DNA of 34,483 nt from Oscillospiraceae bacterium. GTDB lineage: Bacteria; Bacillota; Clostridia; Oscillospirales; CAG-272. The position numbers and the translations under genes were made by a program. The notes beneath the pieces were generated by a model. That model saw only the letters and a program-made list of their open reading frames with translations, made no database searches and had not been told where the DNA came from. The stretch is taken from NCBI GenBank assembly GCA_015063305.1, contig SVUJ01000005.1:1-34483 (forward strand). The letters are read 5' to 3'. Below are positions 1-34,483 of this stretch, one piece after another (position 1 is the first letter of the stretch; every line of letters begins with the position of its first letter).

Positions 1-17
1 GTTACTCTAAAAAAGAA

Positions 18-50
18 CCTGGCGTTGATCAACGCCAGGCCTAAAAAAGT
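18..50. terminator. Palindromic terminator-like hairpin
   Basis: An 11-bp perfect inverted repeat (arms CCTGGCGTTGA and TCAACGCCAGG, 18-39) is followed on the minus strand by TTCTTTTTT and on the plus strand by an A-rich then T-rich tract. It can end a gene lying left of the window, or act both ways. No gene in the window clearly uses it. Confidence 0.6.
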
Positions 51-125
51 TTTAAATTTTAAAAATCCACTGGATTTATTTGAAGATTCTATCAAAAAGT
101 GTTGCACTTAGCTTGACAAATCATC

Positions 126-292
126 ATGAAGCGCGCTGACGCGCATGAAAAATGAAGCAGGGCTTCGCCCTATGAAGCGTGCCTTCGGCACATGAGGATG
201 CGCGCTTCGCTTCATGTTCCGCTTGCGGAACACTTCATGGCAACGCAACTTGTTGCAGTTGCCGCTTCATATTACCAGCGGCAATGCTTCAT
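126..292. repeat. Hairpin array A (TGAAGC/GCTTCA linkers)
   Basis: This non-coding stretch is a chain of short hairpins. Visible stems are GCGCG/CGCGC (131-144), AGGGC/GCCCT (159-171), GTGCC/GGCAC (179-191), GTTCCGC/GCGGAAC (216-231) and a nested one at 239-263. In the left half each hairpin is preceded by ATGAAGC. In the right half the linker is the reverse complement GCTTCAT, giving three forward and four inverted linkers. Stem sequences vary while linkers stay constant, so the whole array is quasi-palindromic. Array C (26516-26683) has the same linker and layout; array B (9920-10094) has the same layout with another linker. Function is unknown. Open reading frames across it have no gene-like features. 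Confidence 0.8.
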
Positions 293-344
293 TTTTTCTT
301 TCTCCACGCCACCAAACCCGTGGACAGCTTAGAATCGCCACACC

Positions 345-412
345 GTAGGGGAGGGGTCTCACCACCGAAACATTCAACAGCCAATCGGGCGGGAGGCGAA
401 ACGCCTCCCCTA
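345..412. repeat. GTAGGGG palindromic repeat
   Basis: A 68-bp element bounded by inverted GTAGGGGAGG and CCTCCCCTAC, with an extra inner hairpin GGGAGGCG-AAA-CGCCTCCC-like near its right end. The GTAGGGG/CCCCTAC core recurs in repeats near 23027, 28137 and 29041, so it belongs to a dispersed palindromic family. No coding capacity is seen. Confidence 0.65.
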
Positions 413-440
413 CAGACATACATAGTTTGCTATAAAAAAT

Positions 441-467
441 AAACGCCGAGGTATCTCGGCGTTTATT
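441..467 (-). terminator. Terminator of the small membrane protein gene
   Basis: Stem AAACGCCGAG/CTCGGCGTTT with loop GTAT. On the minus strand it is followed by a T-rich run (TTTATTTTTTAT). It lies just after the stop codon at 476. A-tracts on both sides may make it bidirectional. Confidence 0.8.
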
Positions 468-475
468 TATGTAGC

Positions 476-715
476 TTATTTAATTACCTTGCAGAAAACA
501 AGTATCTGGATAACTATTCCCGCAATAACGTAGAGGTCAAGAAGTCCTCCTGCGATTCCGCAGAAAATGCTTATTATCGGAATATTAGCAGTCAATCCGA
601 TAATAAGACCACCGATAAGACCTACTACAAGGTAGATAAGAATACCTACAATGAGTTCTCCGACAGATTTTGTGTACTTAAACGAAAGGGGAAAAATCTT
701 CTTCAAAGTTTCCAT
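476..715 (-). CDS. Small two-helix membrane protein, unknown
   Basis: A 79-residue hydrophobic protein that I do not recognise. After a short basic N-terminus (METLKKIFPLSFKYTKS) come two membrane spans, about residues 17-41 and 46-74. Both are rich in Gly and Ile, with GG motifs that could pack helix on helix. I chose the ATG at 715 because GGAGG lies 8 nt upstream at 724-728; an upstream in-frame ATG at 733 would overlap that site. It has its own strong promoter (760-788) and terminator (441-467), so it is a monocistronic, probably well expressed gene. It is transcribed divergently from spoIIGA. No function can be assigned. Confidence 0.8.
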   Translation of the reverse strand: METLKKIFPLSFKYTKSVGELIVGILIYLVVGLIGGLIIGLTANIPIISIFCGIAGGLLDLYVIAGIVIQILVFCKVIK

Positions 716-759
716 GGTTAGTTCCTCCAACAATATATTTTAGATTTAAACCACTTATA

Positions 760-788
760 ATTATACTATGATTTTAATATGCTGTCAA
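760..788 (-). promoter_or_regulatory. Sigma-A type promoter, small membrane protein
   Basis: On the minus strand, TTGACA (788-783), 17-bp spacer, TATAAT (765-760). This is a perfect consensus pair. Unlike most promoters in the window it lacks the TG before the -10. Confidence 0.85.
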
Positions 789-899
789 CAACAAAAATGA
801 TTTTTAAAATTATTTATTTCGGATAATTATATAAGACTTAATAAGACAAAATATTCATTTTCCGTGATATATAATAGGTATATTGGAAGGGGGAGAGAT

Positions 900-1766
900 A
901 TGGGACAAACGGTATATGTTGATCTGCTGTTTATGATAAATTTCAGTATGGATTTTCTTTGCTTCTTTATTTGCGCGAAAATACTCGGAAGGAAGCTTTC
1001 TGTGGGGCGCGCGGTGGCGGCATCTGCTGTGGGTGGGATATATTCCGACCTTGCGCTTTTTATCTCGGTCGCCTATCTGCCCTCGCTTGCGATAGACCTT
1101 GCGGTCTGTGTCATTATCTGCACCATCGCCTTTTGGCGAAAGGGAAGAGTGAGGGAGTTGCCGCTCTACATATTGGTGTACTTTGCGATATCTATGGCGC
1201 TGGGTGGTTTTATGACCGCTATATTTAATCTGCTAAATAAGGCAGACCTTCCGCTTGAGGGTACGACATCTGACGGCATATCGGTCTGGATGTTCGCCTT
1301 GCTTGCCGCCCTCAGCGCGCTTTTGACGCTCCTTGGAGGGCGTTTCTTCAGGCGAAAGGCATCACAGAAGAGCGCCGAGCTGAGTGTTACGTATAACGGA
1401 AAAAGTGTCAAGCTTCTCGCTATGACCGACAGCGGAAATCTACTGAGAGAGCCTATTGGCGGAAAGCCGTGTATAGTTGCGGATATCTCAGCGCTTGAGG
1501 GGATAATACCGAGGGCGCTTACATTGGCGGCGAGAGAAAAAAGGTTTTCAGCCATAGAAAGGCTCTCGCCCGAGGACGCGAGAAGAGTGAGAATGATACC
1601 TATAAAAACGGCAGGAGGAGAGGGTGCTCTGATAGCTCTCAAAGCTGATAAGATAACGATAGAGAGGGGCGATGGGAGTGAGGTGCTTGACGCGCTCATT
1701 GCTCTTTCTGATATAAAGAACAGCGCCGACGGCAAGGAAGCTCTGCTTCCGCCCGAGCTGCTTTGA
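900..1766 (+). CDS. spoIIGA: SpoIIGA, pro-sigma-E processing peptidase
   Basis: Membrane aspartic protease that cleaves pro-sigma-E in the mother cell after asymmetric division. The 288-residue protein starts at the ATG at 900, which follows GGAAGGGGGAGAG; the longer frame from 864 lacks a ribosome site. The N-terminal half holds about five hydrophobic segments and opens with the family-like stretch [16 protein letters not shown]. The cytoplasmic half carries the protease motif [15 protein letters not shown], with the likely catalytic Asp near residue 177. Length matches the family (about 300). It lies directly upstream of sigE, the usual arrangement for protease and substrate. A TATAAT at 870-875 could be its -10, but I see no convincing -35 or Spo0A box beside it, although spoIIG is Spo0A-controlled in Bacillus. 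Confidence 0.95.
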
Positions 1767-1777
1767 GGGGAGATGTG

Positions 1778-2521
1778 ATGATAATTAAATTTTTGTTGAG
1801 TGGAGTAAGATTTTTAAAAGCTAAGATATCGAAAGCTGCATGGAAGATAAAAAAGCTTTTTCTCAGGGCAAGAGGTATTTACTACGTAAACGGCCCGGAG
1901 GTGCTTCCCGCGCCGCTATCGCGCGAGGACGAGGCGGAGATAATAGATAGGCTTGAGTGCGACGAGAGGGCAAGGCAGATACTTATAGAGCACAATCTGC
2001 GCCTTGTGGTGTACATAGCAAAACGCTTTGAAAATACGGGCGTTGGGATAGAGGACCTCGTGTCTATAGGAACTATAGGACTTGTGAAGGCGATAAACAC
2101 ATTCAGGGCAGATAAGAATATAAAACTCGCCACATACGCCTCGCGGTGCATTGAAAACGAGATACTTATGTATATAAGGAAGACCTCGGGCAACAAGGCG
2201 GAGGTGTCTATCGACGAGCCGCTTAACGTGGATTGGGACGGCAACGAGCTTTTGCTTTCCGACGTTCTCGGAAGTGATGACGACAGCGTTATATTTGAGA
2301 TAGAACAGCTTGAGGAAAGGGCGGCGATACGCCGCGCTGTGGCATCGCTCGGAGAGCGCGAGAGGGAGATAATCGAGCTTCGCTACGGAATGAGGGGAGA
2401 GAACGAGCTGACACAAAAGGAAGTGGCAGACAGACTTGGTATTTCACAGTCATACATATCGAGACTTGAGAAAAAGATAATATCGAAGCTCCGCGTCGAG
2501 CTTGAGGTCGGAAAAAAGTAA
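1778..2521 (+). CDS. sigE: RNA polymerase sigma-E precursor
   Basis: Early mother-cell sporulation sigma factor, made as an inactive precursor and cleaved by SpoIIGA. The ATG at 1778 follows GGGGAG by 5 nt and gives 247 residues; a TTG at 1763 overlaps the spoIIGA stop but is less likely. Residues 1-33 are basic and hydrophobic and fit the membrane-binding pro-sequence. The following [17 protein letters not shown] closely resembles the B. subtilis cleavage region, so processing probably occurs just before it. Region 2 runs about 73-135 ([16 protein letters not shown], then the [10 protein letters not shown] helix). Region 4 runs about 190-240, with helix-turn-helix [20 protein letters not shown]. 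sigG, which often follows sigE in other Firmicutes, is absent here; rpmE comes next. Confidence 0.96.
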
Positions 2522-2541
2522 GAGAAATTTTAAAAAAGGTA

Positions 2542-2570
2542 TTGCAATTTGGAAAAGAGTATGGTATAAT
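2542..2570 (+). promoter_or_regulatory. Promoter of rpmE
   Basis: TTGCAA (2542-2547), 17-bp spacer ending TATGG, TATAAT (2565-2570). Just downstream a 7-bp hairpin (CCGATGT/ACATCGG, 2586-2605) lies in the leader before the ribosome site. Its role, if any, is unknown. Confidence 0.85.
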
Positions 2571-2630
2571 ATCTCCATTCGTGCACCGATGTCAAAGAAC
2601 ATCGGAATAATAGAAGCGAGGAGAAATAAA

Positions 2631-2840
2631 ATGAAACAGGGAATCCATCCTAATTATCAAGAGTGCGTTATCAGATGCGCATGCGGCGAATCGGTCGTAA
2701 CAAAGTCCACCAAGGGCGGCGAGATCAGAGTTGAAATTTGCTCCAAGTGCCACCCCTTCTTCACAGGAAAGCAGAAATTCGTTGATGCGGGCGGACGCGT
2801 TGATAAGTTCAAGAGAAGACTTGAGCAGAGCGCAAAGTAA
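2631..2840 (+). CDS. rpmE: 50S ribosomal protein bL31, zinc form
   Basis: Large-subunit ribosomal protein of 69 residues. It opens [10 protein letters not shown], the family signature. Four cysteines, C16, C18, C37 and C40, form the zinc site of the C+ paralogue, which also serves as a zinc store. [20 protein letters not shown] is the conserved C-terminal block. The start is set by GAGGAG, 7-10 nt upstream; the frame extending back to 2502 has no ribosome site and crosses the promoter. It has its own promoter and a strong terminator, so it is independent of sigE. No zinc-repressor (Zur) operator is evident by eye. Confidence 0.97.
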
Positions 2841-2865
2841 TTGCACATATAAAGGTTTATGTATA

Positions 2866-2907
2866 GAAAACGGGACAGAGTCAAGCTCTGTCCCGTTTTC
2901 TATTTTT
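2866..2907 (+). terminator. Terminator of rpmE
   Basis: A 15-bp perfect stem (GAAAACGGGACAGAG and its complement, 2866-2900) with loop TCAAG, followed by TATTTTT. Confidence 0.9.
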
Positions 2908-2988
2908 AACGCTCAACTTGTGCATAATTACCATAAAATGGAATATAAAATCGTATAATTTTTCAACTTGGAATTTTATGTAAAATAC

Positions 2989-3029
2989 TTGAAATAATTA
3001 CCAATATATGGTAAAATACATTTGTTGAA
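2989..3029 (+). promoter_or_regulatory. spo0A promoter with possible Spo0A box
   Basis: TTGAAA (2989-2994), 17-bp spacer ending ATATGG, TAAAAT (3012-3017). TGTTGAA at 3023-3029, one mismatch from the Spo0A box TGTCGAA, lies at the expected start site. It could allow autoregulation, but one mismatch in AT-rich DNA is weak evidence. Confidence 0.7.
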
Positions 3030-3053
3030 AAAAATACTATACGGAGGAATAAA

Positions 3054-3842
3054 ATGGAATACACAACGAAAATACTGATTGCCGACGAAAACGCGGCACA
3101 AAGACAGTCGCTTTATAACGAACTTATGAGGGCAGGATATAGAAATATCGAGGAAGCGTCGAACGGAGAGGAAGCGCTGATAAAAATAGGGAGAACTCAT
3201 CCCGACGTTGCTATAATAGATGTTTGGCTGTCGAAGCTGGACGGAATAGGAGTGCTGAGAAATTGCCGTTCCCTCAATTTCGCCCCCGATAAAAGACCCG
3301 CGTTTATAGTGGTGTCGATGGTGTCGAGTCAGAACGTGTTTATCGAGGCGGCGCACGCGGGGGCAGACCTGTGTTTGCTCAAGCCCTATAATATAGAGAG
3401 CCTTTGCGAACATATCGAGGCGCTTGACCGCGCGAGAAATCAAACGGGAGCGCTCAAGAGCGAGAGTGCGGAGGACACATCTAAAACGCCCGATATCGAA
3501 ACTCAGGTCACGAAGATAATACATCAAATAGGCGTTCCTGCACACATAAAGGGATACCAATATCTCCGCACCGCGATACTCCTGACAGTCAATGACAGCG
3601 AGATAATAAACTCTGTCACCAAGATACTTTATCCGTCGGTGGCGAAGAAGTACCAGACTACCACCAGCCGCGTCGAACGTGCGATACGTCACGCCATAGA
3701 GGTCGCGTGGGATAGAGGTGATGTAGATACACTTAATTCTTATTTTGGATATACCATTCAGAATAATCGCGGAAAGCCCACAAATAGCGAGTTCATCGCG
3801 ATGATAGCTGATAATTTGAGGTTGAAGTATAAGCTGTACTAA
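3054..3842 (+). CDS. spo0A: Sporulation master regulator Spo0A
   Basis: Response regulator that, once phosphorylated, binds TGTCGAA boxes and starts sporulation. The 262-residue protein begins at the ATG after ACGGAGGA. The receiver domain (1-120) has acidic residues D11/E12, phospho-acceptor D56 in [13 protein letters not shown]88 and K110 (LLKPYN). E12 replaces the commoner Asp. After a linker (120-150) the DNA-binding domain (about 150-262) has [20 protein letters not shown] and the recognition region [21 protein letters not shown], both nearly invariant in Spo0A. It has its own promoter and stands alone; no spoIVB is upstream. Its last 23 codons are repeated downstream at 3982-4053 with only synonymous changes. 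Confidence 0.97.
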
Positions 3843-3845
3843 AAA

Positions 3846-3975
3846 GGCTCCCTCCGGGAGGGAGCTGGCGCGTTAGCGACTGAGGGAGAGTGCGTAACAT
3901 TGAAATTAGATCAAATTTTAAAATTACGTGGGCTCCTTCCACCGCAAGCGGTCCCCCTCCCTCCCGGAGGGAGGC
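3846..3975. repeat. Palindromic repeat, copy 1 (GGCTCCCTCC type)
   Basis: A 130-bp element with inverted ends GGCTCCCTCC/GGAGGGAGGC-like, inner hairpins such as GGAGCTGGCGCGTTAGCG, and an AT-rich centre. Copy 2 at 4057-4186 differs at only two positions. Looser relatives are at 4758-4868 and 15592-15645. It starts 3 bp after the spo0A stop codon and could serve as its terminator. Confidence 0.75.
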
Positions 3976-3981
3976 ATTAGC

Positions 3982-4053
3982 GGAAAGCCCACAAATAGCG
4001 AGTTCATCGCGATGATTGCCGATAATTTACGCCTCAAATATAAGTTATACTAA
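3982..4053 (+). pseudogene. Duplicated spo0A 3' end, 23 codons plus stop
   Basis: This fragment encodes exactly the last 23 residues of Spo0A ([20 protein letters not shown], then KLY) and its stop codon. The first 35 nt equal 3771-3805. The remaining 37 nt differ at 10 positions in 8 codons, and every change is synonymous. The flanking palindromic repeats are nearly identical. The fragment has no start codon or ribosome site and cannot be expressed as a protein on its own. It is either a recombination scar from a related spo0A allele or the displaced original 3' end. Confidence 0.9.
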
Positions 4054-4056
4054 AAA

Positions 4057-4186
4057 GGCTCGCTCCGGGAGGGAGCTGGCGCGTTAGCGACTGAGGGAGA
4101 GTGCGTAACATTGAAATTAGATCAAATTTTAAAATTACGCGGGCTCCTTCCACCGCAAGCGGTCCCCCTCCCTCCCGGAGGGAGGC
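4057..4186. repeat. Palindromic repeat, copy 2 (GGCTCGCTCC type)
   Basis: Same 130-bp element as 3846-3975, 128 of 130 positions identical by my alignment (changes at 4062 and 4140). Together with the spo0A tail it forms a 205-bp tandem duplication with 6 bp between copies. Confidence 0.75.
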
Positions 4187-4266
4187 TTGGATATAGGAAA
4201 AAGTTATATCAAAATATAAGATTTTCGCATATTTATGTAGTAACATAAAATTTTTAGGGAGATTGC

Positions 4267-4740
4267 GTGAATATGCGAAGAAACTTAGAAAACGGCGCGA
4301 GAAGAGATAAGGGCAGAGAAGTAACTATGCTAAGCGCGCGATACCTTGGCGAATTTCTTTCAATATCCGAATATGTCTATTATTCGCTCTTGCTCGAGGG
4401 GGATTATCCCGAGCTGTCCGAGCTTTTTGAGCGCGCGGCACAATCGGCGCTGGGACGATACAGAGCGGTCGGCGCTATGCTTCTTCGTATGGGTGAATAT
4501 CCCTCGCTCAGCATACAGCCGAGAGGCAGAAAGATGAGTAGCCGAGAGATGTCTGGGACAGAGAGCCGAGAGATAGATGCTATGATATCGGATGCCATCG
4601 AGCGTGAGCGCAGAGGGATAGCAGAGTACGACAGGCTTATCGGATACACCCAAAACAGCGAGCTTTTGAACTCACTTCCGTCAGTGCTTTCAAGTAAGCG
4701 TGATACATTATCGATGTTGGAAAGAACGTTTAATTCATAA
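4267..4740 (+). CDS. Unknown helical protein, possibly ferritin-like
   Basis: A 157-residue soluble protein with no signal peptide or membrane span; I do not recognise it. The GTG at 4267 lies 5 nt after AGGGAG; an ATG at 4273 is the alternative. Predicted helices at about 22-43 (YLGEFLSISEYVYYSLLLEG), 48-75, 98-125 and 131-155 suggest a four-helix bundle. The spacing of acidic residues in ISEYVYY and IERERRGIAEYDRL recalls ferritin-like proteins, but the E-x-x-H metal motif is not seen. The position after spo0A may hint at a spore or stress role; that is a guess. It is separated from spo0A by the duplicated repeats, so it probably has its own promoter, which I cannot place. Confidence 0.7.
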   Translation: MNMRRNLENGARRDKGREVTMLSARYLGEFLSISEYVYYSLLLEGDYPELSELFERAAQSALGRYRAVGAMLLRMGEYPSLSIQPRGRKMSSREMSGTESREIDAMISDAIERERRGIAEYDRLIGYTQNSELLNSLPSVLSSKRDTLSMLERTFNS

Positions 4741-4757
4741 AAGCCAGAATATAAAAA

Positions 4758-4868
4758 GCCTTCCCTTGTGAGGGAAGGGGGACCGCGGTAGCGGTGGATG
4801 AGTAGTGTTCTTGTTGTAACACCTCATCCGTCTCGCTTTGCGAGCCACCTTCTCCTACTGGAGAAGGC
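4758..4868. repeat. Palindromic repeat (GCCTTCCCTT type)
   Basis: About 111 bp with near-inverted ends GCCTTCCCTTGTGAGGGAAG and CTTCTCCTACTGGAGAAGGC, plus inner hairpins ACCGCGGTAGCGGT and CTCGCTTTGCGAG. It resembles the two repeats after spo0A in layout and in its GGGACCGC-like parts. It lies between convergent genes and may terminate both. Confidence 0.65.
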
Positions 4869-4906
4869 TATTTTAAAATGGATTTAACTTAATCAATAAA
4901 TTATTT

Positions 4907-5863
4907 TCAATTCACCTTGTTTTTGGGTGCTCCCGATAGGAATGACGCGAGGTTGTCGCAAACGATGCCGAGTAAACGCTCCCTTGTTTCCAAGGGTGCC
5001 CACGCGATATGCGGAGTTATGGTTATATTCCTTGCACCGAGCAGAGGACAGTCGGCGGGCATCGGCTCAACGATCAGAACGTCAATTGCCGCGCCCGAAA
5101 GTCTGCCGTCGTTCAGGGCATCAAGCAGAGCGTATTCGTCTATTACGCCGCCGCGCGCCGTGTTGATGAAATAGAGCCCTGACTTCATTTTCGCAAAGGC
5201 AGCTCGGTCGAATATTTTTGCGGTCTTGTCGGTGAGAGGACAGTGAAGGGTCAGGTAGTCGCTCTCGGCTAAAAGTCTGTCAAAGGGAACGAATTCAACT
5301 CCGTCAAATTTCTTTGGCGTTCTCGTACAAGCGATAACGCGCATATTAAAGGCAAGTCCTATTCTTGCAACCTGTGCGCCGATAGCGCCAAAGCCGAAGA
5401 TGCCAAGTGTCTTTCCCGCAAGCTCCTCGGTGGGCATAGCGAAAAACGAGAAGAGGCGCGATCTTATCCATTCGCCGTCCTTTACCGCCTTGTCGTACTC
5501 CGAAACGCCTGCGGCGTGGTTGAGAATGAATGCGAATACGTGTTGAGCGACCGCATTTGTAGAGTATACTCCCGCGTTGCAAACAGCTATGCCTTTTTCC
5601 GCGGCATAGGCAACGTCTATATTGTTGTAGCCCGTGGCAAATAGAGTGATAAGCTTAAGATCCTTTGCCGCATCTATCTCTTTTTTGCCAATCACAGTTT
5701 TGTTTACGATGATTATAGTGGCGTCCTTTATCCTCTCGGCGGTAAGCTCTGCGGGGGTTTCGCCGTAGCGAACGACCTCTCCGAAGCGCTCAAGAACCGA
5801 AAGATCGAGGTCGCCGCCGCAAACAACGGTGTCGCAATCTGTAAGAATTATTTTTTGTTTCAT
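4907..5863 (-). CDS. D-2-hydroxyacid dehydrogenase (hydroxypyruvate reductase-like)
   Basis: NAD(P)H-dependent reductase of 2-oxoacids, 318 residues, soluble. The nucleotide fold carries GIFGFGAIGAQVA (GxGxxG at 157-162). Catalytic residues are R237 (NTARGG), E266 (IVEPMP) and H285 (TPHIAWAP). The C-terminal run ITPHIAWAPLETRERLL and the ending NLASFLSGAPKNKVN look most like glycerate dehydrogenase/hydroxypyruvate reductase; substrate cannot be fixed from sequence. It has a consensus promoter (5896-5924) but only a weak ribosome site (AAGGAT). It lies downstream of rpmH, separated from it by a terminator, so the two are not one operon. Confidence 0.9.
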   Translation of the reverse strand: MKQKIILTDCDTVVCGGDLDLSVLERFGEVVRYGETPAELTAERIKDATIIIVNKTVIGKKEIDAAKDLKLITLFATGYNNIDVAYAAEKGIAVCNAGVYSTNAVAQHVFAFILNHAAGVSEYDKAVKDGEWIRSRLFSFFAMPTEELAGKTLGIFGFGAIGAQVARIGLAFNMRVIACTRTPKKFDGVEFVPFDRLLAESDYLTLHCPLTDKTAKIFDRAAFAKMKSGLYFINTARGGVIDEYALLDALNDGRLSGAAIDVLIVEPMPADCPLLGARNITITPHIAWAPLETRERLLGIVCDNLASFLSGAPKNKVN

Positions 5864-5895
5864 AAAGTTATCCTTAAATCTAAGATTATATTGAA

Positions 5896-5924
5896 ATTAT
5901 ACCATTGGCAAAGATGTTTGTCAA
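5896..5924 (-). promoter_or_regulatory. Promoter of the dehydrogenase gene
   Basis: Minus strand TTGACA (5924-5919), 17-bp spacer ending AATGG, TATAAT (5901-5896). Confidence 0.88.
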
Positions 5925-5930
5925 TGATAT

Positions 5931-5962
5931 AAAAACGGCTGTTGAGATATCAACAGCCGTTT
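5931..5962 (-). terminator. Terminator of rpmH
   Basis: A 13-bp perfect stem (AAACGGCTGTTGA and complement, 5933-5962) with loop GATA/TATC, followed on the minus strand by TTTTTATAT. It starts 6 bp after the rpmH stop. Confidence 0.85.
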
Positions 5963-5968
5963 CTTATT

Positions 5969-6103
5969 TTAATAAGTCAGTCTTTTTCTGCCTTTAGCGC
6001 GTCTTCTCTTGAGGACGTTTCTTCCGTCAGCGGTAGCCATTCTCTTTCTGAAGCCGTGTTCCTTTTTTCTCTGTCTTTTCTTGGGCTGATATGTTCTTAA
6101 CAT
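5969..6103 (-). CDS. rpmH: 50S ribosomal protein bL34
   Basis: Ribosomal protein of 44 residues, read directly on the minus strand: it starts [20 protein letters not shown] and ends [10 protein letters not shown]. Nearly half the residues are Arg or Lys, as in all bL34. The start follows AAGGAGG by 8 nt (6112-6118). A consensus promoter (6165-6193) and a terminator (5931-5962) make it monocistronic. In most bacteria rpmH is followed by rnpA and yidC near the origin; neither is here, so the gene has been separated from that cluster. Confidence 0.97.
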
Positions 6104-6164
6104 TTTTAGAACCTCCTTATTCTTACACCGAAAGCATTCGTTATTTTATCTTAGTATCCTATAT

Positions 6165-6193
6165 ATTAAAACATATTTTCTCGCGTTTGTCAA
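6165..6193 (-). promoter_or_regulatory. Promoter of rpmH
   Basis: Minus strand TTGACA (6193-6188), 17-bp spacer ending TATGT, TTTAAT (6170-6165). The leader to the ATG is about 55 nt. Confidence 0.87.
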
Positions 6194-6308
6194 GAGTTTT
6201 TTCTCTTGTTCTGAGTGTACACAAAGACGTTTTCGTTTTCCAGCCCTCTGTTTGCTTGTATCATACCCCCGATATGTTGTCAAGACAGAGAACTGTCATC
6301 TGTATTCG

Positions 6309-6890
6309 TTAGGAATAATCAAAAATCCAGTCATCATGTGATACTGCAGAGTCATCATGATTCCATTTTATATCATTAAATATCCAGTCTACATAACGAT
6401 ATAACTTGTATGGGCTAGCATCGTTACGGTCGCAGACGAGTACATATCTAACGGTATTACGTTCGCTGTCAATAAGTACAAATGCTGAATTGTTTTTATA
6501 CACATCATCTTCATCTTTCACGCTGTATACAAGAAATCCACCTGTTGTTGAATCGGGTTCATTCCTGTTGATTTTGAAGGTTAATTTATCGAGAACATTA
6601 TCAAATTCAGTTTTATCATAGTAGACATCTAACATAAAAACCGTCCAAGTGTTGTATAACGATATTATCTTTTCTGCATCACAGTAATGGAAAGCAATAT
6701 CTTTATAATTTTCGGTATATGCATAATCATTAAAAAAGACTTCTGCATCTTTACCATAGTTGTATTTCACATATTTTTGGGTAAGGTATACTTCGGTGTT
6801 TGTTACTATTCGGATCTTGTAATGGTATATTCCCACAGAAATGCATATTACAAGAACAATTGCTAAAATTTTTATGAGTTTTTTAGACAT
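6309..6890 (-). CDS. Membrane-anchored exported protein, unknown
   Basis: A 193-residue protein I do not recognise. Residues 1-7 are basic and 8-24 form one hydrophobic segment (ILAIVLVICISVGIYHY), an uncleaved anchor or signal peptide without a lipobox cysteine. The remainder is rich in Tyr, Asp and Asn and should be extracellular. The start is firm: TAAGGAGG lies 5-8 nt before the ATG. Its codons are clearly more AT-rich than those of neighbouring genes, which fits recent acquisition. I find no promoter just upstream; instead there is a short open frame (6927-6996) that may be the end of a lost gene, and a hairpin repeat (6997-7020). Confidence 0.75.
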   Translation of the reverse strand: MSKKLIKILAIVLVICISVGIYHYKIRIVTNTEVYLTQKYVKYNYGKDAEVFFNDYAYTENYKDIAFHYCDAEKIISLYNTWTVFMLDVYYDKTEFDNVLDKLTFKINRNEPDSTTGGFLVYSVKDEDDVYKNNSAFVLIDSERNTVRYVLVCDRNDASPYKLYRYVDWIFNDIKWNHDDSAVSHDDWIFDYS

Positions 6891-6926
6891 AATGCCTCCT
6901 TAATATATGTGATGCGAGAATTTTGG

Positions 6927-6996
6927 TTATTTCAGGCTTGCTTGGAGTAGTTCATCATAGAAATCTTTTGGCACCGGTGTTATAGAAGAAGTTAGA
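6927..6996 (-). pseudogene. Possible 3' remnant of a lost gene
   Basis: On the minus strand an open frame reading FLTSSITPVPKDFYDELLQ and then ASLK ends in a stop 36 nt before the 6890 start. It looks like a natural protein tail, has no start codon, and runs into the hairpin repeat at 6997-7020. It may be the end of a gene truncated by that element. The evidence is only composition and position. Confidence 0.3.
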
Positions 6997-7020
6997 AACA
7001 CAGGGGACGGTTCTGTGTGT
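6997..7020. repeat. Short hairpin repeat (GGGGACGGTTCTGTGT)
   Basis: ACACA, a GGGGACGGTTC core and TGTGT form a short hairpin. I recall similar sequences dispersed in Clostridia genomes, but there is only one copy in this window, so the assignment rests on memory. Confidence 0.4.
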
Positions 7021-7080
7021 TATTGTTCGCCCTGTTTAATTTACGATAATTATAACACACTTTGGAAGAAAATGCAAGAA

Positions 7081-7117
7081 AAAACTCCGCGGTTGAGAGT
7101 TTTAAACAACCGCGGAG
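7081..7117 (-). terminator. Terminator of the ABC exporter gene
   Basis: An 11-bp perfect stem CTCCGCGGTTG/CAACCGCGGAG (7085-7117), followed on the minus strand by TTTTTTCTTG. Confidence 0.88.
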
Positions 7118-7185
7118 AAGTATTTACTTTTTATGTGGCAGGGAATAGCGATTTGTCAAGAGTTTTTTCTTCCGCAAGTGGGAAA

Positions 7186-8946
7186 TTACATCTCCGAGTA
7201 CATCTTATACAACTCGCTGTAGAGTCCGCCCTTTGCCACAAGCTCACTGTGCGTACCGCTTTCCTCTATTCCGTTTTCCGTGAGAACGAGTATTCTGTCG
7301 GCGTTTTTGATCGTTGTGAGTCTGTGGGCTATGGTGAATGTGGTTCTACCGCGCGCAAGCGTTTCAAGCGAGGTCTGTACCAGCTTTTCGCTTTCGTTGT
7401 CAAGCGCGCTGGTCGCCTCGTCAAGAATGAGTATTGGCGGGTCTTTGAGGAAGACACGCGCGATGGAAATTCTCTGCTTCTGTCCGCCCGAAAGCTTGAC
7501 GCCGCGCTCTCCCACGTAGGTGTCGTAACCGTCGGGAAGAGAAGTGATAAATTCGTGAGCGCCCGCAAGTACGGCTGCCTTTTCTATTTCCTCATCGGTG
7601 GCGTTCTGCTTACCGTAAGCTATATTTTCTTTGATGCTTCCCGAGAAGAGATACACGTCCTGCGCAACAACTCCGATGTGTGCTCTGAGCGATGCGGTCG
7701 ATATATCCTTGATATCCACACCATCTATAAGTATAGCGCCCGAGCTCACCTCGTAAAATCTCGGGATAAGTGAGCAAAGCGTGGTCTTGCCGCCGCCCGA
7801 CGGGCCAACGAGAGCAATACTCTCACCGGATTTGACCTTCAGGTCAAGGTGTGAAAGAACGTTTTTGTTGTTGCTTTCATAAGAGAAAGAAACGTCCTTG
7901 AACTCTATCTTGCCGTCTACCTTTTCGATGGTCTGCGCGTCGATAGCGTCCTTTATGTCGGGCTCGATATCCATTATCTCGCAAAAGCGCTCGATGCCGG
8001 TTATTCCTCGCTGGAACTGCTCCCCAAATTCCACTATTCTTCGTATCGAGGTGAGCAGGGTGGTAACGAACATAAGATATGCCACGTAGTCTGCCGCGCT
8101 TATCTTGCCGTTGAGCATAAATATAGCGCCCGCGACCACGACTACGATATACATAAGACCGTCAAAGAAGCGTGTGGAGGAGTGGAATCCCGCCATTATA
8201 TGGTATACCTTGGTCTTTATCTTAAGGAACTTTTTGTTTCCCTTATCAAACTTTTCTTCCTCAAGGGCTTCGTTGGCAAAGGATTTTACAACCCTTATTC
8301 CAAGCAGGCTGTCCTCTATTTGTGAGTTGAGCTCGCCCACCTGAGCGCGGGATTCCTTGAATCCCGCCTTCATTCTTCTGTTGAACATCATAAGCACTAT
8401 TATCATCGGGGGAATGATAGAGAAGACTATGAGGGTGAGAGGGATACTCATCGTGCAGAGTATGATAAACGAGCAGATTATCTTTATAGCGGCGATAAAG
8501 AATTCCTCGGGACAGTGGTGCGCGAATTCGGTGACGTCAAAAAGGTCGCTCGTTATACGCGACATAAGAGTGCCCACCTTGGCGTTGTCGTAGTATGAGA
8601 AGGATAGCTTCTGCAAGTGCCCGAAGAAATCCCTTCTCATATCGGTCTCTATCTTAGTACCCATAATGTGACCTACCGAGGACATATAATAGTTCGCGGC
8701 GGTGTCTATCAATCGCAGGAAAAGATACAAAATGCCAAAGCCAACTATCATTTTAAGCGTAAGCGACATCACCTCGGCGGTCGCGGCATCTGTTATCTGT
8801 CTTACGATAAGAGGGAGTATAAGCTCGCAAACCGTGGTCAGAGAGGCGCAGAGCAGGTCTACTATCATTATCCATTTGTATTTTTTGTAATAGGGCAAAA
8901 ATCTTTTTATCAACCCTATGCTGTTACCTTTTTTTCTTTTGGGCAT
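7186..8946 (-). CDS. ABC exporter, fused membrane and ATPase domains
   Basis: Half-size type IV exporter of 586 residues that should work as a homodimer in the cytoplasmic membrane. The N-terminal domain (about 25-310) has six membrane spans. The ATPase domain (about 345-586) is complete: Walker A GPSGGGKTT (381-389), Q429, signature LSGGQ (485-489), Walker B ILILDE (505-510) and the switch histidine H541. It resembles the MsbA/LmrA and lipid/multidrug group; the substrate is not predictable. GGAGAA lies 6 nt before the ATG. It has its own promoter (8985-9013) and terminator (7081-7117), so it is a single-gene unit, divergent from mgsA. No partner half-transporter is adjacent. Confidence 0.95.
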   Translation of the reverse strand: MPKRKKGNSIGLIKRFLPYYKKYKWIMIVDLLCASLTTVCELILPLIVRQITDAATAEVMSLTLKMIVGFGILYLFLRLIDTAANYYMSSVGHIMGTKIETDMRRDFFGHLQKLSFSYYDNAKVGTLMSRITSDLFDVTEFAHHCPEEFFIAAIKIICSFIILCTMSIPLTLIVFSIIPPMIIVLMMFNRRMKAGFKESRAQVGELNSQIEDSLLGIRVVKSFANEALEEEKFDKGNKKFLKIKTKVYHIMAGFHSSTRFFDGLMYIVVVVAGAIFMLNGKISAADYVAYLMFVTTLLTSIRRIVEFGEQFQRGITGIERFCEIMDIEPDIKDAIDAQTIEKVDGKIEFKDVSFSYESNNKNVLSHLDLKVKSGESIALVGPSGGGKTTLCSLIPRFYEVSSGAILIDGVDIKDISTASLRAHIGVVAQDVYLFSGSIKENIAYGKQNATDEEIEKAAVLAGAHEFITSLPDGYDTYVGERGVKLSGGQKQRISIARVFLKDPPILILDEATSALDNESEKLVQTSLETLARGRTTFTIAHRLTTIKNADRILVLTENGIEESGTHSELVAKGGLYSELYKMYSEM

Positions 8947-8984
8947 CTATCTTCTCCATTCAAAACATATTAAAAGCAAAGACA

Positions 8985-9013
8985 ATTTTAACATAAGCAA
9001 AAAGGTTTGTCAA
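8985..9013 (-). promoter_or_regulatory. Promoter of the ABC exporter
   Basis: Minus strand TTGACA (9013-9008), 17-bp spacer ending TATGT, TAAAAT (8990-8985). It lies back to back with the mgsA promoter. Confidence 0.87.
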
Positions 9014-9028
9014 GGGTAGAGAAATATG

Positions 9029-9057
9029 TTGATTTATTTTGAGAAGTGTGGTAAAAT
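9029..9057 (+). promoter_or_regulatory. Promoter of mgsA
   Basis: TTGATT (9029-9034), 17-bp spacer ending TGTGG, TAAAAT (9052-9057). Confidence 0.85.
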
Positions 9058-9080
9058 GGATAAAAAGAGGGGTGAGAAAT

Positions 9081-9554
9081 ATGAGTAATAATGAAAAATT
9101 GGAATTTATTATGGCGGCGCAGAAAAATATAGCGCTTATAGCTCACGATAATAAAAAGCAGGAGCTTATCGATTGGTGCTTGAAGAACAAGGAGATCCTT
9201 GAGCATCACTTTCTTTGCGGAACGGGAACTACCGCGAAGATGGTGGCAGAGAGAACCGGGCTTCCCGTCAGAGGATTTAATAGTGGACCTTTAGGGGGAG
9301 ATCAGCAGATAGGCGCTCGGATAGTTGACGGAAAGATAGACATAGTGATATTCTTTTCCGATCCGCTTACGGCGCAGCCGCACGATCCCGATGTAAAGGC
9401 GCTTCTTCGTATAGCGCAGGTGTATGATATACCGATGGCTAATAATAAGGCGACCGCGGATTTTATAATCACCAGCCCGTATATGGACGGTACATATACG
9501 CACGACCTGAGCGATTTTAAGAAGATAGTCAGCGAGAGGGCAAAGAGCTTATAA
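9081..9554 (+). CDS. mgsA: Methylglyoxal synthase
   Basis: Converts dihydroxyacetone phosphate to methylglyoxal and phosphate, a bypass of lower glycolysis used when sugar phosphates accumulate. The 157-residue protein starts at the ATG after GAGGGGTGAG; a frame extending back to 9039 crosses the promoter. Family blocks are in order: IALIAHDNKKQELIDW (residues 18-33), GTGTTAKM, SGPLGGDQQIGARI with the catalytic Asp, and IFFSDPLTAQPHDPDVKALL. They align closely with the E. coli enzyme. The gene has its own promoter and is followed by the tRNA-Ser unit. I see no clear terminator directly after it. Confidence 0.96.
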   Translation: MSNNEKLEFIMAAQKNIALIAHDNKKQELIDWCLKNKEILEHHFLCGTGTTAKMVAERTGLPVRGFNSGPLGGDQQIGARIVDGKIDIVIFFSDPLTAQPHDPDVKALLRIAQVYDIPMANNKATADFIITSPYMDGTYTHDLSDFKKIVSERAKSL

Positions 9555-9604
9555 AGAGAGATCGTTTGCGGCTCGGAAAAATTCATATAAAAGAAAAAAT
9601 ACCC

Positions 9605-9633
9605 TTGACAAATAAATAATACTGTGGTAAAAT
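9605..9633 (+). promoter_or_regulatory. Promoter of the tRNA-Ser unit
   Basis: TTGACA (9605-9610), 17-bp spacer ending TGTGG, TAAAAT (9628-9633). Confidence 0.87.
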
Positions 9634-9634
9634 A

Positions 9635-9669
9635 ACGAGGATGCTTGATCCGAGATCAAGCATCCTCGT
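9635..9669 (+). other. Perfect 16-bp hairpin at the tRNA-Ser start site
   Basis: Two perfect 16-nt arms (ACGAGGATGCTTGATC and its complement) flank a 3-nt loop (CGA). The arm begins 2 bp after the -10, so the predicted start site falls inside the 5' arm. GTGTAGTTTTATA follows, a poor T-run, so it could be a weak attenuator or a DNA palindrome acting at the promoter. Confidence 0.75.
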
Positions 9670-9696
9670 GTAGTTTTATATGTAAACAGTATGCAT

Positions 9697-9808
9697 CACG
9701 GAGGGTTATATCGGCTTTGCCGATGAACCGCGCAGTGGATTCTCTTGCCTACGGCAACCGAGCCACTTCGATAACCCTCCGTGTTTACACGGAGGGTTAT
9801 CGAAGTGG
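9697..9808 (+). promoter_or_regulatory. Self-complementary tRNA-Ser leader
   Basis: Positions 9763-9784 are a perfect 22-nt inverted copy of 9787-9808, which is 4 nt of leader plus the first 18 nt of the tRNA; only two bases separate the arms. The same inverted copy can instead pair with 9697-9709 (13 bp, CACGGAGGGTTAT), enclosing hairpins 9710-9724 (ATCGGC/GCCGAT) and 9745-9757 (TTGCC/GGCAA). The leader therefore has two exclusive folds, one of which blocks the tRNA 5' end. Whether it regulates anything is unknown. Confidence 0.75.
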
Positions 9809-9879
9809 TCATAACGAGGCGGTCTTGAAAACCGTTTGGGAGCAATCCCACGTGGGTTCGAATCCCACACCCTCCGCCA
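9791..9879 (+). tRNA. tRNA-Ser(UGA)
   Basis: Class II tRNA of 89 nt with encoded CCA. Acceptor arms are GGAGGGT and ACCCTCC with discriminator G. The anticodon loop CTTGAAA gives anticodon TGA, reading UCA. The long variable arm is TGGGA-GCAA-TCCCA, and the T arm is GTGGGTTCGAATCCCAC. The 5' 18 nt are also part of the 22-bp palindrome with the leader. A terminator follows directly. Confidence 0.97.
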
Positions 9880-9881
9880 AC

Positions 9882-9919
9882 AAAAAAGTCCATTTGTCTT
9901 GAGACAAATGGACTTTTTT
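9882..9919 (+). terminator. Terminator of tRNA-Ser
   Basis: An 18-bp perfect stem (AAAAAAGTCCATTTGTCT and complement) with a 2-nt loop, ending in TTTTTT. It acts on either strand. Confidence 0.88.
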
Positions 9920-10094
9920 GAATGATGTTTGCCTTCGGCAAATGATATTGGCTTTGCCAATGATTACGGCTTCGCCTAATGATGTGTGCCTAACGGCACA
10001 TTGAGGCAAACATCGCATCATTGCGACCAACGGGAGCAACATCATTTTGAGCGAGGCGAAAAACATCATATCGCTGCAAGGCGATGCATCATTT
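9920..10094. repeat. Hairpin array B (AATGATG/CATCATT linkers)
   Basis: Same design as array A but with a different linker. The left half has AATGAT-type linkers before hairpins TTTGCC/GGCAA(A) (9928-9941), TTGGC/GCCAA (9948-9960), CGGC/GCCT-like (9967-9977) and TGTGCC/GGCACA (9985-10000). The right half has CATCATT-type linkers between less regular hairpins. Outer segments ATGATGTTTGCC and GGCAAACATC pair. It begins at the last T of the tRNA-Ser terminator. An open frame at 10084-10287 starts in it but contains the next promoter and is not a gene. Confidence 0.75.
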
Positions 10095-10170
10095 GAAATA
10101 CAAGCGGTTTTGTCATATAATCGATTTAGAAATATCGAAAGAAGAACTGTTGTTTATCCACTCCAAACCA

Positions 10171-10199
10171 TTGACAAAATGGCAAAAATATGGTAATAT
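10171..10199 (+). promoter_or_regulatory. Promoter of the aldolase/TPP operon
   Basis: TTGACA (10171-10176), 17-bp spacer ending TATGG, TAATAT (10194-10199). The leader is about 93 nt with no obvious riboswitch. Confidence 0.85.
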
Positions 10200-10298
10200 A
10201 AACTGTATTTTTGTGTGCTCGCCGTATGATTTTCAGAAAAAGGCAAATCCTAACATTATTATCGATATCTTGGATCACATAATGTAAAGGAGAAGACC

Positions 10299-11903
10299 AT
10301 GGGTGAGATAAGGCTTTTGGACTGTACGCTTAGAGATGGCGGATATATCAACGATTGGAATTTCGGTCACGATAATCTGGTCAACGTGTTTGAGCGTCTT
10401 GTAGATGCGGGCGTTGATATTATTGAGGTGGGGTTTCTCGATGAGCGCCGCAAGTTTGATATAAATCGCAGCATTATGCCCGACACCGAAAGTGTCGGCA
10501 GAATATTCGGCGAGCTTGACAGAAAGAGCTCTATGGTCGTTGGTATGATAGATTACGGCACTTGTTCGCTTTCCAATATCTTACCTGCCGAGGATAGCTT
10601 TCTTGACGGAATTCGCGTCATTTTCAAAAAGCATCTGCGAGAGCAGGCTATGGAGTACTGCGGAGAGCTCGGAGCACTTGGATATAAGGTCTTCGCTCAG
10701 CTCGTATCTGTAACCAGCTATGATGACGGCGAGATGCTTGACCTTGTGCGCCTTGCGAACAAGTATAAGCCCTATGCCGTATCAATGGTGGACACCTACG
10801 GACTTATGCACCAGAACAATCTGATGCACTATTTCAAGCTTCTTGACGATAATCTTGACCCGGCTATCGGTCTTGGATACCACGCGCACAACAATTTTCA
10901 GATGGGATACGCCAACTGTATCGCAATGCTTTCGAACAAGATAGAGCGGACTATGATAGTTGACGGCTCTGTTTACGGAATGGGGAAGAGCGCGGGTAAC
11001 GCGCCGACCGAGCTTATAGCTATGCATATGAATGCCTCGCTTGGCAAGGATTATCGCATCTCGCAAATGCTTGAGGCGATAGACTCAAGCATCATTCAGT
11101 TCTATGCCCCTGCGGCGTGGGGGTACAATATGTTTTATTACCTTGCCGCGTCGAACGACTGTCACCCGAGCTATGTGGCATATCTGATGGACAAGCGTAC
11201 GCTCTCTGTCAGGTCTATCAACGAGATACTCGGAAGGCTTGAGGGCGAGAAAAAGCTCCTTTACGATAAGAACTATATCGAGAAGCTTTACCTTGACTAC
11301 GAAAAGAACGAGATAAATGATGAAGAAGACAGACTTGCTTTAGTAAAAGTGCTTAAGGGTAGAAAAATTCTTATCATCGGCCCGGGTGCTACTATGGAGT
11401 CGGATGCCGCTCGGGAGAGGATACTTGATTACGTCAGAGAAGAGAAGCCAACGGTCATATCGGTGAATTATATTCCGAAGTCATTTCGCCCCGATTATGT
11501 GTTTTTGAGCAATTCAAAGCGATATCTTCAGCTTGCCTCAAAGCTCAGCCGCACGAGGCAGATGATAATTGCAACCTCTAATCTTACAGAAACCACCGAT
11601 GGGGCGTTTGCCTACCGCCTTAATTACGGGTCGCTGATAGACCTTGATACCGATATTATCGACAACTCTCTGGTGATGCTGCTCAAAGCGCTTATCGGCA
11701 TTGGAATTGACAAGGTGAGCTTGGCGGGATTTGACGGATATTCCGCTATCAAACAGAACTATGTCCGCGAGGATATGGAATATGACTTTATTAAGGACAA
11801 GGCAAAATATCTGAATTCATACGTGAGGGGATTTCTCCGAAGCGTTAAGGATAAGATAACGGTTGAGTTTTTGACAAGATCGCGCTATAGCGATCGACTA
11901 TAA
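10299..11903 (+). CDS. Aldolase/metallolyase fused to MptE-like domain
   Basis: A 534-residue two-domain protein. Residues 1-290 form a DRE-TIM barrel of the HMG-CoA lyase/4-hydroxy-2-oxovalerate aldolase group: LLDCTLRDGG (6-15) with R12, D13 and metal ligand D8, EVGF (43-46), metal ligands H195 and H197 in YHAHNNF, and DGSVYGMGKSAGNAPTE (222-238). Residues 352-530 form a second Rossmann-like domain starting KILIIGPGATMES, resembling the MptE-like/DUF115 domain of glycan and pterin enzymes. Such fusions with a TPP enzyme next door occur in surface-polysaccharide loci, from memory. Here there are no glycosyltransferases, so the product is unknown. AAAGGAG precedes the ATG by 7 nt. It is probably one transcript with the next gene (50 bp). 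Confidence 0.85.
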   Translation: MGEIRLLDCTLRDGGYINDWNFGHDNLVNVFERLVDAGVDIIEVGFLDERRKFDINRSIMPDTESVGRIFGELDRKSSMVVGMIDYGTCSLSNILPAEDSFLDGIRVIFKKHLREQAMEYCGELGALGYKVFAQLVSVTSYDDGEMLDLVRLANKYKPYAVSMVDTYGLMHQNNLMHYFKLLDDNLDPAIGLGYHAHNNFQMGYANCIAMLSNKIERTMIVDGSVYGMGKSAGNAPTELIAMHMNASLGKDYRISQMLEAIDSSIIQFYAPAAWGYNMFYYLAASNDCHPSYVAYLMDKRTLSVRSINEILGRLEGEKKLLYDKNYIEKLYLDYEKNEINDEEDRLALVKVLKGRKILIIGPGATMESDAARERILDYVREEKPTVISVNYIPKSFRPDYVFLSNSKRYLQLASKLSRTRQMIIATSNLTETTDGAFAYRLNYGSLIDLDTDIIDNSLVMLLKALIGIGIDKVSLAGFDGYSAIKQNYVREDMEYDFIKDKAKYLNSYVRGFLRSVKDKITVEFLTRSRYSDRL

Positions 11904-11953
11904 ATGATTTACATCTTTGTATTTTCAAAAATTGAAATTTAAGGATAGTAAAT

Positions 11954-13756
11954 ATGAAGATAAAGCTTGCGAAATACGTTGCCGAATTTTTAGTGCGGCA
12001 GGGAATTGAGGACTGCTTTATGGTTACGGGCGGAGGGGCTATGCACCTCGATGACGCCCTTGGACACGAGAGGGGATTGCGGTGTATTTTTAATCACCAC
12101 GAGCAGGCGTGCTCGATAGCCGCCGAGGGATATACGCGTATGACGAATAAGCTCTGCGCCGTCTGCGTCACGAGCGGACCGGGCGGAACTAACGCTATCA
12201 CGGGCGTTATGGGCGCTTGGCTCGATTCGATCCCTATGCTTGTCCTTTCGGGACAGGTGAAGAGAGAAACTACCGCGTGGAGCTGTGCCGAGCTTGGTCT
12301 GCGCCAGCTCGGAGATCAGGAATTTGACATTATAAATTCGGTATCAAATATGACAAAATACGCGGTGATGGTAACAGATCCGCTTGATATCGCGTACCAT
12401 CTTGAAAAGGCTGTTTACCTTGCGACAAGCGGAAGGGGAGGTCCTGTATGGCTCGATATCCCGCTTGACGTGCAGGGCGCGTTTGTTGAAACCGATGCGC
12501 TCCGTCACTTTAACGCCGATATAGAATATCCTTGGCAAGTGCCAAGGGTTACAGAAAGCCTTGCGAAAAGTATTCTTGAGAAGATAAGAAAAGCTAAAGC
12601 ACCCCTTATCCTTGCGGGTACGGGCATACGGCTTGGCGGAGCTGAGGAAAAGCTCCTTGCGCTGCTTGATAAGCTTCGCATACCCGTGGTAACGGCTTGG
12701 AACGCGGGCGATACGGTCGCTTACGACAACCCTTATTTTGCGGGAATGCCGGGAACTGTGGGAACTCGCGCGGGAAATTTTGCGGTACAGCAGTGTGATC
12801 TGCTGCTCAGCCTTGGCTGCCGTTTGAATATCCGTATGATAGGGTATAATCGCTATGATTTTGCAAGGAATGCGTATAAGATAATCGTGGATATCGACCC
12901 GAGAGAACTTATAAAGCCAACGATACGCCCCGATATGCCGATAAATGCCGATGTGAGCGACCTTCTCGATAAGCTTCTTGAAGGGGATTATACTCCTGTG
13001 GATTCTCATTCAAGGTGGCTTGATTGGTGTCGTGAGCTTGTTTACAAGTACCCCGCGGCGTGTGAAGAATACCGTCACGGGGGAGCGCCGATAAATCCCT
13101 ATATATTTATTGATAAGCTCTTTGAGCGGCTGACGCCCGATGACCGCATAGTTTGCGGAAACGGAAGCGCGTGTGTCGTTACCTTTCAGGCGGCTAAGAT
13201 AAAGCAGGGGCAGAGAATGTTTACAAATTCGGGTTGTGCGGCTATGGGGTACGGACTACCCGCGGCGCTTGGCGTAGCGGTGTCTGACAACACTCGGCGC
13301 ACGGTCTGCATCGACGGTGACGGAAGCCTGATGATGAATCTTCAGGAGCTTGCAACCGTGGCGCACAATAAGCTCAATATAAAGCTTTTCATTATAAATA
13401 ATAACGGATATCACTCGATACGGCAGACACAGACAAACCTCTTCGGCTCACCTCTTATAGGTGTTGACGGAAAGAGTGGCATAGGCTTTCCCGATTTTGA
13501 GAAGCTATGTGACGCGTTCGGTCTTGCTTATTACAGATTTGACTGTGAGAGAGATGCTGATGACGTAATAGCCGAGGTCCTTGCTTCCGACGGCCCTGCC
13601 GTCTGCGAGGTCGTTGTTGATACCAAGCAGAATTTCGCACCCAAATCGTCCTCAAGGGTACTGCCCGACGGACGCATCGTGTCACCCTCGCTAAACGATA
13701 TGTCGCCATTTCTTGACCGCGAGGAATTCAGGCGCATTACCGAAACAAAATTTTAA
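11954..13756 (+). CDS. TPP-dependent acetolactate synthase-like enzyme
   Basis: A 600-residue thiamine-diphosphate enzyme with the three-domain layout of acetolactate synthase. The N-terminal pyrimidine domain has the activating E50 in FNHHEQAC and SGPGGTNAITG (74-84). The central domain spans about 200-340. The C-terminal diphosphate domain has GDGS (455-458) and the Mg-binding run to INNNGYHSI (482-489). The tail SSRVLPDGRIVSPSLNDMSP and FLDREEF is typical of TPP enzymes found in polysaccharide loci rather than IlvB. No regulatory subunit follows; the ACT protein at 13844 is of a different family. Together with the aldolase it probably makes or breaks a C-C bond of a 2-oxoacid. The substrate cannot be stated. 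Confidence 0.88.
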   Translation: MKIKLAKYVAEFLVRQGIEDCFMVTGGGAMHLDDALGHERGLRCIFNHHEQACSIAAEGYTRMTNKLCAVCVTSGPGGTNAITGVMGAWLDSIPMLVLSGQVKRETTAWSCAELGLRQLGDQEFDIINSVSNMTKYAVMVTDPLDIAYHLEKAVYLATSGRGGPVWLDIPLDVQGAFVETDALRHFNADIEYPWQVPRVTESLAKSILEKIRKAKAPLILAGTGIRLGGAEEKLLALLDKLRIPVVTAWNAGDTVAYDNPYFAGMPGTVGTRAGNFAVQQCDLLLSLGCRLNIRMIGYNRYDFARNAYKIIVDIDPRELIKPTIRPDMPINADVSDLLDKLLEGDYTPVDSHSRWLDWCRELVYKYPAACEEYRHGGAPINPYIFIDKLFERLTPDDRIVCGNGSACVVTFQAAKIKQGQRMFTNSGCAAMGYGLPAALGVAVSDNTRRTVCIDGDGSLMMNLQELATVAHNKLNIKLFIINNNGYHSIRQTQTNLFGSPLIGVDGKSGIGFPDFEKLCDAFGLAYYRFDCERDADDVIAEVLASDGPAVCEVVVDTKQNFAPKSSSRVLPDGRIVSPSLNDMSPFLDREEFRRITETKF

Positions 13757-13783
13757 ATTTTTCACACATAAGTATGTCAAAAT

Positions 13784-13814
13784 CTGTGGATACAGCCGCA
13801 GGCTGTATCCACAG
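13784..13814 (+). other. Perfect 14-bp hairpin before the ACT gene
   Basis: Arms CTGTGGATACAGCC and its complement flank loop GCA. TAATAATAG follows, so it is a poor terminator. Its shape (perfect stem, 3-nt loop) resembles the hairpin at 9635-9669. It may stabilise or separate transcripts within the gene row. Confidence 0.7.
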
Positions 13815-13843
13815 TAATAATAGATTGAAAGGAACATAAAAAA

Positions 13844-14113
13844 ATGAAAGCTGTAGTAACCGTTGTTGGACATGATAACAAGGGAATAATTGCAAAGGTA
13901 AGCTCAAAGTGCGCCGAGGTAGGCGCGAATATAACCGAGATATCACAGAGTGTTCTTAAGGAATACTTTGCGATGATAATGGTTATAGACATCGAGGGGA
14001 TAAATATGGCGTTTACCGATTTTGTGGACGACATGAGAAAGCTTGGTGAGGAGAACGATCTCGATATCCGCACCATGCACGAAGACATATTCAACTCAAT
14101 GCACAGAATATGA
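13844..14113 (+). CDS. ACT-domain protein, UPF0237 family
   Basis: An 89-residue single ACT domain, starting MKAVVTVVGHDNKGIIAKVS, the UPF0237 signature. ACT domains bind small ligands, often amino acids, as dimers. There is no catalytic part. It sits 9 bp before the UPF0210 gene, and this pair is conserved side by side in many Firmicutes, so the ACT protein probably senses a ligand for its partner. The ligand is not known to me. AAAGGA lies 10 nt upstream of the ATG. Separation from the TPP gene by a hairpin leaves open whether it shares that transcript. Confidence 0.93.
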   Translation: MKAVVTVVGHDNKGIIAKVSSKCAEVGANITEISQSVLKEYFAMIMVIDIEGINMAFTDFVDDMRKLGEENDLDIRTMHEDIFNSMHRI

Positions 14114-14122
14114 GGCGCGACG

Positions 14123-15487
14123 ATGATAAACATTAACATAAACGATATTCTTGAAACGATAAATATGATAAAAGAGGAAAATCTGGATATCAGAACGATA
14201 ACCATGGGTATTTCTCTTTATGATTGCGCCTCGGACGACGTGGGCGTTGTTTGCGACAGGATATATGATAAGATAACAAAGACGGCAGAGAATCTTGTCA
14301 GCGTTGGCTGTGACATAGAAAAGGAGCTTGGTATACCGATAATCAATAAGCGAGTTTCGGTAACTCCTATATCGCTCGTCGGCGGTAAATATTCCCCCGA
14401 TGATTACGTACGTATAGCCAAAACGCTTGACAGAGCGGCTGATACGCTTGGAATAAACTTTATCGGCGGATACGGCGCGCTCGTTCAGAAGGGCTTTACA
14501 AACAATGCCGCGAATCTCATAGAGTCTATCCCTTACGCGCTATCCGAAACTAACCTTGTATGCTCGTCAGTAAACGTGGCGTCTACAAAAGCGGGTATCA
14601 ATATGGACGCGGTGGCAAAGATGGGTAGTATAATAAAAAAGACCGCGTACCTTACCAGAGATAAGGAGTCTATAGGTTGCGCTAAGCTCGTTGTGTTTGC
14701 AAACGTCCCTGAGGATAACCCCTTTATGGCGGGCGCGTTCCACGGTGTGGGAGAGGCGGAGAGTGTTGTCAGCGTTGGCGTATCGGGTCCCGGAGTTGTA
14801 AATTCGGCTATCCGTCGCGCGGGACAGTGCGACTTCTCAACTCTTGCCGAGATAATCAAGAAAACGGCATTTAAGATAACCAGAATGGGACAGCTCGTAG
14901 CCACCGAGGCTTCAAAAAGACTTGGTGTGCCCTTTGGAATAGTTGACCTCTCTCTCGCTCCGACCCCCGCGGTTGGCGACTCGGTAGCGCATATACTCGA
15001 GGCTATGGGACTTGAAAAGTGCGGCGGACACGGAACTACCGCGGCGCTTGCTCTTCTCAATGACGCAGTCAAGAAGGGCGGAGTTATGGCGTCCTCGCAC
15101 GTTGGCGGACTTTCGGGCGCGTTTATCCCGGTATCCGAGGACGCGGGAATGATAGACGCAGTAGAGTGCGGAGCGCTCTCGCTTGAAAAGCTTGAGGCTA
15201 TGACGGCGGTATGCTCGGTCGGACTTGATATGATAGCTATCCCCGGAGATACTCCCGAGGAGGTCATCTGCGGAATAATCGCCGACGAGATATCTATAGG
15301 TGTGGCAAACACCAAGACAACGGCGGTCAGAGTTATACCCGCATACGGTAAAAAGGCAGGGGAGAGCGTTGTATTCGGCGGACTTTTGGGATATGCTCCC
15401 ATTATGAAGCTGAGCGACTATTCCTGCGCCGACTTTATCGCGCGCGGAGGAAGAATACCCGCTCCGATACATTCGCTTAAAAACTAA
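14123..15487 (+). CDS. UPF0210 (DUF711/PFL-like) protein
   Basis: A 454-residue soluble protein of the UPF0210/DUF711 family, distantly related in fold to the glycyl-radical PFL group. Family-like blocks include [14 protein letters not shown] (118-131), [39 protein letters not shown] and the C-terminal [14 protein letters not shown] see no RVxGY-type glycyl-radical motif, so radical chemistry is not supported. Function is uncharacterised. It is directly downstream of the ACT gene, whose stop codon lies within the ribosome site region (GAGGCG), so the two are translationally coupled. Length is normal for the family (about 450). Confidence 0.93.
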
Positions 15488-15488
15488 A

Positions 15489-15540
15489 AATTTCAAGGGA
15501 GAACCTTTTAAGGAGCGGGTATGACCCGCAGCAAATAAAA
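15489..15540 (+). other. Short spacer after UPF0210 with GCGGG hairpin
   Basis: A small hairpin GCGGGT/ACCCGC (about 15515-15529) follows an AAGGAG-like sequence and a 5-codon frame (ATG to TAA). The frame is too short to call a gene. Confidence 0.35.
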
Positions 15541-15572
15541 ATCGGCAGAGAGATTGTTTTCTCTGCCGATTT
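15539..15572. terminator. Terminator after the UPF0210 gene
   Basis: A 12-bp stem AAATCGGCAGAG-like/CTCTGCCGATTT. The plus-strand tail (GTGTTATAAT) is a poor T-run; the minus-strand tail TTTTATTTGC is better. It probably ends the plus-strand operon. Confidence 0.6.
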
Positions 15573-15591
15573 GTGTTATAATGGTGCTAAC

Positions 15592-15645
15592 AAAAAGCCT
15601 CGCCCTTTGGGAGAGGTGGCGGCGTAGCCGACGGAGAGGGCTTTT
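15592..15645. repeat. Short palindromic repeat (GCCTCGCCC type)
   Basis: AAAAAGCCTCGCCCTTTGGG starts a 54-bp palindrome ending GAGAGGGCTTTT, with inner hairpin GGCGGCGTAGCCG. It looks like a shortened relative of the repeats at 3846 and 4758 and could act as a bidirectional terminator. Confidence 0.6.
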
Positions 15646-15691
15646 ATAAATATTAACACTTCTATAAATCCCAATTTATCGAAAAGAATAA

Positions 15692-15727
15692 TACCCCCGA
15701 CAGACCGTTAAAAATCTGTCGGGGGTA
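15692..15727 (-). terminator. Terminator of the coiled-coil/acyltransferase operon
   Basis: A 13-bp perfect stem TACCCCCGACAGA and complement, followed on the minus strand by TTATTCTTTTC. It lies 16 bp after the stop codon at 15744. Confidence 0.82.
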
Positions 15728-15743
15728 ATCTTTATATTTGTAT

Positions 15744-16085
15744 TTATTCCTCAGTTTCTTCGTTTTCCTCGTCTATTTTTACGTCCTCTGCCGATTTCTG
15801 ACGCTCTTCCTTAGCCTCTGCTATCTTCTCCTTGAGCTGCTTTATCTGCTCTCTGAGCTCGTCTATCTCGGCTATAACCTTGGATATCTCCTCGGCGTGC
15901 GAGGTGTCGAATTTGAGCTGCTTATAGGTAAGCTTTCCAAGCACCTCAAAGCGGTCGCCAAGCTTTGCGTTAAGGGTCTTCAGCTTGATGTTCATAGAAG
16001 CGCTGTCTGCAAGCTCGCCCGCCTTCTTGATAGTTTTATTAGCCGCGCGGCTTACGTTTAATTTTATGTCGTTCCAGTTAGCCAT
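15744..16085 (-). CDS. Small coiled-coil protein, unknown
   Basis: A 113-residue soluble protein. The N-terminus (MANWNDIKLNVSRAANKTIKKAGELADSA, in parts) looks like an amphipathic helix. Residues 60-98 form a heptad-rich coiled coil (ISKVIAEIDELREQIKQLKE). The last 15 residues are almost all acidic. I recognise no characterised family. GGAGA lies 7 nt before the ATG. It follows the acyltransferase by 23 bp and probably shares its promoter, which suggests but does not prove a membrane-related role. Confidence 0.82.
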   Translation of the reverse strand: MANWNDIKLNVSRAANKTIKKAGELADSASMNIKLKTLNAKLGDRFEVLGKLTYKQLKFDTSHAEEISKVIAEIDELREQIKQLKEKIAEAKEERQKSAEDVKIDEENEETEE

Positions 16086-16108
16086 AAATATCTCCTTATA
16101 TTAAAAAT

Positions 16109-17407
16109 TTAGTTGTCTTTTCGTTCTTTTCTTGATGGACGGCGTTCCTTCATCTTTATCTTGAAAAGCTCCTCTGCGGCAAGGCGCGCCTTGGCAACGA
16201 TGGGATTTTCCGATGTTGGGAAGCAGTAGAAGAGTTGACGGCTGTTTCCTATCGATATCATATCGCCTATCTCGTACCAGAAGTAGTCGGCGTTAAGGCA
16301 GTAGGATGCGAGAGGGGATTGCGAGTAATCAAGCTCTCCGTCAGCGCCTGTGAGCCGGAAGCCCTCGGAATTGTGAACAAGATGCCCCGCGCCTATGTGA
16401 TAAAGTGCGCTTTGGTCGACCATCATGTATATATCCACGTCTGTATCGAGCAGATAGCGTCCCTCTTCAAGCTCGGCTCTGACCTGCTCACGCTCCCAAC
16501 GATACCAATCGGGCACGTGTGTGAAGGCAGAGTCGCCGTCAAGTGCCCTCAGAGCGCCAAGCTCGGTCAGCTCGTATTGCTTGCCGCAAGCCGAGCAACT
16601 AAGCAAAGTTCCTTTTCCTACGTTAGTACCCTCGGACATACAGTGCGGACATTTATAAAGCACACGCTCAAGACCGTCGGCTCTGAAATCCTCGTCTATC
16701 ACTATATTGTTTTCCTGCTGCCACTTGAAGCTGTCAAAGGAAAACGCGGCGTTTATCTTCTCGTTTATCTCGTCGGCGCTGAGAGCTTCTATATCTTCCT
16801 TTGAAAGAAGATATGTAACGTCGGCGCTTATATCGACCTCTCTGTGGCGGAGCATGTTGTAAAGCGGTTCTCTTGAAAAAGCGCCCTTTGTTATCAGCGT
16901 GACAACGGGGACTTTGAGCATTTTTGCAAGCCTTCCGAGACTGTCGGGGAGTGTGGTTGCCGTTCCGTCAAAGGAATATCCCGCCTCGGGGTACATAAGC
17001 ACCGAGGAGCGAAGCTCCTTTACGGCGTATGACATATCGCGCAAAAGGGTGATGTCTGCAACGAATTTCTGCGTGGGAATACAGCCTATCTGGCGCATAA
17101 GCCATCCCTTGCCCACAAAAGCGTCTGTGGTGCAGACGGTGGAGAATGGGCGGGGAAAGAGATAGCTTGCGGCTATCTGCAGGTCAATAAAGCTCGAGTG
17201 GTTCATAAGTATAAGGCAGGGCTCTTTCTTGCCGAGCTTATCCATACCGAACTCGTTGAACTTCATATTATTGCGCTTCAGATTTATTGCGGAGAGTATC
17301 TTTATGAGGGTTCTGAAGAAAATATTTATCTTCTTTGGCTTTTTGTGCTTCGGGATAGGCAGAGCCATTACCTCGGAGTAGCTTTTTTCAATAATTTTTA
17401 TCTTCAT
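16109..17407 (-). CDS. PlsC-like acyltransferase with zinc ribbon
   Basis: A 432-residue lysophospholipid acyltransferase-type protein, about twice the usual PlsC length. The acyltransferase domain (about 60-230) has the catalytic motif NHSSFID (H70, D75) and YPEAGYSFDG (139-148) in place of FPEGTRS. It should acylate a glycerophosphate-like acceptor at the inner membrane face. Residues 253-274 form a C4 zinc ribbon (CPHC and CSAC). The rest, 280-415, is a module I do not recognise (EEGRYLLDTDVDIYMMVD). The start follows AAGGGGA by about 7 nt; a promoter lies at 17446-17474. It is the first gene of a two-gene unit with the coiled-coil protein. Confidence 0.88.
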   Translation of the reverse strand: MKIKIIEKSYSEVMALPIPKHKKPKKINIFFRTLIKILSAINLKRNNMKFNEFGMDKLGKKEPCLILMNHSSFIDLQIAASYLFPRPFSTVCTTDAFVGKGWLMRQIGCIPTQKFVADITLLRDMSYAVKELRSSVLMYPEAGYSFDGTATTLPDSLGRLAKMLKVPVVTLITKGAFSREPLYNMLRHREVDISADVTYLLSKEDIEALSADEINEKINAAFSFDSFKWQQENNIVIDEDFRADGLERVLYKCPHCMSEGTNVGKGTLLSCSACGKQYELTELGALRALDGDSAFTHVPDWYRWEREQVRAELEEGRYLLDTDVDIYMMVDQSALYHIGAGHLVHNSEGFRLTGADGELDYSQSPLASYCLNADYFWYEIGDMISIGNSRQLFYCFPTSENPIVAKARLAAEELFKIKMKERRPSRKERKDN

Positions 17408-17445
17408 AAAGTCGTCCCCTTACAATGAGATTTGTTTATATACTA

Positions 17446-17474
17446 ATTTTAACCTAAATCGGCAATAAAATCAA
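17446..17474 (-). promoter_or_regulatory. Promoter of the acyltransferase operon
   Basis: Minus strand TTGATT (17474-17469), 17-bp spacer, TAAAAT (17451-17446). It lies just downstream of the small RNA terminator. Confidence 0.75.
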
Positions 17475-17494
17475 TAGCTTTTTAAATTTGCAAT

Positions 17495-17606
17495 AAAAAA
17501 AGCACAACGGTTGACGTTACTGCGCGTTTGATATCATAAGATTGATATTCCGCAGGATCCGATGACCATTGTGCGTGACGCTGTGGAGTTGGTGCCGCCG
17601 ACAGCC
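17495..17606 (-). ncRNA. Candidate small RNA, about 112 nt
   Basis: No reading frame fits, yet there is a full transcription unit: promoter 17612-17640, start near 17606, and a terminator whose stem GCACAATGG/CCGTTGTGC (17574-17566 with 17510-17502, one G-U) is followed by TTTTTTT. Inside that stem come CTGCG/CGCAG and an apical ATATCA/TGATAT hairpin. The 5' end folds separately as GCTGT/ACAGC around a GC-rich loop with GGCGGCACCAACTCC. A perfect Spo0A box lies upstream. I could not match it to SRP RNA, 6S RNA, tmRNA, RNase P or a riboswitch. It ends about 20 bp before the acyltransferase promoter; read-through would form that gene's leader, so a leader role is not excluded. Confidence 0.7.
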
Positions 17607-17611
17607 TATTC

Positions 17612-17640
17612 ATTATACTACCCATTTTTAATTTTGTAAA
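17612..17640 (-). promoter_or_regulatory. Promoter of the candidate small RNA
   Basis: Minus strand TTTACA (17640-17635), 17-bp spacer, TATAAT (17617-17612). It lacks the TG before the -10 that most promoters here have, and its -35 is weak. That would fit dependence on an activator. Confidence 0.8.
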
Positions 17641-17657
17641 TATCCAATTTAGACGAT

Positions 17658-17672
17658 TTTTTGTCGAAAAAT
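17658..17672 (-). promoter_or_regulatory. Spo0A box upstream of the small RNA
   Basis: TTGTCGAA at 17661-17668 inside TTTTTTGTCGAAAAATT is a full match to the Spo0A-box core. It is centred about 60 bp upstream of the predicted small RNA start. It is 160 bp from the hflX promoter, so the small RNA is the likelier target. Confidence 0.65.
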
Positions 17673-17828
17673 TCGTGCAAAAAGATACACGATAGAAAAA
17701 AACAACAAAAAGGCGGGGTTATTTGGTGCAATTATACATTAAATTCAATTTTAGGTCGTGGTGGTGTCGTACAAATAATTTCCAAATGCAGATGCGATGC
17801 TTAAAAAATATAATAAGTTATCATACTA

Positions 17829-17857
17829 TTGAAAAAAAGGTCGAAATGTGTTATTAT
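17829..17857 (+). promoter_or_regulatory. Promoter of the hflX operon
   Basis: TTGAAA (17829-17834), 17-bp spacer ending TGTGT, TATTAT (17852-17857). GGTCGAAA inside the spacer is one base off a Spo0A box and is probably chance. Confidence 0.82.
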
Positions 17858-17889
17858 ATTAGTAGAATGTAAGAGCCCTCGGAGGTTTT

Positions 17890-19197
17890 ATGGATATTAG
17901 TGAAAAAATGACAGATCGCGCGGTGCTTGTGGGCATCGTGGGCAGAGGCGAGAGCGAGGAAGCGGTACAGAAAAGTATGGACGAGCTTGAGCGCCTTCTC
18001 GATACCGCTGGCGGAGAAGCCATAGCGCGGCTTACTCAGAATAAAGAAACGCCCGACCCGCGAACCCTTATCGGTAGCGGAAAGGTGGCAGAGCTTGCCT
18101 ATATCTGCGCTTGTAATGACGCAACACTTGTTGTGTTTGATTGCGACCTCTCACCGTCGCAGATAAGAAATATTGAGGATATAGTAGGGGATAAGGTCAG
18201 AGTTATAGACCGCTCAATGCTGATCCTTGATATCTTCGCGCTTCACGCGGTCAGCGGAGAGGGAAAGCTTCAGGTAGAGCTGGCACAGCTCAAATATACC
18301 GCGCCAAGACTTGTGGGTCACGGAGCGGATATGTCAAGGCTGGGAGGCGGAATAGGAACGCGAGGACCGGGTGAGAGCAAGCTTGAGTCGGACAGACGTC
18401 ATATGCGCCGCCGCATCTCGGCGCTTGAGGAGCAGATAGCCGAGATGGATAAGAACCGCACCACTATGAGGGCGGCAAGGGATAGGAGCGGCATACCGAA
18501 GATAGCTATCGTGGGATACACCAACGCGGGTAAATCCACGCTGCTCAATAAAATGACCGATGCGGGGATATTGGCTGAGGATAAGCTCTTCGCAACTCTT
18601 GACCCGACCACCAGAAAATACGAGCTGCCCTGTGGGGAAACGGTGTTGCTTACAGATACGGTCGGATTTATCAATAAGCTTCCGCACCACTTAATAAGCG
18701 CCTTTCGCTCTACCCTTGAGGAGGCGTGCTATGCAGATATACTTCTCATAATAATAGACGCGTCCGACCCCGAATACCGAGCAAGGCTTGAGGTGACCGA
18801 AAATCTTCTCGGAGAGCTTGGAGCGGGCGGAAAGCCCACGATATACGTCTTTAACAAGTGCGACCTTGGCGTTGCCGAGTTTATGGGCGTGGGTAACAAA
18901 TCGGCAAGTGATAACGTCGTGTATATATCGGCGAGAACCGGGCAGGGACTTAATCTTCTTGTAGAGAAGATAGAAGGATTTATACTTGACGGTAAAAAGC
19001 GCGTTGTATATAATATCCCAAATTCTGAGGCGGGGGCGTTGAACCTTCTTTATAAGAACGCCACGGTCGAAGAGGTTGAGTACGGAAGCGAATATATTAC
19101 CGTAACGGCTCTTGCCGATGCTAAGGCAAGGGGACTTATGAAAAAGTACGCCGCGGAGGGTTACGGCGAGGCGGACGACAAGGAAGATTGGGAGTAG
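17890..19197 (+). CDS. hflX: Ribosome-associated GTPase HflX
   Basis: GTPase that binds the 50S subunit and splits stalled or stress-arrested ribosomes. The 435-residue protein has the HflX N-terminal domain (about 10-195) with the family run LGGGIGTRGPGESKLE (151-166), a helical linker, and the G domain: G1 GYTNAGKST (209-217), switch ATLDPTTR, G3 DTVGF (256-260), G4 NKCD (322-325) and G5 SAR. A C-terminal domain of about 60 residues completes it. Length is normal. CGGAGG lies 6 nt before the ATG. It opens a row of five co-directional genes with short or overlapping junctions. Confidence 0.96.
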   Translation: MDISEKMTDRAVLVGIVGRGESEEAVQKSMDELERLLDTAGGEAIARLTQNKETPDPRTLIGSGKVAELAYICACNDATLVVFDCDLSPSQIRNIEDIVGDKVRVIDRSMLILDIFALHAVSGEGKLQVELAQLKYTAPRLVGHGADMSRLGGGIGTRGPGESKLESDRRHMRRRISALEEQIAEMDKNRTTMRAARDRSGIPKIAIVGYTNAGKSTLLNKMTDAGILAEDKLFATLDPTTRKYELPCGETVLLTDTVGFINKLPHHLISAFRSTLEEACYADILLIIIDASDPEYRARLEVTENLLGELGAGGKPTIYVFNKCDLGVAEFMGVGNKSASDNVVYISARTGQGLNLLVEKIEGFILDGKKRVVYNIPNSEAGALNLLYKNATVEEVEYGSEYITVTALADAKARGLMKKYAAEGYGEADDKEDWE

Positions 19198-19213
19198 ATA
19201 GGGGGACTATCGA

Positions 19214-19843
19214 TTGAACGATAAAAATTATTATACCACGGTAGAGCACGAGGCGTCTGCCGAGTTTGAGGAGAGAAGATCTGTTTTTATCGGGTACGCA
19301 GCTCCTGTGTCAAGCGCTGAGGAAGCGATGGAGTTTGTTAAAAAGATAAAAAAGGAGAATTCCGACGCAACGCATAACGTGTACGCCTATCATCTTGAGG
19401 GAGGCAGAGTAGCCAAGTATTCCGACGACGGAGAGCCGCAGGGAACTGCGGGAATGCCTGTGCTTGATACCATAAGGAAAAGCGAGGTCGACGGCGTTTG
19501 CGTTGTGGTCACAAGATATTTTGGCGGCATACTTCTGGGCGCGGGCGGACTTGTGAGGGCATATGCCCACGCCGCAAAGATAGCTCTTGAGGCGGCAAAT
19601 ATAATAACCTACGAAAAATACGAGGTCTTTACGCTCAGGTGCGGCTATTCCGAATATCAAAAATATCTCCCCGTGCTGAGCGCTGCGGGCGCGGTGATAG
19701 ACGATACCGTTTTCGAGGCTGATGTAAAGGTGGTCTTTGCGATAAAGCACGGAGTTGCCGAGGGGCTGTTGCCCAAGATATCCGAGATATCATTTGGAAA
19801 ATATCTTCCCGTAAAGGATGGAGAACGGTTTGATTACAGATAG
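19214..19843 (+). CDS. yigZ: YigZ/IMPACT-family protein (UPF0029)
   Basis: A 209-residue conserved protein of the YigZ/IMPACT family. Its role is not firmly known; eukaryotic IMPACT affects translation control. The signature VVVTRYFGGILLGAGGLVRAYAHAA lies in the N-terminal domain (about 1-125), preceded by the conserved ATHNVYAY and SDDGEPQGTAGMP. A smaller ferredoxin-like C-terminal domain follows (about 135-205). The start is TTG at 19214, 8 nt after GGGGGA; there is no ATG that would keep the conserved N-terminus. It is 16 bp after hflX and overlaps the next gene. Confidence 0.93.
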   Translation: MNDKNYYTTVEHEASAEFEERRSVFIGYAAPVSSAEEAMEFVKKIKKENSDATHNVYAYHLEGGRVAKYSDDGEPQGTAGMPVLDTIRKSEVDGVCVVVTRYFGGILLGAGGLVRAYAHAAKIALEAANIITYEKYEVFTLRCGYSEYQKYLPVLSAAGAVIDDTVFEADVKVVFAIKHGVAEGLLPKISEISFGKYLPVKDGERFDYR

Positions 19844-21401
19844 GGTTTTCTGTGGATTTAAAAAAGTCTTAGTTGTTGTAATTTTGGCGGCGTTATTATT
19901 CTGTCTCTGGTCCTGCGAGGAAAAGGAGAAGGATGATACATACGAGGAGATTCTTTCCTCTATAAGCTCGGCGCTTGAAGAGGATGCCGATAAGATAGAA
20001 AAATATCAGGTTATCGTTGCCAAAGGATGTTCATCCGAGATATACGAAGCGGCAAAGTGTATTTGCGACAAGATCAAGGATAAGACGGGTGTTTATTCCG
20101 AGCTTTGCTATGACAGCGACGGGGTGAGCAATTCCACAAAGGTCTGCTGCGTGCTTGTTGGCAAAAGCAAGTATACCGATGGATTTTTGATGGATTATAA
20201 GGTAAATGATTTTGGGTATTGCTATGTTGAGGGAACTGTCTTTGTGGGCGGAATTTCCGAAGAGGCGACACTCAAGGCAATATCGAAGTTTTACGGGGAT
20301 ATCCTTGAACGTGACGGAAAAACCTTGATAAAAAAGAGTGACAGCTTTTATAGCAAGGGCGAATATGAGATGGGTTACGTAGAGCTCAACGGAGTTGAGC
20401 TGGGAAAGTACGTTATAGCTTATGATCCGAATAATAAGGCGGCGTATTCCGAAGCGCTCTCGCTTCGCGATGAGATATCCGAGCGAACAGGGTATTATCT
20501 GAATATAATTAAGGGTAACAGCTCACTTGGACAATCAAAGGCGATATGTGTGGGAAAAAGTGTCCTCAATGATGCGGACAACGCAAAATGCGCTGAAAAC
20601 GAGGTCAAAATAATTCCTTATACAAACGGGATTTCGATACTGTCTGATACCCAATACGGACTAAGTCTGGGTATATCAAAATTTAAGGATATCCTCTTTG
20701 AGGCTGACCTCTCGGGAGAAAATTATCTTTCGATAGATCAAACGATGCACCTATCGTTTTCGGCTCTGCCCGTGGAGATATTTGATATTGATTTTACCGG
20801 GTCCGCTATGGAGCTTGATGAAATGAAAGATCTCTTGTATATGATGAGATCAAGGGGGTCTGACTTTATCAGAGTTGTCGGAGCTAATGAGACATTGATA
20901 AAAAATCTTTCAAATTATTGCTCAGGTGTATATGAGGTCAATAAGGTGGGAGATGGGGATAATGCTGTATATTATTTTTATTTGACGGAAAAATACAGCT
21001 TGGAATCGGCTTTAAATAAGGGCTCCGGGGAGCTTGAAGCCACGCACTTTGTTTACGCCTCCAAGCTGAGTACGGTGAAGATAGATATATTGGAGATATC
21101 CGCGAGCGAGCGTGAGAGCAAGGAGCTGGCGGCAGAAGCGGCAAAGCTACTCGAGGGACTTTTGAGGGACAGAAAAATAAAAATGCTGATGATCGCCTCA
21201 CCCTTTGAGGGCGCTGCGGAGAATTTGTTTGCTGATGAAATTGCCCCCATATCCTGTGTGTCTGCTTTGTGTGGCGCTCCCGAGCTTCTTTGGCATCGCG
21301 TATATCTGGCAGGAGAAGCGTTTGATATAGCTGATTGCCGTGCCGAGAAATGCTACACTACACAGCTATATTTTAAAAATATTATGATATATTGGGAATA
21401 A
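19830..21401 (+). CDS. Lipoprotein with two related tandem domains
   Basis: A surface lipoprotein of about 523 residues. I place the start at TTG 19830, 5 nt after GGAGAA; an ATG at 19818 has AGG too close and is the alternative. Either way it overlaps yigZ and is coupled to it. The signal peptide ends in the lipobox LWSC. Residues about 45-160 and 180-310 look alike: each has a YxVIxAK/YVIAYD start, an AAxxICDKI/ALSLRDEI helix with TG, and an LVGKS/CVGKS strand. They recall the N-terminal domain of GH67-type glycosidases. The C-terminal part (about 315-520) is unknown and lacks visible catalytic motifs. A glycan-binding role is a guess. Confidence 0.72.
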   Translation: MITDRVFCGFKKVLVVVILAALLFCLWSCEEKEKDDTYEEILSSISSALEEDADKIEKYQVIVAKGCSSEIYEAAKCICDKIKDKTGVYSELCYDSDGVSNSTKVCCVLVGKSKYTDGFLMDYKVNDFGYCYVEGTVFVGGISEEATLKAISKFYGDILERDGKTLIKKSDSFYSKGEYEMGYVELNGVELGKYVIAYDPNNKAAYSEALSLRDEISERTGYYLNIIKGNSSLGQSKAICVGKSVLNDADNAKCAENEVKIIPYTNGISILSDTQYGLSLGISKFKDILFEADLSGENYLSIDQTMHLSFSALPVEIFDIDFTGSAMELDEMKDLLYMMRSRGSDFIRVVGANETLIKNLSNYCSGVYEVNKVGDGDNAVYYFYLTEKYSLESALNKGSGELEATHFVYASKLSTVKIDILEISASERESKELAAEAAKLLEGLLRDRKIKMLMIASPFEGAAENLFADEIAPISCVSALCGAPELLWHRVYLAGEAFDIADCRAEKCYTTQLYFKNIMIYWE

Positions 21402-21422
21402 GATCAAAAGGACGGTGTTCAG

Positions 21423-21884
21423 ATGACCAACAGAGAAAAAATTACAGAAGAGATGCAGAACAGAGCAACAAGAAAGGTAAAAAGCAAGGCTAAGCGGAAG
21501 GCAAGATCAAAGATAAAAAGGATACACCCCCTCAGCTTTGTGATATGGATACTTTGCCTTGCGCTTGGAGCGGGGCTTGGAGTAGGAGCGTACAGGGTAG
21601 TAAGCGCCAACGACCGCTTTGTTGTCCGCGGAGAGAAGAGCTACGTTCTTCCCATAGGCACAGAAGTGACCTACAAGGATAAGGGAGTACAGATAATATC
21701 CTTTGGCAGAGATATTTCCGACAAAGTACAGATAGAAACAAATCTAACCGAAACAGACGAGGACGGGGTATATACGATAGACACCTCGGTTGGCGGAGAA
21801 TATTATATCATATATACCGTTGACGATATAAAGTACGGCGAGATACAAAGAGTAAGGACTATAACGGTTAAAGGAGAAAACTGA
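21423..21884 (+). CDS. Basic membrane-anchored protein, unknown
   Basis: A 153-residue protein with a very basic cytoplasmic N-terminus (residues 1-36, many Lys/Arg), one membrane span (about 38-62, SFVIWILCLALGAGLGVGAY) and an extracellular domain of about 90 residues. That domain is predicted all-beta and Ig-like (GTEVTYKDKGVQI, GEYYIIYTVDDI), resembling DUF5011-type bacterial Ig domains. No catalytic motif is seen. It overlaps the next gene by one base (TGATG), so the two are translationally coupled and likely act together at the cell surface. Confidence 0.8.
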   Translation: MTNREKITEEMQNRATRKVKSKAKRKARSKIKRIHPLSFVIWILCLALGAGLGVGAYRVVSANDRFVVRGEKSYVLPIGTEVTYKDKGVQIISFGRDISDKVQIETNLTETDEDGVYTIDTSVGGEYYIIYTVDDIKYGEIQRVRTITVKGEN

Positions 21885-22981
21885 TGGCAAGAAAGAAGAA
21901 ATTTTCAAAGGGTCTAACAGTTTTTCTGGCAGTTCTTTGTCTTATCGTTGGAACTGCGGGCGGATTTTTTGCCTACTTCAAGCTCACGCTTCCCACAGAC
22001 TCGGACAGCTATGTAAGCGGAGATCTTGTTATAAACTTTCTGGAGCTTGGAAACAAGTATACGGGAGATTGCACCTACATAAAGGCGGGCGGTAACGATA
22101 TACTTATCGACGCGGGCTCGCGCGTGTCAAGTATTCCCACGATAGATAATTATCTTAAGGAATACGTGACAGACGGTACGCTTGAATATGTAATCGTAAC
22201 ACACGCGCATCAGGATCACTATGCGGGATTTGCCACAAATGAGAAGACAGACAGCATATTTGACCTTTATCAGTGCGAGGTGATAATAGACTTTTCGCAG
22301 ATAGAGCAGGGCAAGGAAGATCAGGCGATGTACAAGAATTATGTCCGTGAGCGTGACGCCGAGATAGAAAAGGGCGCTACGCACTACACGGCGAGGGAGT
22401 GCATCGAGCAGGGTAAAAACAAATTTGACCTTGGCGCGGGAATAGAGCTTGAGATACTTGACAGCTATTTTTACTACAATGAGGGCGAGAGTGAGAACGA
22501 TCACTCGGTATGCACTATGATAAATCAGGGAGACAGACACTTCCTCTTCACGGGCGACCTTGAGGAAGAGGGAGAGGAGATGCTCATAGAGATGAACGAC
22601 CTGCCCGAGGTAACGCTTTATAAGGCGGGACACCACGGCTCAAAGACTTCCTCTTGCTCGGCGTTTCTTGAGGTGATAAAGCCCGAGATAGTCTGCGTTT
22701 GCTGCTGTTGCGGAAGCCCCGAATATACAGATAAGGCCTCAAATCAGTTCCCGACACAGGCATTTATCGATAGGATAGCCCCATACACCGAGCTTGTTTA
22801 CGTAACCACCATAAGTGTTGAGAAGGATTACGAGAAGAACAAATTTGAGTCTATGAACGGGAACATTCAGGTGATATCCGATTCGGGCAAGGTAAGGGTC
22901 GAGTGCAGTAATAACGACACGGTCCTGAAGGACACCAAATGGTTTAAGGAAAACCGACGATGTCCCGACGATTGGAAATAA
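21884..22981 (+). CDS. Membrane-anchored ComEC-like metallo-beta-lactamase-fold hydrolase
   Basis: A 365-residue protein with a basic N-terminus, one membrane span (about 11-33) and an extracellular MBL domain. Metal ligands are visible: HAHQDH (H107, H109, D111, H112), D225 in FTGDLE, and HHG (H250/H251). The AGHHGSKTSS run is typical of the ComEC C-terminal domain and its stand-alone relatives, which are proposed nucleases. Near residue 271 is the odd cluster CVCCCC in place of the family's usual small-residue strand. It ends the hflX row and is coupled to the anchored Ig-like protein. Substrate is unknown; nuclease or phosphodiesterase activity is a reasonable guess. Confidence 0.88.
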   Translation: MARKKKFSKGLTVFLAVLCLIVGTAGGFFAYFKLTLPTDSDSYVSGDLVINFLELGNKYTGDCTYIKAGGNDILIDAGSRVSSIPTIDNYLKEYVTDGTLEYVIVTHAHQDHYAGFATNEKTDSIFDLYQCEVIIDFSQIEQGKEDQAMYKNYVRERDAEIEKGATHYTARECIEQGKNKFDLGAGIELEILDSYFYYNEGESENDHSVCTMINQGDRHFLFTGDLEEEGEEMLIEMNDLPEVTLYKAGHHGSKTSSCSAFLEVIKPEIVCVCCCCGSPEYTDKASNQFPTQAFIDRIAPYTELVYVTTISVEKDYEKNKFESMNGNIQVISDSGKVRVECSNNDTVLKDTKWFKENRRCPDDWK

Positions 22982-23026
22982 AAATAGAGAAATAATAAAG
23001 TATAAAAGTAAATGAAAATGTGAGTC

Positions 23027-23114
23027 GGTAGGGGCTGGCGCCCTCGACAGCCCTAAAATGTGAAGCATAATTAATTTACGCGTAGATGGGTCGTCGTGGG
23101 CGCCGACCCCTACC
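23027..23114. repeat. GGTAGGGGC palindromic repeat
   Basis: Ends GGTAGGGGCTGGCGCC and GGCGCCGACCCCTACC are near-perfect inverted copies. The middle holds CTCGACAGCCC and GGGTCGTCG arms and an AT-rich centre. It belongs to the GTAGGGG palindrome family; here the GTAGGGG points outward, opposite to 29041-29165. Confidence 0.7.
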
Positions 23115-23118
23115 ACTT

Positions 23119-23277
23119 TGTTTCATCTAAAGGTTGACAACGCCATCTCCGCCCGTGTCATCCTCGAACGAGATGTTTTCCCCGAGATTCTTCGCTTCGC
23201 TCGAGAATGACAGCGGGGAAAACATCACTGTGAAGGATCTCGGGCGGAAATTAAAAGATAAATTTTTAGATGAAACA
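23119..23277. repeat. Nested palindrome with 13-bp inverted ends
   Basis: A 159-bp element with perfect 13-bp terminal inverted repeats TGTTTCATCTAAA (23119-23131, 23265-23277). Inside are TCCGCCCG/CGGGCGGA, then GATGTTTTCCCCG/CGGGGAAAACATC, then a central GATTCTTCGCTTCGCTCGAG-like core of a type widespread in bacterial repeats. It has no coding capacity and no clear target-site duplication, so it is MITE-like but unproven. Confidence 0.7.
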
Positions 23278-23310
23278 ACGTACTACCGTACATAATAATA
23301 TAATATATCC

Positions 23311-23348
23311 AAAAAAGATATCCCCTCGTTTATAATACGAGGGGATAT
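23311..23348 (-). terminator. Terminator of valS
   Basis: A 12-bp perfect stem ATATCCCCTCGT and complement (23318-23348), followed on the minus strand by CTTTTTTGG. It lies 9 bp after the stop codon. Confidence 0.88.
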
Positions 23349-23356
23349 TTATCGTT

Positions 23357-25999
23357 TTACTTCTTTAATTTTTGGAGCGCCGAGAGGACACCATCAAGGT
23401 TTTCACGGTATTTCTCAAGCTTTGCGCGTTCAGCGTCAACAACTGCCGCGGGAGCTTTTGCAACGAAGCCTTCATTAGAAAGCTTCTTTTCAATTCGCTC
23501 TATCTCGCCAAGCAGCTTTTTGTGCTCACCCTCGAGTCTTGCTATCTCCTTTTCGGTGTCAACAAGGTCGGAGAGGGGAAGGAATATCGTAGCCGAGTCG
23601 GTTATTATCTGTACCGCTCCGTCAGCCTCGATTTCAAAGCTTTCGGCAACCTCGACCTCAGAGGCAGACGCCAGACGTGCGAAGAATATAGCCGAGCGCT
23701 CGTTGAAGGAGTCGGTATACTTAGTTGCTATATATACCTTTGCCTTGCGAGAGGGAACTACGTTCATTTCGTTACGTCTTGTTCTTATCGCCTTGATAGC
23801 CGCTATGACCCTTGCCATAGACTCGGCATCGCTCTCAAAGCAGAGCGCGGGGTCGTACTTGGGATAAGCCGATATCATAATGCTCTCGTCATCGTGAGGC
23901 AAGGACTGATATATCTCCTCGGTGATAAAGGGCATAAAGGGGTGCAGGAGCTTCAGCGTACCTGTGAGTACGTAAGCGATAACCTTCTGAGCCACGGTGT
24001 TCTGCGCCGTGTCCTTCTCGGAAAGACGTGACTTTGAAAGCTCTATATACCAGTCGCAGAATACGTCCCAGGTGAAGTCGTAGATAGAAGCGAGCGCAAC
24101 GCCCACCTCGAACTTGTCAAGCGCCGAGGTCACGTTTGCAACGAGTGTGTTGAACTCGTTGAGTATCCATTTGTCTTCCTGTGAAAGCTCAGCCTCATTG
24201 GGAAGTGTAACTTCGTCTATGGTAAGGTTCATTCTTACGAAACGCGAAGCGTTCCAGAGCTTGTTGGCAAAGTTTCTTGCAGCCTCTATCTTTTCGTCCG
24301 AGAAACGCATATCGTTTCCGGGCGAGTTTCCTGTAGCGAGGGCGTATCTGAGCGCGTCCGCGCCGTATTTGTCTATTATCTCAAGCGGGTCTATACCGTT
24401 GCCCAAGGACTTGGACATCTTTCTGCCCTGTGCGTCACGCACAAGACCATGGATAAATACGGTAGAGAAGGGCGCTTTGCCCATGTGCTCAAGACCCGAG
24501 AATATCATTCTCGCGACCCAGAAGAAGATTATATCGTATCCCGTAACCAGAACGCTTGTGGGATAGTATTTCTTAAGCTCCTCTGTCTGCTCGGGCCAAC
24601 CGAGGGTAGAGAAGGGCCAGAGTGCCGACGAGAACCAGGTATCAAGAACGTCGTTCTCCTGGTGTACGGGTTTTCCACACTTAGGACAGGTGGTTATATC
24701 TTCCTTGGAAACGGTCATCTCGCCGCAGCTGTCGCAGTAGAATGCGGGGATACGGTGACCCCACCAGAGCTGACGGGAAATACACCAGTCATGAACGTTT
24801 TCCATCCAATTTATATAGGTCTTGCTGAAGCGCTCAGGCTCAAATTTTACAGTTCCGTCGCGAACAACGTCAAGTGCGGGCTTTGCAAGGGGCTCCATCT
24901 TAACGAACCACTGGTTAGAGGTGATAGGCTCAACGGTGGTCTTGCAACGGTAGCAAGAACCTACGTTATGCGCGTGGGGAACTGTCTTTATAAGATATCC
25001 CATAGCGTCGAGGTCGGCAACAAGCGCCTTGCGGCACTCATATCTGTCCATACCCTCGTATTTACCCGCATATGCGTTCATCGTGGCATCGTCGTTCATA
25101 ACCTTTATCTGCTCAAGGTTATGGCGCTGACCAACGAGGAAGTCGTTGGGGTCGTGCGCGGGGGTTATCTTAACACAGCCCGTACCAAAGCCTATCTCAA
25201 CGTAGTCGTCGGCGATAACGGGTATCTCTCTGTTTACTATCGGGAGTATAAGTGTCTTTCCAATAAGATGCTTGGTAGCCTCGTCCTCGGGGTTTACCGC
25301 AACGGCGGTATCTCCAAACATAGTTTCGGGACGAGTGGTAGCTATCTCAACGTATCCGTCCTCACCCTTTATAGGGTATCTGATGTGCCAGAAGAAGCCT
25401 TCCTGCTCGGAATATTCTACCTCGGCGTCAGAGAGGGCGGTTACACAGTGAGGACACCAGTTTATTATTCTGTTTCCTCTGTATATAAGACCCTTGTCGT
25501 AAAGATTTACAAAGACCTCGCGAACCGCTTTCGAGCAGCCCTCGTCCATAGTAAATCTCTCGCGCGACCAGTCGCAGGAAGCGCCCAGCTTCTTAAGCTG
25601 ACTTATTATGCGGTTTCCGTACTGGTTCTTCCAATCCCACACGCGCTCAAGGAATTTTTCTCTTCCAAGGTCATAGCGGGTGAGCCCCTCGTTCACGCGG
25701 AGCTGCTCCTCGACCTTTATCTGAGTTGCGATACCCGCGTGGTCAGTTCCGGGCACCCAAAGTGTGTTGAATCCCTGCATTCTCTTATAGCGAACAAGGA
25801 TATCCTGAAGAGTTTCGTCAAGGGCGTGTCCCATGTGGAGCTGTCCTGTAACGTTTGGGGGCGGGATAACGACAGAGAAGTGCGGAGCGGAATTATTTAC
25901 GTCGGGGGTGAAATAGCCCTTATCCGACCAGTTTTTGTATATTCTGTCCTCAAATTCAGAGGGGGAATATACCTTTGGCAATTCATGATACGAATTCAT
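23357..25999 (-). CDS. valS: Valyl-tRNA synthetase
   Basis: Class I synthetase that charges tRNA-Val and edits threonine, 880 residues, a normal length. The ATG at 25999 follows GGAGGAT by 4 nt; the frame runs on to 26053 but has no ribosome site there. Motifs in order: [13 protein letters not shown] (HIGH site) near residue 45, the editing domain about 190-340, a zinc motif CDSC...CPKC near 430-450, KMSKS in [14 protein letters not shown] near 535, the anticodon-binding helices after 600, and the C-terminal coiled coil typical of ValRS (last 65 residues). A T-box leader lies directly upstream. Confidence 0.98.
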
Positions 26000-26040
26000 A
26001 AAGATCCTCCATATTATATAGTAAAAAATAATAAACAAAA

Positions 26041-26268
26041 GAAAAGACCCCACAGCCCGATATCAGGGCGTGGAGCACGCGGTACCACCTGATTTTGCGC
26101 CGAAGCGCACACTCATTAAGTCGTAACGGGGCAACCGTTATGGGCTACAATATCTCTCACCCATACCGCTCTGCGGCGACTTCACAAGGACTGCGACAAA
26201 CTCACACCAACCGTTTGCTCTCTGAACACAAGCCGTCTTATTACTACTCCGCTTCAAGGCGTTTAGGA
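26041..26268 (-). promoter_or_regulatory. T-box riboswitch of valS
   Basis: The T-box core AGGTGGTACCGCG is at 26090-26078 on the minus strand; its TGGT would pair with an uncharged ACCA end. Stem I contains the AGTA bulge (near 26247) and a likely specifier GTC (26180-26178) in GTGAAGTCGCCG, a valine codon, matching the gene. The terminator CTCCACGCCC/GGGCTGTGGGG (26075-26050) is followed by TCTTTTT. Uncharged tRNA-Val should favour read-through into valS. Confidence 0.93.
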
Positions 26269-26269
26269 C

Positions 26270-26298
26270 AGTATAACACAAAAAAATCCCAAAGTCAA
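26270..26298 (-). promoter_or_regulatory. Promoter of the valS T-box
   Basis: Minus strand TTGACT (26298-26293), 17-bp spacer ending TGTGT, TATACT (26275-26270). Confidence 0.87.
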
Positions 26299-26348
26299 GG
26301 ATTTAATCTTGATTTTTTGGAAAACAGACAAAAAAATAAAAAAAGGTA

Positions 26349-26377
26349 TTGACAAAGGGGTTGGTATCTGTTATAAT
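26349..26377 (+). promoter_or_regulatory. Promoter of tRNA-Thr
   Basis: TTGACA (26349-26354), 17-bp spacer ending TCTGT, TATAAT (26372-26377). Confidence 0.88.
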
Positions 26378-26399
26378 AACAAAGTCGTCAAAAGAATAT

Positions 26400-26475
26400 G
26401 CTGGTATGGCTCAGTCGGTAGAGCACGTCATTGGTAATGACGAGGTCATCAGTTCGATTCTGATTACCAGCTCCA
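26400..26475 (+). tRNA. tRNA-Thr(GGU)
   Basis: A 76-nt tRNA with encoded CCA. Acceptor GCTGGTA/TACCAGC, discriminator T. Anticodon stem CGTCA/TGACG with loop TTGGTAA gives anticodon GGT, reading ACC/ACU. T arm ends with the GTTCGATTC loop. Unlike tRNA-Ser it has an ordinary short leader. Confidence 0.97.
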
Positions 26476-26512
26476 AAACAAAAGGCACTTCGCAAGAAGT
26501 GCCTTTTGTTTT
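26475..26512 (+). terminator. Terminator of tRNA-Thr
   Basis: A 16-bp perfect stem (AAAACAAAAGGCACTT and complement) with loop CGCAAG, ending TTTTGTTTT. It begins at the last tRNA base. Confidence 0.88.
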
Positions 26513-26515
26513 GGA

Positions 26516-26683
26516 AATGAAGCACACCTGCGGTGTATGAAAAATGAAGCAGGGCATACGCCTATGAAGCATGTCTTCGACACACGGAGAAGTTAGCGTG
26601 TGCTTCGCTTCATGGCGGCAACGCCGCCGCTTCATAGAAGCCATGAGGCTTCTGCTTCATGTTTGCAAGGCAAACGCTTCATT
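26516..26683. repeat. Hairpin array C (TGAAGC/GCTTCA linkers)
   Basis: Same linker and layout as array A: three forward AATGAAGC/ATGAAGC linkers, then inverted GCTTCAT linkers. Hairpins are ACACC/GGTGT (26523-26536), AGGC-type (26551-26563), GTGTC-like (26571-26582), CACACG/CGTGTG (26582-26602), GGCGGC/GCCGCC, AGAAGCC/GGCTTCT and GTTTGC/GCAAAC-like. Stem sequences differ from array A, apart from the shared ATGAAAAATGAAGCAGGGC stretch. It lies between the tRNA-Thr terminator and the next promoter. Confidence 0.8.
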
Positions 26684-26687
26684 ATTC

Positions 26688-26717
26688 TTGACTTGTCTAC
26701 CGCAAGTGTGGTAAAAT
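26688..26717 (+). promoter_or_regulatory. Promoter of the YwaF-like gene
   Basis: TTGACT (26688-26693), 18-bp spacer ending TGTGG, TAAAAT (26712-26717). It begins 4 bp after array C. Confidence 0.8.
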
Positions 26718-26756
26718 AAAGCCGAGAAAATACAAAAAACAAAAGGTGGTGAGGCT

Positions 26757-27515
26757 ATGTATTCTTTTTTGCACGAATTGTTGTCGGATAAAAAAGGTGG
26801 CGAGATTTTCACCTTGTTCGGCTTCTGGCATTTTCTTTATATTGGTCTGACATTGTTCGCAATCATTGCCATTTTATTTTTGCAAAAAAATAAAAACGAA
26901 ATTAATAAGGCAAGGACAACAAAAGGGCTTATAAATGTTGCATTTGCCATGTATATTATAGATTTATTTTTGATGCCGCTTGCGTACGGTGAAATAGATA
27001 TCGAAAAGCTGCCATTTCACGCTTGTACCGCTATGTGTGTAATGTGTTTTTTGAGCTATTATGTTCCTTTTTTGAAAAAATACCGAATGTCATTCGCGAT
27101 GCTCGGATTTGTTTCAAACGTTGTGTATCTCATTTATCCCGCAGGGGTGATGTGGCATGCGGTGCATCCACTTTCATATCGAGTGATACAAACGTTGATC
27201 TTTCACAGTATAATGACCATATACGGATTTCTTATGTTGATATATGAAGATGAAAAGATAGATATAAAAAGGTGTTTCAGAGATTTAATGGTTATTGTTT
27301 GTATGACTGTTTGGGCTTTGATAGGGAATTATACATATAACGGCACGTCTGAGGGATACTCGCACTTTTTTAATTGGTTTTTCGTTGTACGTGACCCTTT
27401 CGGTATGTTTCCCGAAACAGTTGCACCGTTTATTATGCCGTTTTTGAACATTGCTTTGTTTTTTGCCGTTGAAATGGTTTTGCATTTGATAATCCATAGA
27501 AGAAATTCAAATTGA
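26757..27515 (+). CDS. YwaF-like multispan membrane protein
   Basis: A 252-residue membrane protein with about six to seven spans, resembling the YwaF/TIGR02206 family, whose function is unknown. After MYSFLHELLS comes an amphipathic stretch, then spans at about 22-43, 60-78, 90-106, 113-130, 140-160, 175-193 and 222-245. FHACTAMC and FHSIMTIYG are polar-in-membrane motifs, as in the family. The start follows AAGGTGGTGAGG. The next gene is 15 bp downstream, so they form a two-gene unit ending at the 28079 terminator. Confidence 0.85.
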   Translation: MYSFLHELLSDKKGGEIFTLFGFWHFLYIGLTLFAIIAILFLQKNKNEINKARTTKGLINVAFAMYIIDLFLMPLAYGEIDIEKLPFHACTAMCVMCFLSYYVPFLKKYRMSFAMLGFVSNVVYLIYPAGVMWHAVHPLSYRVIQTLIFHSIMTIYGFLMLIYEDEKIDIKRCFRDLMVIVCMTVWALIGNYTYNGTSEGYSHFFNWFFVVRDPFGMFPETVAPFIMPFLNIALFFAVEMVLHLIIHRRNSN

Positions 27516-27530
27516 CGGGGCGGTGGAAAT

Positions 27531-28058
27531 ATGATAATGGTATATCTGCTTTTTGCCTTTTCGGTGTTTTTTATTCGCTGTTTTGCAGGATATGACAGCC
27601 GCTATCAAAAAGGAAAATATATTTGTATTAAAAACTCGTTTGTAAGTAAAATTTTATTAGACAGTACGTCCTTGCTTGAGCGTACTAAAAGATTAAAGAA
27701 GGATAGAAATAAAATATCCCTATGTGGAATTATTTTATATATAGAAACAGCGGTAGTTTTATTTATAAACCTTGCCTTCTTTATCATTCCCGATATTCCC
27801 ACTGCTCCGTGGGGAGTTGAAACGGAAAAATTCCTATTATATACAAATACGCTCAATGAAAAAATATCTGCAATTGCAATTTTCTTGCTATTTCTTTCAG
27901 TTATGGGAGATATGGGAATAGCTATTATAGAAACAAGCAAAGATACCGCTCCCAAATGGATAAAGGTTTTGGTGAGGGGAGTTGCAATTTTTATGATTTT
28001 AATTGTATTATTAACCTCAATTTATCTTTTGTGTGAGTTGTTTTCTTGCTTCTTATAG
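27531..28058 (+). CDS. Membrane protein, unknown
   Basis: A 175-residue protein with about four membrane spans (2-18, 65-87, 112-132, 148-172) and a basic cytoplasmic stretch between the first two (RTKRLKKDRNK). No family is recognised. The start at 27531 (ATG ATA ATG) follows GGCGGTGGAAAT; the second ATG at 27537 is possible. Base use is AT-rich, like the following lipoprotein gene. It is probably co-transcribed with the YwaF-like gene. Confidence 0.75.
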   Translation: MIMVYLLFAFSVFFIRCFAGYDSRYQKGKYICIKNSFVSKILLDSTSLLERTKRLKKDRNKISLCGIILYIETAVVLFINLAFFIIPDIPTAPWGVETEKFLLYTNTLNEKISAIAIFLLFLSVMGDMGIAIIETSKDTAPKWIKVLVRGVAIFMILIVLLTSIYLLCELFSCFL

Positions 28059-28078
28059 AAAATTTCTCAATTTTACGT

Positions 28079-28107
28079 AAAAAGACACCCACGCGGGTGT
28101 CTTTTTT
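28079..28107 (+). terminator. Terminator, copy 1 (GACACCC hairpin)
   Basis: Stem AAAAAGACACCC/GGGTGTCTTTTT with loop ACGC. It is identical to the terminator at 28985-29012. Both copies continue into near-identical AT-rich DNA and then a palindrome. Confidence 0.88.
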
Positions 28108-28136
28108 ATATAGTTATATTTTTTATTTTATATTAT

Positions 28137-28246
28137 ACGGACCGTCCGTCGAGGACGCCGGTTCCTACAATTTTAAATATCTGTTACAGTGAAATTTACC
28201 GCAACAGACATTTCAAATTGTAGGGGGCGACGTCCTCGACGCCCCG
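28137..28246. repeat. CCTACAATTT palindrome, copy 1
   Basis: Arms containing GTCGAGGACGCCGGTTCCTAC and GTAGGGGGCGACGTCCTCGAC, in parts, enclose an AT-rich middle of about 50 bp bounded by AATTT/AAATT. It is an imperfect inverted repeat, and the better preserved relative is at 29041-29165. Confidence 0.72.
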
Positions 28247-28313
28247 TGATGTTAACATAATAATATTAACTTCACGGCGGGAGCAGACACTCGCTCAACA
28301 GGTTCGAATTTTC

Positions 28314-28342
28314 TTGACTTTCCATTATAAATATGGTAAAAT
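28314..28342 (+). promoter_or_regulatory. Promoter of the lipoprotein gene
   Basis: TTGACT (28314-28319), 17-bp spacer ending TATGG, TAAAAT (28337-28342). Confidence 0.85.
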
Positions 28343-28381
28343 TAGGTATAAGAACTTCAAATTAGAAAGAGAGGTTTAAAT

Positions 28382-28951
28382 ATGAAAAGAAAGCAGTTCG
28401 TTATTGCGAAAGGGATATTATTAGTTTTGTGTATAACGCTCTTAATGAGCTGTGTGGGATGTGTTCCGACGGGAGAGGAGAATGCCACAGACAATACATC
28501 GTATACACAGAATCCAACAGAAAATACCACCGACAATACATCACATACGGATAATTCTACCACTAATACATCGTATACAGAGGGTTCAACAGATAACGTA
28601 ATTATTAGCAGCGCGGAAATATATGACAACTATGCGGTCCTACCTCTTTGTGATACGATTACAGCCTTGGGATTTCAATTGACATGGACCGACGAAGATA
28701 GAGCAACATTTGTTTGTAGTGAGATTGAATACGAGATATCAATCTCAGGCAAAGCACTTACAAAAGCGGGTGATGATGAAAACTATTTGATCATATCCCC
28801 CGGAAGCGATCATTTTGTCTGTGAGATTTCGAACAGAGAATTGTTAGTAGACGATAATACTTTGGAGTGCCTGTTTGATACATTTTTGGAATATCCGATA
28901 AACATATCTATCGACCACAGCGACAATAGAGTTACTATTGTAAAACAATAG
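28382..28951 (+). CDS. Lipoprotein with Cu-amine-oxidase-N-like domain
   Basis: A 189-residue surface lipoprotein. The signal peptide (1-27) has two possible lipobox cysteines, LMSC and CVGC. Residues 30-72 are a Thr/Asn/Ser-rich spacer with three loose repeats built on NTSYT/NTSHT. The C-terminal domain (about 75-189) has AVLPLCDTITALGFQLTWTD, like the small stalk domain of Cu-amine oxidase N-terminal type that is common in Firmicutes surface proteins, then a strand-rich part. No enzyme motif is seen. GAGAGG precedes the ATG. The gene has its own promoter and terminator and lies between two copies of a terminator-plus-palindrome block, which suggests it was gained as a cassette. Confidence 0.82.
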   Translation: MKRKQFVIAKGILLVLCITLLMSCVGCVPTGEENATDNTSYTQNPTENTTDNTSHTDNSTTNTSYTEGSTDNVIISSAEIYDNYAVLPLCDTITALGFQLTWTDEDRATFVCSEIEYEISISGKALTKAGDDENYLIISPGSDHFVCEISNRELLVDDNTLECLFDTFLEYPINISIDHSDNRVTIVKQ

Positions 28952-28984
28952 TTTCTTTCCTCGTTTTTTCTAAAGTTACATTAA

Positions 28985-29012
28985 AAAAAGACACCCACGC
29001 GGGTGTCTTTTT
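28985..29012 (+). terminator. Terminator, copy 2 (GACACCC hairpin)
   Basis: Same 12-bp stem and ACGC loop as at 28079-28107, here ending the lipoprotein gene. Confidence 0.88.
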
Positions 29013-29040
29013 TATATAGTTTTGTTTTCTATTTTATACT

Positions 29041-29165
29041 ATACGGGTCGCCGAGGACGTCGACCCCTACAATTTGAAATATCCGTTGTGGTAAATTTCA
29101 CTATAACAGATCGCATATTAAATATTAGTTAACCTGTAGGGGTCGACGTCCTCGGCGACCCGTAT
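29041..29165. repeat. Perfect 30-bp inverted repeat element, copy 2
   Basis: A 125-bp element whose two 30-nt arms (29041-29070 and 29136-29165) are perfect reverse complements. They start ATACGGGTCGCCGAGGACGT and end CGACCCCTAC. The 65-bp middle is AT-rich. Copy 1 at 28137-28246 shares arms and the TACAATTT boundary. Perfect arms suggest recent origin or active maintenance. Confidence 0.85.
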
Positions 29166-29175
29166 TCCTGTAATA

Positions 29176-29213
29176 AAAAAACGCTCAGGAGATCTCTCTC
29201 CTGAGCGTTTTTT
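29176..29213 (-). terminator. Terminator of the NhaC-type gene
   Basis: A 12-bp perfect stem ACGCTCAGGAGA and complement (29181-29208) with loop TCTC. A-run on one side and T-run on the other make it work on both strands. Confidence 0.88.
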
Positions 29214-29217
29214 TTAT

Positions 29218-30840
29218 TTATTCAGCAATATCTGTATTCTTTTTCTTGGTAATGAGCTTGATAACTACCAGAGTAGCAACCGTGAGTACTATACCAACGG
29301 GAAGTGCTATCCAAGCGTTCGGAACGTATCCTGCAAAGAGGAACATTACGAAGGATATAGCCGCAACCGTTATAGCGTAGGGAAGCTGAGAGGAAACGTG
29401 ATCCAAGTGATTACACTGAGCTCCTGCCGATGCCATAATTGTGGTATCGGATATTGGTGAGCAGTGGTCGCCGCACACAGCACCTGCAAGACAAGCGGAT
29501 ATACCAACAAAGAGAAGAGGATCTGCGGGATCGGTAAATACGCCAAGAACTATCGGAATGAGTATTCCAAAAGTGCCCCACGATGTTCCCGTTGCAAAAG
29601 CAATGAAGCAAGCGACAAGGAATATGATTGCGGGGAGAAGCTCAACAATACCGCCCGCATTAGCCATCACATTTTCAACGAAAGTTGTGCTTCCAAGAAG
29701 AGAAGTGGTGTTCTTAAGTGCGTTTGCAAAGGTAAGTATAAGAATTGCGGGTACCATTGCGATAAAGCCCTGAGGAATAGCATCCATAGCCTTCTTGAAA
29801 CTGAGGTGACGACGGCAGAGAAGGTATGCGATGATGATTATCAAGGACACCAAACCACCCCAAGGCAAACCTACGGTCGCATCGGTGTTTCCGAAAGCTT
29901 GTGCGAAGTTGTGATAGTATTCCGACTCTTCGGGATTAAAGAATCCACCCTCTTTCATAAGAGCGAGTACACAGGAAACTATAAGAACTACTATAGGAAT
30001 AATGATATCGAGAACCGAGCCGCGCTCGTTTTTATCGGTCTCATTCTTAGCGGTGGAAATAACTCCAAGATCGCCCTTCTGTGCTTTTATCTCGAACTCG
30101 GACATCTTGCCGTAGTCAAATCCCATAACTGCGATAGCTATGATAAATACAAGTGTGAGCAGTGAGTAGAAGTTGAAGGGAATAGCGCGTACGAAAAGTT
30201 CGATGGGACTCATGCTTTCGGCTATCGGAGTACCTTCAACGTTACCCGAAACAGCGGCAGCCCACGAGGAGATAGGAGCTATCATACACACGGGAGCGGC
30301 AGTAGCGTCTATAATGTACGCAAGCTTTGCGCGGGATATCTTCTTGCTGTCGGTTATAGGCGACATTACCGAGCCTACCGTGAGACAGTTGAAATAGTCG
30401 TCGATGAAGATAAGAACGCCGAGAGCGAAGGTAGCAAGCATTGCGCCAACCTTTGTTTTGATGTGCTTTTCAGCCCAACGTCCGAAAGCCTCAGCCGCGC
30501 CCGCGTGGCTAACGAGAGCAACTATTACGCCGAGCTCAACAAGGAATATGAATATTCCCGCGTTGCCCGAAACAGCGGCTATAAGACCGTCATTTATTAC
30601 GGTATCCATCGTTCCCGTGAAAGAGAAGTTGCTATAGAGGAGCGCTCCGGAAAGTATACCAATGAAAAGAGAGCTGTATACTTCTTTTGTTATAAGCGCA
30701 AGACCTATAGCTACAACAGGCGGGAAAAGTGACCAGAAAGTGCCGTTGATATCACCCTTTTGGGTAACTCCGGCAACAACCATAAGTGCTATGATGACAA
30801 CAGCTGCAACGAGCAGAGTTATCTTTTTTGCCTTTGTCAT
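29218..30840 (-). CDS. NhaC-family Na+/H+ antiporter
   Basis: A 540-residue polytopic transporter, about 11-12 spans, of the NhaC-type antiporter group (COG1757). The start at 30840 follows GGAGG by 5 nt; a longer frame begins at 30876 without a ribosome site. Family-like runs include FIDDYFNCLTVGSVMSPITD, FATGTSWGTFGILIPI, and GAVCGDHCSPISDTTIMASAGAQCNHLDHV, which hold conserved polar and acidic residues inside the membrane. Possible substrates are Na+/H+ or, as in MleN-type relatives, organic acids with Na+/H+; sequence alone does not decide. It is monocistronic, with promoter 30906-30934 and terminator 29176-29213. Confidence 0.92.
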   Translation of the reverse strand: MTKAKKITLLVAAVVIIALMVVAGVTQKGDINGTFWSLFPPVVAIGLALITKEVYSSLFIGILSGALLYSNFSFTGTMDTVINDGLIAAVSGNAGIFIFLVELGVIVALVSHAGAAEAFGRWAEKHIKTKVGAMLATFALGVLIFIDDYFNCLTVGSVMSPITDSKKISRAKLAYIIDATAAPVCMIAPISSWAAAVSGNVEGTPIAESMSPIELFVRAIPFNFYSLLTLVFIIAIAVMGFDYGKMSEFEIKAQKGDLGVISTAKNETDKNERGSVLDIIIPIVVLIVSCVLALMKEGGFFNPEESEYYHNFAQAFGNTDATVGLPWGGLVSLIIIIAYLLCRRHLSFKKAMDAIPQGFIAMVPAILILTFANALKNTTSLLGSTTFVENVMANAGGIVELLPAIIFLVACFIAFATGTSWGTFGILIPIVLGVFTDPADPLLFVGISACLAGAVCGDHCSPISDTTIMASAGAQCNHLDHVSSQLPYAITVAAISFVMFLFAGYVPNAWIALPVGIVLTVATLVVIKLITKKKNTDIAE

Positions 30841-30905
30841 AAGAACCTCCAAAAAATTAATGCGCCCCGCAAACAAGTACGTTGCTACATTTTATATATA
30901 AAACA

Positions 30906-30934
30906 ATTTTAACACACCGTACTAACTTTTGCAA
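30906..30934 (-). promoter_or_regulatory. Promoter of the NhaC-type gene
   Basis: Minus strand TTGCAA (30934-30929), 17-bp spacer ending TGTGT, TAAAAT (30911-30906). Confidence 0.83.
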
Positions 30935-30940
30935 TATATT

Positions 30941-31226
30941 TTTACAAAAAAGGTAACATTTTGACAAAAACCTATCCGGGGAGTTATACGAAGATAGGTG
31001 AAGATAAACTTAAAATAAGGAATTTTAATGTAAAATATTCGTGTCGCAAGTGGCATTTAGGTGTTGAATTGTCGGATTGCTATGTAAAATAATTAAAGAA
31101 ATGTAAGTAAATGTAAATAAGAAATAAAAAAGAGAAAAAATCATTCCAAAAACGGAAAAAAGAATGGTTGCGTTCGGGAAATTGAAAAAAAACTGAATAA
31201 AATTTTGATTAAATTTTTTAATCCTA
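30941..31226. other. AT-rich intergenic stretch without features
   Basis: Between the NhaC promoter and the mraZ promoter lies AT-rich DNA with several A-tracts (for example near 31130 and 31185). I see no gene, hairpin or repeat here. Confidence 0.6.
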
Positions 31227-31255
31227 TTGCACTTAAAAATAAAGTGTTTTATAAT
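31227..31255 (+). promoter_or_regulatory. Promoter of the mraZ division cluster
   Basis: TTGCAC (31227-31232), 17-bp spacer, TATAAT (31250-31255). It lacks the TG before the -10. The MraZ operator lies just downstream, over the start site. Confidence 0.85.
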
Positions 31256-31270
31256 AATAGCACCACCGAG

Positions 31271-31310
31271 GTGGGTAAAAGTGGAGCAAAGTGTTTAAAA
31301 GTGTTTAAAA
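31271..31310 (+). promoter_or_regulatory. MraZ operator, four 10-bp repeats
   Basis: Four exact 10-bp steps: GTGGGTAAAA, GTGGAGCAAA, GTGTTTAAAA, GTGTTTAAAA. MraZ is known to repress its own operon through GTGGG-type direct repeats spaced 10 bp apart. Position between promoter and mraZ fits autorepression. Confidence 0.85.
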
Positions 31311-31345
31311 ATCAGCTCCGAAAGTGCCGAAAGGAGACAGAAGAT

Positions 31346-31768
31346 ATGTTGTCGGGCGAGTTCAGACATAGTCTTGATGCGAAAAACAGACTTTTTATTC
31401 CCGCAAAACATCGCGAAGAGCTTGGTGAGAGCTTTATGATAGTTCGCAGTATAAGAGAGAACTGTCTTCAGGTATACTCGATGGAGGAGTGGGATAGGTA
31501 CATAGAGCCTATAAAGAAGATGGATAGAAAGAATTCCGAGATGATACTCAGAACTCTTCACAGAAACGCGGTAAACGTAACTCCCGATTCTCAGGGAAGA
31601 ATAATTCTTCCTCCCGCGCTTGTACAGCACGCACAGATAAGCAAGGGTGCTGTAGTGGTCGGTTGCGGAACGTACGGCGAGATATGGTCTGAGGAGCTTT
31701 ACGAGCTGACGCTGAGTGAGGAAAACCTCGACGATATCAGAGCGGTTCTCGAATCCTTCGGACTTTGA
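31346..31768 (+). CDS. mraZ: Transcriptional regulator MraZ
   Basis: DNA-binding repressor of the division and cell-wall cluster; it forms rings of subunits that contact spaced GTGGG repeats. The 140-residue protein has two SpoVT/AbrB-type halves: MLSGEFRHSLDAKNRLFIPAKHRE (1-24, in parts) and NVTPDSQGRIILPPALVQHA (about 75-95), each with the conserved D-x-x-x-R and P motif. Start is the ATG after AAGGAGACAGAAGAT; the frame back to 31205 runs through promoter and operator. Operator repeats lie 36-75 bp upstream. It overlaps or abuts rsmH (9 bp). Confidence 0.97.
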   Translation: MLSGEFRHSLDAKNRLFIPAKHREELGESFMIVRSIRENCLQVYSMEEWDRYIEPIKKMDRKNSEMILRTLHRNAVNVTPDSQGRIILPPALVQHAQISKGAVVVGCGTYGEIWSEELYELTLSEENLDDIRAVLESFGL

Positions 31769-31776
31769 TAAAGGCT

Positions 31777-32712
31777 ATGCAGGAGTTTTCACACTATTCG
31801 GTGCTGCTTGACGAGTGCATCGAAGGACTTAATATAGACCCCGACGGTATATACGTTGACGGAACGGCGGGCGGAGGCGGACATTCCTTTGAGATCGCAA
31901 AACGTCTTCGAGGCGGAAGACTGATAGCGATAGACCAGGACGCCGACGCGATAGCGGCGGCAGGGAAGAGACTTGCTCCCTTTGCTGATAGGGTCACCTT
32001 GGTGAGAAGAAATTTCTCGGCTCTCGCGGAAATTTGCGAGGAGCTTGGAATAAAGAAGATAGACGGATTTTTAATAGACGCGGGAGTTTCCTCCTTTCAG
32101 CTCGATTGCGCTGAGAGAGGATTTGCCTACAGCGCAGACGCCCCGCTCGATATGAGAATGGATACACGCAGCTCGCTCACGGCGAGGGACGTGGTGAACG
32201 GATACAGTGAGCAGGAGCTCAAAAGAATACTCTTTGATTACGGAGAGGAAAGATTTTCTCCCGCTATCGCATCGGCGATAGTGAGAGAGAGGGAGAGAGA
32301 ACCGATAGAAACGACCTCTCGCCTGTCTGAGATAATCAAGAGTGCGATACCTTCATTCGCGAGAGATGGAGGACATCACCCCGCAAAAAGAAGCTTTCAG
32401 GCAATAAGGATAGAGGTAAACCGTGAGCTTGATGTTATCGAGCCCGCTATCAGAGCCGCCGAGAAGCTTATGGGAAGCGGCGGGCGAATAGCGGTTATAA
32501 CCTTCCACTCGCTTGAGGATAGGATAGTAAAGCAGACATACGCGTCACTTGCGTCGGGTTGCACCTGTCCCAGAGATTTTCCCGTATGTGTTTGCGGAAA
32601 GAAGCCTTCGGTAAGGCTTGTGAACAAAAAGCCGATATTGCCGAGCAAACGAGAGCTTGACGAAAACCCACGCTCCAGAAGCGCAAAGCTGAGGGTGGCA
32701 GAGAAGATTTAG
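31777..32712 (+). CDS. rsmH: 16S rRNA m4C1402 methyltransferase RsmH
   Basis: SAM-dependent enzyme that methylates N4 of C1402 in the ribosomal decoding centre. The 311-residue protein opens MQEFSHYSVLLDECIEGL, the family start (HxPVLL-like). The SAM loop is VDGTAGGGGHS (about 27-37). DAGVSSFQLD, RGFAY..DAPLDMRMD and HHPAKRSFQAIRIEVN-like blocks follow, and CTCPRDFPVCVCGKKP is near the C-terminus. I use ATG 31777; a TTG at 31765 overlapping the mraZ stop is possible since the ribosome site (AAAGG) is close to the ATG. It is the second gene of the cluster, as usual. Confidence 0.96.
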   Translation: MQEFSHYSVLLDECIEGLNIDPDGIYVDGTAGGGGHSFEIAKRLRGGRLIAIDQDADAIAAAGKRLAPFADRVTLVRRNFSALAEICEELGIKKIDGFLIDAGVSSFQLDCAERGFAYSADAPLDMRMDTRSSLTARDVVNGYSEQELKRILFDYGEERFSPAIASAIVREREREPIETTSRLSEIIKSAIPSFARDGGHHPAKRSFQAIRIEVNRELDVIEPAIRAAEKLMGSGGRIAVITFHSLEDRIVKQTYASLASGCTCPRDFPVCVCGKKPSVRLVNKKPILPSKRELDENPRSRSAKLRVAEKI

Positions 32713-32750
32713 AGAAACGATATATATAATGAAGATTACGGAGGAGAAAA

Positions 32751-33593
32751 ATGGCTGTCAATTACACTAATGAGTCTTATGATCGCTGCATGGCAGAGCT
32801 TCGTGCCAGATATACCGGTAGAGGTGTAAGTGTCAGCGCCAAACGTACAGCGGCGGCTCAGGTAGCGGCAGAGTCGGCAAAGATGCTTGCGGCGAACAGC
32901 GAAGCTTATATGAGCTTTGACTGTGCGGGCGGTGTTTCCAACGAATACCGCAGCGGCGAGTACAAGGGCAGCAAGTACATGACCTCCGATGACTTCGTAA
33001 GATATTTCAGAAACAGAAGTACATACAATATGCCCCTTGCGCTCAGAGGCGCACAGCAGGCGATGAAGGATAAGGCGCAGAAGCCCAGCGCGGTAGCTGC
33101 AAGAAAAGGAAGCGGCAGAGATTCGCTGGTGGCTTCCGAGAAGACCTCAAAGGAGGGTCATTTAGCATCGCGAATTGAGACGTTCGTAAAGAAATGGTTT
33201 CCTGTTGAGCCTCGCGAGGGCAGAAGCATCGGCGAGAGGTTCAGAATACCCTATTCGGCGATCGGGGGAATGGCGGCGTTTGCGCTCTCTCTCGGACTTA
33301 TCGTTGGCGGCTCGGTTATGATGGGAAGCGCATCGAGTGAGATCGGAAGTCTCAATAGCACGATATCCCGCCTTGAAGCGGAGCAGGTGGAGCTTCAGAG
33401 TGAGCTTGATCTGAAATACAATATTCAGGATATAGAAGAAGAGGCAAAGAGCCTTGGAATGATAAATAGAGAATATGCCGATAAGGCGTATCTCGATGTT
33501 ACGTCTGATGAGAAGATCGAGATATATGAAGAGGAAGAGAGCAAGGTCGGATTTGCGGCGCTGCTCAGCGCTTTCGGTATTGATCTCGATTGA
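32751..33593 (+). CDS. ftsL: FtsL-like divisome protein with long cytoplasmic part
   Basis: A 280-residue single-span protein in the ftsL position between rsmH and the PBP. Residues 1-170 are cytoplasmic and low in recognisable structure. One span lies at about 172-193 (IGGMAAFALSLGLIVGGSVM), followed by a heptad coiled coil (198-225, IGSLNSTISRLEAEQVELQS) and an extracellular LGM motif (AKSLGMINRE), as in FtsL/DivIC. Typical FtsL is about 100-120 residues, so the N-terminal extension is unusual. ACGGAGGAG precedes the ATG. Identity as FtsL rests on position and topology rather than sequence. Confidence 0.8.
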   Translation: MAVNYTNESYDRCMAELRARYTGRGVSVSAKRTAAAQVAAESAKMLAANSEAYMSFDCAGGVSNEYRSGEYKGSKYMTSDDFVRYFRNRSTYNMPLALRGAQQAMKDKAQKPSAVAARKGSGRDSLVASEKTSKEGHLASRIETFVKKWFPVEPREGRSIGERFRIPYSAIGGMAAFALSLGLIVGGSVMMGSASSEIGSLNSTISRLEAEQVELQSELDLKYNIQDIEEEAKSLGMINREYADKAYLDVTSDEKIEIYEEEESKVGFAALLSAFGIDLD

Positions 33594-33668
33594 CGGCGAA
33601 TAAAGGAACGTGACTTCTCATAGTATATAATGTTAAGTTGTTGATTTTGTGAAAGGAGAGAGGTCGCG

Positions 33669-34483
33669 ATGGCAAGAAGCAGTGTTAGCAGCTCGGCGCG
33701 CAGGCGTTCGTTGCTCTTGGGAATAGGAATGTTCGTTATATTCGGACTGCTTATGTTCAGGATATTGCTTCTGCAAACGGTTGACTTTGAGAAATATCAA
33801 AACAAGGTTATCAACCAGCTGACCACGCAAACGCCGCTCCCTGCGGACAGAGGAAAGATATACGATAGGAATGGAAACGTTCTGGCAACCAATATAACTA
33901 CATATCGAGTTTTTATATCCCCCTCGGGAATACTCTCCGAGCAAAAGGAGATAGGAGAGGATAGCAAAACTCAGTATGCCGAGATCATCTCAGCAGGTCT
34001 TGCCGATATACTTGGAGTAGAGTACGATAACGTTTATAAGCAGGCAACGAAATATACGCAGTATCTTGACAGAACGATAATGCGTAAGGTCGATGAGAAT
34101 ACGGCTGATCAGGTCAAGCAGTTTATAGAGGACAACGAGCTTGGAAAGATGGTCTATCTTGAGGCGCAGAGCACAAGATACTATCCCGGCGGAACGCTTG
34201 GGGCTCACACGATAGGCTTCACGAGTGACGACGGCATAGGACTTTACGGACTTGAATATCAGTACAATAAATATCTTGCGGGTGTTGACGGATATTATAT
34301 AGCCGCGAGAGATGCTTACGGAAATGAACTGGGGTACGGAGATACGGTAGACCCCGTAAACGGATATAATCTTACAACGACCATAGACACCACTATCCAG
34401 AGCTTTCTTGAGGAACAGCTTGAGGCAACGGTGTCGAAGAGCGAGGCGCAGAACAGAGCCTGCGGTATCGTTATGAACGTAAA
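33669..34483 (+). CDS. Class B penicillin-binding protein, N-terminal part
   Basis: Transpeptidase of the FtsI/SpoVD type that cross-links peptidoglycan at the septum or spore cortex. Only 271 codons are in the window; the frame is open to the end. The N-terminus is basic, with a membrane anchor at about 14-36 (SLLLGIGMFVIFGLLMFRIL). The PBP dimerisation region starts LPADRGKIYDRNGNVLA (about 58-74), then RYYPGGTLGAHTIGF (about 175-189), GLEYQYNKYLAGVDG and the DTTIQSFLEEQLE linker. The SxxK active site lies beyond the window. AAAGGAGAGAGG is upstream. FtsI and SpoVD cannot be told apart without the C-terminal end, where SpoVD carries a PASTA domain. Confidence 0.93.
   Translation, partial: MARSSVSSSARRRSLLLGIGMFVIFGLLMFRILLLQTVDFEKYQNKVINQLTTQTPLPADRGKIYDRNGNVLATNITTYRVFISPSGILSEQKEIGEDSKTQYAEIISAGLADILGVEYDNVYKQATKYTQYLDRTIMRKVDENTADQVKQFIEDNELGKMVYLEAQSTRYYPGGTLGAHTIGFTSDDGIGLYGLEYQYNKYLAGVDGYYIAARDAYGNELGYGDTVDPVNGYNLTTTIDTTIQSFLEEQLEATVSKSEAQNRACGIVMNV

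Follow-up and report, generated by a model that had tools for sequence, protein, structure and literature searches.

The leader of a tRNA-Ser(UGA) gene in the window (the whole 34,483-nucleotide stretch of Oscillospiraceae DNA that was analysed) carries a perfect 22-nt palindrome, one arm of which runs into the tRNA itself, and this leader is one copy of a recurrent module, here named B, for which comparison of the copies favours the reading of a DNA hairpin element attached to tRNA ends over that of a serine-tRNA riboswitch. The best account of the leader, and one that I consider reasonably likely, is a template-switch palindrome laid on top of such a tRNA-end hairpin element, with an antisense arm that probably came from a DNA-copying accident rather than arising as a regulatory switch. 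An earlier note on this DNA had suggested a possible regulated switch, with a template-switch palindrome tolerated by the cell as the alternative, and it is the alternative that fits better.

The tRNA-Ser(UGA) locus

All of the parts lie on the forward strand. A probable promoter at 9605-9633 (TTGACA-17-TAAAAT, from a consensus scan by pattern matching only, with 11 of 12 matches and TG before the -10) is followed by a 16-bp hairpin at 9635-9669 (arms 9635-9650 and 9654-9669, a 100% inverted repeat) that, given the position of this pattern-matched promoter, is expected at the 5' end of the transcript. Next come a sense copy of the tRNA 5' junction at 9697-9709 (CAC plus GGAGGGTTAT, a 100% direct repeat of 9788-9800 that occupies the same place in relatives and serves as the copy arm of the module), hairpin 1 directly after GGAGGGTTAT at 9710-9724 (ATCGGC-TTT-GCCGAT, from the computed fold and an alignment of 27 leaders) and, again from the alignment, a second arm with hairpin 2 at 9733-9764 (CAGTGG-ATTC-TC-TTGCC-TAC-GGCAA-CC-GAGCC). 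The antisense arm at 9763-9784 is the perfect reverse complement of the partner arm at 9787-9808, so that two arms of 22 nt, 100% complementary, face each other across a 2-nt gap, the partner consisting of 4 nt of leader and tRNA nt 1-18. The tRNA-Ser(UGA) occupies 9791-9879 (ARAGORN; Rfam RF00005, 56.6 bits), and a terminator-like hairpin follows at 9881-9920. As an alternative partner, 9771-9783 of the antisense arm matches the leader copy 9697-9709 over 13 nt at 100%. The 22-nt palindrome, the 13-nt alternative pairing and the 16-nt hairpin all lie exactly where the earlier note had put them, and its statement that the antisense covers the acceptor 5' strand and continues into the D-arm agrees with the ARAGORN boundaries, which place 18 nt of the partner arm inside the tRNA and 4 nt upstream of it.

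The palindrome is well beyond chance, the longest arm in 20 first-order Markov simulations of the window being 12 (loop up to 10), and it is the longest of the eight hairpins in the window with arms of at least 14. Across the assembly, the longest exact complement between upstream sequence (200 nt, except for two tRNA-Asn near contig ends, where 50 nt were used) and tRNA nt 1-30 is 18 here and 4-8 in the other 36 of 37 tRNAs. The earlier note had also asked whether this gene has a double, and no second tRNA-Ser(UGA) gene was found among the 37 tRNAs of the draft assembly (22 contigs, 94.6% complete, from which a copy could have been lost). The genes around the tRNA are ordinary: an ABC transporter (7186-8946), an MGS-like domain protein (9039-9554), an HMGL-like protein (10299-11903) and a TPP enzyme (11954-13756).

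Several other hairpins lie near these tRNA genes. Directly after the tRNA terminator, 9921-10090 holds an array of small hairpins with ATGAT spacers, and the terminator of a tRNA-Ser(GGA) at locus L205 is followed by a sequence with a similar start; a Gut-1 RNA match over 9885-9953 is sub-threshold (31.6 bits against a gathering score of 50). Judged by eye, L040, L053, L060 and L066 share with window positions 9635-9669 a stem-loop at the expected transcription start, in unrelated sequences.

A recurrent module before serine tRNA genes

The window leader from 9697 to 9784 is a single copy of B, whose plan is a copy of the tRNA 5' end, hairpin 1, GTGGATTC-hairpin 2-GAGCC, an antisense copy and then the tRNA. 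In its fuller form the module often starts with a motif like ACAGTATGCATCA, followed by the tRNA 5'-end copy (GGAGNNNTAT), hairpin 1 and often an extra inserted hairpin, and it ends with GCGAAGYGG-ATTC-hairpin 2-GAGCC, the antisense arm, a short palindrome and the tRNA. It precedes tRNA-Ser(UGA/CGA) genes, or 5' halves of them, in gut Clostridia and is tandem in some; contig C16 of the window genome itself has a tRNA-Ser(CGA) with two tandem leader units of this plan.

A core-pattern scan of the genus gave 25 places in 17 of 30 genomes, of which 18 run into a tRNA-Ser 5' end, three into a further copy, three are contig ends and one is unrelated, and the same scan of the family gave 22 places in 17 of 246 genomes (15 into a tRNA-Ser 5' end, three into a further copy, two at contig ends and two unrelated). 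The pattern matches L076, L130 and L139 were rejected as module copies, being unrelated sequence, and since two family genomes had unrelated matches only, 15 of the 246, not 17, truly hold the module by this pattern. A covariance model, R1, was built from 25 leaders including that of the window, which makes the window's own match circular, and excluded L032 and L072, which carry another palindrome; it matches in 28 of the 246 family genomes, two of them through the tRNA-Cys copies described below. Fifteen of its loci were read (L244 and L261 not letter by letter), and places in G205, G206 and G244 were left out. Among 295 genomes of the order R1 matches five, with the full module (E 0.001) solely in four of the window's own family; the fifth, G416, was rejected, as only the palindrome part matches there, at a place that looks by eye like a terminator. 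A stricter pattern matched 15 stretches of named genomes; every title gives metagenome-assembled Clostridia or Oscillospiraceae and, where it states a source, the gut of goat, sheep, yak, roe deer or water deer. Presence is thus patchy, as for a hairpin repeat element (17 of 30 in the genus, 28 of 246 in the family), with many of the drafts incomplete and single absences uncertain. The constancy of GGATTC and GAGCC in the 27-row alignment, A1, is uninformative because the rows were picked by a pattern requiring both, and R1 also reached copies off this pattern (GCTCC in L245; GGATTT and AAGCC in L246). A viral origin of the module was considered and rejected, as a tighter core pattern gave two matches in viral contigs, neither with a tRNA context; a looser pattern, GTATGCATCAYGGAG, hits 48 stretches in viral contigs, which were left unread.

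Whether the module travels may be judged from its similarity across genera. Best pairs of leaders from genera g1 and g89 reach 95% identity, while a gene lying 2 kb away from the tRNA of the window shows 75% identity in G029 (same genus), 67% in G088 and 70-76% in two short pieces of G016. This gene was matched in three of 11 genomes and in none of those of g89; for g89 the leader and gene comparisons come from different genome pairs. B therefore appears either to spread sideways or to be strongly held, and from these identities I favour sideways spread.

Mirror-image copies at tRNA-Cys

The same core is also found beside another tRNA, on its other side. Searching with R1 and with a pattern allowing any two bases before GGATTC uncovered units adjoining tRNA-Cys in two genomes only, G279 (L258, two units) and G176 (L272, three units), which limits the best account of the window leader. 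Here the units stand reversed on the 3' side, in the order tRNA-Cys 3' end, a terminator-like hairpin whose stem enters the tRNA end, an antisense copy of the 3' end and hairpin 2, and L258 continues beyond hairpin 2 with hairpin 1 and then a sense copy of the tRNA-Cys 3' end. L258 further has a 24-nt perfect palindrome with a 3-nt loop that includes the tRNA-Cys 3' end, and L272 a 44-nt inverted copy of that end at 75%; G209, which shares its genus with G279, has a unit of this type that is displaced by about 0.8 kb from tRNA-Cys and adjoins no tRNA end.

The cores of the serine-type copies L132 and L142 agree with that of one L258 unit at 73/85 and 71/85 positions (84-86%), and the L132-L258 score of 117 compares with at most 18.5 in 1000 shuffles. 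The serine and cysteine arms differ, each matching its local tRNA. One core thus occurs at more than one kind of locus, 5' of tRNA-Ser and 3' of tRNA-Cys, as is typical of a hairpin repeat element, and it is mainly because this common core is mirrored at tRNA-Cys with locally matching arms that I take B for a DNA element rather than for a leader RNA of serine tRNA genes.

A probably derived perfect arm in the window

Among 36 distinct serine-type copies, selected by a downstream tRNA-Ser 5' end (a complete tRNA with encoded CCA follows in 17), the unbroken antisense run from tRNA nt 1 is 4 nt long in 29, 5 nt in one, 6 nt in two, 2 nt in two and 1 nt in one, the last (L248) being a parsing fault in which CTCC was assigned to the core. 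The window is the sole copy beyond 6, with a run of 16 nt, or 18 if the last two bases of GAGCC are counted, and its longest exact complement in tRNA nt 1-25 is 18, against at most 10 elsewhere. All of the other 35 arms are imperfect with respect to their own tRNA, and this, in place of a tree that would give direction, is why the imperfect arm is taken as ancestral; as the other runs mostly span nt 1-4 and none passes 6, the perfect arm of the window looks derived, consistent with quasipalindrome template switching. L253 and L254 have GCGCAGTGGATTC in common with the window, with CCACTTCTCAAATCTCTCCGTG or a close variant in place of the window's CCACTTCGATAACCCTCCGTG, and their antisense arm is imperfect, with an extra T and other mismatches. 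A change from such an arm to that of the window would exchange several bases in a single step for exact antisense, which would be the mark of quasipalindrome template switching, a process for which a role in creating and maintaining RNA stems has been argued (PMC8794818).

The singular state of this arm also raises the question of whether a snap-back chimera perfected it during sequencing or assembly of this contig, since the perfect arm occurs in the window only, the genome assembly is a draft in 22 contigs and the 15 named module stretches are all metagenome-assembled. The palindrome is, however, embedded in a contig of 122,693 bases and flanked on either side by ordinary genes, and imperfect versions recur across many assemblies, so I regard an artefact as very improbable.

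Computed folds, paired changes and the question of a switch

One case for regulation comes from the folds. Folded alone, positions 9640-9786 pair the antisense arm with the leader copy (9697-9709; -62.6 kcal/mol), while in the best fold of 9640-9879 (-115.4 kcal/mol) the antisense has the 5' strand of the tRNA as its partner and the leader copy has the 3' acceptor strand; the two mutually exclusive folds predicted earlier are thus present in computation, and the pair of exclusive folds, one blocking output, that defines a leader riboswitch is found on computed folds only. The joint fold lies about 19.5 kcal/mol below leader and tRNA apart, the largest gap of 17 module leaders, and because it is nearly trivial that leader and tRNA fold together about as well as apart or better, plain leaders served as the control. 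With 100-nt leaders, a length that removes the copy arm of long modules, the mean probability that the tRNA 5' strand pairs with its own partner is 0.47-1.00 in all 12 plain leaders, 0.93-0.99 in all eight leaders with 5' halves or D-loop inserts, and at most 0.21 in 16 of 17 module leaders (L248, at 0.85, is the exception), so that the strand is off its own partner in 16/17 module leaders versus 0/12 plain ones. With 230-nt leaders it is at most 0.39 in 17 of 17 modules, and among the 12 plain leaders at least 0.9 in six and below 0.5 in six. Six leaders were also folded at growing length: when the transcript ends 10 nt short of the tRNA, the antisense arm pairs with the leader copy, and by tRNA nt 6 it has left it largely in five of the six and only partly in L009, which stays mixed.

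These are the observations that a cis-acting RNA switch would explain, in which copy-antisense pairing would be the ON state that frees tRNA-Ser, antisense-tRNA pairing would be the OFF state that blocks RNase P, and a signal would set the balance; the serine-type modules are also upstream and on the tRNA's own strand in the contexts read. Yet the growing-length folds are not uniform, since besides the mixed L009, L036 and L142 leave the copy fold before the tRNA begins and L145 is back in it at full length, and all of these figures are equilibrium energies that leave out kinetics, RNase P, modification and proteins. Mirror copies lie 3' of tRNA-Cys, where a leader switch makes no sense, other copies lead orphan 5' halves, and complete tRNA-Ser(UGA) genes in the same genus (L015, L019 and L022) have plain leaders, a situation that the earlier note had itself named as refuting its idea. 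All of this, together with a deep arm seen in the window alone, counts against a dedicated switch. Nor was any known leader switch found by Rfam covariance models over 8900-10700 (E up to 1) or at six related loci (E up to 0.01).

Paired changes, which had been suggested as a check, were counted in A1, whose 27 leaders are distinct but whose kinship inflates all of the following measures. In the tRNA-antisense stem 91.8% of cells are paired and the cells changed on both sides number 23 versus 8.2 in shuffles, although pairs changed on both sides are not above shuffles (4 versus 3.5, reached in 262 of 500); in the copy-antisense stem the values are 83.0% paired, 14 versus 5.0 cells and 6 versus 3.8 pairs (33 of 500 shuffles reach this). 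Hairpin 1 has 98.1% of cells paired with 2/6 pairs changed on both sides and hairpin 2 has 93.1% with 6/7, giving jointly 95.4% paired, 59 versus 14.9 changed cells and 8 versus 5.4 pairs. In L145 and L176 the acceptor strand reads GCAGAGG and the antisense has changed along with it. Compensatory changes in relatives are therefore present above shuffles by cell count, but they fit RNA selection and template switching alike and do not decide between the two, with the wider warning that strong covariation at a palindrome need not imply a regulatory RNA.

Taken together, I consider a signal-driven switch unlikely, and the template-switch palindrome on a tRNA-end element stays the preferred account. 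For that account, the near-constant depth of 4 nt and the common hold on the tRNA 5' strand set a limit, as they could reflect RNA selection. In the computed folds the tRNA 5' strand is captured by B leaders but not by plain leaders, which makes slower tRNA maturation plausible for the whole module family; the effect would be strongest in the window.

Integrases and tRNA 5' halves

The tRNA-Ser genes of this clade also serve as integrase targets. In relatives, tRNA-Ser 5' halves that end at the anticodon loop, each with about 130 nt, stand in arrays before tRNA-Ser genes, and the same junction adjoins a tyrosine integrase in the viral contigs L162 and L167 (in L162, PF00589 falls below and PF14659 above the curated cut-off). 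Genera g52 and g1 share one stretch of 141 nt without a difference, and L031 is a 5' half with a hairpin at the point corresponding to hairpin 1. All of this would suit a reading in which phages entering the anticodon loop of tRNA-Ser left upstream 5'-half copies that decayed by hairpin insertion, the antisense arm being neutral debris or a means of neutralising the 5' copy. This reading, however, explains neither the antisense arm nor the module 3' of tRNA-Cys, and at the window no integrase scar was found, the leader having only the 10-nt tRNA copy GGAGGGTTAT and no 5' half, although halves occur in relatives. I therefore rate a leftover of integrase duplication as improbable; if B is instead the tRNA-end element preferred here, orphan 5' halves bearing it would result where a phage split a tRNA that already carried B. 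Integration that leaves behind a 5' piece of the tRNA is known but minor, Islander counting 159 such islands against 3760 with a 3' fragment (PMC4383910).

Other partial tRNAs occur as well. L037, L038, L040, L043, L054 and L146 have at least one unit of tRNA-Ser 5' half plus about 130 nt, often at contig ends and in some cases with direct repeats such as TTTCTAACA or TTCTCGCA; these loci resemble phage attachment scars without the phage. In L068 and L173 the tRNA-Ser(CGA) 5' strand GGAGAGA is mismatched in part to the 3' strand (CCCACTCC), as though recombination had exchanged its 5' half. A third kind of insert, about 100 nt long with a GGACGTT start and a CAGGA or CAGGG end, sits in the D-loop of tRNA-Ser 5' copies at L014, L018, L027, L061, L131 and L173. 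In the window genome, tRNA-Leu(UAG) is preceded by one 162-bp unit (L208, G000:C4:94823-94984) and tRNA-Leu(CAG) by two (L209, C16:73622-73945), and in each unit 22 nt repeat the tRNA 5' end as far as the D-loop, the remaining 140 nt being other sequence; comparable units occur in other genus members and in G058 and G065, and no match was found in phage records. By eye, the third insert and the tRNA-Leu units share a CGAGCGC-hairpin-GCGAG-AAGGAG pattern.

A proposed history and why it matters

The sequence of events that I propose starts with a short DNA hairpin module that resides at tRNA-gene ends, its arms being copies of the adjoining tRNA end, and that would move between genera; this mobility is deduced from distribution, as no protein, intermediate or filled/empty pair in the same strain was seen. 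The arms would be made and re-matched during replication, when the palindrome prompts template switching (snap-back copying), and in the window a recent switch of this kind would have made the antisense arm, imperfect elsewhere, an exact copy of 22 nt. Once transcribed, the leader would first fold copy to antisense, after which the antisense could invade the tRNA 5' strand, and this invasion may slow or lower tRNA-Ser(UGA) maturation without any sensor-driven switch, at a cost that the cell tolerates. A bolder version, which I consider possible but less likely than not, is that B is a DNA hairpin element that needs no protein and can be retargeted: it would settle at one or the other end of a tRNA gene, rebuild its arms by snap-back template switching from any tRNA end that it encounters, act as an antisense brake in cis and co-evolve with the tRNA.

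If the proposed account is right, small hairpin elements can use tRNA ends as homes and swap their arms for local sequence, and an essential tRNA comes with a natural range of leaders whose antisense is perfect in some and imperfect in others. It would then be testable how much antisense in cis a pre-tRNA can bear and still mature, and whether long stems are kept perfect by template switching rather than by selection.

Comparison with known systems

In the titles and abstracts searched, with most subscription journals outside that scope, no comparable tRNA-end hairpin element is described, and in the stretches scanned with Rfam only tRNA scored above gathering. Matches below that score, among them one to Thr_leader at 27.5 bits against a gathering score of 55 and on the minus strand over the terminator, were rejected because the families fit neither the place nor the host. 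T-box and other leader riboswitches are similar in having a leader with two exclusive folds that involve tRNA sequence, whereas B precedes the tRNA gene itself and matches no such family. With tRNA-targeted integrative elements, for which anticodon-loop crossovers are one known class of integration and Islander rejects islands under 2 kb (PMC4383910), B has in common the partial tRNA 5' copies upstream of an intact tRNA; the units here, however, measure only about 160-200 bp, which leaves no room for an integrase, and the window leader is without a 5' half. Quasipalindrome template-switch mutation (PMC8794818) copies one arm onto the other and so makes an imperfect repeat perfect. That likeness explains the perfect arm of the window, but not the common hairpin core or its presence at two tRNAs.

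Rickettsia palindromic elements are short hairpin repeats scattered in or beside genes, with no known adaptive function. The mitochondrial RHE (PMC2800124), DHE and GC clusters are alike in these respects. B differs from all of these in its homes, the 5' end of tRNA-Ser and the 3' end of tRNA-Cys, and in its outer arms, which are copies of the local tRNA in both sense and antisense.
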